Source: Prochlorococcus sp. AG-347-K18 (GTDB lineage: Bacteria > Cyanobacteriota > Cyanobacteriia > PCC-6307 > Cyanobiaceae). Taken from it: DNA of 64,000 nt. Location: NCBI GenBank assembly GCA_003281365.1, contig QCCF01000002.1, positions 62,001 to 126,000 of the forward strand, in the 5' to 3' direction. The translations under genes were made by a program, and so were the position numbers. Below the pieces are notes generated by a model. It saw nothing but the letters and a program-made list of their open reading frames with translations, ran no database searches and had not been told where the DNA came from. Position 1 is the stretch's first letter, and each line of letters starts with the position of its first letter. Of the stretch, positions 1 through 64,000 are shown in pieces.

Positions 1-738
1 ACTTCAGTTGAAATTTATCAAGCTTTTTCTAACTATGTAGATATGATGGATTTAACAGAAGAAATGATTAAAGGGGTTTTAAATGATGCATGTGGATCTT
101 TAACTATAAATTATCAAAATAAGGAAATAGATTTTTCTAAACCTTGGTTGAGAATATCTATGAAAGATATAGTCAAAAAATATACAGGGATTGATTTTGA
201 TTCTTTTCGTGGAGACTTTCTAGAAGCAAAAAAAGCCGTTCAAAGTATAAACATTGAATTTTCTTCAAAGGTAAATACTATAGGAAGACTTTTAAATGAG
301 GTATTCGAACAAAGAGTAGAATCAAAACTCATAGAACCTACTTTTGTTATCGATTATCCTGTTGAGATTTCTCCTTTAGCTAGGCCTCATCTTGATAATA
401 AAGAAATGGTTCAGAGATTCGAATTATTCATTGTTGGTAGAGAGCTAGCAAATGCTTTTAGTGAGTTAATAGATCCAGTAGATCAAAGAGAGAGAATGCA
501 ATTACAACAATCTCTACGAGATGATGGAGATTTAGAGGCTCATTGTATAGATGAAGATTTTTTGAATGCTTTAGAGATTGGCATGCCGCCTACTGGAGGC
601 TTAGGTATAGGGATTGATAGACTTATCATGTTAATTACAAATAGTCCGTCAATTAGAGATGTAATCCCTTTCCCATTGTTAAAACCAGAAATAACTTCAA
701 ATAAAAGTGAAAAATTACCCTTGAATGAAGTAAAATAA
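1..738 (+). CDS. lysS: Lysyl-tRNA synthetase, class II, C-terminal part (5' end outside window)
   Basis: This is the C-terminal catalytic part of a class II lysyl-tRNA synthetase, which charges tRNA-Lys with lysine in the cytoplasm. The frame is open from base 1, so the start lies upstream of the window and the Met at base 43 is internal. The visible part carries the class II active-site segment with [10 protein letters not shown] and NAFSELIDP. Motif 3 follows near the C-terminus ([14 protein letters not shown]), with its ATP-binding arginine. The order of blocks and the C-terminal [10 protein letters not shown] are typical of LysRS. A small unknown gene follows 29 bp downstream on the same strand. 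Confidence 0.95.
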
Positions 739-767
739 AGAAATTAATCCAATACGAAATTTTTTAA

Positions 768-1016
768 ATGAGTGGTGAACGTGTTGGTTTCCGTTTCAAA
801 CATGCGGATGCAGTAGTGAAAAGAAATCCTCAAGGCCGATCAAGAAGAGGATGGGTTATGGAACCAGTAGAGCAAACTACGAGCAGAGGTACAAAAATGC
901 CTGCTTATAAAATTCGCTGGAGAGATAGTGAGAGACCTGAAACTGTCTTACAACATATGTTGATTGCAGATCCAGATCCTTCTCCGCCTCCAAGTTCAGT
1001 AAGTTTAGACTCATAG
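768..1016 (+). CDS. Small conserved-looking hypothetical protein (82 aa)
   Basis: The gene encodes an 82-residue basic protein with no signal peptide or membrane segment. The first 60 residues are rich in Arg and Lys and include the stretch RGWVMEPVEQ, which looks like a small beta-rich fold. The tail is Pro/Ser-rich (PDPSPPP) and likely disordered. The gene follows lysS closely on the same strand and is probably co-transcribed with it. I do not recognise the family. The reading frame uses sensible codons and is not antisense to any gene, so I take it as real. Confidence 0.7.
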   Translation: MSGERVGFRFKHADAVVKRNPQGRSRRGWVMEPVEQTTSRGTKMPAYKIRWRDSERPETVLQHMLIADPDPSPPPSSVSLDS

Positions 1017-1040
1017 TTTTATTAAATTTAAAAAATATTT

Positions 1041-1535
1041 TTATCTTTTTAGTGCAGAGTTGATTTCTTTTTTCATACTCTTTTGTTTTTCATCTTGTCT
1101 TTTGTCATGTAATTTTTTCCCTTTTCCGACTCCAATAGTTAGTTTTATCCATGAACCTTTTAAATAAAGAGATAATGGAACAATAGTCATCCCTTTTTTT
1201 TCAGTTTTAGATTTTAGTTTGATTATCTCTTTCTTGTGTAATAGCAACTTTCTATTTCTTAATGGATCATGATTAAAAAAAGACCCCACATTTTTGTGTG
1301 GTGAAATGTGAACATTTAATAATAAAATTTCACCATCTCTGAATGTACAGTATCCGTCTCTTAAATTTGCTTTCCCGTTTCGAATAGATTTTACTTCAGT
1401 CCCTAAAAGTTCAATTCCAGCCTCGATTGTTTCAGATATTGCATATTGAAATTTCGCATATCTATTTTCAGCAAGACGTTTAAAATTATTTTCCTTCTTA
1501 ATTTTTTTTTGAACTTTGTTTGGATTTTTTGCCAT
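1041..1535 (-). CDS. smpB: SsrA-binding protein SmpB
   Basis: SmpB binds tmRNA and delivers it to stalled ribosomes for trans-translation. The 164-residue protein has the family hallmarks: [18 protein letters not shown], then [18 protein letters not shown], the HISPH segment, and a basic C-terminal tail beginning at [10 protein letters not shown] that becomes helical in the ribosomal decoding centre. Length is normal for the family. It is convergent with the small gene downstream of lysS and divergent from ruvB, with 52 bp between the two starts. Confidence 0.97.
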
Positions 1536-1587
1536 TTTGGTTGTAAAAATATTTTCTACTCAGAAGAATTGGAATTAACCTTTTATT

Positions 1588-2646
1588 ATGGCAATAATTT
1601 CTTCCAATATAGGCGATAATGATTTTTCATTTCAAAAAAAAGAGCTTAGGCTCGTTGATTCAAAAGTTATTCCAGAAGAAAAAAGAAAGAATAATCTGAA
1701 TATTGCTCGCCCTAGTTCTTTAAAAGAATTTATTGGTCAAGAACAACTTAAGTCTTATTTAAGGATAGCTATAGATGCTTCAATTTATAGAAAAGAACCT
1801 TTAGAGCATACTCTTTTATATGGACAACCTGGTTTAGGTAAGACTAGTCTGGCTTTTTTGATAGCCAATGAAATGAACAAAAAATGTAGGATAGCTAGTG
1901 CACCAGCAATTGAGAGACCTAGAGATATTGTAGGGTTATTGCTTGGGTTAAAAGAAGGGGAAGTTCTATTTATTGATGAGATACATCGCTTAAATAGGTT
2001 AACTGAAGAGTTGTTATATTCCGCAATGGAGGATTTTAGAATAGATTTAACTATGGGAGCTAATAGAGGAGCACGTTGTAGAACAATTAATCTTCCTAGG
2101 TTTACTCTTATTGGTGCCACAACTAAATTAGCTTCAATTAGTGCCCCTCTAAGAGATAGATTTGGTATATCTCAGAAAATCGAATTTTATACATACGATG
2201 AATTACAACAAATTATTATAAATTTCTCCCGATTAATAAACCTTAATCTGGAAAATGAAGCATCTTATAATTTAGCAAAGATATCTCGCGGGACTCCAAG
2301 AATTGCTTTGAGATTATTAAGACGAGTTAGAGATTATGCTCAAGTTGTTAAGCAAACAAATGTTATTTCTAATTATTTAGTAAAAAATGCTCTAAATTCT
2401 TACCACATAGATGAAAAGGGGTTGGATTCTTTAGATAGACAATACATGTTTTTTTTAAATCAAAACAATAATATTCCAACTGGCCTCGATTCAATAGCGG
2501 CGGCATTGGGTGATGATTCTTCGATGCTAGAATTTTTAGTTGAGCCATATCTGATTAAAATTGGTTTTCTCACGAGAACTCCTCGAGGAAGATTACTCAC
2601 TGCTACAGGTAAAAAGTATATCGATTCAAAAAATGATAACTTTTAA
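1588..2646 (+). CDS. ruvB: Holliday junction branch migration ATPase RuvB
   Basis: RuvB is the hexameric AAA+ motor that drives branch migration of Holliday junctions together with RuvA. The 352-residue protein has Walker [10 protein letters not shown] (about residues 79-87), Walker B LFIDEIHR (about 127-134), a sensor/arginine-finger region around APLRDRFGI, and the C-terminal winged-helix DNA-binding domain with GLDSLDRQY and TPRGRLLT. The N-terminus carries about 35 residues before the conserved [11 protein letters not shown]. Its 3' end overlaps the next gene by 14 bp. Confidence 0.97.
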
Positions 2647-3421
2647 AAAATTTAAGATTTGCGTTTTAGTAATTTTTGCTTTTGTCAATATCTTTTATAT
2701 TTCACCATCCTTTTCATTATCTGCGAGAGAGGATTTGTTTAAAAATGCATTAGATTTAAGTTCGGCCGGAAAATTTAATCTAGCTTTAACAGAATGGAAT
2801 CACTATCTCGATTTGTACCCTGATGATGCTGCTGGTTTGAGCAATAGAGGAAATGTAAGACTTGTCATTGGAGACGCTGAAGGATCAATAAATGACCAAA
2901 ATAAGTCAATAAACTTAAACCCTAGTGAAATAGACCCATATATTAACAGAGGCATAGCAGAGGAAGCATTGGGTTTATGGTCGGAAGCTAAGAAGGATTA
3001 TATGTTTGTTATTTCAAAAAATAGTGAAAATTCATCGGCATTATATAATCTGGCAAATGTTGAAGGCTCTACGTCAAATTGGGAAAAAGCGAGAGATTTA
3101 TTTTCAAAAGCTGCTTTATATAATCCTGGATTTGCTATGGCAAGATCCAGTATGGCTTTAGCAGATTTCCAGTTAGGGAATATTGATGAATCTGAAAATG
3201 AATTAAAAAAATTAATTAGACGTTATCCAACTTTTGTAGATGCTAGGGCAGCATTAACAGCATTGAATTGGTCTAAAGGTGAATTTGGTAAAGCAGAGAG
3301 TAATTGGATAGCAGTAACTGAATTAGATCCTAGGTATAGTGATAAAGAATGGTTAATAAAAGTAAGAAGATGGCCTCCAAAACCAACTAAAAATTTAATG
3401 AACTTTATCGATTTAAAATAA
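2633..3421 (+). CDS. TPR-repeat protein with N-terminal signal peptide or anchor
   Basis: This is a 262-residue tetratricopeptide-repeat protein. I place the start at ATG 2633, inside the ruvB 3' end, because it gives a clean signal sequence: a basic MITFKKFK start, a hydrophobic stretch [15 protein letters not shown], and a likely cleavage region after SPSFSLSA. At least four TPR-like helical pairs follow (for example around [24 protein letters not shown] and [11 protein letters not shown]). The product is probably periplasmic, luminal or membrane-tethered and acts as a scaffold. Partners cannot be told from sequence. It overlaps ruvB by 14 bp and ends 3 bp before the amidohydrolase. Confidence 0.85.
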
Positions 3422-3424
3422 CTT

Positions 3425-4609
3425 ATGAATAGAGATCAGTTTTGTAAAAAAATTGATTCGCTTAGTGATGAATTAATTAATTTAAGAAGACATATTCATG
3501 CACACCCAGAATTAAGTGGACTGGAAAATCAAACAGCAATTTTGATAAGCGGTTATTTAAAAAATATTGGATGGAATGTCACAGAATCTATTGGCAAGAC
3601 AGGAGTTATAGCTGATTTTGGGCCTATAGAGAAAGGCATTATAGGATTAAGAGTCGATATGGATGCTTTACCAATATTTGAGGAAACCAACTTAAGTTTT
3701 TCATCAAAGATAGATGGTGTAATGCATGCTTGTGGACATGATTTGCACATATCGATAGGGTTGGGTGTGGCAAATATTATTAAAGATTTAAAACTTAATT
3801 TTGGTACTAGGATAATTTTTCAACCAGCTGAAGAAATTGCGAGTGGAGCTAAATGGATGATTAAGGATGGTGCAGCTAATGGTCTTAAACATATTTTGGG
3901 CGTGCATGTCTATCCTGATTTATTAGTGGGAACCATTGGAATTAAAGAGGGAAGTTTAACTGCTGCAGCTGGGGAACTCAAGGTAGAGATCATAGGGAAA
4001 TCAGGTCATGGTGCTCGACCGCATGAAGGCGTTGATGCTATCTGGGTAGCTTCTAAAGTAATTTCGGGCATTCAAGAATTAATAACACGGCAGTTAGACC
4101 CTTTGGATCCTGTAGTAATAACTTTTGGTAAAATTAATGGTGGTAATGCATTCAATGTTCTTGCTGAAAAAGTAAATTTGGTTGGCACTGTTAGATGCAC
4201 TAATATTGAATTATTTAAGAATATAGATACTTGGCTTAGTAAAAATATTTCTTCTTTAGCTAATAGTTGCGGAGCTAATGCAAAAATAATATTTAAAGAA
4301 ATTACTCCACCAGTTAATAATAATTCTGAATTAAATAGAGTTCTTAGAGATTCGGCAGTTAAGGTTTTGGGTCAAGAGAATGTCATCGAATTACAAAAAC
4401 CATCATTAGGTGCAGAAGATTTTGCTGAGTTCTTGAATAAAATTCCTGGTGCTATGTTTAGATTAGGTGTTTCTAATTCAAATGGTTGTGCTCCTCTTCA
4501 TAGTTCTAGATTTAATCCAGATGAAAGAGCTATTGGAGTTGGAATTAAGGTCATAACAGAATCCATAGTAAAGTTAAATAAAGAAATACAAAATAAAGTT
4601 GATAAATGA
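3425..4609 (+). CDS. M20-family metallo-amidohydrolase (IAA-amino acid hydrolase/hippuricase-like)
   Basis: This 394-residue protein belongs to the M20D amidohydrolases, which hydrolyse N-acyl or amide bonds of amino acid conjugates. Metal-binding motifs are intact: MHACGHD (about 100-106), QPAEE (about 133-137), the dimerisation-domain GHGARPHEGVDA, and LGAEDFAEF followed by PLHSSRFNPDE near the C-terminus. There is no signal peptide, so it is likely cytoplasmic. The true substrate is unknown; annotations such as amidohydrolase or aminoacylase cover several activities. Its stop overlaps the next gene's start (ATGA). Confidence 0.9.
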   Translation: MNRDQFCKKIDSLSDELINLRRHIHAHPELSGLENQTAILISGYLKNIGWNVTESIGKTGVIADFGPIEKGIIGLRVDMDALPIFEETNLSFSSKIDGVMHACGHDLHISIGLGVANIIKDLKLNFGTRIIFQPAEEIASGAKWMIKDGAANGLKHILGVHVYPDLLVGTIGIKEGSLTAAAGELKVEIIGKSGHGARPHEGVDAIWVASKVISGIQELITRQLDPLDPVVITFGKINGGNAFNVLAEKVNLVGTVRCTNIELFKNIDTWLSKNISSLANSCGANAKIIFKEITPPVNNNSELNRVLRDSAVKVLGQENVIELQKPSLGAEDFAEFLNKIPGAMFRLGVSNSNGCAPLHSSRFNPDERAIGVGIKVITESIVKLNKEIQNKVDK

Positions 4610-4821
4610 AAATTAATAAAAGATTTATTTTGTCTATTGTGGCTCCTTTTATGATCCTTATATCTGCTATTGGCTTGATATTTAGAGACAAAAACAAGAA
4701 GATATTTTATTTGCCTATTGGCTTAATGGGAGTTTCAATTATTTTGGAGAAAAACGTAAAAAGAAGATTAGATAGAGCAGACATTTTAAAAAAGATAAAG
4801 TCTTATCAGAAAGCTAAATAA
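4606..4821 (+). CDS. Small membrane protein of unknown function (71 aa)
   Basis: A 71-residue protein whose ATG overlaps the amidohydrolase stop by four bases, suggesting translational coupling. Residues about 8-28 (ILSIVAPFMILISAIGLIF) form one transmembrane segment. A second, weaker hydrophobic segment follows (IFYLPIGLMGVSIIL). The C-terminal third is basic and predicted cytoplasmic. I do not recognise a named family. Confidence 0.65.
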   Translation: MKINKRFILSIVAPFMILISAIGLIFRDKNKKIFYLPIGLMGVSIILEKNVKRRLDRADILKKIKSYQKAK

Positions 4822-4891
4822 AATTATTTTATTTATTTTTGCGTAACATGTGATGACTATTTTTTAGAAAAGAGCTATTAATGAGATTAAT

Positions 4892-4969
4892 ACTAGGGGT
4901 GCTAGGAAATTTAACTTAGCTGAGATCATACCCTTTGAACCTGAATCATTAATACTGAGACAGGGAAGT
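4892..4969 (+). promoter_or_regulatory. TPP (THI-box) riboswitch upstream of thiC
   Basis: The leader of thiC holds the conserved thiamine-pyrophosphate aptamer. P1 is formed by ACTAGGGG (4892-4899) and AGGGAAGT (4962-4969). The pyrimidine-sensor core CTGAGA lies at 4920-4925, with ATACCC just after it, and the pyrophosphate-sensor GAACCTGA lies at 4937-4944. These blocks are in canonical order. At 78 nt the aptamer is minimal. It ends 48 nt before the thiC ATG. It is expected to repress thiC when TPP is abundant; I see no clear terminator, so control may be at translation. Confidence 0.93.
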
Positions 4970-5017
4970 GGAAATTTGATCAAACTTTAGTAATAACACT
5001 TTTAAAATTTATAAATT

Positions 5018-6388
5018 ATGAGAAGTTCTTGGATTAAGCCTCGCCTCGGAAAAGATAATGTAACTCAGATGAATTTTGCGAGGAATGGATATATCACTGA
5101 AGAAATGGATTTTGTCGCTAAAAAAGAGAATCTACCTGCTTCTTTAATAATGGAAGAAGTGGCTAGAGGAAGATTAATTATTCCAGCTAATATTAATCAT
5201 TTGAATCTTGAGCCAATGTCTATAGGTATTGCTTCTAGATGCAAAGTTAATGCAAATATTGGTGCTTCTCCTAATGCTAGTGATATTGATGAAGAAGTAG
5301 AAAAGTTAAAGCTAGCAGTTAAATATGGGGCTGATACGGTTATGGATCTCTCTACAGGAGGAGTAAATTTAGATGAAGTTCGGCAAGCAATTATTCATGA
5401 ATCTCCTGTCCCCATAGGAACAGTTCCTGTTTATCAAGCTTTAGAAAGTGTTCATGGCTCAATAGATAGACTTACTGAAGACGATTTTCTTCATATTATT
5501 GAAAAACATTGCCAGCAGGGCGTTGATTATCAAACTATTCATGCTGGATTATTAATAGAACATTTGCCAAAAGTTAAAGGAAGGATTACTGGAATAGTTA
5601 GTAGAGGGGGAGGTATTTTAGCTCAATGGATGTTACATCACTTTAAGCAAAATCCTCTCTATACAAGGTTTGATGATATTTGTGAGATTTTTAAGAAATA
5701 TGATTGTACTTTTTCTCTAGGAGATTCTCTCAGGCCTGGATGTTTGCATGATGCTTCTGATGATGCTCAGCTTGCTGAATTGAAGACTCTAGGTGAGCTT
5801 ACTCGAAGAGCGTGGGAACATAATGTCCAAGTTATGGTTGAGGGCCCTGGTCATGTACCTATGGACCAAATTGAGTTTAATGTCAGGAAGCAAATGGAAG
5901 AATGTTCAGAAGCCCCCTTTTATGTGCTTGGTCCATTAGTAACAGATATATCTCCTGGCTATGACCATATATCAAGTGCTATTGGAGCAGCAATGGCTGG
6001 TTGGTATGGGACTTCTATGTTATGTTATGTGACCCCAAAAGAACATCTAGGTCTCCCAAATGCAGAAGATGTTCGCGAAGGATTAATTGCTTACAAGATA
6101 GCCGCACATGCTGCTGATATAGCAAGACATCGAAATGGAGCTCGTGATAGAGATGACGAACTTAGTCATGCAAGGTATAACTTTGATTGGAATAAACAAT
6201 TCAAACTCTCATTAGACCCAGAAAGAGCAAAACAATATCATGATGAGACACTACCTGAAGAAATCTTTAAAAAGGCTGAATTTTGTTCAATGTGTGGACC
6301 TAAGCACTGCCCAATGAATTCAAAAATTTCTGATGAATCTCTTGATCAACTAAAAGATAAACTTGAAGAATGTAATACTTCAGTTTAG
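5018..6388 (+). CDS. thiC: Phosphomethylpyrimidine synthase ThiC
   Basis: ThiC is a radical-SAM enzyme that rearranges aminoimidazole ribotide into hydroxymethylpyrimidine phosphate, the pyrimidine half of thiamine. The 456-residue protein has the full core ([41 protein letters not shown]). The C-terminal [4Fe-4S] motif C-X2-C-X4-C is C423, C426 and C431. It is the short cyanobacterial/bacterial form. The TPP riboswitch immediately upstream independently supports the call. It is convergent with tktA, whose product uses TPP, with 12 bp between stops. Confidence 0.98.
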
Positions 6389-6400
6389 TTATCAAAATAC

Positions 6401-8407
6401 TTATAAAATTTCTTTTGTCTTTTTAACGACGTTTTCAACTGTAAACCCAAAATTAAGCATACACTCTCCACCAGGGGCTGATGCACCAAACCTATCCATA
6501 GTAATACAAATTCCATCAAAACCTATATATTTATGCCAACCAAATGAATGGGCAGCTTCCACTACAACTCTCTTGGTCACGCTACTAGGTAAAACACTTT
6601 CTTTGTAAGACTCTTCTTGTTCTTCGAAAAGTTCTACGCAAGGCATAGAGACAACTCTAGTTTTTTTACCTAAGTTTGAAATTTCCTTACTTGCTTCAAT
6701 ACAAAGATTTAGTTCACTTCCAGTGCCAATAAATATTAAATCTGGTGTTCCCTCGCAATCAGAGACCACATATCCTCCTAATGCAACTTTGTCGATAGAA
6801 GTATTTTCTTGATTTGGCATACCTTGTCGGCTTAAACAAAGTGCAGAAGGTCTTTTGCGGTTTTGAATAGCAATCTTATAAGCTCCACTCGTCTCATTTC
6901 CATCTCCTGGTCTGAAAACTAGCATGTTAGGCATGGCACGAAGAGAAGGGATAGTTTCAATAGGTTGATGTGTTGGGCCATCTTCACCTACACCAATTGA
7001 ATCATGGGTTAAAACATAGATAACTCCTAATTCGCTTAGTGCTGAAAGCCTCATTGAACCTCTCATATAATCGGCAAAAACAAGGAAAGTTCCTCCATAA
7101 GGTATGAGACCACTATTGTGATAGGCTATCCCATTAAGTACAGCTGCCATGGCATGCTCTCGAACACCAAAATGTAAATACCTTTTTTCAGGACTATGAG
7201 ACTGGAAAGATCCAGTTTCTCCCTTAATGTCTGTGTAATTAGAGTGTGTTAAATCTGCTGATCCACCTATTAACTCAGGTAGATTAGGCCCTAAGGCACC
7301 TAAACATATTTGTGAATGTTTCCTTGTTGCCAATCCTTTGTCATTAGGGGTATAAGAGGGAAGATCTGAGTCCCAATTATTAGGTAATTGACCTTTTAAC
7401 ATTCTGTTTAATTCTGTTCCTTCAGTGGGATATTTTTTTTGATATTCTTCAAATTTAGAATCCCACTCTTTCTCTAGTTCTTCGCCCTTGTTTATTGCTT
7501 TTCTAAAATGCGCGTATACTTCATCAGGTATTTCAAATGGAGGATATTCCCAATTTAGAAACTCTCTGGTTAATACAGCCTCTTCTTCTCCAACAGCTGC
7601 TCCATGAATTCCAGCAGTGTCTGATTTATTAGGAGAACCATAACCTATGGTTGTAGAAATTTTGATAATTGATGGCTTGTCTGTAATTAATTTTGCTTTT
7701 TCGATAGCATCGGTTATTCCCTTAACATCATGATTGCCATCTTCAACGTGTTGTACATGCCATCCATAAGCTTCGTATCTTTTCAAAACATCTTCAGTGA
7801 AGGAAACATCGGTTCGCCCATCAATCGTAATTTGATTATCGTCATAAAGTGCAATTAATTTTCCAAGCTTAAGATGACCAGCCAATGAGCATGCCTCTGA
7901 TGCGATACCTTCTTGATTACAGCCGTCACCCATAATGACGTAAGTATAGTGATCAACGATATTGCAATCAGGTTTATTGAATTTAGCTGCTAAGTGAGTT
8001 TCGGCTATTGCTAGACCAACAGCATTTGAAATTCCGGCACCTAGAGGCCCAGCTGTAACTTCAACTCCTTCAGTTTCGAATGTTTCTGGATGTCCAGGAG
8101 TTTTTGATCCCCATTGTCTAAATTCTTTAATGTCTTCAATGGAAACTGATTTGTATCCTGTCAAATGAAGTAATGAATATAACAGCATACAGCCATGCCC
8201 AGCTGATAATACAAAACGATCTCTATTGAACCATTTTGGGTTATTGGGGTTGTGATTTAGTATATTTTGCCATAATGCATAACCCATAGGAGCACAACCC
8301 ATTGGCAATCCAGGATGTCCACTATTAGATTTATTTACTGCATCTACAGCAAGCATTCTTATACTATTTACACAAAGTGATTCTAATGAAACAGATGCAG
8401 CGACCAT
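6401..8407 (-). CDS. tktA: Transketolase
   Basis: Transketolase is a TPP- and Mg-dependent enzyme of the Calvin cycle and pentose phosphate pathway that transfers two-carbon ketol units between sugar phosphates. The 668-residue protein shows SGHPGLPMG near the N-terminus, the TPP/Mg motif [13 protein letters not shown] followed by [11 protein letters not shown], the pyrimidine-domain block around [10 protein letters not shown], and a C-terminal domain ending in [11 protein letters not shown]. Length is normal. It follows acpP-fabF on the minus strand (43 bp from the fabF stop), so the three may be one transcript. Confidence 0.97.
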
Positions 8408-8450
8408 TGTTTTAAAGTAAGTTAAGTTGGAAATACAGAATTGGTTGTCT

Positions 8451-9695
8451 TCAATTCATTTTGCTGAAAGCAAGGCAAACATTGTGACCACCAAAGCCGA
8501 AAGAATTAGAAAGAGCAACTCCTACTTGAGCTTCTCTTGCATTATTTGGTACATAATCAAGATCACATTCAGGATCTGGATTGACGTAGTTAATTGTAGG
8601 AGGGATAAAATTATGTGTCAAAGAAAGTATACAAGCTACAGCCTCTATACCTCCTGAGCCTCCTAGGAGATGACCAGTCATCGACTTAGTAGAGCTTACA
8701 GGAATGAGGTAAGATCTGTCTTTAAATATAGATTTAATTGCAGAAGTTTCATTTTTGTCATTAGCTGATGTACTCGTTCCATGAGCATTTATGTAATCAA
8801 CTTTGTCGAGGCTAAGAGAAGCATCTTCAATTGCTAGTTTAATAGCTTCAGCTCCTCCAACCCCTCCCGGAGATGGAGCAGTAATGTGATGAGCATCACA
8901 TGTTGTTCCGTACCCAATTATTTCTGCATAAATTCTTGCATTTCTTTTTTGAGCATTTTCTAAAGTTTCTAAAACAAGAATTCCTGATCCTTCTCCAATA
9001 ACAAATCCATCTCTTTCTGCATCAAATGGTCTACTTGCAGTTTGAGGACTTTCATTTCTGAAAGAAAGAGCTTTGGCACTTGCAAAACCAGCTACTCCAA
9101 GAGGTGTAATGCTTGCTTCTGCTCCTCCACAGATCATGGCATCTGCCTTTCCAAGTTGGAGTAATCTAAAAGAATCACCAATTGCATTCGAACCTGCAGC
9201 GCAGGCGGTTGAAACAGCGGAACTAGGCCCTTTTGCACCCAAAGCAATGGCAGCCAACCCAGTTGCCATGTTTGGAATCATCATTGGGACTGTAAATGGA
9301 CTTACTCTCTTAGGTCCTTTATGACTAAGAATTTGAGCTTGACTTTCCATAGTCAGTAAGCCTCCAACACCAGAGCCAATAATTACTCCAATTCTTGATG
9401 AATTAGCTTCAGTAATTTTTAGTCCAGAATCACTAAAGGCTTGCTTTGCAGCAATAACTCCAAACTGGGAAAAACGATCCCATCTTTTGGACTCTTTAGC
9501 TTCAATAAAATTTTCAGATTGAAGATCTTTGACTTCTGCTGCAAATTTACAAGGATGTTGTTCAGGATCAAAGAGAGTTATATCTGAGACCCCGTTAGTA
9601 CCTGTTTGAAGACCGACTAAATATTCATCAATGTTATTACCAATTGGAGTTACTGCTCCGATACCGGTAATAACTACTCGATGGAGATTTGGCAT
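8451..9695 (-). CDS. fabF: Beta-ketoacyl-ACP synthase II
   Basis: FabF condenses malonyl-ACP with acyl-ACP in fatty-acid elongation. The 414-residue protein has the Cys-His-His triad: C165 in [10 protein letters not shown]305 in NAHGTSTS and H342 in SMTGHLLGG. The Gly-rich C-terminal NSFGFGGHN is also present. It lies 7 bp downstream of acpP on the same strand, so the condensing enzyme and its carrier protein are co-transcribed. Confidence 0.97.
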
Positions 9696-9702
9696 TCTTT
9701 AA

Positions 9703-9942
9703 TTATCCTTTTTTTTCTTCGATGAATTTTACTGCATCGCCAACAGTTGCTATTCCTTCAGCTGCTTCATCAGGGATTTCAATATCAAATGCTTCTTCAA
9801 GAGCCATCACTAATTCAACAGTATCTAAAGAATCAGCACCTAAATCATTTTGGAAGTTTGAATCTGATTTTACTTCTCCTGCTTCAACGCTTAATTGCTC
9901 TGAAACAATAGAACAGACTTTTTCGAGGATTTCTTGTGACAT
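9703..9942 (-). CDS. acpP: Acyl carrier protein
   Basis: ACP carries growing acyl chains on a 4'-phosphopantetheine arm. The 79-residue acidic protein has the modification site [12 protein letters not shown], with the attachment serine at residue 38, and the usual four-helix pattern. It is the first gene of the minus-strand acpP-fabF-tktA group and is divergent from psaC across 133 bp, which must hold both promoters. Confidence 0.98.
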
Positions 9943-10075
9943 AGTTTATGTAATTTACTAATTATCTATATGATTTTATGCCCTAGAGTTAACAAGAGTG
10001 AAGCATATCTTAATTTTTTTAATTTCTTTGTAAGACAATAGTATTATATAACGAGGTTCAAAAGACAATTTTTAA

Positions 10076-10321
<246 letters not shown>

Positions 10322-10347
10322 CTTTGTAGTGCAGTTTTAAGAGAGTC

Positions 10348-10375
10348 CATATTTTAAAAAATATGCATTTTTTTT
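10348..10375 (+). terminator. Candidate AT-rich intrinsic terminator after psaC
   Basis: A perfect 8-bp inverted repeat (CATATTTT / AAAATATG, 2-nt loop) at 10348-10365 is followed two bases later by eight Ts. It has only one G-C pair, so it is a weak hairpin, but its position 26 bp after the psaC stop and before glmS fits a terminator. Confidence 0.4.
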
Positions 10376-10401
10376 CAATATAATTGAAAAAAATTTGTCA
10401 T

Positions 10402-12297
10402 ATGTGCGGAATAGTTGCTGTTACTGGTTATAAAAAAGCTTTACCGTTACTAATGAATGGTTTAGAGAAACTCGAATATAGAGGGTATGATTCCGCAGGT
10501 ATTGCGATAATAAATCCTGAAACAAATTCTATTACTTGTAACAAAGCAGAAGGAAAATTAAAGAATTTAACGACTTCCCTCAATGATAAGAATATCCCAG
10601 GAACTGTTGGTATAGGTCATACTCGTTGGGCAACTCATGGAAAACCTGAAGTTAAGAATGCGCATCCTCACACTGATAGTTCAGGGAATATAGCAGTTGT
10701 ACAAAATGGCATCATTGAGAATTTCCAAGACTTAAAAAATAAATTAGAGAAAGAGGGTATTATTTTTAATTCTGATACAGACACTGAGGTTATTCCTCAC
10801 TTAATAGAAAAAGAATTAAATACATTAAGTAAACTTAATCTTGAGAAGAATGGTTCGACATTACTTGTAGCAGTGAGAAATGTTATATCTGATTTAGAAG
10901 GATCTTATGCCTTGGCAGTTTTATGGGCTGGGGCTCCAACCTCTTTGGTAGTTGCAAGGAGACAAGCTCCTTTGATTATTGGTTTGGGTGAAGGCGAATT
11001 TATTTGTGCAAGTGATACTCCAGCTATCGCAAACTTTACAAACATTATTCTGCCTATGGAAGATGAGGAAACAGCTTTATTAACCCCTCTTGGCATAGAA
11101 ATATATGACATAAATAATGAGAGACAATATCGAAATCCAATTTCTTTGAAAGCCTCAGAACAAGTCATGGATAAGATGAATTTTAAACACTACATGTTAA
11201 AAGAGATATTTGATCAGCCTGAAACTGCTAAAAACTGGTTGGAAAAATATTTAATTAAAAATTTAGACAATGACCAATATCAGATCAACTATCCGTTTGA
11301 TACAAAGTTTTTTGAATCAATCGAAAGAATTGAAATTATTGCTTGTGGTACAAGTAAACATGCCGCAATGGTCGGTAGTTTTTTATTAGAACAATTTTCA
11401 GGGATACCTACAAATGTTTTTTACGCAAGCGAATTTCGATATTCACCACCTCCACTACTTCCAAATACACTAACTATTGGAGTCACGCAATCTGGAGAAA
11501 CTGCTGACACAATTGCAGCTATCGATATGGAAATTAAAAGACGTTCCTCAATTAAAGATAAAAAATTTAAACCCAATCTTATTGCAATTACAAATAGAAA
11601 AGAAAGCTCAATAGGAAGACAGGTTTTAAATATAATTGATATTTGTGCAGGAATAGAAGTGGGTGTTGCAGCAACAAAAACTTTTTTTGCTCAATTACTT
11701 TCTTTTTATGGTTTAGCTTTAAAATTTGCGGAAATCAAAGGTAGTCAAAGCTTAGATGAAATAAGTAAATTAAAAAATGAACTGATTGAACTGCCTCCAT
11801 TAATAGAAGATCTTTTGGAGCAACATAATAAATCTTCAGAAAAGCTAGCACACGATTTTTTTAACATTAAAGATGTTATTTTTTTAGGAAGAGGTATAAA
11901 TTACCCTATTGCTCTTGAAGGAGCGTTAAAACTCAAAGAAATTAGTTACATTCATGCGGCTGGATATCCAGCTGGCGAAATGAAACATGGCCCAATAGCT
12001 TTGTTAGATAAAAAAGTCCCTGTAATTTCTATTGCCTCTCCTGGCGAAGTTTTCGATAAAGTTATCAGTAATGCTCAAGAAGCAAAAGCTAGAGATTCAT
12101 ATTTGATTGGGATTGCTCCTGAATGTAATGGAACTGAAATTTTTGATTATTTAATGAAAGTTCCTTCCTCTAATGAATGGATTTCACCTTTACTTAACAT
12201 AGTGCCTTTACAATTATTGAGTTACCACATCGCTGCTCATAGAGGACTTGACGTTGATCAACCAAGAAATTTAGCTAAAAGTGTTACTGTCGAATGA
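10402..12297 (+). CDS. glmS: Glutamine--fructose-6-phosphate aminotransferase (isomerizing)
   Basis: GlmS makes glucosamine-6-phosphate from fructose-6-phosphate and glutamine, the entry step to peptidoglycan and LPS amino sugars. I start at ATG 10402 because this places the catalytic Cys at position 2 (MCGIVAV), as required for the Ntn-type glutaminase; a TTG 18 bp upstream is in frame but would bury it. The 631-residue protein has the glutaminase domain (HTRWATHG, NAHPHTD), two SIS domains (CGTSKHAAMVG; LGRGINYPIALEGALKLKE) and the conserved end DQPRNLAKSVTVE. It is convergent with rimM. Confidence 0.97.
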   Translation: MCGIVAVTGYKKALPLLMNGLEKLEYRGYDSAGIAIINPETNSITCNKAEGKLKNLTTSLNDKNIPGTVGIGHTRWATHGKPEVKNAHPHTDSSGNIAVVQNGIIENFQDLKNKLEKEGIIFNSDTDTEVIPHLIEKELNTLSKLNLEKNGSTLLVAVRNVISDLEGSYALAVLWAGAPTSLVVARRQAPLIIGLGEGEFICASDTPAIANFTNIILPMEDEETALLTPLGIEIYDINNERQYRNPISLKASEQVMDKMNFKHYMLKEIFDQPETAKNWLEKYLIKNLDNDQYQINYPFDTKFFESIERIEIIACGTSKHAAMVGSFLLEQFSGIPTNVFYASEFRYSPPPLLPNTLTIGVTQSGETADTIAAIDMEIKRRSSIKDKKFKPNLIAITNRKESSIGRQVLNIIDICAGIEVGVAATKTFFAQLLSFYGLALKFAEIKGSQSLDEISKLKNELIELPPLIEDLLEQHNKSSEKLAHDFFNIKDVIFLGRGINYPIALEGALKLKEISYIHAAGYPAGEMKHGPIALLDKKVPVISIASPGEVFDKVISNAQEAKARDSYLIGIAPECNGTEIFDYLMKVPSSNEWISPLLNIVPLQLLSYHIAAHRGLDVDQPRNLAKSVTVE

Positions 12298-12323
12298 TTA
12301 GTTCCTTAAAATTTTTTTTTAAT

Positions 12324-12863
12324 TTATAGTTCTAAAAGTCCTTTTGGAGGATTAATAATAAGGAAATTATTCTCTTTGTCTACTAATGGGACTATTTCTT
12401 TAACAAATGGTATGAGCACTTTTTTTTGATTTTTAATTAGTTCAATAACAAGTAAATTATTTTTCTCATTTTCTAAATTTATAACTTTCCCAATAAGTTT
12501 TAAATCATTATTTTCTAACATTTTGACTTGCAAGTCTATAAGTTCTAATAAGTGATATTCTTCTTTTTTTAATTCAGGAAGTTCATTTGTTTTTACAAGA
12601 ATTTTATGTTTTTTCAATTGCTCAGCATGATTTCTTGTATTTACTCCATGAAATTTAATAATAAAGTTTTCTTTTCCAGGTTTTTTGAAACCAGAGGTTA
12701 GTTCTATTTCTAAGGGAAGTTCATCTTCTTTTTGCAACCATCTCATTCCTGGTTTTAGAAATCTTTCTTCAAAATCACTAAGAGATTTAACTTTCACTTG
12801 TCCATTTATTCCATGGGATGATGTAATCAACCCAACAACCATCCATTCAATTTTGTTTATCAT
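12324..12863 (-). CDS. rimM: 16S rRNA processing/ribosome maturation factor RimM
   Basis: RimM assists maturation of the 30S head region and binds ribosomal protein S19. The 179-residue protein has the N-terminal barrel with [19 protein letters not shown] and the C-terminal PRC-barrel with [16 protein letters not shown]. The Met at residue 8 (base 12842) is an alternative start that matches the usual RimM N-terminus and would widen the very narrow 23-bp gap to the divergent ndhS. I keep the upstream ATG with that doubt. Confidence 0.92.
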
Positions 12864-12886
12864 ATATTGTATTAGAAGGAAATTTT

Positions 12887-13072
12887 ATGGAATTATCTAC
12901 TAAACCCATACTCCCTGGATCTTTTGTTATTGTAAAAGACACTAACTCTATATATAGAGGGTATAAAGGCTTTGTGCAAAGAGTTACAAAAAAGAGAGCA
13001 GCCGTTATTTTTGAAGGAGGCAATTGGGATAAACTCATAACTTTTCAGCTAACTAATTTAGAATTAGTATAA
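12887..13072 (+). CDS. ndhS: NDH-1 subunit S (NdhS), SH3-like ferredoxin-docking subunit
   Basis: This 61-residue protein matches the cyanobacterial NdhS (formerly DUF3252) pattern: a short beta-barrel ending in VIFEGGNWDKLITFQL. NdhS sits on the cytoplasmic arm of the photosynthetic NDH-1 complex and helps bind reduced ferredoxin for cyclic electron flow. A Shine-Dalgarno-like AGAAGGA at 12874-12880 supports this start. The gene is divergent from rimM by only 23 bp, so its promoter must overlap the rimM 5' end, and it is convergent with rnc (3 bp apart). Confidence 0.82.
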   Translation: MELSTKPILPGSFVIVKDTNSIYRGYKGFVQRVTKKRAAVIFEGGNWDKLITFQLTNLELV

Positions 13073-13075
13073 ATT

Positions 13076-13825
13076 TTAGATTTTTCCAATAGTTATAAAT
13101 TTTTCTATCAAGACTCTAGCTGCGTTCGTCTCTGCTTGTTTATGAGATTTACCAAATGCAGAAGATTCTTTTAATCCTTCGATAAATATATCGCAAGAAA
13201 ATCTTTTTGGATCCCCATTTTTTTTTGTGACTTCAATTATTTTGTAAATTGGTAAATCAAGGCCTTTACTTTGACACCACTCTTGTAAAACCGTCTTAGC
13301 TTTGAATTTATATGGTGCTTTTAAAAAGATTTCTGAATCTTCTTCCCAGAAATCATCTAGCCATAGATTTACTTCCTGAATTGAGTCAAAACATTTATAA
13401 AGAGCCCCTATTAAAGCTTCTGTAGCTTCTCCGATAACGGTATCCTTTGAACTTTCATCGCCAAGAGCTTTAGGCCCTTTAATTATTAATTTCTCTATAC
13501 TAATTTTTTTCCCTAATTTAATTAACCATTCATCACTTACAATTTGTGCCCTTAGTTCTGACCTTTCTCCTACACTCATTTGAGGATATTTTTTTTCAAT
13601 AAAATTGGAAGCAGCTAATCTTAGAACTGCATCCCCGAAGAATTCTAATTTTTCATAATTTGTTGTTTTGCTATCTGATGAATGGATTAATGCTTGATTA
13701 AAATTTTGAATTGCTGGAATATTTTGTGTTCTAATTATTTCAGAAAATCGTTTTGATTTAATTTTTAAAGACTTTAAAAAAGTAATTATTTTATTTATTC
13801 TTTTTTCATTAACTATATTTTTCAT
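13076..13825 (-). CDS. rnc: Ribonuclease III
   Basis: RNase III cleaves double-stranded RNA during rRNA, mRNA and small-RNA processing. The 249-residue protein has the catalytic signature YEKLEFFGDAVLRL, a second acidic block around DTVIGEATEALIGALY, and a C-terminal dsRNA-binding domain with SAFGKSHKQAETNAARVLIEK. It lies just downstream of rnpB on the same strand (25 bp), grouping two RNA-processing genes. Confidence 0.96.
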   Translation of the reverse strand: MKNIVNEKRINKIITFLKSLKIKSKRFSEIIRTQNIPAIQNFNQALIHSSDSKTTNYEKLEFFGDAVLRLAASNFIEKKYPQMSVGERSELRAQIVSDEWLIKLGKKISIEKLIIKGPKALGDESSKDTVIGEATEALIGALYKCFDSIQEVNLWLDDFWEEDSEIFLKAPYKFKAKTVLQEWCQSKGLDLPIYKIIEVTKKNGDPKRFSCDIFIEGLKESSAFGKSHKQAETNAARVLIEKFITIGKI

Positions 13826-13850
13826 GCGATTTCAATAATCTCAACAATTA

Positions 13851-14227
13851 GTAAGCAGGGCATAAGCCGGGTTCTGTTCATCTTAAATAAGATGGGCAAC
13901 CATCTATCTAGGGCTGGAATTACTTCACAGTCTCAAGCGGCTCTTAAAAGTAGATTGTGCAATGGTCATAAATCTACTAAGCCTTGCTCCCAGCTGGGGT
14001 TTACCTAGCCAACACTTCTCAATGTTGCTGGTGCGCTCTTACCGCACCTTTGCACCCTTGCCATACATAAAGTATTAGGCGGTATGTTTCTGTGGCACTT
14101 TCCTCACGGTTTCCCGTACTGGGCATTACCCAGCAAGCCTGACCATTTGGGAGCCCGGACTTTCCTCAAAAAAGTTTTATTTTGGAAACAAAATAAAACT
14201 TTTTTGCGATTGCCTCTCCTGCTTTCA
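13851..14227 (-). ncRNA. rnpB: RNase P catalytic RNA
   Basis: On the minus strand this region holds the conserved bacterial type A RNase P RNA. The 5' conserved core GAGGAAAGTCCGGGCTCC is followed by the universally conserved CAGAAA block downstream of GTGCC. The 3' end carries ACAGAACCCGGCTTA. P1 can be formed by AAGCAGG at the 5' end (14221-14227 side) and CCTGCTT at the 3' end (13853-13859 side), which sets the approximate limits; ends are uncertain by a few bases. A long AT-only hairpin of 16 bp (14168-14205) occupies the P3 position. Reading frames through this region are artefacts. Confidence 0.96.
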
Positions 14228-14264
14228 TTTAGCATAGTCTTTATTACTCCAAAAAACATCTATT

Positions 14265-14338
<74 letters not shown>

Positions 14339-14417
14339 TAAATATTAATAAACTATATGTAGTATATGTGCAAACTTGCTACTCTCTGGCTAGCGTATAG
14401 TTAGTAATAAATCTTTT

Positions 14418-14750
14418 ATGGCTAAGTTGCATGATATGCGTTTGAAGCTCTTAATTCAGCAAGAGCATGAACGTATTTCTAAATCTCGACCTAATGATTT
14501 AGATCTTTCAATAGTTCAAGCAAGATGCTTATGCTGGCTTGCTTTATTGGCAGAAGCTCATGAAGATCAAGCGAACGATGCAGAAAAAAGAGGAGATGCT
14601 GAACAAGCAATGGGGTGGTTTGCTGATTCAATGAGATTAAGGGATGTCATTAATCTGGTAACTAGTATTGAGATACCTTTGCCTGATATTCCAGATTCAC
14701 TTGATGAAAATGACGAATTATCTGATGGTCCTACAATTATGCCCAAATAG
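14418..14750 (+). CDS. Hypothetical protein (110 aa)
   Basis: A 110-residue soluble protein, helical in the first 80 residues, with an acidic disordered tail (SLDENDELSDG). A segment with ARCLCWLALLAEAHEDQA and later RGDAEQAMGWFADSM resembles a single helical hairpin of the TPR type, but one repeat is not enough for a family call. It begins 79 bp after tRNA-Arg and is followed 31 bp later by another unknown gene on the same strand. Function not recognised. Confidence 0.7.
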   Translation: MAKLHDMRLKLLIQQEHERISKSRPNDLDLSIVQARCLCWLALLAEAHEDQANDAEKRGDAEQAMGWFADSMRLRDVINLVTSIEIPLPDIPDSLDENDELSDGPTIMPK

Positions 14751-14781
14751 TGAGATGATATAAGAAGAGTTAAAATTTCCT

Positions 14782-15237
14782 TTGCCTGAAGAACCATGTC
14801 AATGCTCTGATTGTCAGAGATTTTATAGAGAGCATGATCGTCTTATTAGAGAATTTCCTACATTTAAGCAGCAACAAGAATTAAGTTGGGCATCAATTCA
14901 ATCATTCAGAACTCTTTGTACAAAAATTACTGATGAGCTGCAAAGAGAATTATCTGAAAGAGAATCAAACAAAGATATATGTCTAGAAGATAAACATATT
15001 TCTGATGCAGAAATTAATGAGGCTTTAGATGAACTTGAAAGTGTTAATGCCTATTTATATTCAATTGAAGCATTAATGGAAAGAATATTTGATACAAAAA
15101 TTTCCAACAATATTGAATCAAAATTTAAAGAAATTGCAAATGAATTAGCTCCTGACCCATTAAATATGGATCGATTAATTTTGAATAGATTATTTCATCA
15201 AACCCCTGATTCACCGGATAAGAAAAATCCTAATTAG
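14782..15237 (+). CDS. Hypothetical protein with N-terminal C-X-C-X2-C motif (151 aa)
   Basis: The only usable start after the in-frame stop at 14761 is TTG 14782, preceded by a purine-rich AAGAAGAG. The protein opens with PCQCSDCQ, a compact cysteine cluster that could bind a metal, and continues as an acidic, mostly helical protein with a likely coiled-coil middle (about residues 50-115). The 3' end overlaps the convergent glgP by 8 bp. I do not recognise the family. Confidence 0.65.
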   Translation: MPEEPCQCSDCQRFYREHDRLIREFPTFKQQQELSWASIQSFRTLCTKITDELQRELSERESNKDICLEDKHISDAEINEALDELESVNAYLYSIEALMERIFDTKISNNIESKFKEIANELAPDPLNMDRLILNRLFHQTPDSPDKKNPN

Positions 15238-17794
15238 TTAATTCTTCGACATCACATGTAATTTCAACTGGCATTGGAGATACTTTCCAAATAGATTTGC
15301 AGTACTCTCTAATAGATCTATCTGAAGAAAAATATCCTGATCTAGCAGTATTTAATAATGCCATTTTATTCCAAGATTTTTTATTATTCCAGCATTCACT
15401 GACTACATCCTGTTTATTTAGGTAATCTTCAAAGTCAGCCATAACAAAGAATGGATCATATCCAGTCAAGCTATTTAGTAAAGGTTTAAATAATTCTTTA
15501 TCCCCATTGCTAAAGTGGCCTATTTCAATTAGGCGTATAACCTCTTTAAGTTCTGAACATTTATCAATAAAAGTTTTTGGGGAATAATTATTATTTTTTA
15601 AATCCATAATTTCGCTTTCAGTTTTACCAAAAAGAAAGAAATTCTCTTTTTTAACAAGATCCCTTAATTCCACATTAGCTCCATCTAAGGTTCCGATAGT
15701 TAAAGCTCCATTCATGGCAAATTTCATATTTCCAGTTCCAGATGCTTCTTTCCCAGCAGTTGAAATTTGTTCTGAAAGATCTGTTGCGGGATAAACTATT
15801 TCACCAAGTTTAACGTTATAGTCTGGTAGAAAAACAACTCTTAAAAGACCATCCATATCAGGATCAGAATTAACTACATCAGCAATACCATTAATAAATC
15901 TAATCATAAGCTTTGCCATAAAGTAACCTGGGGCAGCTTTACCTCCGAATATTATTGTTCTTGGTATTTCATACTTGTTTGTACCATTTTTGATTCTTAA
16001 ATATTGAGCAATAATTTGTAGAGCGTTTAAATGCTGTCTTTTATATTGATGTATTCTTTTTACTTGAACATCAAATAAACTTGATGGATCTACTAGTATT
16101 CCAGTTTTTGAATGGATAAAAGTAGCTAATTTTCTTTTGCCATCTAGTTTAGTTTCTTCAAATTTTTGTAAAAAATTGTCGTCATCTTTTTTTTCTTCCA
16201 ACTTCTTAAGAAGTTCCATATTTGTTATCCAATTTGGACCAACTTCTTCTTCTAAAAGGTTAGATAATGATGGATTAGATAGAGCAACCCATCTCCTTGG
16301 AGTAACTCCATTAGTTACGTTTGTAAATTTTTCAGGCCATAATGCTGCGAATTCAGGCAGAAGTTGTCTTTTTATTAGATCTGAGTGAAGAGCTGCAACG
16401 CCATTTATATGATGTGCTCCAATTGTAGCCAAGTGAGCCATCCGAACTGATTTGGAGCCATCTTCATCAATTATTGAGAGTTTTTGGAGGATTTTGTCGT
16501 CACCAGGATAACGTAGTCTTAATTGTTGTAGAAATCTCCAATTAATTTCATAAATAATTTCTAGATGACGAGGAAGAAGATCGTTAAATAAACCTAAATC
16601 CCATTTCTCTAAAGCCTCTGGTAGTAATGTGTGGTTGGTATAGGCAACTGATGAGGTTGTTATATTCCAAGCTTTGTCCCAACCTATTTGATATTGGTCA
16701 ATGAGAAGTCGCATTAGTTCTGCAACAGCAATTGCAGGATGGGTATCATTTAATTGAACTGTCCAGTGCTTGGGGAATTCCGTTATTGGTATTGATCTTT
16801 TTTCAAGGCTTCTCAACATATCCTGAAGTGAACAACTAACAAAAAAGTGTTGTTGCTTGAGTCTCAATCTTCTACCTTCGTCAGTTCCGTCATTTGGATA
16901 TAGAACTTTTGAAAGAGTTTCAGATGCAACTTTCTCTTCTACTGCGCCATAATAATCACCAATATTGAATGCATAAAAGTCAAAACTTTCAGTTGCATCA
17001 GCTCTCCATAATCTTAATCTGTCACATGTATTTACTCTGTATCCTAAAACTGGAACATCATGAGGAACTCCAATAGCATGTTCTGAAGGGATCCATCTTG
17101 ATCTGTAGTTACCTTTATCATCTCTATAACTTTCAGTTCTACCCCCAAAACCAACGAAACATGATTCGTCGGGTTGTGGAAGCTCCCATGGCCATCCACC
17201 TTTTAACCACTTATCGGTTACTTCAACTTGCCAGCCATCCCTAATTAACTGATTGAATATACCAAATTCGTATCTGATACCATAACCAACTGCTGGAACT
17301 TGTAGAGATGCTAATGATTCCATGTAACATGCTGCAAGTCTGCCAAGTCCACCATTACCTAATCCAGGCTCTTCTTCAACTTCAAGAATTGTTGACAAAG
17401 ATTCAATACCAAATCTTTTTAATGCATCTTCCGCCTCTTGAGTTATTCCTAAATTGAGAAGATTATTACTTAATTGAGGGCCTATTAAAAATTCTGCTGA
17501 TAAGTAGGCGACTGTTTTTTGTGGTTTTTTTCGTATGACTTCTTGGCTGGCTAAATATCTTGTCATTAGCCTATCTTTAACTGCGTAACTTAAAGCCATG
17601 TACAAATCGTGTGGACTTGCAGAAGTAGCTAACTTTCCAAGAGTATAAAAGAGATGGGCTGTCATACCTTGAAAAACAGCATCAGAATCCATGCCAGCTT
17701 TCTCAGGATCTAAGTAGCAGCCTGGTGTAGGCAAACGTAGATCGAAGGGTTCGTTGGTATTCATTGGATTAGCCATATAACAGACAATAGCCAT
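15230..17794 (-). CDS. glgP: Glycogen phosphorylase
   Basis: This PLP-dependent enzyme releases glucose-1-phosphate from glycogen. The 854-residue protein has the family's N-terminal half (TVAYLSAEFLIG; EEPGLGNGGLGRLAACY), VKRIHQYKRQ, and the PLP-lysine block SGTGNMKFAMNGALTIGT near residue 690. Length is typical. Alternative in-frame Met codons at residues 7 and 11 could be the real start. It is divergent from the NapA-type antiporter across 136 bp and overlaps the hypothetical gene at its 3' end by 8 bp. Confidence 0.96.
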   Translation of the reverse strand: MAIVCYMANPMNTNEPFDLRLPTPGCYLDPEKAGMDSDAVFQGMTAHLFYTLGKLATSASPHDLYMALSYAVKDRLMTRYLASQEVIRKKPQKTVAYLSAEFLIGPQLSNNLLNLGITQEAEDALKRFGIESLSTILEVEEEPGLGNGGLGRLAACYMESLASLQVPAVGYGIRYEFGIFNQLIRDGWQVEVTDKWLKGGWPWELPQPDESCFVGFGGRTESYRDDKGNYRSRWIPSEHAIGVPHDVPVLGYRVNTCDRLRLWRADATESFDFYAFNIGDYYGAVEEKVASETLSKVLYPNDGTDEGRRLRLKQQHFFVSCSLQDMLRSLEKRSIPITEFPKHWTVQLNDTHPAIAVAELMRLLIDQYQIGWDKAWNITTSSVAYTNHTLLPEALEKWDLGLFNDLLPRHLEIIYEINWRFLQQLRLRYPGDDKILQKLSIIDEDGSKSVRMAHLATIGAHHINGVAALHSDLIKRQLLPEFAALWPEKFTNVTNGVTPRRWVALSNPSLSNLLEEEVGPNWITNMELLKKLEEKKDDDNFLQKFEETKLDGKRKLATFIHSKTGILVDPSSLFDVQVKRIHQYKRQHLNALQIIAQYLRIKNGTNKYEIPRTIIFGGKAAPGYFMAKLMIRFINGIADVVNSDPDMDGLLRVVFLPDYNVKLGEIVYPATDLSEQISTAGKEASGTGNMKFAMNGALTIGTLDGANVELRDLVKKENFFLFGKTESEIMDLKNNNYSPKTFIDKCSELKEVIRLIEIGHFSNGDKELFKPLLNSLTGYDPFFVMADFEDYLNKQDVVSECWNNKKSWNKMALLNTARSGYFSSDRSIREYCKSIWKVSPMPVEITCDVEELTN

Positions 17795-17883
17795 ATTTTT
17801 GAAAATTTCTTTGTTGTAACTTCAGATCCACACTTGTTGAGTATTTTTGCTTTTTTTTTACATATTTCTTAAAGTGGGCCCTC

Positions 17884-17918
17884 AATAAACTATCTTCCAA
17901 TTAAGTAGTTTATTTTTT
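17884..17918 (+). promoter_or_regulatory. Hairpin with T tract in the antiporter leader
   Basis: A perfect 9-bp inverted repeat AATAAACTA / TAGTTTATT (17884-17892 and 17906-17914) with a 13-nt loop ends in a run of Ts on the plus strand, 12 nt before the antiporter ATG. It has the shape of an intrinsic terminator or attenuator but low GC. The function is inferred only from shape and position. Confidence 0.35.
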
Positions 17919-17930
17919 CTTTAATTTCAT

Positions 17931-19298
17931 ATGTATTCTTTACTTGCGGAATTAAGTGCACATGATTTAGAAGTTGCTGAAACTTTGATAGGAGTTATAA
18001 GATTTCTATTGATATTTTTAGCTGCAAGAGCATTAGCTGAAGTATTGGTAAGACTAAGTTTGCCAACTATTGTAGGTGAGCTTCTTGCAGGGGTTGTAAT
18101 AGGGGCATCAGGATTCCATTTGTTGATACCGCCCTCTGCCGGAACAGAATTAAATGAAGGACTTGTAAATGTTATTAGCTCATTAGCGTCAATACCTCCA
18201 GAAGCTGTACCTGATGTTTATTTCGAAAGTTTTCCATCTCTTCAAGCAGTAGCAACTCTCGGGTTATATGCTCTTTTATTTTTAACAGGATTAGAAAGTG
18301 AGTTAGAGGAATTAGTAGCTGTTGGAGCTCAAGCTTTCACTGTTGCTATGGCTGGTGTAATTTTACCGTTTGCCTTTGGAACTCTTGGATTAATGTTTAT
18401 TTTCCAAGTAGATCTAATTCCAGCAGTTTTTGCTGGTGCATCTATGACAGCTACAAGTATAGGAATTACTGCAAGTGTGTTTGGTGAGTTGGGATATTTA
18501 AAAACTAGAGAAGGACAGATTGTTATTGGAGCGGCTGTTTTGGATGATATTTTAGGTATTGTTATTCTCGCAGTTGTAGTAGCCCTTGCTGCGGGAGGTT
18601 CATTAGAAATTGCTCCCATCATTAAATTAGTTGCGGCAGCAGTTGTATTTGTTATTGCTGCTATTGCACTAAGTAGAACAGCAGCCCCAGGTTTTGATTG
18701 GTTATTAGATAGATTAAAGGCACCCGGAGCAGTAGTAGTAGCTTCCTTTGTGATACTTGTGCTGTGTTGTTTTGTTGCAACAGCCATTGGATTGGAAGCA
18801 GCTTTAGGTGCTTTTGCAGCTGGACTGATTCTTAGTAGTTCAAAAAATAATCATGCAATTCAACAATCCGTTCTACCTTTAGTATCTTTATTCGCAACTA
18901 TTTTCTTCGTATTAGTTGGAGCTGGAATGGATTTATCAGTTATCAATCCACTCGATCCAACAAGTAGGTCAGCTCTTGTAGTTGCCGGATTTTTATTAGT
19001 TGTAGCAATTATTGGAAAAATTGCGGCAGGATGGGTATTTTCCAGTGATAAACCGACAAATAGATTAGTTGTAGGTTTGGGTATGATGCCAAGAGGGGAG
19101 GTTGGTTTAATTTTCCTTGGACTAGGAACTAGCGCTAAGTTGTTAACTCCTTCTCTTGAAGCAGCTATTTTATTAATGGTTATTGGGACTACATTTCTTG
19201 CACCTGTTCTCTTGAGAATTGTTCTAAAAGATAAACCACCAAATGATGGCAATAAAATTTCAGATGATGTTGCAGCTGATCCTGTAGGTCTACTTTAG
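17931..19298 (+). CDS. NapA-type Na+/H+ antiporter (CPA2 family)
   Basis: A 455-residue polytopic membrane protein of the cation:proton antiporter 2 family, expected to exchange Na+ (or K+) for H+ across the plasma or thylakoid membrane. It has about a dozen hydrophobic segments. The paired aspartates of the transport site appear in AAVLDDILGIV (about residues 205-206), with the preceding GASMTATSIGITASVFGELG typical of NapA/KefB-like transporters. There is no C-terminal TrkA-N domain. A Glu/Ala-rich luminal loop near residues 65-90 is seen. The hydrolase gene follows after 42 bp. Confidence 0.92.
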   Translation: MYSLLAELSAHDLEVAETLIGVIRFLLIFLAARALAEVLVRLSLPTIVGELLAGVVIGASGFHLLIPPSAGTELNEGLVNVISSLASIPPEAVPDVYFESFPSLQAVATLGLYALLFLTGLESELEELVAVGAQAFTVAMAGVILPFAFGTLGLMFIFQVDLIPAVFAGASMTATSIGITASVFGELGYLKTREGQIVIGAAVLDDILGIVILAVVVALAAGGSLEIAPIIKLVAAAVVFVIAAIALSRTAAPGFDWLLDRLKAPGAVVVASFVILVLCCFVATAIGLEAALGAFAAGLILSSSKNNHAIQQSVLPLVSLFATIFFVLVGAGMDLSVINPLDPTSRSALVVAGFLLVVAIIGKIAAGWVFSSDKPTNRLVVGLGMMPRGEVGLIFLGLGTSAKLLTPSLEAAILLMVIGTTFLAPVLLRIVLKDKPPNDGNKISDDVAADPVGLL

Positions 19299-19340
19299 GA
19301 AATAAGTTTATTAGAATTAGACAAAACAAGATTTCAATAA

Positions 19341-20240
19341 ATGGAAAAATCAGCTCTGATAGATAGTGATGTCAATTATGACTGGAATTTTTTAAATTAC
19401 CCAATACATACTGTTTCAGCCATCCCTGAGCAAACATCAAAAGAATTTGCAATTTTATTAATTCATGGCTTCGGAGCCTCCACTGATCATTGGAGATTCA
19501 ATATCCCTATTTTGAGTAAAAAATACGAAGTTCATGCTATGGATCTACTTGGTTTTGGGAAAAGTCCTAAGCCTCAAGATGTTGAATACTCAGGATCTTT
19601 ATGGAAAGATCAAGTTGTAGCTTATGTAAAAGAGAAAATAAAAAAACCCACAATTGTTGTTGGAAATTCATTAGGAGGATATGCAGCATTAGCAGCTGGT
19701 TCAGAATTAAATGAACTTAACGCAGGAGTGATATTACTTAATGCTGCAGGATACTTTAGTGAAGAAAAAACTATCAAAAAGAATATTTTGCAAACTTCTA
19801 TTGAAACAGTTGCCGGCATATTTTTGAAAAATATTGTTCTTCAACGTTTGATTTTTGAGAATATGAGAAATCCAAAAAATATTAAAAAAACTTTGAATCA
19901 AGTTTATGTTGATAAAAAAAATGTTGATGATTTTTTAGTTGAGTCAATAAGAAAGCCTTCGCTAGATTTCGGAGCTTTTAATGTTTTTAGAAGTGTATTT
20001 AACCCTTCAGGTCCTCAGGGATTGCCTTTGGATAAGTTATTCGCAAAACTTAATTCTCCATTATTACTGCTCTGGGGAGGAAAAGATCCATGGATGAACA
20101 CTCCAAAAAAAAGAAATCTTTATAAGAAATTTACACCAAAGAATACAAAAGAAATCATTCTTGAAGCTGGACATTGTCCCCATGATGAAATACCTGAATT
20201 AGTTAATCAGCATATTTTGGATTGGGTTGATTCTCTTTAA
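19341..20240 (+). CDS. Alpha/beta hydrolase
   Basis: This 299-residue protein has the alpha/beta-hydrolase fold. The oxyanion block is LLIHGFGASTDHW (about residue 36-48), the nucleophile elbow is GNSLGGYAA (Ser about residue 109), an acid lies near LLWGGKDPWM, and the catalytic His is in EAGHCPHDE (about residue 278). Cyanobacterial homologues are often called haloalkane-dehalogenase-like or chlorophyllase-like, but substrate cannot be deduced. It begins a tight plus-strand group with the epimerase-like and sugar-acid-kinase genes. Confidence 0.88.
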   Translation: MEKSALIDSDVNYDWNFLNYPIHTVSAIPEQTSKEFAILLIHGFGASTDHWRFNIPILSKKYEVHAMDLLGFGKSPKPQDVEYSGSLWKDQVVAYVKEKIKKPTIVVGNSLGGYAALAAGSELNELNAGVILLNAAGYFSEEKTIKKNILQTSIETVAGIFLKNIVLQRLIFENMRNPKNIKKTLNQVYVDKKNVDDFLVESIRKPSLDFGAFNVFRSVFNPSGPQGLPLDKLFAKLNSPLLLLWGGKDPWMNTPKKRNLYKKFTPKNTKEIILEAGHCPHDEIPELVNQHILDWVDSL

Positions 20241-20249
20241 GTAACAATT

Positions 20250-21104
20250 GTGCAAATTAAATTATCTAATAAAGACCAAGGAATTTTTGTCTTTCAATTA
20301 GATCAGTATAATTACATTAAATTTTGTCCTAAAAGAGGTGGTGTTATTACAAATTGGTCCTCGGAAGGTAAGGAGATACTTTACTTCGATGAAAAAAGAT
20401 TTATGGATCAGACACAAAGTATTAGGGGAGGAATTCCTATATTGTTCCCCATTTGTGGAAATCTCAATACCTCCAGTTCAGTATTTGGTAAAGACTATTT
20501 GCAACTAACCCAACATGGTTTCGCTAGGGATTTGCAATGGCAATACTCTTTTAGTGAAAATGAAAAATCTTTATGCTTATTTTTGAACGAATCTAAAGAA
20601 ACTAAAAAATATTATCCTTTTGATTTTGAACTAATAATTGAAGTTAAATTAAAAATTAATTGTTTAGAATTTGAAATTACAATCCATAACAAAACAGACT
20701 TTGCTATGCCTATAAATTTTGGTTTGCATCCTTATTTTAATGTTTCAGATTTGAAAAATATAGAGTTTATTGATAATCCACTTAATTGTCAGGATCAAGA
20801 AAGAAACACTATAAGTAATACTTTGGATGAATTAAACAAAATTAATTTAGGAGTTGATCTACTTATGTATACTTCTGGTAGAAGCTCTTTTCGAGATAAA
20901 ATCTTTAAAAGAGAGGTAACCTTAAATCATCCATATCCTTTTGATTTAGGTGTTATTTGGAGTGATCCTCCAAGAAGAATGATATGTCTCGAACCTTGGA
21001 CTAGTCCGCGAAATTCTTTTGTTGATGGATTTAGAAACATTATGATTCCTTCAAACGATAGTAAAAGGTTAAATGCCTCAATACAAATAAAATCTCTTAA
21101 GTAA
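20250..21104 (+). CDS. Aldose 1-epimerase-like protein (galactose mutarotase fold)
   Basis: A 284-residue protein related to D-hexose-6-phosphate and aldose 1-epimerases. It begins at GTG 20250, 9 bp after the hydrolase stop. Recognisable blocks are RGGVITNW, RGGIPILFPICGN, TQHGFARDLQW, a conserved His in NFGLHPYFNVS, and the C-terminal CLEPWTSPRNSF. The motifs fit the subfamily acting on glucose-6-phosphate-type or unknown sugars. It is followed 13 bp later by the four-carbon acid sugar kinase family gene. Confidence 0.87.
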   Translation: MQIKLSNKDQGIFVFQLDQYNYIKFCPKRGGVITNWSSEGKEILYFDEKRFMDQTQSIRGGIPILFPICGNLNTSSSVFGKDYLQLTQHGFARDLQWQYSFSENEKSLCLFLNESKETKKYYPFDFELIIEVKLKINCLEFEITIHNKTDFAMPINFGLHPYFNVSDLKNIEFIDNPLNCQDQERNTISNTLDELNKINLGVDLLMYTSGRSSFRDKIFKREVTLNHPYPFDLGVIWSDPPRRMICLEPWTSPRNSFVDGFRNIMIPSNDSKRLNASIQIKSLK

Positions 21105-21117
21105 TTATGCAATACTT

Positions 21118-22473
21118 ATGAAATTTGTCGTTATAGATGATGATCCCACAGGCTCTCAAACTGTTCAAGATTGCTTATTACTTCTTAAGTGGGACTGCTC
21201 AACTTTAGTCAAAGGTTTTGAATCTAAATCTAATTTATTTTTTATTTTGGCTAATACAAGGTCACTATCGGAAAATGATGCGAAATTAACAATAAAAGAA
21301 ATTTGCAAAAATCTTAAGAATGTAATTGCTTCTCAAGCCTATAAAGAAGAAATTATTTTTATAAGTAGAGGAGACTCTACTCTACGAGGACATAACTTTT
21401 TAGAGCCCAGTACCCTAGATTGTTGCTTAGGTCCTTTTGATGCTACTTTTCATATTCCAGCTTTTATAGAGGGTAAAAGATTAACAATTAATGGATCACA
21501 TTTTGTTGATAAAATCCCTATAAGTCAAACAATTTATGCAACAGATAAAATTTTTGGATATGAGACAAGTAATGTTAAGAATCTTTTATTTCAGCAAAGT
21601 AAATCGCAAATAAATTTTGAAGATATTCAAAATCTTTTATTGACAGATATAGAAATGCTAAATGATGAAGAAAATAATATTGTTTTTAAAATGCTAAAGA
21701 ACTTGAAGAATAATAAACATGTAATTGTCGATGTAGAAAATTATTCTCAACTAAAAAAATTTTCCTTAGTAATTAAAAAATTAATAAAACAAAAAAAATT
21801 CCTTTTTCGAACTGCAGCAAGTTTTATAAGTTCAATTTCTGAGAAAAAAAGCGTTTCTCAGAGTGAAATATTTTTCTCGAATTTAAGAATAAGAAATAAA
21901 GAAAATAGTTTTCTTCCAGGACTGATAATTGTTGGGTCTCATGTAAAACTCTCAACAATACAATTGAATAATTTATTAGAGATAAGTAATTGTAATCCAG
22001 TTGAACTAGATGTTTTTGAATTCTTTAAAATTACTTCATCAGATAATTATCATAGGAGAAGGAATTTGTTTAAAAATAAATTTTTGAAAGAAATTAGATT
22101 TTCTTTTGAGAAAGGAAAAACTCCTGTTTTGTTTACTTCAAGAAAATTATTGTCCTTAGATTCTACTGAACTATTTAATTTTTATAATTTACTTGCTTGT
22201 TTTATTGCTGAATTAGTCGCAGATTTGAAGTATGAAATAGGATATTTGATTTCAAAAGGTGGAATAACAACAAATTTGATTCTTAGTAATGGACTTAATG
22301 CAGATTATGTTTATCTTGAGGGACAGATTTTAACAGGCATTTCTGTGGTAACTTATAACTTAAAAAATAACGAAAAACTTCCTATTGTTACTCATCCTGG
22401 AAACATTGGCACTAAAGATTCACTGGTTAATATTTGGAAAGTTTTTGAAAATAAAAATAATTTCAATAATTAA
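21118..22473 (+). CDS. Four-carbon acid sugar kinase family protein (DUF1537)
   Basis: The 451-residue protein matches the two-domain four-carbon acid sugar kinase family (OtnK/DtnK-like), which phosphorylates erythronate, threonate and similar acids. N-terminal hallmarks are the opening VVIDDDPTGSQ and RGDSTLRGHNFLE; the C-terminal nucleotide-binding domain has LISKGGITTN and THPGNIGTKDSL. The actual substrate is unknown, because none of the usual partner enzymes (dehydrogenase, isomerase, PdxA2) are here. Its 3' end overlaps icd by 4 bp in convergent orientation. Confidence 0.85.
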   Translation: MKFVVIDDDPTGSQTVQDCLLLLKWDCSTLVKGFESKSNLFFILANTRSLSENDAKLTIKEICKNLKNVIASQAYKEEIIFISRGDSTLRGHNFLEPSTLDCCLGPFDATFHIPAFIEGKRLTINGSHFVDKIPISQTIYATDKIFGYETSNVKNLLFQQSKSQINFEDIQNLLLTDIEMLNDEENNIVFKMLKNLKNNKHVIVDVENYSQLKKFSLVIKKLIKQKKFLFRTAASFISSISEKKSVSQSEIFFSNLRIRNKENSFLPGLIIVGSHVKLSTIQLNNLLEISNCNPVELDVFEFFKITSSDNYHRRRNLFKNKFLKEIRFSFEKGKTPVLFTSRKLLSLDSTELFNFYNLLACFIAELVADLKYEIGYLISKGGITTNLILSNGLNADYVYLEGQILTGISVVTYNLKNNEKLPIVTHPGNIGTKDSLVNIWKVFENKNNFNN

Positions 22474-23894
22474 AAATTTGAGATAATTTCTTCAGCAAAA
22501 CTGCTGCAGGATAAGGGTTCTACTTTTGGTTCCATTAAGCGTGCTAGATCGTAGGTTACTTTTTTTTGCTCTATTGCCTTACTTAAACCATTAGTAATTA
22601 ATTTAGCTGCTTCATCCCAACCAAAATATTCAAGCATCATTACACCACTAAGAATTACTGAGCCTGGATTAATCTTGTTTAAGCCTGCATGTTTTGGAGC
22701 GGTACCGTGCGTAGCTTCGAAAATTGCTGCATTATCTCCAATATTCGCACCGGGAGCCATGCCTAGTCCTCCAACAATTGCTGCAGCTGCATCCGAAACA
22801 TAGTCTCCATTAAGGTTTAATGTTGCAAGAATTGAATATTCTTGAGGTCTAGTTTGAATTTGTTGAAATATACTATCAGCTATCCGATCATCAACAAGAA
22901 TAAGTTCTCTCCATTTTCCGTCTCCGTGAGAATTTGATATTGATGCAATAACTTCTTTAATTTCTTCGCAAATGAATGCTTTTTTGTTATTTGTAAGCTT
23001 GTCAAAACCAGGTTCAATTTTTCGAGCATTATTTTCAATTGTCATTTCTGGATTTTTCTGAATATTATCTAAAATCCAGCTTTCTCTTTCTGTAATGCAA
23101 TCTTCTCTAAATTCATTGACTGCTAATTCATATCCCCAATCTCTAAATGCACCTTCTGTATATTTCATAATATTTCCTTTATGTACAAGAGTCACATGCC
23201 TTTTACTTCCTGATAATCTTTTAGCATGTTCAATAGCTTTTCTAATATGCCTTTGGCTACCAGATTTACTCACCGGTTTTATTCCAATACCTGATCCGTT
23301 TGGTATGGATCTATTTTTTAAATTTTTACTTTTTGGTATTACAACGTTATTTAAGTGATTAATTAATTCAAGACAATTATTATCCTCTGCTTCCCATTCA
23401 ATTCCCATGTAGATATCCTCAGTATTTTCTCTATAAACAATTACATCTAAATTTTGGGGATTTTTGTGAGGGCTTGGAGTTCCTGAATAATATTTGCAAG
23501 GTCTAACACAGCTATATAAGTCAAAGATTTGCCTTAATGCAACATTAAGAGATCTAATACCTCCACCGATGGGAGTCGTTAAAGGACCTTTGATGGCTAC
23601 ACCAAAGTGTCTGATTGCTTCAATAGTATCTTGAGGGAGATAATTATATGTTCCATAAAGTTCACAAGCTTCATCGCCTGCATAGACTTTAAACCAATTA
23701 ATTTTTCTTTCATCTCCATAGCTTTTTTTAATCGCTGAATCAAGAACGATTTGAGTAGCAGGCCAAATATCCACTCCAGTACCATCACCCCTAATAAATG
23801 GGACAATTGGATTATTAGGGACATTAGGTTTACCTTGATTAAAAGTTATTATTTCGCCTTCATTAGGTAAAGTTAATTTTTCAAATTTTGGCAT
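22470..23894 (-). CDS. icd: NADP-dependent isocitrate dehydrogenase
   Basis: Icd oxidises isocitrate to 2-oxoglutarate, which is the carbon skeleton for ammonium assimilation in cyanobacteria and the signal sensed by NtcA and PII. The 474-residue protein carries VPFIRGDGTGVDIWPA, IRSLNVALRQIFDLY with the substrate serine and arginines, YRENTEDIYMGIEW, and ATHGTAPKHAGLNKINPGSVILSG. The length is that of cyanobacterial Icd. The upstream region holds two inverted repeats but no GTA-N8-TAC NtcA site that I can see. Confidence 0.97.
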   Translation of the reverse strand: MPKFEKLTLPNEGEIITFNQGKPNVPNNPIVPFIRGDGTGVDIWPATQIVLDSAIKKSYGDERKINWFKVYAGDEACELYGTYNYLPQDTIEAIRHFGVAIKGPLTTPIGGGIRSLNVALRQIFDLYSCVRPCKYYSGTPSPHKNPQNLDVIVYRENTEDIYMGIEWEAEDNNCLELINHLNNVVIPKSKNLKNRSIPNGSGIGIKPVSKSGSQRHIRKAIEHAKRLSGSKRHVTLVHKGNIMKYTEGAFRDWGYELAVNEFREDCITERESWILDNIQKNPEMTIENNARKIEPGFDKLTNNKKAFICEEIKEVIASISNSHGDGKWRELILVDDRIADSIFQQIQTRPQEYSILATLNLNGDYVSDAAAAIVGGLGMAPGANIGDNAAIFEATHGTAPKHAGLNKINPGSVILSGVMMLEYFGWDEAAKLITNGLSKAIEQKKVTYDLARLMEPKVEPLSCSSFAEEIISNF

Positions 23895-23913
23895 AGCATT
23901 GAATTTATAAAAG

Positions 23914-23957
23914 ATAACTCATTAAATTTCCTCGTATTGTAATTTGCGATGAGTTAT
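23914..23957. repeat. 9-bp inverted repeat upstream of icd
   Basis: ATAACTCAT at 23914-23922 and its exact complement ATGAGTTAT at 23949-23957 are separated by 26 AT-rich bases, 20-63 bp upstream of the icd start on the minus strand. It could be a hairpin in the icd 5' leader or a pair of operator half-sites. Confidence 0.45.
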
Positions 23958-23993
23958 TTTCTTTAAAACCTAGAAATTTATTATTCAAATGTG

Positions 23994-24011
23994 AATAGAG
24001 AATACTCTATT
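23994..24011. repeat. 7-bp palindrome with 4-nt spacer
   Basis: AATAGAG (23994-24000), spacer AATA, CTCTATT (24005-24011) form a perfect dyad between icd and the divergent unknown gene at 24105. It is a possible regulator site or small hairpin; no tract of Ts follows, so I do not call a terminator. Confidence 0.35.
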
Positions 24012-24104
24012 GATCAGCATTTCAACATCTTTATTAAAAGAAAAAGTAGTTAATAAGCAAGTTAAAGCAAATTATGTCATTTTCAAAAAAATACTCAGCT
24101 ACTT

Positions 24105-24536
24105 ATGAATGCGAGTTCAAATGTAAGTAATGTTGAAATAGCTAATAAAATTGCTACTACTGCAGCTTTGTTTCGGAAATATTTTCCAGATGCAAGCGTA
24201 AACTTTAGTCCCTGGGATAATTCAAATAATGAATCCATGCAGGATACTATTGATTTTGCGTTTCATTTCCCTGGTTGGAGTCCTCTTATTGAATGTAGAG
24301 CAATACTCTTACAATTAAGAATTGAAAATGATAATAATGATAGAGTCCCGAAATTGTTGGGAATAATAATGCGAGGTATGATTGTTCCCTCCGAGAGATG
24401 GAGAGTGGCCACCATCGGTGATTGGGAAATGACTGGTACTCATTTACCGCAGCAGGAACAAAAAGATAACCTTTTTTTGGTTTGTAAAGAACTTTATAAG
24501 CTATTCTCTACAACATCCGCTGGTAACAAAAATTAG
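24105..24536 (+). CDS. Hypothetical protein (143 aa)
   Basis: A 143-residue soluble protein with no signal or membrane segment. The central part is well ordered in appearance: FAFHFPGWSP, IECRAILLQLRIE, then VPSERWRVATIGDWEMTG. This resembles a compact alpha/beta domain, and the composition is that of a real cytoplasmic protein. It lies 57 bp upstream of the haem oxygenase gene on the same strand, but nothing links it to bilin synthesis. Function not recognised. Confidence 0.7.
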   Translation: MNASSNVSNVEIANKIATTAALFRKYFPDASVNFSPWDNSNNESMQDTIDFAFHFPGWSPLIECRAILLQLRIENDNNDRVPKLLGIIMRGMIVPSERWRVATIGDWEMTGTHLPQQEQKDNLFLVCKELYKLFSTTSAGNKN

Positions 24537-24593
24537 CTGTTTTATGTATTTTCCTTGTAGATTAAATAAAATTACAAAAATAATTCGAAATTT

Positions 24594-25304
24594 ATGGCAG
24601 TCGCTCTTGCAGGACAATTAAGAGAAGGGACAAAAAAATCCCACACTATGGCAGAAAATACTGGCTTTGTGGCTTGTTTTTTAAAAGGAGTTGTTGAAAA
24701 AAAATCTTATAGAAAATTAATTAGTGATTTATATTTTGTTTATGAAGCTATGGAAGAAGAAATTGAAAGACTGGTCAATGAGGAACATCCCGTAATAAAA
24801 CCTATAGGTTTTAAATCATTATTCAGGAAAGAAACTCTTGTAAATGATCTTAAATTTTATTTTGGTGACAACTGGAAAAAAGAAATTAATATTTCTTATT
24901 CAGCTAAAGAATACGTTGAAAGAATCCGAGAGGTTGCAAAAAATTCACCGGAACTATTGGTTGGGCACCACTACACTCGCTATATAGGAGATTTATCTGG
25001 GGGGCAAATTTTAAAAAGGATCGCTAAAAAAGCATTAAATTTGCAAGGAAATGATGGTTTAACTTTTTATGATTTTGAATTAATTGATGACGAAAAAAAA
25101 TTCAAGGAAGAATATTCCTTTACTTTGAATCAACTTCCAATAAATCAAAAGACTGCTGATCAAATTATTGATGAAGCTAATAAAGCTTTTACTTACAACA
25201 TGAAAATGTTTAAGGAACTTGAAGGTAACTTAATTGCTGTTTTAGGCAAGATCGTTTTTAATTACATTACAAAAAAAGTAAGGAAAGGAAGTACCGAGAC
25301 CTAG
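24594..25304 (+). CDS. ho1: Haem oxygenase (biliverdin-forming, ferredoxin-dependent)
   Basis: Haem oxygenase opens haem to biliverdin IXalpha, Fe2+ and CO using reduced ferredoxin. The 236-residue protein begins with LAGQLREGTKKSHTMAEN, where H17 is the proximal haem ligand, and carries the distal-helix block YTRYIGDLSGGQIL with its conserved glycines. The length fits cyanobacterial HO1. It is the first gene of a tight ho1-pebA-pebB group; pebA begins 6 bp after its stop. Confidence 0.96.
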   Translation: MAVALAGQLREGTKKSHTMAENTGFVACFLKGVVEKKSYRKLISDLYFVYEAMEEEIERLVNEEHPVIKPIGFKSLFRKETLVNDLKFYFGDNWKKEINISYSAKEYVERIREVAKNSPELLVGHHYTRYIGDLSGGQILKRIAKKALNLQGNDGLTFYDFELIDDEKKFKEEYSFTLNQLPINQKTADQIIDEANKAFTYNMKMFKELEGNLIAVLGKIVFNYITKKVRKGSTET

Positions 25305-25310
25305 TAATTT

Positions 25311-26021
25311 ATGTTTGATTCATTAGTTGATTTCCTTAAAACCAATATTGATGAATTAAATGGTCATGAATTACAAATATCTAGTGAATTCAAAGAACAT
25401 CACAATGCAGACTCGAAATATATTATTAAAAATTGGCTTTTTTCATCTCCTGAATATAGAAAGTGGCGAATAACAAGATTAGATGGTGGCAAAAAACTGC
25501 AAGTGTTAAATACGGTCGCATATCCAAATTTTGAAAGTGAAATGCCTATTTTAGGAGCTGATATTTTATGGTTTGGAACTTCTCAAAAGTTGTTAGCAAT
25601 ACTTGATTATCAACCTTTAATTCAAGAAGGCAAGTATCTTGAAAAATATTGTTCAAGTTTAGGTATTATTAAGAAAAAATATTCTGCATTTGATAATAAT
25701 AAAATGAAGAATATATATGATTCAAAAAAGTATTTTTCCCCGTGGGTAATTATATGTAGAGGAAATAAATTAAATCTTGATAGAGATTTAAATAATGTAT
25801 TTCATTCATTTATAAATAATTATTTGAACATTTATAAATTGAATCCTGTTAATCAATTTTTAAATGCAGAAGAAATAAAGATTAATCAAATTAAATATGA
25901 TAAGTACAGTTTTGAAAAAGACCCTGCAGATAAATTGTTTAAATCTTTTTTTGGAGAAAAATGGACAAAAAAATTTATTAACAAATTTCTTTTTACATTA
26001 AATAATGAGATTATTAATTGA
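25311..26021 (+). CDS. pebA: 15,16-dihydrobiliverdin:ferredoxin oxidoreductase PebA
   Basis: PebA makes the first two-electron reduction of biliverdin to 15,16-dihydrobiliverdin. The 236-residue protein belongs to the ferredoxin-dependent bilin reductases, with [22 protein letters not shown] in the bilin pocket and the C-terminal [15 protein letters not shown] signature. I assign PebA rather than PebB from its first position in the ho1-pebA-pebB order and overall length. Its TGA shares one base with the pebB ATG, so the two are translationally coupled, in keeping with known substrate channelling. Confidence 0.9.
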
Positions 26022-26782
26022 TGTTATTACAAGATACTATTTTTTATAGGCCAGATTGGAGATGGCATAATTTTCTAAAATATTTAACTAATAACTTAGG
26101 TAAATATAATTGTTTAGAAAAAATAATACCCTCGGAATATTCTTATAAAGATTCAACTTATGGTTCAAAAAAATCAAAAAAAAATGTGAATCTCTTTACT
26201 TGGGGTGTAACTCATAAAAAAAGAATTCAATTCGCAAGAGCAGTGTGTATAAATAGTCCAAATTATTCTGTTTTAAATTTTCTAATTATTCCTAATACTA
26301 TTTATAACGTTCCATTTTTTGGAGTAGATTTTGTTTCTCTACCTAATAGTCATTTATTAGTATTAGATTTTCAGCCTTCATTAAAAATACAAAATCAATT
26401 CAATAATGAGTTATTAGAAAAACTTATAAAACTAAAGAATCAATGTCATTCATCACTCCCATTAGCTGAAAAAATGTCTGCAGATGTAGCTAGATTTTTT
26501 TCTCCAGGAGTAATCTGGTCAAAATTACCAAAAGAAGAAAGAAGTGATTTTTTAATTGATAATAAGCTTTATACCTCATTTAAGGAATATCTTGATTTGT
26601 ATTTGGCAATTCTTTTCGAAAGCAAAGAAGCCAATATCGAAGTACAAAAAGAATTAATAAATGGTCAAAATAATTATTTGAAATATAGAAGGGATAACGA
26701 TCCAGCAAGGCCAATGTTGTCTGGTTTGTTTGGTAAAGAATTTACTGAATCTTTAATTAAAGAAGTTCTATTTACTACTTAA
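26021..26782 (+). CDS. pebB: Phycoerythrobilin:ferredoxin oxidoreductase PebB
   Basis: PebB reduces dihydrobiliverdin to phycoerythrobilin. I start at ATG 26021, which shares one base with the pebA stop; a TTG just upstream is less likely. The 253-residue protein has the FDBR-type [22 protein letters not shown] block and a C-terminal [16 protein letters not shown]. The N-terminus [12 protein letters not shown] is typical of PebB. It is the last of the bilin group and is followed 32 bp later by a phosphatase gene. Confidence 0.9.
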
Positions 26783-26814
26783 AAGTCTTATAATTTATTG
26801 AAATTTGAAATCAT

Positions 26815-27288
26815 ATGAAAAAAATTTCTGTTCTTTTTGTATGTTTAGGAAATATTTGTAGATCTCCTGCAGCTGAAGCTATCTTCATAACCCTACTTGA
26901 AAAGAAAGGTTTAACCGATGGCTTTATTGTAGATTCTGCTGGAACTGGGAGTTGGCATATTGGGAAAAAAGCTGACTCTAGGATGAGAATTGCAGCTGAA
27001 AGAAGAGATATAAATATATTAAGCAGGGCTCGTAAAATTACTAGCAAAGATTTTGAGAAATTTAACTATATTCTTGCCATGGACGACTCAAATTTTAGAA
27101 ATATTCAGGATCTCAAAAATAGAACAGCTCCAACTGATTTTGCATCAATTAAAAAAATACAAGAATTTAGATCAGTTTTTAATGAGCAAGAAGTTCCTGA
27201 CCCATATTTTGGAGGTGATGATGGCTTTGATTATGTGCTAGATATTTTAGAGGACTCTGTAAAAGGTTTCTTAGAAAGCGTTGCTTGA
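26815..27288 (+). CDS. Low-molecular-weight protein tyrosine phosphatase
   Basis: The 157-residue protein has the LMW-PTP P-loop CLGNICRS (nucleophile C10, R16) at the N-terminus and the general-acid segment VPDPYFGGDDGFDYV. These phosphatases act on phosphotyrosine or small phosphate esters; the target here is unknown. It is convergent with panC-cmk, with only 2 bp between stops. Confidence 0.93.
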   Translation: MKKISVLFVCLGNICRSPAAEAIFITLLEKKGLTDGFIVDSAGTGSWHIGKKADSRMRIAAERRDINILSRARKITSKDFEKFNYILAMDDSNFRNIQDLKNRTAPTDFASIKKIQEFRSVFNEQEVPDPYFGGDDGFDYVLDILEDSVKGFLESVA

Positions 27289-27290
27289 AT

Positions 27291-28823
27291 TTATTTGAAC
27301 TGAGTTTCTTTGGGAATCTTATCATTGTAAAGATCAATAATTTTATCTACCACCTCATTAATTGAATATCCATCCGTAATAATTTCTATTGCGTCATTAG
27401 CTTTTATTAGAGGTGAAATTTCTCTATTAGAATCCTCAAAATCTCTTTTCTCTATAAGTCTCTTTAATGCATGAAGGTCTATTTCTTGTGAGTCTTTACT
27501 ATTTTTGTCAGATTTTCTTCTTTTTGCTCTTTCATCGATGCTGGCAGTTAAGAAGATTTTAATTTCAGCATCAGGAAAAACAGTAGTTCCTATATCCCTT
27601 CCCTCAGCTACAAGTCCGCCTGATTCTCCAATCTTTCTTTGTTCTTCTACTAAGAAATTTCTAACTTCTTTAATTGAGGAAATTTTAGAAACGATGGAAC
27701 TTATCTCTTGCGACCTAATTTCTTCTGTAACACAGTAGTTATTAATAAAAACATCCTGATTTGCATTTTTATTTGACTTGAACGCAATAGAAATATTTTG
27801 AAGAATATTCTGCAATTTTTTTTCTTTTTTATAATCAATATTTTCCTTTATTAAGAGCCAACTCAATGCCCTATACATTGCACCAGTATCTAAATATAAA
27901 AGTTTAAGTTTTTCAGCTATTAACTTTGTTACAGTACTTTTCCCTGACCCTGCGGGGCCGTCAATTGCAATAATCGGCCTTCTTTTCATTAGAAAAACGT
28001 GATCTATTAATCTTGTCTTTCCACATCTTATCGCACCAGCCAATAACGAAATATTATCCTCAGTTCTGGCTTTTTTAAGGGTATAAGGATGTAAATGTTC
28101 TAGATATTCAATTGAAATTTTTTCTGATGACAGCTTTTTGATTATTTCTTTTAAGTTGATATTTTTTCCTTGTTTAAAATTATTTTTTGCTTCGAATAAC
28201 TCATTTGAAAAAAATTTAATTAATTTTCTATCATTTTTTGATAAATGTATATTTCGAGAACTTAATGGAATTCCATCAAAATCTCTTTGTGTAGGAATAG
28301 ATTTAATAGCAACATTTAATTTTTTTGTTAGTACAAGATTTTTTAAAATTAAAAGTTGTTGCCAATCTTTTTCTCCTAAGTAAAGATTTTTTGGCTTGAT
28401 GATATTAAGTAATCTGTAAACTACTGTACAAACGCCATCAAAATGTCCAATTCTATCTAATCCACATAATGTAGAGGATAATTCTTTTGGAGCCTTCAGG
28501 AATTCAATATTTTTATTATTCGGTGGATATATATCTTCAGTACTTGGGATGAATATGGCGTCTGCGCCGTTGGCAAAGGAGATTTTTATATCATTGTTAA
28601 TCGTTTTAGGGTAATTCTTTAAATCTAACCTGTTATTAAATTGAAGTGGATTAACAAAAATACTTACTAAATTAATATTTTGGTTGTCATTTTTTGCTGT
28701 TGATATTAGTTTTATATGTCCATTATGAAGATTACCCATTGTTGGAATGAAGTTGATATCATTATTTACATTTTTCCTCCAATTTTCCATCTCTTCAGTT
28801 TTCTTTATGATTATTTTCTGCAC
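27291..28823 (-). CDS. panC-cmk: Bifunctional pantothenate synthetase / cytidylate kinase
   Basis: This is a 510-residue fusion of two enzymes. The N-terminal pantoate--beta-alanine ligase makes pantothenate for CoA (PTMGNLHNGH at 27-36; VFVNPLQFN form; YLGEKDWQQL; ipSSRNIHL). The C-terminal CMP kinase begins near residue 280 and has the P-loop GPAGSGKST, LDTGAMYRA and the EGRDIGTTVFPDA block. The fusion is the usual cyanobacterial arrangement, so the long frame is not an assembly artefact. It is divergent from purM across 98 bp. Confidence 0.95.
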   Translation of the reverse strand: MQKIIIKKTEEMENWRKNVNNDINFIPTMGNLHNGHIKLISTAKNDNQNINLVSIFVNPLQFNNRLDLKNYPKTINNDIKISFANGADAIFIPSTEDIYPPNNKNIEFLKAPKELSSTLCGLDRIGHFDGVCTVVYRLLNIIKPKNLYLGEKDWQQLLILKNLVLTKKLNVAIKSIPTQRDFDGIPLSSRNIHLSKNDRKLIKFFSNELFEAKNNFKQGKNINLKEIIKKLSSEKISIEYLEHLHPYTLKKARTEDNISLLAGAIRCGKTRLIDHVFLMKRRPIIAIDGPAGSGKSTVTKLIAEKLKLLYLDTGAMYRALSWLLIKENIDYKKEKKLQNILQNISIAFKSNKNANQDVFINNYCVTEEIRSQEISSIVSKISSIKEVRNFLVEEQRKIGESGGLVAEGRDIGTTVFPDAEIKIFLTASIDERAKRRKSDKNSKDSQEIDLHALKRLIEKRDFEDSNREISPLIKANDAIEIITDGYSINEVVDKIIDLYNDKIPKETQFK

Positions 28824-28921
28824 GCTATTCTTAAAAAATAAATCTATTTGATAAATAATTACTGGACAAAAGCATTCTTCGGAGGAATATCTATATAGGG
28901 AAAGTCTATCATTTTTATTTC

Positions 28922-29965
28922 ATGGATTACAAAACATCAGGTGTTGATATAGAAGCTGGGAGAGAATTTGTTTCAGAAATTAAAAAAGCAGTTGAAAGTA
29001 CGCATACATCTAATGTGATTGATGGCATTGGTGGATTTGGAGGTTTATTTAGAATTCCTATCGATGGTCTTAAAAAACCAATTCTTGTTTCAGGAACTGA
29101 CGGTGTTGGAACAAAATTGGAATTAGCCCAAATGAAAAACTTTCATTTTGAGGTTGGTATTGATTTAGTTGCTATGTGTATGAATGATATTATTACCAGC
29201 GGAGCAAAACCTTTATTTTTTTTGGACTACATCGCTACCGGCAAGCTTGATAAGAAACAATTATTGAGGGTCGTTCAGGGCATTTCATATGGCTGCGGGG
29301 AAAATAATTGTTCATTACTCGGTGGAGAAACTGCTGAAATGCCAGGTTTTTATTCAAAGAATAAGTATGATTTAGCGGGATTTTGTGTTGGTATAGTTGA
29401 TGAGTACAATCTTATTAATGGTAAAAAAGTATCAGAAAATGATTTAATAATCGCTTTAAAAAGTAATGGAGTGCATAGTAACGGCTTTAGTTTAGTAAGA
29501 AAAATAATTCAAAACAATAGTCAAATACATGAAGAATTTGAAAAAGTTTATCAATTAAATTTTTATGATGAGTTATTAAAACCTACAAAGATCTACAATA
29601 ATGTTATTAACCAAATTTTATCTGAAAATATAGAAATTAAAGCAATGTCTCATATTACTGGTGGAGGCATTCCAGAGAATTTACCAAGATGTATTCCTTC
29701 TGAATTTATTCCATATATCAACATCAATTCGTGGGAAATTCCTTTTTTATTTAAATTCCTGCAAGAAAAAGGTAAAATTCCTGAAAAAGACCTTTGGAAT
29801 ACTTTCAACCTTGGAGTCGGATTTTGTTTAATAATAGACAAACAGTTTAAAGATTCAATTTTAAATATTTGTAAAGGTCATAACATCGATAGTTGGGAGA
29901 TTGGCAAAATAGTTCGAAAAAACGATTCAAAGATTAGTAAATTCTTGCCTGAAATATTAACTTAA
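28922..29965 (+). CDS. purM: Phosphoribosylformylglycinamidine cyclo-ligase (AIR synthetase)
   Basis: PurM closes the imidazole ring in de novo purine synthesis, giving aminoimidazole ribotide, which is also the substrate of ThiC. The 347-residue protein has SGTDGVGTKLELA, GIDLVAMCMNDI, LLGGETAEMPGFY, and ALKSNGVHSNGFSL, all characteristic of the family. A C-terminal block contains HITGGGIPENLPR. Length is normal. Confidence 0.96.
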   Translation: MDYKTSGVDIEAGREFVSEIKKAVESTHTSNVIDGIGGFGGLFRIPIDGLKKPILVSGTDGVGTKLELAQMKNFHFEVGIDLVAMCMNDIITSGAKPLFFLDYIATGKLDKKQLLRVVQGISYGCGENNCSLLGGETAEMPGFYSKNKYDLAGFCVGIVDEYNLINGKKVSENDLIIALKSNGVHSNGFSLVRKIIQNNSQIHEEFEKVYQLNFYDELLKPTKIYNNVINQILSENIEIKAMSHITGGGIPENLPRCIPSEFIPYININSWEIPFLFKFLQEKGKIPEKDLWNTFNLGVGFCLIIDKQFKDSILNICKGHNIDSWEIGKIVRKNDSKISKFLPEILT

Positions 29966-30099
29966 ATTTTCTTCATACCAATTTAAATGAATTTTAAAAA
30001 ATTATTTTTATACACAAATGAAAAAGTTAGGTGTAATATAATAAAATTAGTGCCGAATAATATCGGAAATTTAAGTATTAAGATTTAACTTTTAATTCA

Positions 30100-30744
30100 A
30101 TGCCTTTCGCAAATAATCAAAGAATTACACGTAGACGTAGTTCAGCAGGCCCTACACCTCCAAAAAGACCAATAGGTAATAATTCCGAATTAAGTGGTAG
30201 ACAGTCTCAAGGTCCAAGACCTACTTTTTTGACACTTAGGGATCATGGGAAGGTTTTTGTTGCAGATTTACCTAATTTGTCTGATGGTCAATTAGCGCAT
30301 ATTAGTAAGGAAGCTAATGAAGTTTTAAATAGTTTGGAAAAAAGGCTTAGTGATCTTGAAAACGAGCCTAATACTGGTAATCCTGAAAACGACACACTAA
30401 TAAAAGCCTCTACTAAAAGAGATGTTACGCTTAGATTTATTAAATCTATAGAGGAAGAACAAGAACATAGAAAGAATAATCCTGCGTTGAGAGATGCTGC
30501 TTCTGAATCTTTGCCTAGAACTTTTCTTGAGGTCGCTAGACATAGGTTGCCAGGAGCAACTTTTGATTCACTATTGCGAGAGGCTCTTGAAGCATGTGCA
30601 GTTGATGATCATAGTGAAGTAAATCAAATTATTGATGAGCCCAAAGAAACTGTCAAAATAATGGACATACCTTCATCCAACACAAATACTTCACTTGTTG
30701 TTAGTATCGACTCAAGTGATAATTCCAAGAATGGCTCTATTTGA
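30100..30744 (+). CDS. Hypothetical protein (214 aa)
   Basis: A 214-residue soluble protein in three parts. A basic, Pro/Arg-rich disordered N-terminus (about 1-45, with TRRRSSAGPTPPKRP) comes first. A helical middle follows (about 65-130) with a likely coiled coil. Next is a folded segment with LPRTFLEVARHRLPGATFDSLLREALEAC. The C-terminal 40 residues are Ser/Asn-rich. No family recognised. The 3' end overlaps a small cysteine-motif gene by 14 bp. Confidence 0.7.
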   Translation: MPFANNQRITRRRSSAGPTPPKRPIGNNSELSGRQSQGPRPTFLTLRDHGKVFVADLPNLSDGQLAHISKEANEVLNSLEKRLSDLENEPNTGNPENDTLIKASTKRDVTLRFIKSIEEEQEHRKNNPALRDAASESLPRTFLEVARHRLPGATFDSLLREALEACAVDDHSEVNQIIDEPKETVKIMDIPSSNTNTSLVVSIDSSDNSKNGSI

Positions 30745-30898
30745 TTCCACACGAGAGTTAATAAGTTTAAAGGATGAAAATAATTCAAAAATCAATTTTC
30801 CTTCAAAGAAAGATCCTATTTTATGCAATCATTGTAAAAGGACTGCATCAAATGGTATTAGATGTTTAGGGATGTGTGTAGCTGATAATGAATACTAA
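30731..30898 (+). CDS. Small protein with zinc-ribbon-like cysteines (55 aa)
   Basis: The likely start is ATG 30731 inside the end of the preceding gene. The 55-residue product ends with CNHC, then RCLGMC about ten residues later: four cysteines in C-X2-C-X10-C-X3-C spacing, plus one nearby His, which resembles a small zinc-binding knuckle. The 14-bp overlap implies translational coupling to the upstream unknown gene. Function unknown. Confidence 0.55.
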   Translation: MALFDSTRELISLKDENNSKINFPSKKDPILCNHCKRTASNGIRCLGMCVADNEY

Positions 30899-31107
30899 AT
30901 TGTTCAAATGCATTTTTATAATCTTATGAAAATATTTAATAAATTCATTGAGTTGTATTTATCCCTGAACATTTAAGGTAATATTTATCAATAAATAATA
31001 AAAGATTATTTTTCTTTACATCAATAATTAATTGAAACTTTTTACACTTTATTTAAAATTAAAGTTCTTCGAACAATTCATCATTAAATGCGTAAAAAAA
31101 TTAAAGA

Positions 31108-31178
31108 AGGCGGCACCCAGATTCGAACTGGGGATAAAGGATTTGCAATCCTCTGCCTTACCACTTGGCCATGCCGCC
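31108..31178 (-). tRNA. tRNA-Cys, anticodon GCA
   Basis: A 71-nt cloverleaf on the minus strand. Acceptor GGCGGCA pairs perfectly with TGCCGCC, the discriminator is U as expected for Cys, the anticodon loop is TTGCAAA (GCA), and the T-loop is GTTCGAATC. The CCA end is not encoded. Confidence 0.97.
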
Positions 31179-31220
31179 ACGAAAGATTCAACTGATTCTT
31201 TTTATGATCTTAACAGTCAG

Positions 31221-32447
31221 GTGACTCATTCTCTATTATTTATATGTAATGGTCACGGTGAAGATGTAATAGTTTCGGAAATAATAAAAATATTACAAAA
31301 AAAAATAACAAATAAGAATATTGAAGTTTTACCTTTAGTAGGAAATGGAGATATATTCAATTCAATAAAATCGAAGAAATTTCGTAAAATAGGATATTTA
31401 AAAGAGCTTCCTAGCGGAGGTTTTAGTAATCAAAGTCTGAAGGGATTTTTGCTTGATTTGTTTGCGGGATTTTTAATTGATAATTTAAGAAATTTTTTAA
31501 TTGTAAAACAAAAGTCAAAACAAAACTGCAAAATTATTGCAGTAGGAGATTTTCTGCCATTACTTTACGCATGGAGTTCAGGATGCGAATTCAGTTTTAT
31601 TGGAACTCCTAAAAGTGACCATACTTGGAGTAGTGGCCCTGGTTGGGCTTTAAGCGACTTTTACCATAAGTTGAAAGGTTCTGAATGGGATCCATGGGAA
31701 ATGTTTTTAATGTCATCTCCAAGATGTAAAAATTTAATTATGAGAGATAAAATCACGGCTAATAATTTGAATAGAAAAAAGATTAATGCAAAATACTATG
31801 GCAATCCAATGATGGATTTTGTTAATGCAAAAAATGAGAAGATATCAAATATTATTTCTTTTAAAAGGATTATTTTATTAGTTGGAAGTAGATATCCAGA
31901 AGCATTAAAAAATCTTGATAATTTTCTTGATTGCTTGCATGATTTTAATTTCCCTAACGATTTGGTAATTCTTTTGCCTTTGAGCATTAATGCGAATGTG
32001 ATTAAAACCCAAAGTTGTTTAATTAAATACGGTTTTAGTAAACAGAGTAAGGAATTTTATATTGATGAAGATTCAGTTTGGAAAAAGAAAGATCAATATG
32101 TAGTGATTGGAAAAGGCAAATTTAATTTATGGGCTAGTTTAGCAGAAGTTGGCTTGTCTAATGCAGGAACTGCTACAGAGCAAATTACTGGTCTTGGAAT
32201 TCCATCTTTATCTCTTCCAGGATCAGGACCTCAATTTACAAAATCATTTGCTAAAAGGCAATCCAGATTATTGGGAGGTAGTGTTTTAGTATGCAATAAT
32301 AAAAAAATTCTTTTAAAACGTTTGAGTTTACTTTTGAGAGAAAAAGTTTATAGGTTAGAGCAGGTCAAAATTGGAAAAAAAAGAATGGGTCATTCTGGCG
32401 CAAGCAAAAAAATTGTAGAATCAATTAACCCTCATTTGTTATCTTAG
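31221..32447 (+). CDS. Lipid-A-disaccharide synthase-related protein (cyanobacterial family)
   Basis: The 408-residue protein resembles the cyanobacterial LpxB-related glycosyltransferase-like family of unknown function. It opens with LLFICNGHGEDVI and later has GNPMMDF, a segment with LSNAGTATEQITGLGIP, and LSLPGSGPQFTKSFAKRQ, which fit the GT-B nucleotide-sugar-binding half. I choose GTG 31221 because the open frame upstream reads through the antisense of tRNA-Cys and there is no in-frame ATG between. No Shine-Dalgarno is visible, so the start is uncertain by some codons. Confidence 0.8.
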   Translation: MTHSLLFICNGHGEDVIVSEIIKILQKKITNKNIEVLPLVGNGDIFNSIKSKKFRKIGYLKELPSGGFSNQSLKGFLLDLFAGFLIDNLRNFLIVKQKSKQNCKIIAVGDFLPLLYAWSSGCEFSFIGTPKSDHTWSSGPGWALSDFYHKLKGSEWDPWEMFLMSSPRCKNLIMRDKITANNLNRKKINAKYYGNPMMDFVNAKNEKISNIISFKRIILLVGSRYPEALKNLDNFLDCLHDFNFPNDLVILLPLSINANVIKTQSCLIKYGFSKQSKEFYIDEDSVWKKKDQYVVIGKGKFNLWASLAEVGLSNAGTATEQITGLGIPSLSLPGSGPQFTKSFAKRQSRLLGGSVLVCNNKKILLKRLSLLLREKVYRLEQVKIGKKRMGHSGASKKIVESINPHLLS

Positions 32448-32477
32448 TAAAAGTCAATAGCGGTTTTAAATTTTTTT

Positions 32478-32744
32478 ATGTATCCAATAAATGATCGGCA
32501 ATATCTAAAAATTTGCGCACAGATCGCTAAAATTATGAGCATAAGCTTATCCTCAGCTAAAAAAAAAGTAGAAATTAGAATTGCCAAAGAGGGATCCAAA
32601 ACTATTCAAGAAAAAATAAAAGTTGCTCAAAATCTTTTGGAAATTTGCGAGAAAAATGAAGGGGATAAATTAAGTTCTTCAAGGATACTTGATAAGCTTA
32701 TGGAAACTATTAATGATGAAGATAATTTTTTAACTGAAGATTGA
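32478..32744 (+). CDS. Hypothetical protein (88 aa)
   Basis: An 88-residue, mostly helical, Lys/Glu-rich protein without membrane segments. The pattern QIAKIMSISLSSAKKKVEIR followed by IKVAQNLLEICEK suggests a small helical bundle. It sits 30 bp after the LpxB-related gene on the same strand and converges on the RNase D-type gene with 3 bp between stops. No family recognised. Confidence 0.65.
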   Translation: MYPINDRQYLKICAQIAKIMSISLSSAKKKVEIRIAKEGSKTIQEKIKVAQNLLEICEKNEGDKLSSSRILDKLMETINDEDNFLTED

Positions 32745-32747
32745 TTT

Positions 32748-33383
32748 TTAATGTTCAAATATATTTGAGAATTTGAGTATGTCTAAATCAGCATGCACAG
32801 CAATAGATGTGAAACATTTCTGAGCTAATTCATATCTATTTTCTCTTTCTAAGATAACTTTTAATTTCTGCATAGCTTCTATTAAATATCTAACATCATT
32901 AGCTGCATAATCTAATTGATCTTTTGTTAAATCTTTTTTACTACCCCAATCACTGCTTTGCGAGCTTTTGTCTAATTCTATCCCTAATAATTCATTAATT
33001 AAATCTTTTAAACCGTGTTTATTTGTATATGTTCTGGCCAACTTACTAGCAATTTTTGTACAAAAAATATTTTTTGTATTAATTCCAAGGTTACACTTTA
33101 GCGCTGCTACATCAAATCTCGCATAGTGAAAGATTTTGGTAATTTTTTCATCTTCAAGAAGTAATTTTAAATGAGGAGAAGAAGATGTATTAAGTTCGAT
33201 TTTTATACAGGATGTTTTTCCTAATTCATTGCATATTTGTACTAAACACAATCTATCTCTGCCATGAATTAACCCCATTGCTTCAGTATCAATAGCTAGG
33301 TAGGATGATTTTTTATAAAGATTATATAAATCTGCTGTTAAATCTCCATAAAGAAGATCAATATCTTTATTTTCAATTGTCAT
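32748..33383 (-). CDS. rnd: RNase D-type 3'-5' exonuclease
   Basis: A 211-residue DEDD-family exonuclease comprising the catalytic domain only. Exo I is LAIDTEAMGL (D32, E34), Exo II lies near KIFHYARFDVAAL, and Exo III is LDYAANDVRYLIEA. It lacks the C-terminal HRDC domains of E. coli RNase D, so it is a short cyanobacterial form that probably trims stable RNA 3' ends. Confidence 0.92.
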   Translation of the reverse strand: MTIENKDIDLLYGDLTADLYNLYKKSSYLAIDTEAMGLIHGRDRLCLVQICNELGKTSCIKIELNTSSSPHLKLLLEDEKITKIFHYARFDVAALKCNLGINTKNIFCTKIASKLARTYTNKHGLKDLINELLGIELDKSSQSSDWGSKKDLTKDQLDYAANDVRYLIEAMQKLKVILERENRYELAQKCFTSIAVHADLDILKFSNIFEH

Positions 33384-33544
33384 ATTTAGTAAGCATTTAA
33401 ATTCATTGAAGATTAAGGATATTATTTTTTTATTATTAAAGAATTTTTTTATCCAACAAACTCATTTTACAGAATAAATCTAAGAAATTATAATATGATG
33501 TAACTTTAATTTTTATTCTAGAGTTACTATAAAAAATTTACTTG

Positions 33545-34102
33545 ATGACCTATTCCTTAAATTCAACATTATTACTAACAATTCTTCTTGCTGTAGGATT
33601 ATTTTTTTTCCTTAGAGCCTCAAGTAAAGATAGAACAACCATTGTTGAGATTTCATCTTCACAACAGCCAATTAAGGTTTTAAATGGTTTATGTGAATGG
33701 CTTAATTTAAGGGGATGGAAGCAAACGGGAGGAGATTTTGAACAAAGAATTTTAATATTTAATGGACAAGTTGTTTCGAGTAAATTTTTAGCAATTTTTT
33801 TAGGTTTTCTAGGCGGTTTTGGATCTTGCGCTTTGGGATTAGTAATAATTCAAATATACCCTGAATTAGGCTGGTGGCCTATTCTTTTAGGATTAATTGG
33901 TGGTCCTTTATCTGGCATTATTTATTTTAAAAAATCAGCAAGAGAAGAGAAATTTGAATTAAGATTGATCAATGAAAATAATAATGATTCAACTTTTATT
34001 AGATTAAGAGCACACAGGGATGAATTAATCTCTTTAGAAAATGAACTTGGAGAAAAACTTCAATTGAAAAGTGACGGATCTTTATTTAAGACTCCTATTT
34101 AG
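33545..34102 (+). CDS. CCB2/CCB4-like cofactor assembly of complex C protein
   Basis: A 185-residue membrane protein that I match to the cyanobacterial family named cofactor assembly of complex C subunit B. The layout is one N-terminal transmembrane segment (LLLTILLAVGLFFFLRA), a small soluble domain with LNLRGWKQ, two adjacent membrane segments (FLAIFLGFLGGFGSCALGLVII and WWPILLGLIGGPLSGIIYF), then a soluble tail. In plants and algae this family attaches haem c-i to cytochrome b6. The start is ATG 33545; an in-frame TTG lies directly before it. Confidence 0.65.
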   Translation: MTYSLNSTLLLTILLAVGLFFFLRASSKDRTTIVEISSSQQPIKVLNGLCEWLNLRGWKQTGGDFEQRILIFNGQVVSSKFLAIFLGFLGGFGSCALGLVIIQIYPELGWWPILLGLIGGPLSGIIYFKKSAREEKFELRLINENNNDSTFIRLRAHRDELISLENELGEKLQLKSDGSLFKTPI

Positions 34103-34128
34103 GATAATTGGAAAATAAATTCGTTTTT

Positions 34129-35157
34129 TTAGTCAAAGATATTATTTTCAATACAGAATTTTTCTAAATCTGTATCATTTAGCCAATCATGGGGTTTTGT
34201 GAAAATTGATGTGAGCAATTCTTCTCTAGAGTCTTTTTGTGCTTTATATCCATACTCCCATCTAGCTAAAGGTGGTAATGACATTAATATTGATTCAGTT
34301 CTTCCGTTAGTTTGTAAACCAAAAATTGTCCCTCTATCCCAAACTAAATTGAATTCGACATACCTCCCTCTTCGATATAGCTGGAATTCTCTCTCTTTTG
34401 ATGTAAATGTTTGAGAAGCCCTCTTTTCAACAATGGGCAAATATGAAGGGAGGAATGCTTGCCCACAATTTTCAGCTAAAGAAAATAAATTATCCCAATT
34501 TAAACTTGATTTACCAACAGTTTGAGAAGCTTTTGATGCTTCTCCGTTTTGATTATTTCCTCTATAAATATTGCCTGAACCATCTTGATAATCATAAAAA
34601 ATACCTCCTATACCTCTTGATTCATTTCTGTGTTTCAAGAAGAAATATTCATCACACCATGGTTTGAAAACTTTATGCAAATCTTTATCAACTTTCTCAC
34701 AAGCTTTCTTATGCTCTTGATGAAAATTCCTCACATCAGAAAGATAAGGATAAAAAGGGGTTAAGTCAGCTCCTCCACCAAACCACCAAACAGGACCAGC
34801 TTCGAAATAACGATAATTCAGATGTACTGTAGGAATATAGGGATTCTTAGGATGCAATACCATAGAAGTTCCAGTTGCAAACCATTCATGGCCTTTTGCT
34901 TCAGGCCTTTGAGAAATTATTGATTGAGGTAACTCTTTCCCATGTACTTCAGAGAAATTTACTCCTGCTTGCTCAAAAATAGAACCATTTTTCAATACTC
35001 TTGATTTTCCACCACCACCTTCTTGTCTAAGCCAAGATTCTTCGATGAATTTTCCTTTCCCATCTATATTTTCAAGTCCCGAACAAACTTTGTCTTGTAG
35101 AGTCAATAAGAGATTTTTAGTTTTTTCTCTAGAGTTTTTTGGAGGTTCTTTGAACAT
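34129..35157 (-). CDS. hemF: Oxygen-dependent coproporphyrinogen III oxidase
   Basis: HemF converts coproporphyrinogen III to protoporphyrinogen IX with O2, in haem and chlorophyll synthesis. The 342-residue protein has the conserved [20 protein letters not shown]-like segment, [15 protein letters not shown], and [21 protein letters not shown]. Length is normal. It is divergent from mrp across 160 bp. Confidence 0.97.
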
Positions 35158-35317
35158 GTATTTAGTAAATCTTGAAGAAAAAAAATTTTTTGGTTAATTA
35201 TAAGTTTCCCTTTATAATTTCTCTTAGGGGGACAATATTTCCTATTATTTGATAGTTCGACATAGTTCTTAATCTTTTAAATAGTCGACTTTCCCTTTCA
35301 AAACATTTAAAAATTTA

Positions 35318-36388
35318 ATGACCACAATAGAAGATGCGAATTTTGCTTTACAAAAAGTTCTAGATGCTGGATCAAAGAAAAATGTGATTGAATTAGCTTG
35401 GATTAAAAACGTAAGAGTTACTATACCAAGAGTAATCGTAACACTATCATTACCATCATTCGCAAATTCTCAGAGAGATAGAATTGTACAAGAGGTTCGA
35501 AAAATACTATTAGATTTTGAAGATATTGATGATGTTCAAATAGAGATAGATAATAATCTTTCAAAAACAGAATCTAAAACTGAAGGTAATGTTCCTGAAT
35601 TGCAGCAGATTGATGGTATTCAACATATTATCGCTGTTAGTAGTGGTAAAGGTGGAGTTGGGAAAAGTACGATCGCAGTGAATCTTGCTTGTTCTTTATC
35701 TAAATTAGGCTTAAAAACTGGTTTATTGGATGCTGATATTTATGGACCTAACACCCCCTCAATGATGGGAGTCGCAGAACAGAACCCGAAGGTTACAGAT
35801 GGTAGTGGCAATGATCAAAGATTAATACCAATAAATAAATATGGAATTTCATTAGTATCAATGGGTATCCTCATAGAAGAAGGTCAGCCAGTTATATGGA
35901 GAGGACCAATGCTAAATAGTATTATCCGTCAATTTCTATATCAAGTTGAGTGGAATAATCTTGATTTTTTAGTAATTGACTTGCCTCCAGGAACAGGAGA
36001 TGCTCAAATATCTCTTTCGCAATCTGTGCCTATTTCTGGAGCTATTGTAGTAACTACTCCACAACAAGTATCTTTGCAAGATGCTAGGAGGGGATTAGCA
36101 ATGTTTAAACAACTTGGAGTTCCTATATTAGGAATTGTAGAAAATATGTCAGTATTTATTCCGCCAGATATGCCAAGTAAAAAATATGAAATTTTTGGCA
36201 AAGGTGGAGGTCAAACACTAGCTAAAGAAAATGATTTGCCATTATTAGCTCAAATCCCCATTGAAATCCCCCTTGTCGATGAAAGTAATAAAGGAATACC
36301 AATCTCAATAAGCCAGCCAAATAAAGAAAGTTCTATTGAATTTGGTAATTTAGCTCAATTCATTAAAAATCAATTTGTTAGTAGATAA
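35318..36388 (+). CDS. mrp: Mrp/ApbC/Nbp35-family P-loop ATPase (iron-sulfur carrier-like)
   Basis: A 356-residue protein with an N-terminal MIP18/DUF59 domain (residues 1-80) and a ParA-like ATPase domain with deviant Walker A GKGGVGKST (110-118), LDADIYGPNTPSMMG, and DLPPGTGDAQISLSQ. The family delivers Fe-S clusters. The C-terminal C-X2-C normally found after VENMS is replaced by a Pro-rich stretch, and C125 is the only cysteine in the protein. This looks like the cyanobacterial variant. rodA begins 3 bp later. Confidence 0.93.
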   Translation: MTTIEDANFALQKVLDAGSKKNVIELAWIKNVRVTIPRVIVTLSLPSFANSQRDRIVQEVRKILLDFEDIDDVQIEIDNNLSKTESKTEGNVPELQQIDGIQHIIAVSSGKGGVGKSTIAVNLACSLSKLGLKTGLLDADIYGPNTPSMMGVAEQNPKVTDGSGNDQRLIPINKYGISLVSMGILIEEGQPVIWRGPMLNSIIRQFLYQVEWNNLDFLVIDLPPGTGDAQISLSQSVPISGAIVVTTPQQVSLQDARRGLAMFKQLGVPILGIVENMSVFIPPDMPSKKYEIFGKGGGQTLAKENDLPLLAQIPIEIPLVDESNKGIPISISQPNKESSIEFGNLAQFIKNQFVSR

Positions 36389-36391
36389 TTG

Positions 36392-37660
36392 ATGTTCAAG
36401 AGAATTTCTTTAGAGAAGAAGAGAGGATTTTCACAAAAGAAAGTTAACTTTAATAAAGGATTTTTATTTTCTCCAATACTTTTAATTCCCCTTTTTTTAG
36501 TTGTTATTTCAGGTTTTTTAATAAAAAGTATTCAGGGAGATTATTCAGTCTCGAATTATTTAAGTCATATTTTAACTGGTTTTTTGGGATATTTCTTGGC
36601 ATTTTTTCTTTCTTTCATACCTTTGGATAGTCTTAGAAAATATTTGATTCCCTTCTATTTGTGTACATTAATATCCTTATTTTTAATCTATTTTTTAGGG
36701 ATCTCAGTTTCAGGAGCTCAAAGATGGCTAAACTTGGGAATTTTTTCATTTCAGCCTTCAGAAGTTGCTAAATTAAGCACTGTATTAACTCTTGCTTTAG
36801 TGCTTGACAAGAAAATAATTTCAACAATAAGAGATTTAGTATTACCTCTATTCGTAGCTATTATCCCTTGGTTATTAGTTTTTTTTCAACCGGATTTAGG
36901 CACTTCTTTAGTTTTATTAGTTTTGACTGCTGTGATGCTTTATTGGTCGCAAATGCCCATTGAGTGGATTTTAATATTTATATTCTGTATTTTTACATCT
37001 ATATTTTATTTAAACTTACCATGGGTTCTTATTTTTTGGATTCCATTAATAGGATATCTTGCCTATAGATCTTCGAAAAAGAAAGTTATTTTTCCTGTAC
37101 TCGCTATCTCCTTGCATTTATTTGTGGCAAAGTTTACACCAATTCTTTGGCAATATGGCTTAAAAGAATACCAGAAAGATAGATTAATTTTATTTTTAGA
37201 TCCAAATAGAGATCCATTAGGTGGAGGATATCATTTGTTACAGAGTAAAATTGCAATTGGATCTGGAGGACTTTTTGGGAGTGGTTTGTTACGAGGTAAG
37301 CTAACAAACTTACAATTTATACCAGAACAACATACTGATTTTATATTCAGTGCTTTAGGAGAGGAGTTAGGTTTTTTGGGATGCATAATGGTTTTATTTT
37401 CGTTCTTTTTTTTGATAAAAAAACTTATTAACATTGCAAAAAGCGCTAGGAGTGATTTTGAGTCTCTAATAGTTATTGGAATCGCGGCAACTTTTTTATT
37501 CCAAATTATTATCAATATATTTATGACAATTGGACTAGGACCAGTTACAGGAATACCCCTCCCTTTTATGAGCTATGGCAGAACATCTTTGGTAATTAAT
37601 TTTATATCTATTGGATTTATCTTATCAATATTTAAACGCTCTAGATCATTAAAAAATTGA
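36392..37660 (+). CDS. rodA: Rod-shape/peptidoglycan polymerase RodA (SEDS family)
   Basis: A 422-residue polytopic membrane protein of the FtsW/RodA/SpoVE family, which polymerises glycan strands with a partner class B PBP. Family motifs are GAQRWLNLG followed by FQPSEVAKLS, an FFQPDLGTSLV block, GSGLLRGKLTNLQFIPEQHTD, and IPLPFMSYGRTSL. I assign RodA over FtsW by length and motif detail. The start is ATG 36392. Its TGA shares one base with the start of the histidine kinase gene. Confidence 0.88.
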   Translation: MFKRISLEKKRGFSQKKVNFNKGFLFSPILLIPLFLVVISGFLIKSIQGDYSVSNYLSHILTGFLGYFLAFFLSFIPLDSLRKYLIPFYLCTLISLFLIYFLGISVSGAQRWLNLGIFSFQPSEVAKLSTVLTLALVLDKKIISTIRDLVLPLFVAIIPWLLVFFQPDLGTSLVLLVLTAVMLYWSQMPIEWILIFIFCIFTSIFYLNLPWVLIFWIPLIGYLAYRSSKKKVIFPVLAISLHLFVAKFTPILWQYGLKEYQKDRLILFLDPNRDPLGGGYHLLQSKIAIGSGGLFGSGLLRGKLTNLQFIPEQHTDFIFSALGEELGFLGCIMVLFSFFFLIKKLINIAKSARSDFESLIVIGIAATFLFQIIINIFMTIGLGPVTGIPLPFMSYGRTSLVINFISIGFILSIFKRSRSLKN

Positions 37661-39024
37661 TGAAATCACCAATAACCATCAAAAAAATTCAGGATCTTCT
37701 GATTAAAGGATTTCCAACTATATATGTCGATGATGATACGTCTAGAAGAATGTGGTGGGCTTCTTTAGAACTAATTCAAAAAGAGTTTCTTTCTCAGAAT
37801 TATCAAAATGGAGGTATTTGGGTCGCCTCTCCTCTACCAGCACTTAACGATAACAAAATTTTTAAAAAACTACATGGTTGGTTATGGGCACCAGAGGGAT
37901 TTCCATACTTTAAAAAAGGAAATGCAGGGTTTTTGCCTGTTAATCATTCAGCTAAAATAAAAAAAGATTTAGATTTTATTAGTAATTATAAAGTTTTAAA
38001 TCTTAGTCAAAAAGATGGTTATGAACCTTTTTTAATGATAATTACGCCAAATTTTCAATGTATATTGTCAATTGTTGGAGGAAAAGATAAGAAAATCCTA
38101 TTAATGAAATGTGATGAGGAAAGCTTGAAAATTTCAATTGAATTAGTTCATGCGAAATTAAATCAAGATAATTATGAAGAAGGGGTTAAATTTCGTAATG
38201 CAATCAATAATTTAGGAAATTTAAATATTAATAATCAATTTGAAAAAATTTTTTGGCCAATATTATCTGCCAAATTGGCCAAATTAGAACCTAATCATAA
38301 TATTCAAAATTCAGTGAAAGACGATAAACAAGATATACAACTATCTGAGGCAAAATTGTTAAGTGCAATTTCTCATGAAGTAAGAACTCCTTTAGCAACT
38401 ATAAGAACCCTAATAAGTTCTACTTTGAAAAAATATAATATGGACGAATCAATGAGAAATCGTTTAATTCAAATAGATAATGAATGTAATGAGCAAATTG
38501 ATAGGTTCGGTTTAATCTTTAATGCAGCAGAATTAGTAAGTAATGAAGTTCCTTCATTAAATAACTTGGCAAAAATTAATTTAGCCGAAATTTTTAAAAA
38601 ACTTGTTCCTCTATGGAATAAACAATTAAATCGACGTGGGATTTCTTTAAAGATCGATATTCCTAATCAACTTCCACAAATTTTGAGTGATTCTGAAAAA
38701 TTAGAATTAATGTTAAGGGGATTAATTGATAAAAATACTAGAGGATTGAAGGAAGGTAGCACTTTAATTTTAGAATTAAGACCAGCCGGCCAAAAACTCA
38801 AACTTCAACTTAAAGTACAAAAATTAGATAGTAAGAATGAAGAAATGTCAAAAAGAGAGAATGGTTCTGATTTGGGTCCTGTTTTAAATTGGAATCCTCA
38901 AACAGGAAGTTTACAATTAAGTCAAAATGCCACTCAAAAGTTATTAGCTAGTTTGGGAGGGCATGTCACACAAAGGCGTGATACAGGTTTGACAGTATTT
39001 TTCCCTATTTCAGATTCAAATTAA
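37660..39024 (+). CDS. Histidine-kinase-like sensor protein with degenerate ATP-binding domain
   Basis: A 454-residue soluble protein. Residues 1-165 form an unrecognised N-terminal sensory region. A HisKA dimerisation domain follows with a normal H-box AISHEVRTPLA (H239). The expected catalytic ATPase part (about 330-450) lacks a clear DxGxG G1 box, and the N-box is altered (MLRGLIDKNTRGL). It ends in LTVFFPISDSN, the position of the last strand of HATPase domains. The start overlaps the rodA stop by one base. No response regulator lies nearby. It may dimerise or act as a phosphotransfer partner instead of a full kinase. Confidence 0.8.
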   Translation: MKSPITIKKIQDLLIKGFPTIYVDDDTSRRMWWASLELIQKEFLSQNYQNGGIWVASPLPALNDNKIFKKLHGWLWAPEGFPYFKKGNAGFLPVNHSAKIKKDLDFISNYKVLNLSQKDGYEPFLMIITPNFQCILSIVGGKDKKILLMKCDEESLKISIELVHAKLNQDNYEEGVKFRNAINNLGNLNINNQFEKIFWPILSAKLAKLEPNHNIQNSVKDDKQDIQLSEAKLLSAISHEVRTPLATIRTLISSTLKKYNMDESMRNRLIQIDNECNEQIDRFGLIFNAAELVSNEVPSLNNLAKINLAEIFKKLVPLWNKQLNRRGISLKIDIPNQLPQILSDSEKLELMLRGLIDKNTRGLKEGSTLILELRPAGQKLKLQLKVQKLDSKNEEMSKRENGSDLGPVLNWNPQTGSLQLSQNATQKLLASLGGHVTQRRDTGLTVFFPISDSN

Positions 39025-39135
39025 AATTAGAAATAAGCTTACTATTTATTAAATAATGTAGAAACTTTTTTATCAATATTGAATTTTGTAAAATATGAAT
39101 GCTAATTTCTTATTATAAATAACTCAAAATCTAGT

Positions 39136-39558
39136 ATGACGGAAACTTTAGTTGGTCAATTTCCAAAGCATATAGGAAGTACTGGGGGTTTATTAAACTC
39201 AGCAGAAACAGAAGAAAAATATGCAATTGTATGGAATAGTTCCAAAGAACAAGCATTTGAATTACCTACAGGAGGAGCCGCTATCATGCATGAAGGCGAT
39301 AATTTAATGTACTTTGCAAGAAAAGAACAATGTCTTGCACTAGGAACACAATTACGTGCTTTCAAACCAAGAATTGAGGACTTTAAAATCTACAGAATTT
39401 TCCCTGGTGGCGATATTGAATTCTTGCATCCAAAAGATGGTGTTTTTTCTGAGAAAGTTAATGAGGGCAGAGAAAAAGTCGGTCATAACCCAAGAAGAAT
39501 AGGTGAGAACCCTAATCCAGCAGGGTTGAAATTTACAACTAAGAATACTTTTGATTAA
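39136..39558 (+). CDS. psaD: Photosystem I subunit II (PsaD)
   Basis: PsaD is the stromal photosystem I subunit that docks ferredoxin and stabilises PsaC. The 140-residue protein has [38 protein letters not shown], a basic [15 protein letters not shown], and [23 protein letters not shown]. Length and motifs are typical. A TATTAT sequence at 39111-39116 could be a -10 element. Confidence 0.98.
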
Positions 39559-39617
39559 ATTTCTCAAAGTTGATATAAAAGAAGAAAATATTTATAATTT
39601 GGGCTGACATTATTAGT

Positions 39618-41141
39618 ATGATCAGTTCACTGAAAGATAGTTTTTATAAAGCTTACAAAGAAGGTAAAAATTTTATACCTATTACTCAAACTTGGCCAGC
39701 AGATTTAGAAACCCCATTATCGACTTGGATCAAATTATCTGAAAAAGATTCACATGGTGTTTTTCTTGAGTCTGTAGAAGGTGGGGAAAGTTTAGGGAGA
39801 TGGAGTATTGTTGCAACTAAACCTCTTTGGGAAGCAGTTTGTCATGGAGAGGAAATAGTCAAGACTTGGAATAATGGAACATCTGAAATACATAAAGGTA
39901 ATCCTTTCGATATTTTAAGAACTTGGACAAATCAATATAAATCCACCATACTTGATGATTTACCATCAATTGGACAGTTATATGGTTCTTGGGGTTATGA
40001 ATTAATTAATCAAATAGAGCCAAGCGTTACGATAAATGAAAAAGAACAAAATAAAATACCTTATGGTTCCTGGATGTTTTTTGATCAGTTAGTTGTTTTT
40101 GATCAAATAAAAAGATGTATAACCGCAGTAGTTTATGTTGATATTACTTCTTCAAAATATACTTCTATTGAAGAATTATATTTAGACTCAATCTCTAAAA
40201 TTCAGAAAACTAGAGACTTAATGAAATTGCCTCTAAATGAAAACGATTTTTTAGAGTGGAATGAGAATGATAATTTGAATTTAGATATTAAAAGTAATTG
40301 GAAGAAAAAGGATTTTGAGGATGCGGTTCTCTCGGCAAAAGAATACATAAGGAAAGGAGATATTTTCCAAATAGTTTTAAGTCAGAAATTTCATACTCAA
40401 ATCAATAATGATCCCTTTAATTTATACAGAAGTTTAAGGATGGTTAATCCATCTCCATACATGTCATTTTTTGATTTTGGCTCATGGTACTTAATAGGTT
40501 CTAGTCCAGAAGTTATGGTTAAAGCTGAAAATAATAAAAAAAATCAGATTGTTGCAAGTTTAAGACCCATAGCTGGTACAAGACCTAGAGGACATGATCC
40601 TATACATGATCTTGAATTAGAAAAAGAATTATTAAAAGATCCAAAAGAGATAGCTGAGCATGTAATGCTAATTGATCTTGGAAGAAATGATCTTGGTAGA
40701 GTTTGTGAAATTGGTACTGTGGAAGTCAAAGATTTAATGGTTATTGAAAAATATTCACATGTTATGCATATTGTAAGCGAAGTTGAGGGTATCTTAAAAA
40801 ATAACACTGATGTATGGGATTTGCTGAAGGCATGTTTCCCGGCAGGCACAGTTACTGGTGCTCCGAAAATAAGAGCTATGCAATTGATTAATCATTTTGA
40901 AAAAGAAGCTAGAGGACCTTATGCTGGTGTTTACGGATCTATTGATATTAATGGTGCATTAAATACGGCAATTACAATAAGAACAATGATTGTTAAACCC
41001 TCAAAAGATGGGAAATACAACGTATCTGTTCAGGCAGGTGCTGGAATTGTTGCCGATTCTTGTCCTGAAAATGAATATCAAGAGACAATTAATAAAGCTA
41101 AGGCGATTCTAAAAGCTATTGCTTGTTTGAAAGATAAATGA
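39618..41141 (+). CDS. trpE: Anthranilate synthase component I
   Basis: TrpE converts chorismate to anthranilate in tryptophan synthesis. The 507-residue protein has the chorismate-binding core: DIFQIVLSQKF, SPYMSFFDF, IAGTRPRGHDPIHD, MLIDLGRNDLGRVC and FPAGTVTGAPKIRAM, ending with VQAGAGIVADS. The N-terminal regulatory part contains LLES-like FLESVEGGESLGRWS, which forms the tryptophan feedback site in the family. No TrpG is adjacent. gshA overlaps by four bases (ATGA). Confidence 0.95.
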   Translation: MISSLKDSFYKAYKEGKNFIPITQTWPADLETPLSTWIKLSEKDSHGVFLESVEGGESLGRWSIVATKPLWEAVCHGEEIVKTWNNGTSEIHKGNPFDILRTWTNQYKSTILDDLPSIGQLYGSWGYELINQIEPSVTINEKEQNKIPYGSWMFFDQLVVFDQIKRCITAVVYVDITSSKYTSIEELYLDSISKIQKTRDLMKLPLNENDFLEWNENDNLNLDIKSNWKKKDFEDAVLSAKEYIRKGDIFQIVLSQKFHTQINNDPFNLYRSLRMVNPSPYMSFFDFGSWYLIGSSPEVMVKAENNKKNQIVASLRPIAGTRPRGHDPIHDLELEKELLKDPKEIAEHVMLIDLGRNDLGRVCEIGTVEVKDLMVIEKYSHVMHIVSEVEGILKNNTDVWDLLKACFPAGTVTGAPKIRAMQLINHFEKEARGPYAGVYGSIDINGALNTAITIRTMIVKPSKDGKYNVSVQAGAGIVADSCPENEYQETINKAKAILKAIACLKDK

Positions 41142-42256
41142 ATAAGAATATTTTTTATAAGGGTTTTGAAGTAGAACTTTTCACGGGTTCTTTAAATTCT
41201 CATGTTGGTGTTTCAGCTGATATTGAAAAAAATTTTTCAAATTTTGTGAAAGAGCCAGATAATAGAAATGTTGAATACATAACAACTCCAGAAAAAGAAT
41301 ATAATCTTTTATACGAAAAATTAATCACCCCAAGAAAAAATTTAAGAAAATGGCTTAACAATAAAAGTTTAACTATCATTCCTTCGTCAACACTTTGTTT
41401 TAAGCACGATAATCAATTTCAAAGATCTGATATTGATAATGTTTATCATCAATTTATACAAGATAATTATGGAATCTCTATCGCAACATCAAGTGTCCAC
41501 ATTAATATAGGTATCGATGATTTAGATAAACTTTTTGCAGCAATTAGACTTGTAAGATCTGAAGCTGCTTTATATCTATCTATAAGTGCTAGCTCACCTT
41601 TTTTAAATAACAAAATTACAGAAAATCACTCTCAGAGATGGATTCAGTTTCCAAAAACACCAAGAAAAGTACCTTTTTTTGTAAATCATAAGTCTTATAT
41701 CGATTGGATTGAGAACAATATAATTAATAAAAAAATGCAAAATATAAGGCATTTTTGGTCTTCAATAAGACCAAATGGTCCTCAAAGGCCTTTAATTCTA
41801 GATCGTTTGGAATTAAGAATTTGTGACTTTGTTCATGATGTTGATTTGTTACTCGGAATTACTGCCCTGCTTGAACTAAGGATTTTGCATCTTTTTGAGA
41901 ATATAGATTCTTTAGATCCTCTGACTGCGAGTATTTTTTCTATTGATGAATTATCAGAAATATGCGATCAAAATGAAATTAATGCTGCTAAAGATAGCCT
42001 TAATTCAGAGCTAATTCATTGGCAAGATGGTAACAAAGTTATCTGTAGAGATTGGATTCATAACCTACTATCAGAATTATCATTAACTGCAGATAAATTT
42101 AATATGAAATATCTTTTGAAACCTATATATAAAGTTCTTAAAGAAGGCAATCAGTCCATGAAATGGATAAATCAATATGAAAACGGACTTTCTATTGAAC
42201 AAATAATGAAAATTTCTATCGATGATATGATTAATAATGAAGAAGGGACTATTTGA
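41138..42256 (+). CDS. gshA: Glutamate--cysteine ligase, cyanobacterial type
   Basis: This 372-residue protein fits the cyanobacterial glutamate-cysteine ligase family, first step of glutathione synthesis. It opens with FYKGFEVELFTGS, where the Glu-containing segment matches the family's start. It also has VHINIGIDDLDKLFAAIRLVRSEAALYLSISASSP and GPQRPLILDRLELRICDFV. It is far shorter than the enterobacterial GshA. Translation is probably coupled to trpE by ATGA overlap. Alternative: another GCS2-family carboxylate-amine ligase. Confidence 0.85.
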   Translation: MNKNIFYKGFEVELFTGSLNSHVGVSADIEKNFSNFVKEPDNRNVEYITTPEKEYNLLYEKLITPRKNLRKWLNNKSLTIIPSSTLCFKHDNQFQRSDIDNVYHQFIQDNYGISIATSSVHINIGIDDLDKLFAAIRLVRSEAALYLSISASSPFLNNKITENHSQRWIQFPKTPRKVPFFVNHKSYIDWIENNIINKKMQNIRHFWSSIRPNGPQRPLILDRLELRICDFVHDVDLLLGITALLELRILHLFENIDSLDPLTASIFSIDELSEICDQNEINAAKDSLNSELIHWQDGNKVICRDWIHNLLSELSLTADKFNMKYLLKPIYKVLKEGNQSMKWINQYENGLSIEQIMKISIDDMINNEEGTI

Positions 42257-42309
42257 TTATTTAAACAAACATTTGATCTGAATATTTTCACTTGTGACAT
42301 AATAACTAT

Positions 42310-45276
42310 ATGGAATCAATTCGACAGATTAAGAATAATAATGTGGATCTGATAAGTAACAATGATCCTCTTGATAAAAATCGTCTTTTGATAGAAGATC
42401 TGTGGGAATCGGTACTCAGAGAAGAATGTCCAGATGATCAAGCAGACAGATTGATACAGCTTAAAGAATTAAGTTATTCAAAACAAATCGATGGAGAAAG
42501 TTCAAAAACTTTTAAAAAGGAAATAGTTGACATTGTAAATTCTATGGATTTAGCAGAATCCATAGCAGCAGCAAGGGCTTTTTCATTGTATTTTCAACTC
42601 GTGAATATTTTAGAACAGAGAGTTGAGGAAGATAGATATATTCAAAGCTTTACCAATAAGAATGTTCAAAAATCTCCTGATAATCTTGATCCTTTTGCCC
42701 CAGCATTGGCAAGGCAAAATGCACCAGTAACTTTCAGAGAACTTTTTTACAGACTGAGGAAATTAAACGTACCACCAGGTAAGTTGGAGGCCTTATTACA
42801 AGAAATGGATATTCGTTTGGTTTTTACTGCACATCCGACAGAGATAGTAAGACATACGATTAGACATAAACAAACTAGAGTCGCAAATTTGTTAAAAAAA
42901 ATACAGATAGAAAAGTTCTTAACAAAAGAAGAAAAAAATTCTCTAAAAACCCAATTAAAAGAGGAAGTAAGACTCTGGTGGAGAACCGATGAATTGCATC
43001 AATTTAAACCTTCAGTTTTAGACGAAGTAGATTATGCCTTGCATTATTTTCAGCAAGTGTTATTCAATGCAATGCCTCAATTGAGAGGCAGGATTGCTGA
43101 AGCTCTTACAGACAACTATCCAGATGTTCAAATGCCCTCTGAATCTTTTTGTAACTTCGGTTCTTGGGTCGGCTCAGATAGAGATGGAAATCCATCTGTT
43201 ACTCCAGAGATAACATGGAGAACTGCATGCTACCAAAGGCAGTTGATGTTGGAAAGATATATTGTTGCAACATCTAATCTAAGAGATCAATTAAGTGTCT
43301 CAATGCAATGGAGTCAAGTGAGTTCTTCTCTATTAGAGTCCTTGGAAACAGATAGGGTCAAGTTTCCAGAAATCTACGAAGCTAGGGCTACAAGATATAG
43401 ATCTGAACCTTACAGATTGAAGTTGAGTTATATTTTAGAAAAATTAAGGTTAACACAAGATAGGAATAATTTATTAGCAGATAGTGGATGGAAATTTGAT
43501 TTAGAGGGAGAAATGGATACTAAAAATATAGATAAAGCTGAAAACTTATATTACAAATCAGTAAATGAATTTACGTATGATCTTGAACTTATTAAAAATA
43601 GCCTTATTAGCACGGATTTAAATTGTGAGGCAGTAAATAACTTACTTACGCAGGTTCATATTTTTGGATTTTCTTTAGCAAGCTTAGATATTCGTCAAGA
43701 AAGCACAAGGCATAGTGATGCTATACAAGAGCTTACAAATTATCTTGATTTGTCAGTGCTATATGACCAAATGTCTGAGGAAGAGAAAATTAAATGGCTA
43801 GTAGAAGAATTAAATACAAAAAGACCTTTAATTCCCTCTGACGTTACTTGGACAAAAACTACAGAAGAAACTTTTTCAGTTTTTAAAATGGTAAAGAGAC
43901 TGCAGCAAGAGTTTGGAAGTCGTATTTGTCATTCTTATGTAATTTCAATGAGTCATAGTGCTTCAGATTTGCTTGAAGTTATTTTACTTGCTAAAGAAAT
44001 GGGTCTTCTTGATCAAAAGTCACAAAAGTCAAAATTATTAGTTGTTCCACTTTTTGAAACTGTTGAAGACCTTAAAAGAGCTCCAGAAGTAATGGAAAAG
44101 TTGTTTAAGTTAGATTTTTACAGATCTTTATTACCTAAAGTAGGAGAATCTTTCAAACCTCTTCAGGAATTAATGCTGGGATACTCCGATAGCAATAAAG
44201 ATTCAGGGTTTGTCTCTAGTAATTGGGAAATTCACAGAGCCCAAATAGCTCTTCAAAATCTCGCAAGTAGAAATAATATCTTGCTAAGACTTTTTCATGG
44301 AAGAGGCGGTTCTGTAGGTAGAGGGGGGGGACCTGCTTATCAGGCAATATTGGCTCAACCAAGCGGTACTCTAAAAGGTCGAATAAAAATAACAGAACAA
44401 GGTGAAGTTTTAGCTTCAAAATATAGTCTTCCAGAACTGGCTTTATATAATTTAGAAACTGTTACCACAGCTGTCATTCAGAATAGTTTAGTAAATAATA
44501 GGCTTGATGCTACTCCAGAATGGAACCAATTAATGTCTAGGTTGGCTGAAACATCAAGGACTCATTACAGAAAATTAGTGCATGAGAATCCTGATTTGTT
44601 AAATTTCTTTCAAGAAGTAACACCAATTGAAGAAATAAGTAAATTGCAGATATCTAGCAGGCCTGCTAGAAGAAAAAAAGGTGCTAAAGATTTGTCAAGT
44701 TTAAGAGCTATACCTTGGGTATTTGGATGGACACAAAGTAGATTTCTTTTGCCGAGTTGGTTTGGTGTCGGGACTGCACTCTCATCTGAATTAAATACTG
44801 ACCCACAACAAATTGAATTATTAAGAGTTCTTCATCAAAGATGGCCTTTTTTTAGGATGCTTATATCTAAAGTAGAAATGACATTATCTAAGGTGGATTT
44901 GGAAGTTGCTAAGTATTATGTTGACACTCTTGGTAGTTTAGAAAATAAAGATTCTTTTGATGATATTTTTGAAGTAATTTCTAAAGAATATAATCTTACA
45001 AAATCTTTAATTCTGGAAATTACTGGTAAAAATAAGCTTCTTGAATCTGATAGAGACTTAAGATCCTCTGTAAGCTTGAGAAATAAAACTATAATTCCAT
45101 TGGGATTTTTACAGGTTTCACTGTTGAGAAGACTTAGAGACCAAACAAGACACCCTCCAATAAGCGAATTTATTGATAGAGATGAATCCAGACGAGCTTA
45201 TAGTAGAAGTGAACTATTAAGAGGCGCACTCTTAACTATTAATGGAATTGCTGCTGGAATGAGAAATACTGGTTGA
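42310..45276 (+). CDS. ppc: Phosphoenolpyruvate carboxylase
   Basis: PEP carboxylase fixes bicarbonate onto PEP to give oxaloacetate, the anaplerotic entry to the incomplete TCA pathway. The 988-residue protein has the catalytic His block [44 protein letters not shown] and [15 protein letters not shown], and the C-terminal MRNTG ending shared by PEPCs. A run of eight Gs in the glycine-rich loop is read in the correct frame here. Confidence 0.98.
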
Positions 45277-45279
45277 AAA

Positions 45280-45726
45280 TTGCAATATTTTCCCAAAAAA
45301 AAACTTATTCTTCCAGAAGGGTATTTTGTTAACTCTTCTCAGATTCCATTACCCAAAGAAGTTAACAAACTTTTAGCTAATTGTGGTTGTGAGACATTCC
45401 CAATAAAGCCTCTTTCTGAGGCTATCCAGAAAAGTAATTTTTTTTTCACTATACAAAATCAATTAAAAAATAAATTATATGGCTTTGTAAGGGTTACATC
45501 TGATAGAGGATTGAATGCTAACTTATGGAATTTGAGTGCAGCACAAGGGGATAATCAGCAGCTTTTTTATTCAATATTGCTTCAAGTAACTCTTGAGAAA
45601 ATAAATAGAGAAATGCCAGGATGTAGTATTTCTGTTCAGGCTCCACAATCTTCATTTAAAAGTCTAGAAGAAAGTGGATTTATATTAGATCCGAATGGAA
45701 TAAGAGTAATGGGATATAAACTTTAA
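45280..45726 (+). CDS. GNAT-like acyltransferase (148 aa)
   Basis: A 148-residue protein with features of the GNAT acetyltransferase fold: LYGFVRVTSDRGLNANLWNLSA in the central sheet region, a helix around QLFYSILLQVTLEKI, and the C-terminal SLEESGFILDPNGIRVMGY. The acetyl-CoA loop is not canonical. The start is TTG 45280, 3 bp after the ppc stop, since no upstream in-frame ATG exists; coupling to ppc is likely. Substrate unknown. Confidence 0.65.
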   Translation: MQYFPKKKLILPEGYFVNSSQIPLPKEVNKLLANCGCETFPIKPLSEAIQKSNFFFTIQNQLKNKLYGFVRVTSDRGLNANLWNLSAAQGDNQQLFYSILLQVTLEKINREMPGCSISVQAPQSSFKSLEESGFILDPNGIRVMGYKL

Positions 45727-45735
45727 AACATATTA

Positions 45736-45809
45736 CGAGCATGGAGGGATTCGAACCCCCGACTCTCAGAACCGGAATCTGATGCTCTATCCAACTGAGC
45801 TACATGCCC
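45736..45809 (-). tRNA. tRNA-Arg, anticodon CCG
   Basis: A 74-nt cloverleaf on the minus strand. Acceptor GGGCATG pairs with CATGCTC (one G-U), discriminator G, D-arm GCTCAGTTGGATAGAGC, anticodon stem TCAGA/TCTGA with loop TTCCGGT (anticodon CCG), T-loop GTTCGAATC. It reads CGG. CCA is not encoded. Confidence 0.97.
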
Positions 45810-45886
45810 TTTAATTTTTCAATTTCTTTAAAGAAAATCTAAATATATTAAATTTAGCTAATTTAGTTAATGTATGCATTAAGAAA

Positions 45887-46978
45887 ATTTTTTTAAATAA
45901 ATTAAAAATTAAGAATTTCCGAAACCATAAAAGTTTTGAAATTAATTTTGAAGAGCAAAGAGCAATTGTTCTTGGATGTAATGGTACTGGGAAGTCTAAT
46001 CTACTCGAATCAGTTGAATTTTTAAGTCAACTAAAATCTAATAGAGCAATAAGTGATAAAGATTTAATTGAAAATGGTAGTGATATGGCTGAAGTTATAG
46101 GACAAATAGATTATAGAAATGATTTAGAGTTAAATTTATTCCGTAAAGGCTCTAAAAGAATTTATGTAAATGAATCAATCTTGAAAAAGCAGAGTGAAAT
46201 AAAGAATTATATTCGGAGCGTATGTTTCTGTTCTGACGATATAGATATTGTTAGGAGTGAACCAAGTTATCGAAGAACATGGATTGATAAAGTTGTATCT
46301 CAGCTTGAACCAGTATATTTAGACTTGATAAATAGATTTAATAGACTTTTAAAACAAAGAAGTCATTTCTGGCGTTCAGAAAGCTTCTTAAATGATAAAT
46401 CCTCGGATATTGTTGAAAGCTTTGATATTCAAATGTCAATATTAAGCACAAGAATTTTTAGGAGAAGACGAAGAGCTTTATTGAAAATAAAACCATATGT
46501 TGAATATTGGCATAATCATTTGAGTAAATCTAAAGAGCAAATAGGAATAAATTATCTCTCTGGGATACAAAATATTACTCAAGAAGAAGAAGAAGAAGAA
46601 GTTATTTGTCAGAAAATAGCAGAACAATTATTAAAGCAACGTTCAATTGAAGCATTAACTGGTAAATGTAATTTTGGCCCTCATCGTGATGATATTGAGT
46701 TTTTAATTAACAATTTATCAGTTAGAAAATATGGCTCATCCGGTCAGCAAAGAACTTTTATCTTGGCATTAAAGATGGCTGAACTAGATTTATTAAGTAA
46801 AACACTAAATGTTCATCCAATCCTAATATTGGATGATGTCTTGGCGGAACTGGATTTAACTAGACAAAATTTGTTACTAAATTCAGTTGGCAAAGATAGC
46901 CAATGTTTTATAAGCGCCACACATCTAGATAAATTTAATCAGTCTTTCTTAGGCTCTACTCAAATGATTCACTTATAA
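45887..46978 (+). CDS. recF: Recombination protein RecF (start unclear, possible 1-base deletion near 5' end)
   Basis: RecF binds gapped DNA and loads RecA with RecO and RecR. The frame has NKLKIKNFRNHKSFEI, Walker A GCNGTGKS (from about 45974), the signature GSSGQQRTF, and Walker B ILILDDVLAELD, all normal. In this frame there is no ATG, GTG or TTG between the stop at 45812 and Met 46085, which lies after Walker A. I use ATT 45887 as a provisional start, which gives 363 aa. An ATG at 45870 is in the frame one base out; one more T in the T7 run at 45888-45894 would join it to RecF. See findings. Confidence 0.85.
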   Translation: MFLNKLKIKNFRNHKSFEINFEEQRAIVLGCNGTGKSNLLESVEFLSQLKSNRAISDKDLIENGSDMAEVIGQIDYRNDLELNLFRKGSKRIYVNESILKKQSEIKNYIRSVCFCSDDIDIVRSEPSYRRTWIDKVVSQLEPVYLDLINRFNRLLKQRSHFWRSESFLNDKSSDIVESFDIQMSILSTRIFRRRRRALLKIKPYVEYWHNHLSKSKEQIGINYLSGIQNITQEEEEEEVICQKIAEQLLKQRSIEALTGKCNFGPHRDDIEFLINNLSVRKYGSSGQQRTFILALKMAELDLLSKTLNVHPILILDDVLAELDLTRQNLLLNSVGKDSQCFISATHLDKFNQSFLGSTQMIHL

Positions 46979-47030
46979 TTTTTATAAATCCTAATTTTTA
47001 GCTAGTCTTATATTTATATCAATTTCTTTA

Positions 47031-47465
47031 ATGGATTTCCCAAAAAAAAATCAACATTTAAGTTCCTATAGTAACGGCCAAATATTAAATCATCAAAGTA
47101 AACACTTATTGTTGGAACTTTATAGATGTGATTGTGAGAAATTAAATGATGAATCATTTTTACGTTGCACATTAAACAGAGCCGCTAAATTGGCAAAGGC
47201 AAAAGTTCTTAATCTAATAAGTAATAAATTTGAACCTCAGGGAGTTACAGCAATTGCGTTACTTGCTGAATCTCATATTTCAATACATACTTGGCCGGAA
47301 TCAAATTATTCTGCAGTCGATATTTTTACCTGTGGTCAAAATATGAATCCAGAACTTGCAAGTCAATATTTAATTGAAGCTTTAAAGGCTGAGGAACACT
47401 TCTTGCGTATAATTGAGCGAAATCCTCCTTTAGAAGTTCTTAAACAGATTAGAACAATTTTTTGA
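47031..47465 (+). CDS. speD: S-adenosylmethionine decarboxylase proenzyme
   Basis: SpeD decarboxylates SAM to supply aminopropyl groups for spermidine. The 144-residue proenzyme has the prokaryotic class motif LAESHISIHTWPE. Cleavage before S81 would create the pyruvoyl group, and the downstream DIFTCG motif holds a catalytic Cys. The length is that of the short bacterial form. No spermidine synthase is adjacent. Confidence 0.95.
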   Translation: MDFPKKNQHLSSYSNGQILNHQSKHLLLELYRCDCEKLNDESFLRCTLNRAAKLAKAKVLNLISNKFEPQGVTAIALLAESHISIHTWPESNYSAVDIFTCGQNMNPELASQYLIEALKAEEHFLRIIERNPPLEVLKQIRTIF

Positions 47466-47475
47466 ATTAGGATAT

Positions 47476-48300
47476 TTATCTATTTAATTTTCCGCTTATT
47501 AATCCTTCAAGATCTAAGCTTGTACAATTAAAACCTAAATTAGAAAAATATTTAACTAGCTCACTCAAATCATACCTGTTAAAAAAATCTTTCAATTCAT
47601 GCTTGGGAACTTCAATTCTTGCAGTTGAGCCTTGGCATCTGACCCTTACATCGGATAAACCACCTTCTTTTAGATATTCCTCGGCCTTTTCAACCATTAC
47701 TAGACGTTCACTAGTTATTTCATGACCATAAGGAAATCTAGATGATAAGCAAGGTTGAGCAGGTTTGTCCCACCAAGGAAAACCTAATGATTTCGATATA
47801 TCTCTAATATCTTGTTTTGAAAATTTAAATTTTGCAAGAGGAGAAACTACGCCTGCATCTTTTGCGGCTTCTATACCTGGTCTGTAGTCTTTAAGATCAT
47901 CTAGATTAACTCCATCTAAAACAATCTTGTAATTAAGTTTTTTTGATAAGTAAGATGTATGTTTGTGAAGCTCTTTTTTGCACGAAAAGCATCTATCTTT
48001 TGGATTTTTACTGTAGCTTGACTGGTCTAGTTCTGATGTTTTAACTTCTAAATGCTTTACTCCAATCCATTTTGCTTGACTTTTTGCTTCTTCTCGAAGT
48101 GTATTTGCTAATGCAGGGGAAATACCAGTAATTGCAATGGCTTTGCTACCTAATTGCTCGAAAGCTAATGATGCAACCAATGTACTATCTACTCCACCTG
48201 AATAAGCGATACAAACACTATCAAGATTCTTAAGATATTTTCTAATTTTATAAAGCTTTTCGATTTGTTCATCAGAGAGAGTTTCTAGTTGATTGAACAT
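47476..48300 (-). CDS. larE: LarE-like ATP-dependent sacrificial sulfur transferase (PP-loop)
   Basis: The 274-residue protein has the PP-loop SGGVDST (34-40), KDRCFSCKKELH, and the LarE block PAQPCLSSRFPYGHEIT. LarE donates its own cysteine sulfur to build the nickel-pincer cofactor of lactate racemase. No larA, larB or larC lies in this window, so it may have another sulfur-insertion role. The family call is firm; the cofactor pathway is not shown. Confidence 0.82.
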   Translation of the reverse strand: MFNQLETLSDEQIEKLYKIRKYLKNLDSVCIAYSGGVDSTLVASLAFEQLGSKAIAITGISPALANTLREEAKSQAKWIGVKHLEVKTSELDQSSYSKNPKDRCFSCKKELHKHTSYLSKKLNYKIVLDGVNLDDLKDYRPGIEAAKDAGVVSPLAKFKFSKQDIRDISKSLGFPWWDKPAQPCLSSRFPYGHEITSERLVMVEKAEEYLKEGGLSDVRVRCQGSTARIEVPKHELKDFFNRYDLSELVKYFSNLGFNCTSLDLEGLISGKLNR

Positions 48301-48408
48301 GCTAGTTAACTTAAAATTTAAACTACCTATAAACAGGTTAAATTTATTATTAAATTTTTAATAATATTCTTAAATATAACTTAGATTATACCTATTCACT
48401 TTGTTCAA

Positions 48409-49569
48409 TTGACAAATACAAGCAGAAATAGAGGTATTGGAATTGTCACAGCAAGTGACAGTCAAGAGAGATCAAAGGGACAACTACATATTTATGATGG
48501 AGAAGGTAAGGGTAAAAGTCAGGCTGCTTTGGGTGTTGTACTTAGGACAATAGGATTAGGAATATGTGAAAAAAGACAATCAAGAGTTCTACTTCTAAGA
48601 TTTTTAAAAGGTCCAGAGAGATCATACGATGAGGATTCGGCTATTGAAGCTTTGCAAAGAGGATTTCCACATTTAATTGACCATGTAAGAACTGGAAGAT
48701 CAGAATTTTTTACTGCTGATCAGGTGACCAATTTTGATATTTCTGAGGCTGAAAGAGGTTGGAATATTGCTAAAGGAGCAATCGCTAGTTCTCTTTATTC
48801 TGTAGTTGTTCTGGATGAGTTGAATCCAGTTCTTGATTTAGGAATGCTAGATATTAAGCAAGTAGTTGATTCACTTCAAAATCGTCCTGATGGAATGGAA
48901 ATAATTATTACTGGAAGGGCAGCTCCTCTTTCTTTGGTAAGAATATCGCAACTCCATTCAGAGATGAGACCTCGTTTGACAGGTGACTTATCAAAGCTAT
49001 CTGGACAAATAAGATCTAATGGTGGAATTGAGATTTATACAGGTGAAGGAAAAGGTAAATCTACGAGTGCACTTGGTAAGGCTCTACAAGCTATAGGTAA
49101 AGGGATATCTCAAGATAAAAGTCACAGAGTTTTAATATTACAATGGTTAAAAGGTGGAAATGGTTATACCGAAGATGCTGCTATAGAAGCCTTGAGAGAA
49201 AGTTATCCACACTTAGTTGATCATTTGCGCTCAGGCAGAGATGCGATTGTTTGGAGAGGACAGCAACAACCAATTGATTATGTTGAGGCTGAAAGAGCTT
49301 GGGAAATCGCTAAAGCTGCTATTTTAAGTGGTTTGTACAAAACAATTATTTTGGATGAATTAAACCCAACTGTTGATTTAGAGCTTTTACCTGTGGAATC
49401 AATCCATCAAACCCTTTTAAAAAAACCTTCGGAGACAGAAGTCGTTATTACTGGAAGATGTAAAAATGAACCTTTATACTTTGAACTCGCTGATGTTTAC
49501 TCTGAAATGGTCTGCCATAAGCATTACGCAAATGTTGGAGTTGATTTAAAAAGAGGTGTTGATTACTAA
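48409..49569 (+). CDS. cobO: Tandem two-domain cob(I)alamin adenosyltransferase (CobO/BtuR)
   Basis: A 386-residue protein made of two successive ATP:corrinoid adenosyltransferase domains. Domain 1 is about 24-190, with P-loop GEGKGKS (31-37) and VVVLDELNPVLDLG. Domain 2 is about 205-386, with GEGKGKS (212-218), DHLRSGRD and TIILDELNPTVDLE. A usual CobO has one such domain (about 200 aa). The enzyme adenosylates the corrin cobalt. The start is TTG 48409, as no in-frame ATG precedes the first domain. The two domains are clearly similar to each other (repeat within the gene). Confidence 0.88.
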   Translation: MTNTSRNRGIGIVTASDSQERSKGQLHIYDGEGKGKSQAALGVVLRTIGLGICEKRQSRVLLLRFLKGPERSYDEDSAIEALQRGFPHLIDHVRTGRSEFFTADQVTNFDISEAERGWNIAKGAIASSLYSVVVLDELNPVLDLGMLDIKQVVDSLQNRPDGMEIIITGRAAPLSLVRISQLHSEMRPRLTGDLSKLSGQIRSNGGIEIYTGEGKGKSTSALGKALQAIGKGISQDKSHRVLILQWLKGGNGYTEDAAIEALRESYPHLVDHLRSGRDAIVWRGQQQPIDYVEAERAWEIAKAAILSGLYKTIILDELNPTVDLELLPVESIHQTLLKKPSETEVVITGRCKNEPLYFELADVYSEMVCHKHYANVGVDLKRGVDY

Positions 49570-49573
49570 AATA

Positions 49574-50713
49574 CTAATTACATAATATTTTTTTTACCTT
49601 TTCAATACCACATTCAAGAGATCTTGATTCAATTTTAAATTTAGACAAGATTTTTGATGCTTTTGCTGCTCTTTTACCCGACTTACATATTGTAAAAACT
49701 TCTTTAATTAAACTTTCTCTCTGAATAAAATCTAATTCAGAGCCTTGGTTTAAATTACTTAGTGGGATTGATATAGAACCCTCTATTGCATTATTAGAAA
49801 ACTCTTCATTTTCCCTTACATCAATTAAAAGAATTTTGTTAGGTTTTGTTTTATATAAGATATTAAATTCATTCGCATTGATTCTTTTGATTTCACAATT
49901 TTCATCCTCAATATAAAACTCCTTAAATTGAGAAAGATTTTTGATTTGTTTATATATTTGATCACTTTTTAGATGTAATTTTTTCATATTCATATTAAGT
50001 AGATCAAAAATTAAAATTTTTCCATCTAAAATTTCACCTTTTTTTAAAATAATTTTTATTATTTCGTTGACCTGAAGAATTCCTATTAAACCTGTTGAAA
50101 CACCCACAACCCCATATTCTGAACAACTAGGGACAACATTTTCTGAAGGTGATTTTGGAAGTAAATCTCTTAAGTTAGGACTCTTTTTTTTTAAATTAAA
50201 AACACTCACTTGACCTTCAAAGCCCTGTACGCTGCCGAAAACTAGAGGTTTATTTAATATCAGGCATGCATCATTTATCAAATATCTTGTGCCGAAGTTA
50301 TCTGAGCAATCACAAATAATATCAAATTTTTGAATTATTTCTAAAACATTCTTAGGATTAATCCTCTCCGCATATGTTAATAATTCAGGGTTAGGATTTA
50401 ATTTTTTTAATCTTTCCTGTGCAGAATCAATTTTCAGATTTCCAATAGTATTTGTTTCATGAATAATTTGTCTTTGGAGATTAGACTTCTCAACATGGTC
50501 ATTATCTACTATTCCAATTTTCCCAATTCCTACAGCAGCCAGATACATTAATACTGATGAACCCAAGCCTCCTGCTCCTACGCATAACACGGAGCTGTTT
50601 TTGAGTTTTAATTGCCCTTCCTCTCCTATATCTTTAAGCGTTAAGTGCTTTTGGTATCTTTCTTTTTCATCTGCACTTAAGAAATTAAATTTGATATCTT
50701 TTGAGAATGTCAT
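49574..50713 (-). CDS. MoeZ/MoeB-like E1 adenylyltransferase with rhodanese domain
   Basis: A 379-residue protein of the HesA/MoeB/ThiF type. The Rossmann motif is GAGGLGSS (46-53). The conserved Arg-Gln segment is NLQRQIIHE, followed by SDNFGTRY. The catalytic cysteine is C197 in VPSCSEYGVVG. A C-terminal rhodanese domain has active-site C343 in CKSGKRA. It would activate a ThiS/MoaD-type carrier and place sulfur on it. The usual zinc-binding C-X2-C pairs are absent: the first region reads SPNLRDLLP and the second also has no Cys. Confidence 0.87.
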   Translation of the reverse strand: MTFSKDIKFNFLSADEKERYQKHLTLKDIGEEGQLKLKNSSVLCVGAGGLGSSVLMYLAAVGIGKIGIVDNDHVEKSNLQRQIIHETNTIGNLKIDSAQERLKKLNPNPELLTYAERINPKNVLEIIQKFDIICDCSDNFGTRYLINDACLILNKPLVFGSVQGFEGQVSVFNLKKKSPNLRDLLPKSPSENVVPSCSEYGVVGVSTGLIGILQVNEIIKIILKKGEILDGKILIFDLLNMNMKKLHLKSDQIYKQIKNLSQFKEFYIEDENCEIKRINANEFNILYKTKPNKILLIDVRENEEFSNNAIEGSISIPLSNLNQGSELDFIQRESLIKEVFTICKSGKRAAKASKILSKFKIESRSLECGIEKVKKILCN

Positions 50714-50909
50714 TTTTAATTTCGTAATATATCCTTATGAGGACATAATAATTAAAATAAAAAATTTAATCTTTTTAAAGATCGTTATTTGTGGGATTTA
50801 TTAATGTTTTTGTTAGAACAAGAGAATATTGGGAATTATATATAAATAAAATTTTTTAAAAAAATACCTTCAAAATACGTTTATATCAATACATCTAAAA
50901 GAATACAAA

Positions 50910-51005
50910 ATGTGTCGGTTCGGAATTACAAATGACAAAAAGGTAGCAAATAAACCTTTTTTCCGTTATTGTCTGGTTCATAGATTAATGTTACTTATTT
51001 CATGA
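50910..51005 (+). CDS. Candidate micro-ORF overlapping the CAAD gene start (31 aa)
   Basis: ATG 50910 opens a 31-codon frame (MCRFGITNDKK...), ending at TGA 51003-51005. It overlaps the next gene's ATG 51002 by four bases (ATGA), the same coupling used by other pairs here. It may be a leader peptide or small protein. Evidence is only the frame and overlap. The rest of the 288-bp gap to the E1-like gene holds AT-rich sequence in which I see no other feature. Confidence 0.25.
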   Translation: MCRFGITNDKKVANKPFFRYCLVHRLMLLIS

Positions 51006-51367
51006 GTGATAATACACCAGAGTCAAACCAAGACTCCGGCTCCACTACAAGCTCAGAAACTAAAAGCTTTTCAGAGAAGTATTCTGACATTATGGGCAAA
51101 GTCAATGAAACCCTTGGTAATGTTGATTGGACTCAAATGGGTAAGTACGGTAAAGCAGCAGGCATTATTGCTGTTGTCGTAATAGCTCAGATAATAATTA
51201 AAGTCGTCATTGATACGATTAATTTTTTCCCAATTCTCCCAGGTTTACTTGAACTATTAGGAGTAATTGTAGTTGGCCAATGGAGCTGGCAGAATCTACG
51301 TACTAGTGAAAATCGTGAAGCTGTTATAGATAAGGTACAAAACCTTAAAAAAACATATTTAGGATAA
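51002..51367 (+). CDS. CAAD-domain membrane protein (CURT1/CurT-like)
   Basis: A 121-residue protein with an acidic, Ser/Thr-rich N-terminus (1-30), an amphipathic segment, then two close hydrophobic helices (GIIAVVVIAQIIIKVVIDTI and the block FFPILPGLLELLGVIVVGQW), followed by a C-terminal amphipathic helix. This is the CAAD/CURT1 pattern, involved in thylakoid membrane curvature or anchoring. CurT identity is inferred from layout; other CAAD proteins are possible. Confidence 0.82.
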   Translation: MSDNTPESNQDSGSTTSSETKSFSEKYSDIMGKVNETLGNVDWTQMGKYGKAAGIIAVVVIAQIIIKVVIDTINFFPILPGLLELLGVIVVGQWSWQNLRTSENREAVIDKVQNLKKTYLG

Positions 51368-51373
51368 TTAAGA

Positions 51374-52252
51374 TTACATATTAAGTATTTCTTTTACATA
51401 TCTTTTCACTTGAGACAAATATGAACCTCCGAACATATTTGCATGATTTAATATGTGGTAAAAATTATAAATAATAATTCTATTTTCAAAACCCTCTTTT
51501 ATAGGGAAAATTTTATGATATTCTTCATAAAATTCTGCATTAAAACCTCCAAATAGTTTTGTCATAGCTATATCCACTTCATTATCAGCCCACCAAGATG
51601 CTGGGTCAAAGATTACGCCCCTACCACTTTTGTCTATTCCCACATTCCCTGACCATAAATCACCATGAATAAGAGTATTTATTGGTTTATGAGTGAGTAA
51701 TTCTGATTTAATTTTTTCTTTGACTTTATTTATTGTTTCTTTATCTAAAATATTTGATTTAAGAATTGATAATTGAGGCATTATTCGTAGGTTTAAAAAA
51801 CAATCAATCCAACTAGATTCCCAGCCTTTTTTCTGATCTGTTATTCCAATAAAACCCTTAACGTCAGACCCAAAATTTTTTGGATTAGACTCCGTTGAAT
51901 TTAGGTGCATCTCTCCCAAACCTTTCCCAAGATTTTTTTGCTCAAAGTTTTGCATATCTATCCATTCAATTAAGAGAAATTCAATGTTTTTAATATTTTT
52001 ATATGCAATAACTTCTGGTACAACAAAGTTTTCTTTATTAATGTACTTTCTTAAATTTTGAAGACAATATTTTTCAAATTCAAGAAATTTTTTGTTTTTA
52101 TCGTTTCTTTTAAGAAATAATTTCTTATTTGCAAATACTATTTTCCACGCGCTATGTATATCACCACCATGGACTTGTTCAATTTTGTTTGGATAGGCTT
52201 CACCTAATTCATCACAAATTTCGCTAACTTCAATAGGGTATAGTTTTTGCAT
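51374..52252 (-). CDS. Fructosamine kinase family protein
   Basis: The 292-residue protein belongs to the fructosamine/ketosamine-3-kinase family, which phosphorylates sugars attached to protein amines and so promotes deglycation. It has the kinase-like catalytic loop [12 protein letters not shown] and metal-binding [18 protein letters not shown]. The N-terminal part holds GGDIHSAW, matching the family nucleotide loop. It is divergent from the CrtD-like gene by 4 bp. Confidence 0.9.
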
Positions 52253-52256
52253 TTTA

Positions 52257-53762
52257 ATGATAAAGTCCGAAGTTATTGTTGTTGGTGCTGGTATAGCAGG
52301 ACTAACTTCTGCAGCGATTTTATCAAAGCAAGGATTATCTGTGACATTAATCGAATCTCATATTCAATCAGGAGGTTGTGCAGGCACTTTTAAAAGAAAG
52401 AAATATATTTTTGATGTTGGAGCAACTCAAGTTGCAGGCTTAGAAGAAGGAGGAATACATTCTAGAATTTTTGATTTTCTAGATATTCCACCTCCTGAAG
52501 CCACTATTTTAGATCCTGCGTGCATCGTTGATCTAAATGATGGTAGTGAGCCAATACCTATTTGGTATGAAAAAAGCAAATGGATTGCTGAACGAGAAAT
52601 GCAGTTTCCAGGAAGTCGTCGATTTTGGGAACTTTGTACCCTTATACACCAAAGCAATTGGATATTTGCTAACAATTACCCAGTATTGCCAATAAGTAAT
52701 TTTTGGGATTTTTCTCAACTTCTTAAAGCATTAGTCCCGTCTAATATTGTCACAGGCTTTTTACTTAAATCAACTATTTTTGATTTATTAAGGATCTGTG
52801 GATTATCTAAACATGAACGCTTGATTAAATTCTTAAATCTTCAATTAAAACTCTATTCTCAAGAGGATGTTTATAACACTGCTGCATTATATGGTTCTAC
52901 TGTTCTTCAGATGTGTCAACAGCCCCATGGTCTTTGGCATCTTAAAAAATCTATGCAGTCTTTAAGTGAAGCATTAGAAAGTTCATTGAGAAAAAATGGA
53001 GTTAATTTAATTTTTGGCCAAAAAGTTAATTCCATAAATTTTGATGATTTAAATAAGTGTTGGAAAATATCTGCTAATTCGAAAAAATATTCTTTTACTT
53101 ATCAAGCTGAAGATTTGATTTATACCGCGCCTCCTCAATCTTTGCTTGAAAATTTGAAGGAACTTTTAAATAAAAAACAAAGTTATAAAAATCGACTTAA
53201 TAATTTGCCTGAGCCAAGTGGAGCTTTAGTTTTTTATTCAGCATTAAAAAAAGAACATATTAAAAAATTTTCTTCTAATCACTATCAATTTGTTTCCGAT
53301 GAATTTGGTTCATTATTTGTATCAATTAGCGAAGATGGTGATGGAAGAGCACCATTAGGCGAGGTTACTTTAATTGCTAGCATTTTTACTAAGACAAAAG
53401 ATTGGTTTGGTTTAGATAAACAAAATTACTTAAAAAGGAAAAAGGATTTTCAAAAAAAAATATCCTTGGAATTGGAACGTCAATTTGATCTCGTTCCAGA
53501 GAATTGGCTACATAGAGAACTAGCAACTCCATTAGGATTTGAAAAATGGACAAATAGACCTAATGGAATAGTGGGTGGACTTGGTCAAAATCCAGATATT
53601 TTTGGTTTATTTGGATTATCAAGTAGGACGCCTTTTCAAGGTTTATGGTTATGTGGGGATTCAATTTATCCAGGGGAGGGAACTGCAGGTGTAAGTCAGT
53701 CTGCATTAATGGTTTCAAGGCAAGTTTTAGCTTCCAAAGGGATTGATGATTTTAATCTATAA
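52257..53762 (+). CDS. crtD: CrtD-like FAD-dependent carotenoid oxidoreductase
   Basis: A 501-residue flavoprotein with the dinucleotide motif GAGIAG (10-15) and the phytoene-desaturase-family C-terminal block [21 protein letters not shown]. The N-terminal [20 protein letters not shown], and the long overall match in my memory, fit the cyanobacterial CrtD (C-3',4' desaturase of myxol synthesis) better than CrtH. Picocyanobacteria of the suspected type are not known to make myxol glycosides, so the substrate may differ. Alternative: another CrtISO-type enzyme. The 3' end overlaps tyrA by 11 bp, convergently. Confidence 0.65.
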
Positions 53763-54591
53763 AATTTTCTCTACTTGCTTTTGCTTCAGAAAGTGAGTTA
53801 TAAAGTAAATCCCAATTTTTTTCTTTAATGAGAGACTCTAATTTATTGAGCTGATTTTTATAATTACTTATGGCATTTAAAATATTATCCTGATTATTGA
53901 TAGCTAAATCTAAGCCTAATTGAACATTACCGCTCCCAACTCTTGATGTGTCAGCAAATCCAGTAGCTGCAAGTTTTTGTGTGAGATCTAATAAAGATTC
54001 GTTTTTCTTTTGATGTACAGTTTTAATTAGTGCAGCAGCTAAAAATATAGGCAAATGAGAAATTAGAGATACTGCTTCATCATGTTCTTCTGGTGAGGCA
54101 TGGCAAATTTCACAATCCATTGATTGTATAAGCTCGGAAAGAATTCTCACTGCATTTAGATCACTTTTTTGTGTGGGGGTGATAATCCATTTTGCATTGT
54201 TAAAAAGATCTTCAAAACCTGAATCAACTCCTTTTTTTTCTGTTCCTGCCATTGGATGGGATCCAATAAATAAAGGATGTAATTTTTCCCAATGGTTTAT
54301 TATTGGTTCTTTTACAGAACCAACATCGGTCACTATCGTATCTTTTGGTATTGATGCTAATAATTGCTGAGAAGGATTTAGCAAATCTTTGATAGGCAAT
54401 GCCAAAATTATGATCTCACATTCTTTTAATAAGCTAAATTCACAGCTAACAAAATTTGCAAGATTCTTTTCTTTTGCTTTTTTTTCATTAAATTTATTAT
54501 TGACGACTCCATAAATTGTATGGCCTAAACTTTGGAGTTTTAATCCTAATGATCCACCAATTAAACCTAATCCTACAATTCCAATTTTCAT
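53752..54591 (-). CDS. tyrA: Prephenate/arogenate dehydrogenase
   Basis: A 279-residue TyrA with Rossmann motif GLGLIGGS (7-14), [10 protein letters not shown], the [16 protein letters not shown] substrate block and a helical C-terminal domain with the conserved DTSRVGSGN. Cyanobacterial enzymes usually act on arogenate with NADP, but specificity cannot be settled from this sequence. It is divergent from the DinG-like gene across 95 bp. Confidence 0.94.
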
Positions 54592-54686
54592 AGATTGATT
54601 AATTCGAAACTTTCTTATATTGATACCAATTTTTTGTATATTAGAGTCATAAAATTTGTGTTTATTTGAAATTAAATAAATTATAA

Positions 54687-56132
54687 ATGCTTGAAATCTT
54701 AAGTCATCAATATTTGAAAAAATTTTTGAGATACCAAAGTATTAATTGGGAACACGTATATTCTTTTGGGAGAATAATTTCAAATTGTATAGACAATGAT
54801 TCTACATATCTAGTTAATTCAGAAATTTTCTCGACTCATGAATGGATACCTCCAATTTTAATTTCTCTATTTTTGAAAGAAGAAAATTCAATTTTCATTT
54901 TGTCTGAAAAAAAAATTAAATTTATAACAAACTTTCAGATTGATTTATTAAAAAATCTTGGATTTAACTTTACTTTGAAAAATAATCAAATTATTTTTGC
55001 AAATCATCGAGTGCTCTTAACAACAATTCAAGATTTACTTAATAATTCCAATACTCTTACACTATTAAATCATCGTGTAGTTCATTCTGGAATTGAGGAT
55101 ATTAAACAAAATCTAGAAGATCATTATAGAATTTCTTTAATCAAAAAAGATTGGACAAAAAATAATAATTTTGAATCCCCAAATCAAAAAATTTATAAAG
55201 TTTATGAATTGTTTAAGAAAAAGTTTGCAGTGAGAAAGGTTTTAGGAAATAGCTTTATAAATTTAGATGAAAAAGAAATTATTTTTTTGTCAAAATTTTT
55301 CAATGAAAATTCCGCTTTTTCTGATAAATTTCTTAGTATAAATGAAGCATTTTCTAAAGGGTGGGCGTGCTGGGCAGAATTAAATAATAAAAATCTGGAT
55401 TGGAATTTGTTTTTGCAACCAATTGATGAACTTTCTCAAATTAAAGAATTTTTATCAAACAATAAATTTATTTTTTTATCATCTTTGAGAAAAGATAATT
55501 TTTTCCAAATCTATCTTAAAAAGCATAGTCTAAAAATTGATTTGGTTATAAATTTTAAAAGTAATTTTAGAGAGAAAAAAATCTTCTTATATACACCTCC
55601 TAAACAGTTGCTTCCTAATAATCCACTTTTTACAAATTCAATCTTAGATAAATGTAAAAAGTTATTACTTTTTAGAAAGGGTCTAACTTTAGTTTTGTCT
55701 GACGATAATGATTTAAAAACTAATCTGGCTACAGAATTGGCTTCTAAACATGGCAAAAGGGTACTTCTTGAAACAATTCCTTTTCAAAATAATGAAATTC
55801 TTTGCTCTAGCTTCGATTGGTGGATTAAGAATTCTCATTTAATAAAAATACCAGAACAAATTATTATTCCTTTACTGCCGATACCGAATATGTCAGAACC
55901 GATAAATTTAATAACAATTTCACATATTAAAAAACTTTCTCAAGACTGGTTTAGAGAATTTTTTCTTCCTCAAGCCAGTTTAAAATTAGAAAGATCGATT
56001 TCACCTTTAAGAAGAAATTCAGGTAAATTAATCATCTTAGACGGAAGAGCTAATAAAAGAACTTGGGGAAGGTTACTTTTGCAAAGCATACAACCCTCTA
56101 AACAAATAAACTATATGCTACCTTTTGATTAG
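54687..56132 (+). CDS. DinG/Rad3-like helicase-related protein with degenerate motifs
   Basis: A 481-residue protein that I match weakly to cyanobacterial DinG-like (superfamily 2) proteins. The C-terminal half has the DinG helicase-C pattern: FRKGLTLVLSDDNDLKT, then FLPQASLKLERSISPLRR, then LIILDGRANKRTWGRLLLQ, where DinG normally has motif VI. In the N-terminal half I find no Walker A (GKT/S) and no DEAH box, and there are no Fe-S cysteine clusters. It is therefore probably not an active helicase as it stands. It is very AT-rich and Lys/Asn-rich. Confidence 0.55.
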   Translation: MLEILSHQYLKKFLRYQSINWEHVYSFGRIISNCIDNDSTYLVNSEIFSTHEWIPPILISLFLKEENSIFILSEKKIKFITNFQIDLLKNLGFNFTLKNNQIIFANHRVLLTTIQDLLNNSNTLTLLNHRVVHSGIEDIKQNLEDHYRISLIKKDWTKNNNFESPNQKIYKVYELFKKKFAVRKVLGNSFINLDEKEIIFLSKFFNENSAFSDKFLSINEAFSKGWACWAELNNKNLDWNLFLQPIDELSQIKEFLSNNKFIFLSSLRKDNFFQIYLKKHSLKIDLVINFKSNFREKKIFLYTPPKQLLPNNPLFTNSILDKCKKLLLFRKGLTLVLSDDNDLKTNLATELASKHGKRVLLETIPFQNNEILCSSFDWWIKNSHLIKIPEQIIIPLLPIPNMSEPINLITISHIKKLSQDWFREFFLPQASLKLERSISPLRRNSGKLIILDGRANKRTWGRLLLQSIQPSKQINYMLPFD

Positions 56133-56160
56133 TTTATTTTTCGTAATTATCTAAAGAAAT

Positions 56161-56406
56161 ATGGGAGAAGCAAAAAGACGAAAAACACTTGGATTAAGAC
56201 CAAAACAAAATAATATTAAAAACAAATTTGATGATTCCCCTAGATTATTTAAATGGCTTCCTTTAACAATTAATCAAAAAGATAATCTAATTAAATTAAG
56301 TATTAAAGCTAGTTGGTTTGGGATCGCAGGGTTACTTATTTTATGGATTGTAGTGAGGTTTATAGGTCCTGCTGCTGGGTGGTGGATTTTGGCTGATTCG
56401 TTATAA
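56161..56406 (+). CDS. DUF2839-family small membrane protein
   Basis: An 81-residue protein that starts with MGEAKRRKTLGL, the hallmark of the cyanobacterial DUF2839 family, and has one C-terminal transmembrane segment (GIAGLLILWIVVRFI) followed by GPAAGWW. Function unknown in the family. It converges on recA with 2 bp between stops. Confidence 0.82.
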   Translation: MGEAKRRKTLGLRPKQNNIKNKFDDSPRLFKWLPLTINQKDNLIKLSIKASWFGIAGLLILWIVVRFIGPAAGWWILADSL

Positions 56407-56408
56407 AA

Positions 56409-57503
56409 CTAAGCTACTGTTTTTATATCATTAACGACAATTCTATTAGTAGGATTGCTATTTAGTGCTTTCATTGAATTAGAGCTAACTTCAGTCCCTT
56501 CTGTTAATTTTTCTTTAATTATAGATTCTACTTTATTTCTAATTTCTAGGTTTTGATCTAGCCAAATTATTGTATTATCTCTTCCTTGTCCAATATTTTC
56601 TCCTTCATAACTATACCAAGCGCCTCTCCTTATTATGATATTAGTCTCTTCTGCTAAATCTAATAAACATCCTGTTGTACTGATACCTTTTCCAAAGAGA
56701 ATATCAAACTCTGCAATTCTGAATGGAGGTGCTACTTTGTTTTTTGCTACTTTCACTTTTGCTCTTATGCCGTATTCTTCTGTACCTCTTTTAAGAGTTT
56801 GAATTCTTCTTATATCCAGTCTTACTGAAGCATAAAATTTTAATGCATTTCCTCCTGTGGTTGTTTCTGGATTACCATATGTAACGCCGATTTTTAAGCG
56901 TAATTGATTCAGGAATATTACCGTACATCCGGATTTACCAATATTACCGGTTATTTTTCTCATCGCTTGACTCATTAGCCTTGCTTGACTTCCAATTACA
57001 TGATCTCCCATCTCCCCCTCTATCTCGGCTCTTGGAGTTAGTGCTGCTACTGAATCTACAACGACGAGATCAACTGCACTCGATCTTATAAGTTGATCAA
57101 CTATTTCTAGAGCCATTTCACCAGTATCTGGTTGTGAAACCAATAAATTTTCAACATCAACCCCTAATGAGGCTGCATAAACTGGATCCAGTGCATGTTC
57201 AGCATCTACAAATGCAGCAACTCCTCCATTTTTTTGGACTTCTGCTATCGCGTGAAGCGTTAAAGTAGTTTTTCCTGAACTTTCTGGACCGTAAACTTCT
57301 ACTACTCTTCCTTTTGGATAGCCTCCTCCTAATGCTAAATCTAACGTGAGTGCACCCGTAGATATTGTCTCTACTTTCATCCTTGATGCGTCACCAAGCC
57401 TCATTATTGATCCTCGCCCAAAATTTCTTTCTATTTGACCTAAGACGAGACTTAATGCCTTATCTCTTTCTTTTGATTCAGTTTTTTTTTCTTCAAAACT
57501 CAT
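56409..57503 (-). CDS. recA: Recombinase RecA
   Basis: RecA forms filaments on single-stranded DNA for strand exchange and promotes LexA self-cleavage. The 364-residue protein has Walker [10 protein letters not shown] (72-80), [19 protein letters not shown], the L2 loop with [17 protein letters not shown], and an acidic, disordered C-terminus. A LexA-box-like palindrome lies about 85 bp upstream of its start. Confidence 0.99.
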
Positions 57504-57587
57504 TGTTTTATTTATCGATTAAAGGTTTCGTAATTATTCTAAATTCGGAAATTTGTATTTAAACCAAACTTCATAATTACAAACTAT

Positions 57588-57601
57588 AGTACGCTTGTAC
57601 T
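57588..57601 (-). promoter_or_regulatory. Candidate LexA (SOS) box upstream of recA
   Basis: AGTAC-GCTT-GTACT is a perfect dyad of the form described for cyanobacterial LexA boxes. It lies 84 bp upstream of the recA ATG on the minus strand. A TATAGT sequence follows directly on the recA strand and could serve as a -10 element, so the box would overlap the promoter, as expected for a repressor site. Confidence 0.7.
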
Positions 57602-57615
57602 CTAGCCGATGATTT

Positions 57616-58395
57616 TTATATTGCAAGTAAATCCTCTAAATTGTCTAATTTCAACAATATGATTTCATTGCTTAAATTGTATCTATCTGAATATTTTAAA
57701 TATCCCCAATCTGCTAGGAAGCATGGAATATGAGAAGTTTCTTCATTTTGTTTAATTTCTATTAAGGTTTTTTTTCTATCTTCTATAAATCCTAGAATTT
57801 CGTAAGTAAGAATAAGTTTTTCAAGTATTTTCATTTTTGATCCGGATTCATAACCAAAAATAAATTCTGGAAAAATATTTAATTGTTTAAGAATTTTTTC
57901 AGCAAATATTTTTCCTTTTGTTGTAATTATCCCAGTTTTTATATTTCTTTTCTTTAATTCCTCCATAAAATTTATAACTTTAAAATATGGTTGGTGTAAA
58001 TTTACCCACGTTTTAAAGTCTCTATCAATTTGAAACTGGCGAGATCTATCTAATATTTTCTGAATATCTTCAGCAATCCAGAAATTATCTTTTAATATTT
58101 TCTGACAATTTTGATGATATTTATTAATGAACTCACTTTTATCAAAATTTTTTAATGAATTTTCTGATTTTATGATTTCGTGAACTATTAGAACCATTTC
58201 CCAGCCATATTTAACCCATGGCCTAATCTCTTTGAAATTATCTGGTACTTTTTTGTAAAATTTTTGATCAAACAAGATATGTGGTGAATTTAAATATTTT
58301 TCACAGGCTAGTAGAGAACTATGCCAATACTCATTCATTCCATCAACTATGACTCCATCGAAATCAAATAGAAATACTTTTTGTGTAAGCACCAA
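57616..58395 (-). CDS. HAD-superfamily hydrolase
   Basis: A 259-residue HAD hydrolase with motif I FDFDGVIVDG (D11, D13), motif II at TGIITTKG (Thr), a Lys in the EKILKQLN region, and motif III FIEDRKKTL. The helical cap lies between residues about 20 and 140. Members with this layout dephosphorylate small metabolites; substrate unknown. It lies between recA and tRNA-Gln on the same strand. Confidence 0.85.
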   Translation of the reverse strand: MVLTQKVFLFDFDGVIVDGMNEYWHSSLLACEKYLNSPHILFDQKFYKKVPDNFKEIRPWVKYGWEMVLIVHEIIKSENSLKNFDKSEFINKYHQNCQKILKDNFWIAEDIQKILDRSRQFQIDRDFKTWVNLHQPYFKVINFMEELKKRNIKTGIITTKGKIFAEKILKQLNIFPEFIFGYESGSKMKILEKLILTYEILGFIEDRKKTLIEIKQNEETSHIPCFLADWGYLKYSDRYNLSNEIILLKLDNLEDLLAI

Positions 58396-58408
58396 TTGTC
58401 AGTTAAAA

Positions 58409-58480
58409 CTGGGCCGCTAGGATTCGAACCTAGGAATGTCGAGACCAAAACCCGATGCCTTACCACTTGGCGACGGCCCA
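58409..58480 (-). tRNA. tRNA-Gln, anticodon UUG
   Basis: A 72-nt cloverleaf on the minus strand. Acceptor TGGGCCG pairs with CGGCCCA (U-A first pair as usual for Gln), discriminator G, anticodon stem TCGGG/CTCGA with loop TTTTGGT (anticodon TTG), T-loop GTTCGAATC. CCA not encoded. Confidence 0.96.
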
Positions 58481-58574
58481 TTGAGTTTCTAGTTTAATAC
58501 ATGGAAAGAATTTTTTCTATCAAAAAAATACAAAGTTTTTATTAATAACGGCTCATTTTTTAAAAAATAAAATA

Positions 58575-59582
58575 TTATTTAAATTCGCTCACTTTCCATG
58601 GCTCGAGAAATTTCTTAGCTTTTTTGATTGCAAAAGCTATTCTTTCAGGATCCTCATAGAGTCTCTTGTTATTTTTATGAGCAACTTCAATAAGTGGTTG
58701 CATAATTTTTCTTGCATAACTTCCAAATGCTATTCCATCTGGCAGATTATTAGACTTCAAAAATCCATGAGTTTTTTCATTTGTTCCTCCTGCCAACTGA
58801 ATTAACCCTGGCGGAAGATCTGAACCGATTTTTTCAAATAACTTAACTGTGTCTTTGCTTGTATTTCGAGAGAGATCGCCAGACATTGGCCTTCCATCTA
58901 GCTGCCAAATTAATGGAATATTAAGTTCATCAAGAATCTCATATCTTTCCCAAAGAGCTTTCAAAAGATCTCGGGGCTCTTGCGATTTTACGATCGATTG
59001 ATTTAATCCACAACTGATAGATATCTTATCCAATTTTGTCTCAGAACTTTTAAGGATATTTACAACTTTTGTAAAAGAATTTATACGATTTATATCTGTA
59101 TGAATCTCTACTGCATCAGGTTTTATTTTTTGAAGTGTTGTTGCTAAGTTATCTTTTGACAAATTATATTCATATTCACTTATTAAATTTAGGGGACAAC
59201 TATTTAAACATCTTCCACACCCATAACATTTATTTTCTTTGATTCCATAATTATCAATTGCAAAAGTTGGGCATACTTTTTCGCATGGCCGTGGACAATA
59301 CGGAGGGCATTTTGTTGGATCAAATTTTGCTTTACGAAAGTGGATATCATCACCATCACTAATGCTTATCATTAATCCGGGAGAGTTTTTATAGACTTCT
59401 TCCGCCCACTTGATCCCTTTTTTTGCGGCATGAACTATAGATTCTTCAGCGGCAACATCTATGTAATCAACGCCAGCTGCAGTATAAATTGCACATAAAT
59501 CTTCAATAGCAACAATATCTTCATTACTGGCGCCACAAATTAATTTAATCCATGTATTTTTTGTATTTTTAGTTTCAGGCAA
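58575..59582 (-). CDS. ldpA: Light-dependent period protein LdpA (iron-sulfur, clock input)
   Basis: LdpA is a cyanobacterial iron-sulfur protein that senses redox state and adjusts circadian period in Synechococcus. The 335-residue protein has two cysteine clusters: C92, C96, C100, C104 (C-X3-C-X3-C-X3-CP) and C119, C122, C125, C129 (C-X2-C-X2-C-X3-CP). The N-terminal GASNEDIVAIEDLCAIYTAAGVDYIDVAA is typical. It starts 9 bp after the restored end of ndhN, so the two are one transcript. Confidence 0.93.
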   Translation of the reverse strand: MPETKNTKNTWIKLICGASNEDIVAIEDLCAIYTAAGVDYIDVAAEESIVHAAKKGIKWAEEVYKNSPGLMISISDGDDIHFRKAKFDPTKCPPYCPRPCEKVCPTFAIDNYGIKENKCYGCGRCLNSCPLNLISEYEYNLSKDNLATTLQKIKPDAVEIHTDINRINSFTKVVNILKSSETKLDKISISCGLNQSIVKSQEPRDLLKALWERYEILDELNIPLIWQLDGRPMSGDLSRNTSKDTVKLFEKIGSDLPPGLIQLAGGTNEKTHGFLKSNNLPDGIAFGSYARKIMQPLIEVAHKNNKRLYEDPERIAFAIKKAKKFLEPWKVSEFK

Positions 59583-59591
59583 ATAATTTAA

Positions 59592-60063
59592 CTAAAATTC
59601 ATCCAAAATATAATCACTTAATGTCTTCCATTCAAGTTTTCTTGCCCCCCCCCATTTCTATAACAATTTTTAATTTATTATCTTGAGTACAAATCTCTAT
59701 TAGGCTCTCTAACTCAGATTGAGATAATACTTGACCTTCTAATAACCACAGTAATTTATTTTTATCATTGTCATTAAATAACTCAGAAGCTTGTGGGACA
59801 ACTTGTTGCACTTCACCAAGCGCTCCGTTTCTGCCAACGCTTTGATGACCAAGGTGAGGTGGTCTCACACCATGTAATCTTAGCAGGAAGATTTCTGGAT
59901 CTCCAAGCCCTCGTGCTGAGGTTATAAATGTTTTAAAGCCCTTAGCCCTCATTCTTCTCAAAAGACGAGTTTCATAACCACCTTCAAGAGGGGCGAAAAG
60001 TGCAAGACATTTATTCGTTTTTAAATCATTATGAAACTTTTTCCCCGTGAGCAGTAATGCCAT
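59592..60063 (-). CDS. ndhN: NDH-1 subunit N (NdhN), apparently frameshifted at a nine-base G run
   Basis: NdhN belongs to the hydrophilic arm of the cyanobacterial NDH-1 complex (cyclic electron flow, respiration). The first 138 residues ([53 protein letters not shown]) are normal. The annotated frame then stops after EMGGGKKT at 59632 (143 aa). Reading eight Gs instead of nine (C9 at 59645-59653 on the plus strand) continues as [18 protein letters not shown] and stops at 59592, giving 156 aa, which fits my recollection of the family end. I give the coordinates for the restored gene. Confidence 0.9.
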
Positions 60064-60182
60064 AAAATTTCCTTTATTTATATTTTATTTTATTTTATGG
60101 TACTTGATGATGTACAATAAAACTCTGTGAATTTTTAAGCTCGTAAGCTAGCCGAGCCTCTATGAAATTTCACATTTTTAGC

Positions 60183-60222
60183 GTTTCGTTAAAAACTCAG
60201 GAGGGTTTAACCCACGAGAAAC
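60183..60222 (+). promoter_or_regulatory. Candidate structured leader stem-loop of the ribosomal protein operon
   Basis: GTTTC (60183-60187) pairs with GAAAC (60218-60222), and GTTAAA (60188-60193) with TTTAAC (60106 offset: 60206-60211), leaving a 12-nt loop AACTCAGGAGGG and a 6-nt bulge CCACGA. The loop presents a Shine-Dalgarno-like GGAGG. It lies 120 nt upstream of rplC within a 279-bp gap to ndhN. This could be the autogenous control site of the operon; that is inferred from position and shape. Confidence 0.4.
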
Positions 60223-60342
60223 TATCTAAATTTTTTTTAGAAAAGTCTCAACCTTAATTAATAGTTTTTCTTAACTTTACCTCTCAAACTAAAAAAGGTT
60301 TAGGTAATTGAAAAATCATTACGAGCTAGCCCATTTAGTCTT

Positions 60343-60996
60343 ATGTCTATCGGAATTTTAGGAAAGAAATTGGGCATGTCCCAACTTTTCGACGATAAAG
60401 GTAATGCAGTACCAGTCACTCTTATTGAAGCTGGACCTTGCCGTGTCACCCAATTGAAAACTATTGCTTTGGATGGTTACACAGCCGTTCAGATAGGTTA
60501 TGGGGTGTCAAAAGATAAACATATAAGTAAGCCTGAAAAAGGACATTTATTAAAGTCAGGTGAAGAATTTCTAAAGTATTTGAAGGAATATAGGATTGAA
60601 GAACCTTCATCTTATGAAATTGGAAATCAAATAACTGTAAAAAATTTTGAGGTTGGCCAGAAAGTTGATATCAGTGGCAAATCTATGGGTAGAGGTTTTG
60701 CTGGTTACCAGAAAAGACATGGTTTTAGTAGAGGACCTATGAGCCATGGTTCAAAAAATCATAGAGCTCCAGGCTCGACAGGAGCAGGAACAACCCCAGG
60801 CAGAATTTACCCTGGGAAAAGAATGGCAGGAAGATACGGAGGTAAACAAATTACAACAAAAGGGTTGTTAGTTCTAAAGATTGATGACCAGCAAAATTTG
60901 CTTGTAGTAAAAGGCTCTGTTCCAGGCAAGCCTGGCTCCATCGTCAATATAAAGCCAAATAATGTTGTAGGTAAAAAAGGAGGTGCAAAGTCATGA
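60343..60996 (+). CDS. rplC: 50S ribosomal protein L3
   Basis: L3 is an early-assembling large-subunit protein near the peptidyl transferase centre. The 217-residue protein has the N-terminal [17 protein letters not shown] and the extension block [21 protein letters not shown], with [12 protein letters not shown] at the end. It is the first gene of the cluster here; S10 (rpsJ) does not precede it, as usual in cyanobacteria. The ATGA overlap couples it to rplD. Confidence 0.98.
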
Positions 60997-61625
60997 CAAC
61001 ACTCGAAACTCTGAAGTGGGATGGTAAAAAATCAGGCAAAGTTTCACTTGACTTAGCAGTCGCTAAAGAAACTTCGTCAGCAGATTTAATTCATAGAGCA
61101 GTTCTCAGGCAATTAGCAAATAAAAGGCAAGGTACTGCATCAACTTTGACGAGATCTGAAGTGCGAGGGGGTGGTAGAAAGCCATACAAACAGAAGGGAA
61201 CAGGAAGAGCTCGTCAAGGATCAATAAGAACCCCCTTAAGACCTGGTGGGGGAATTATTTTTGGACCTAAGCCACGTTCTTATAACCTTGACATGAATCG
61301 TAAAGAACGCAGATTAGCTCTTAGAACCGCTCTTATGTCAAGAATATCTGATGTGAAGGCAGTCGAAGATTTTGGGTCTACTCTGAAGGAGCCTAAAACA
61401 AAGGATATTATAAATGGCCTTTCCAGATTAGGAATACAAAAAACCGAAAAAGTTTTGGTTATTCTTGATAATCCATCAGAGGTAATTAAAAGATCTATAA
61501 ATAATATCGAAAAAGTTAAATTGATAGCCGCTGATCAATTAAATGTTTTCGATATTCTCAATGCCAATAAATTAGTAATCGGTCAATCAGCTATAAATAA
61601 AATTCAGGAGGTTTATGCGTCATGA
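60993..61625 (+). CDS. rplD: 50S ribosomal protein L4
   Basis: L4 binds 23S rRNA and extends into the exit tunnel; in enterobacteria it also represses its own operon. The 210-residue protein has [19 protein letters not shown] and the globular domain with [10 protein letters not shown] and [13 protein letters not shown]. It overlaps rplC and rplW by ATGA at both ends. Confidence 0.98.
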
Positions 61626-61924
61626 GCAAATTATTTGAGTCTCGTTTGGCTGATGTAATACGAAAGCCGGTTATTACTGAAAAAGCCACAAATGCTCTTG
61701 ATCTTAATCAATATACTTTTGAAGTTGATCATAGAGCTGCAAAGCCACAAATAAAGGCCGCTATAGAGACACTGTTCAATGTTAAAGTCGTAGGAGTTAA
61801 TACTATGAATCCTCCAAGGAGAACAAGAAGAGTCGGGAAATTTTCCGGTAAACGTTCTCAGGTCAAGAAAGCAATTGTACGTCTTGCTGAAGGAGACAAA
61901 ATTCAACTTTTTCCAGAATCTTAA
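61622..61924 (+). CDS. rplW: 50S ribosomal protein L23
   Basis: L23 sits at the tunnel exit and docks trigger factor and SRP. The 100-residue protein has [21 protein letters not shown] and the basic loop [22 protein letters not shown]. Its ATG overlaps the rplD stop; rplB begins 12 bp later. Confidence 0.97.
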
Positions 61925-61936
61925 GGAGTTTTAATC

Positions 61937-62800
61937 ATGGCAATTCGTAAATTTAAACCTTATACACCTGGTACTAGACAGAGGGTAGTTACTGATTTTA
62001 GCGAAATAACAAGTTCAAAACCAGAAAGATCATTAATAGTTTCGAAACATAGATTCAAAGGCAGAAACAATCGTGGAGTTATTACTTGCCGTCATCGTGG
62101 AGGTGGTCACAAAAGGCAATATAGATTAGTCGACTTTAGAAGAGACAAAAGAAACATTAATGCCAAAGTAGCAGCTATTCACTACGATCCGCATAGAAAT
62201 GCCAGACTTGCACTTTTATTTTATGAAGATGGTGAGAAAAGATATATTATCGCTCCAGCAGGGGTAAAAGTTGGCCAAAATGTCATATCTGGCGAAAGTG
62301 TTCCAATTGAAGATGGAAATGCTATGCCACTTTCTGTAATGCCGTTAGGATCTATTGTTCATTGTGTGGAGTTATATGCAGGAAGAGGCGCCCAGATGGT
62401 TAGATCAGCAGGAGCTAGTGCGCAAGTAATGGCTAAAGAGGGAGATTATGTAGCTTTAAAACTCCCATCTACTGAAGTACGGCTAGTTAGAAAGGAATGC
62501 TATGCAACTCTCGGAGAAGTTGGTAACTCAGAAATCAGAAATACTAGTTTAGGTAAAGCAGGAAGAAGAAGATGGCTTGGAAGAAGGCCTCAAGTAAGAG
62601 GAAGTGTAATGAATCCATGTGATCATCCACATGGAGGAGGAGAGGGAAAAGCACCAATTGGTAGGGCAGGTCCTGTAACTCCCTGGGGTAAACCGGCTCT
62701 CGGGTTGAAGACACGTAAAAAGAACAAACCAAGTAATAAATTAGTAGTTCGAAGACGTCGTCGCGTTTCTAAGAGGAGTAGAGGAGGAAGAGACTCTTGA
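61937..62800 (+). CDS. rplB: 50S ribosomal protein L2
   Basis: L2 is required for subunit association and peptidyl transferase assembly. The 287-residue protein has [24 protein letters not shown], cut here for brevity to its core [12 protein letters not shown], and the universally conserved C-terminal [13 protein letters not shown], including the key His near the active site. An SD-like AAGGAG precedes the ATG. Confidence 0.98.
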
Positions 62801-62837
62801 TTACTTCATTTATTACATCAATTTTTATTTTATAAAC

Positions 62838-63116
62838 ATGGGACGTTCACTTAAAAAAGGACCTTTTATAGCAGATAGCTTACTCAAAAAGGTAGAAAAA
62901 CAAAATACTGATAATGATAAGTCTGTTATCAAAACTTGGTCTAGATCCTCTACAATTTTACCTGTGATGATTGGCCATACTATCGCTGTTCATAATGGTA
63001 AGACTCACATCCCTGTATTTATAACCGAACAAATGATCGGTCATAAACTCGGTGAATTTGCACCTACTCGTACTTACCGTGGTCATATAAGAGATAAGAA
63101 AGGAGCAAAATCATGA
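62838..63116 (+). CDS. rpsS: 30S ribosomal protein S19
   Basis: S19 is in the 30S head; RimM, encoded earlier in this window, acts on its assembly. The 92-residue protein has [39 protein letters not shown] and [13 protein letters not shown], all canonical. Its stop overlaps the rplV start (ATGA). Confidence 0.98.
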
Positions 63117-63499
63117 CAAAAACGCCTGAAACAACAAAAACCGCTGTTGCACATGGAAATTATGTGCGTGGATCAGCTTCTAAAGTGAGAAGAGTCTTGG
63201 ATCAAATTAGAGGTAGGTCTTACAGAGATGCATTGATCATGTTGGAATTTATGCCTTATAGATCTACTGATCCTATTACAAAAGTTTTAAGATCAGCAGT
63301 TGCTAACGCAGAACATAATCTTGGTATGGATCCATCTACCTTAGTAATTTCCTCCGCCTGGGCGAATAATGGACCTGTCATGAAAAGATATAGGCCTAGA
63401 GCCCAAGGAAGAGCTTTTTCTATAAAAAAACAGACTTGCCATATCAGTATTTCTGTTGAATCTGCTCCTACTCAAACTAATGCGGAGGTACAAAACTAA
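63113..63499 (+). CDS. rplV: 50S ribosomal protein L22
   Basis: L22 binds all 23S rRNA domains and lines the exit tunnel with a beta-hairpin. The 128-residue protein has [31 protein letters not shown] and the tunnel-loop end [20 protein letters not shown]. Its stop shares one base with the rpsC ATG. Confidence 0.98.
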
Positions 63500-64000
63500 T
63501 GGGACAAAAAATACATCCTTCGGGACTAAGATTGGGAATCACTCAAGAACATCGCTCTAAATGGTTTGCTACTTCTAAGACTTATCCAATTCTTCTTCAA
63601 GAAGATTCTAAAATTCGTACTTTCATTGAGAAGAAATATGGTGCTGCTGGAATTAGTGATGTTTTAATTGCTAGAAAAGCTGATCAACTGGAACTTGAAT
63701 TAAAAACGGCGAGACCCGGAGTTATCGTTGGAAGACAAGGAAGCGGTATTGAAGAATTAAGATCTGGTATTCAAAAAACTATTGGAGATAGAACAAGGCA
63801 AGTCAGAATTAATGTTGTTGAAGTTGAACGTGTTGATGCGGATGCTTTTTTACTCGCTGAATATATTGCGCAACAATTGGAAAAAAGAGTTGCTTTCAGA
63901 AGAACTATAAGGATGGCCTTACAAAGGGCTCAACGAGCTGGAGTTTTAGGACTGAAAATTCAAGTAGGTGGAAGGTTAAATGGAGCTGAAATTGCTAGAA
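63499..64000 (+). CDS. rpsC: 30S ribosomal protein S3, N-terminal part (3' end outside window)
   Basis: S3 lies at the mRNA entry site of the 30S subunit. The frame starts at ATG 63499 with [14 protein letters not shown] and includes the KH domain motif [14 protein letters not shown] and [15 protein letters not shown]. It is open to the end of the window, so about 167 residues are visible and the C-terminal domain is missing by truncation. Confidence 0.97.

Follow-up and report, generated by a model that had tools for sequence, protein, structure and literature searches.

The window, by which we mean the whole 64,000-nucleotide stretch of DNA that was analysed, carries the gene ndhN on its minus strand, followed in the direction of transcription by ldpA (Table 1). 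The first-pass annotation of this DNA had described ndhN as frameshifted by one extra G in a nine-G run, and nine consecutive Cs are indeed found on the plus strand at 59645–59653, forming a G9 tract within the gene on the minus strand. The minus-strand codons at the tract are ATG GGG GGG GGC AAG AAA ACT TGA, where the TGA at 59634–59632 is the stop codon of the assembled gene; the early end after EMGGGKKT given in the first-pass annotation is therefore that of the open reading frame at 59632–60063, of 143 residues. When the tract is read as eight Gs instead, ndhN ends with a TAG stop at 59594–59592 and encodes an NdhN of 156 residues. This stop had been placed correctly at 59592 in the first-pass annotation, although the C-terminal peptide written for the continuation lacked its last three residues, DEF.

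Table 1. Features at the ndhN–ldpA locus (positions in the window).
Feature	Position	Strand	Description
ndhN as sequenced, nine Gs	59632..60063	-	143-aa truncated NdhN, ending EMGGGKKT; Pfam NdhN PF11909
G9 tract, site of the extra base	59645..59653	-	sole G9 in the genome assembly
Out-of-frame remainder of ndhN	59592..59644	-	CA of an Ala codon, 16 residues, TAG stop
ldpA, next gene, TTG start	58575..59582	-	Pfam LdpA match of the ORF

The TTG start codon of ldpA occupies 59582–59580 and lies 9 nt from the eight-G stop, which is the gap that had been claimed, and 49 nt from the nine-G stop. TTG is also found at the corresponding place of ldpA in the 10 relatives compared over this stretch. 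In the interval 59583–59597, past the eight-G stop, the genome is 2 nt shorter than three relatives, G002, L161 and L011 (GAATTTTAG compared to GAATTTTAAAG), and because of this its eight-G stop is TAG where theirs is TAA.

Both readings of the gene belong to the NdhN family. The nine-G protein matches the Pfam profile (PF11909) with 183 bits over profile positions 1–144 of 153, and the eight-G reading with 196.4 bits over positions 1–152, the curated cut-off being 25 bits. Three of the four solved NdhN chains found (6hum_N, 9grx_N and 7wfg_N) align through the C-terminus of NdhN, to query residue 150 or 152, while the fourth, 7eu3_N, aligns only up to residue 118. The eight-G reading thus resembles NdhN of the cyanobacterial and chloroplast NDH-1 complexes in sequence, in profile and in its aligned C-terminus, whereas the assembled form has GKKT in place of the last 17 residues.

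NdhN is described as a structural subunit of the peripheral arm of NDH-1 (PMC7021789), and in the cyanobacterial complex it contacts NdhS, NdhV and NdhI (PMC6992706). In Synechocystis, NDH-1 has been reported to be destabilised when NdhN is absent (PMC12038448). The subunits searched for besides NdhN, namely NdhM, NdhO and the 49-kDa-type subunit (NdhH), all have a match in the genome that is free of internal stops. There is therefore no sign of the NDH-1 complex being lost, and a loss of NDH-1 at large was rejected as an explanation for the broken frame. The genome contains a single NdhN match, and the proposal that ndhN has become dispensable through a second copy was rejected on this ground.

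The site was compared across 266 genomes of the genus, one per species, 204 of which have an NdhN match. A site pattern in which the gap may vary from 5 to 10 nt matches 190 of the 266; a gap of 8–10 nt occurs in one genome, the present one, and a gap of 4–6 nt in none of the 266. As one of the 190 matches is longer and none is shorter, the other 189 genomes are in frame, and a single out-of-frame tract length occurs among the 190. Neither the 14 genomes that have NdhN but lack the site pattern nor the 62 in which NdhN has no match are informative on this point. The common form of the site in the genus is ATG GGN GGT TCN, encoding Gly-Gly-Ser.

The first-pass annotation had proposed a search for relatives whose NdhN ends at the same short position, or whose NdhN lacks the tail. 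Among 103 distinct ndhN sequences from relatives, none stops at the short position and all keep the tail, although M, GG and KLEW were demanded by the search pattern and only the residues past W were free. The G run is six long in 81 of these sequences, three in 20, seven in one and eight in one, and all are in frame. Counted from Met137, the stop follows after 22 residues in 97 relatives, after 20 in five and after 25 in one. The commonest C-terminal residues spell MGGSRKLEWKPLSNYILDEF, and L148, Y151 and I152, which the pattern left free, are invariant in the 103 relatives. Agreement with this consensus, and with the C-terminus of G002, upholds the view that the alternative frame restores a real protein.

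An alternative takes the short NdhN to be stable and functional in this species, or the tract to work as an on/off switch that is already established; it could draw on the retention of most of the NdhN profile (183 of 196.4 bits) after the loss of 17 residues. It fits badly with the 103 relatives that all read past the short position, with the restriction of any length difference to one genome among 190 and with the three solved chains that align through the tail. A natural short NdhN was rejected on the evidence of the relatives, and we regard the short form or switch as extremely improbable.

One relative offers a precursor for the tract. G002 reads ATG GGG GGG GCA AGG, an eight-G alanine form whose C-terminus and stop position are the same as those of the eight-G reading here; since the form is exact and the end point shared, G8 is likely to have been the immediate ancestor of the G9. 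The DNA identity of G002 to the present genome is 88.3% over 4.2 kb. By name, the best 80 of the 177 relatives are 79 Prochlorococcus and one member of the Synechococcaceae (L102), which places the genome, that of an ocean cyanobacterium, with Prochlorococcus. The nearest among these 80 are L161 and L067 (a single contig occurring under both labels, named MIT 9107), with 89.7% DNA identity over 4.2 kb. A midpoint-rooted tree over 3.6 kb was built from 98 sequences with enough flank (the present genome included, loci L002–L030 left out); in it the genome groups with L161, L067 and G002 with a support of 0.69, and then with L039 (0.945). L161 has the serine form at the site; G8 may either be common to the present genome and G002 or have arisen twice.

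Selection on ndhN was assessed against eight relatives that we picked, with the 139 codons up to Met-Gly-Gly treated apart from the 16-codon tail. The codons upstream of the tract are under strong purifying selection, dN being 0.031–0.043, dS 0.56–0.76 and dN/dS 0.047–0.076. The tail shows 1–3 nonsynonymous and 0–3 synonymous differences from the same relatives and no stop; where dN/dS could be computed for it, the values of 0.10–0.55 stand on too few synonymous differences to carry meaning. With synonymous divergence this large, an old lesion would be expected to let the tail decay. An old pseudogene was rejected, as neither relaxed selection nor decay was seen, and the earlier judgement that the defect is recent or technical is supported. 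The undecayed tail speaks for recency, for error or for continued translation of the tail, and does not separate the three. Identity of ndhN to its counterpart in G022 is ordinary at 91.5%, 30th from the lowest among 63 ORFs with a median of 92.1%.

Taken together, the comparisons make it almost certain that the ninth G is a one-base lengthening of an eight that is private to this genome, whatever its cause. What is seen is most probably an ordinary homopolymer frameshift in one genome, the extra G having been miscounted or having arisen by fresh slippage, and not the mark of a new biological mechanism. In the reading that we favour, the true or immediately ancestral ndhN would have contained eight Gs and encoded a normal NdhN of 156 residues, and the ninth G would belong to this assembly alone, at the genome's longest G run. 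A technical miscount, introduced in sequencing, amplification or the consensus, is somewhat more probable than any biological feature as the origin of that base. This choice between error and true mutation is a judgement, because the same data fit both and the sequence by itself cannot separate them. Error is preferred to true slippage because the lost residues are almost invariant and the loss of NdhN is reported to be destabilising.

The quality of the assembly elsewhere bears directly on the technical reading. In comparisons with G019, G001, G043 and G022, ndhN alone among the genes of the window has its homology divided between frames. The ORFs were called mechanically, from the first ATG and with a length of at least 60 aa; 89, 80, 81 and 79 of them have a homologue in the four genomes respectively, and 2, 2, 1 and 1 are split, the second split hit in two comparisons being an antisense ORF over the place of ndhN. 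A run-extension estimate puts the expectation per window at about 0.013 for C-runs and 0.024 for G-runs of nine or more, so that the tract exceeds what chance would give. G tracts of eight or more occur eight times in the genome assembly, and the one in ndhN alone reaches nine; six of the other seven fall inside open frames, and the last is in the rpoA leader. One G8 run, at 44323–44330 of the window, falls in an intact ORF of 988 aa for PEP carboxylase (Pfam PEPcase, full length) and provides an internal control for the counting of G runs. The window also contains 14 A9 or T9 runs and no further split gene. With the other G8 tracts in open frames and the A9 and T9 runs free of splits, nothing points to systematic homopolymer error, and a generally error-prone assembly was rejected. 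This cleanness weakens the technical reading but does not remove it.

The main competitor of a miscount is a true and recent replication-slippage mutation, which would have lengthened G8 to G9 in the cell or culture that was sequenced. Such a mutation would be new or slightly deleterious, would not have reached fixation in the lineage, and would have moved the stop to its present place ahead of ldpA. Two T-to-G changes from the common GGT TCA form would make the tract slip-prone, and in a laboratory drift experiment both homopolymer indels and their tolerance are described as increasing with run length (PMC3812077). A similar case was met once in 30 loci with tracts of G9 or longer, the apparent gene split at the G10 of L128. 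The near-invariance of the lost residues in the relatives tells against it, as does the reported destabilisation of NDH-1 without NdhN (PMC12038448), which together imply that a growing population should seldom contain cells with such a mutation. We consider a true mutation a substantial possibility, short of an even chance. If the nine Gs are real, the early stop might affect ldpA, provided that the two genes are translationally coupled.

Long G tracts as such are widespread in the genus: 186 of the 266 genomes, the present one included, have at least one G9, so the length of the tract alone is unremarkable. The 30 loci with a tract of G9 or longer were taken one per genome and sorted by eye. 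Thirteen lie in open frames, 11 in the rpoA leader and one, L128, in an apparent gene split; no clear gene was seen at the remaining five (L120, L129, L132, L135 and L149). In genome G015, a gene resembling FAD-binding oxidases appears to be split by the G10 tract of L128, around positions 1500–1519 of that locus. The upstream ORF of this gene matches Pfam FAD_binding_4, and the next frame encodes a plausible C-terminal part of 100 aa (GGEILWHLEAVSQQGSPRL...), which has no Pfam match when taken alone. L128 is possibly a second, putative case of the ndhN kind in the genus.

The rpoA leader harbours a homopolymer of its own. In the interval between the gene for ribosomal protein S11 and rpoA (Pfam matches for S11 and RpoA of the present genome), a run of 8 to 16 Cs, mostly followed by a run of As, ends 23–31 nt short of the GTG start codon of rpoA. 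Here the run is locus L115, at C2:133932-133939 on the contig and outside the window; in relatives it accounts for the 11 leader loci mentioned above (L121, L125, L127, L131, L134, L141, L142, L143, L145, L146 and L147). This length-variable homopolymer might be a regulatory element or a slippage site, for either of which it is a candidate.

The first-pass annotation had also raised the possibility of a slippage site giving rise to both lengths. In this model the nine Gs are real, and either RNA polymerase loses one G or the ribosome slips by +1 on GGG GGG GGC, giving a putative full-length fraction with which the defect is tolerated. The tail has not decayed, a tRNA on GGG could, from the sequence, re-pair one base on, and G and C repeats, not only those of A, are described as being bypassed to functional protein in one experimental system (PMC3812077). 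However, recency or error would leave an undecayed tail just as well, and A and T runs are named as the usual slippage sites in bacteria (PMC3711429, PMC6260861); the slippage described in a chloroplast gene likewise concerns an A run (PMC8254509). At this site, G9 is absent from the other 189 genomes that match the pattern. Many shuffled sequences fold as well as the RNA 3' of the tract, which has a minimum free energy of -11.2 kcal/mol compared to a mean of -8.78 (sd 2.5) for the shuffles (z -0.97; 31 of 200 at least as stable). These results lend no support to the slippage site. As the G9 is not conserved, programmed recoding at the tract is unlikely, and a conserved recoding site was rejected. 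Real Gs with slippage and a tolerated defect are improbable, and that the cell makes enough full-length NdhN by a putative poly-G bypass, in transcription or translation, is more doubtful still. Among the matches listed in a literature search on frameshift, slippage, phase variation and poly-G in Prochlorococcus and cyanobacteria, no title concerned ndhN or cyanobacterial G runs.

A survey of genes would wrongly flag ndhN of this genome as truncated, and as a matter of quality control the NdhN of this assembly should not be taken for a natural short form. Were the nine Gs real and bypassed, the locus would be a naturally occurring case in which to test poly-G slippage in a cyanobacterium, in a gene of photosynthetic electron transport.

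Buchnera and Blochmannia are endosymbionts with genes that are rescued by slippage. Such endosymbiont genes and dnaX of Thermus thermophilus, as described (PMC8254509, PMC3711429), resemble ndhN in that a conserved tail in a different frame accompanies a homopolymer. The runs in those cases are of A or T, and are conserved or experimentally tested, whereas that of ndhN consists of Gs and is private to one genome. The poly-G phase-variable loci described in Neisseria meningitidis (PMC5084427) share with ndhN a G tract capable of slipping within a coding sequence; ndhN, in contrast, encodes a subunit of an energy complex, and its 103 distinct relatives are all in frame.
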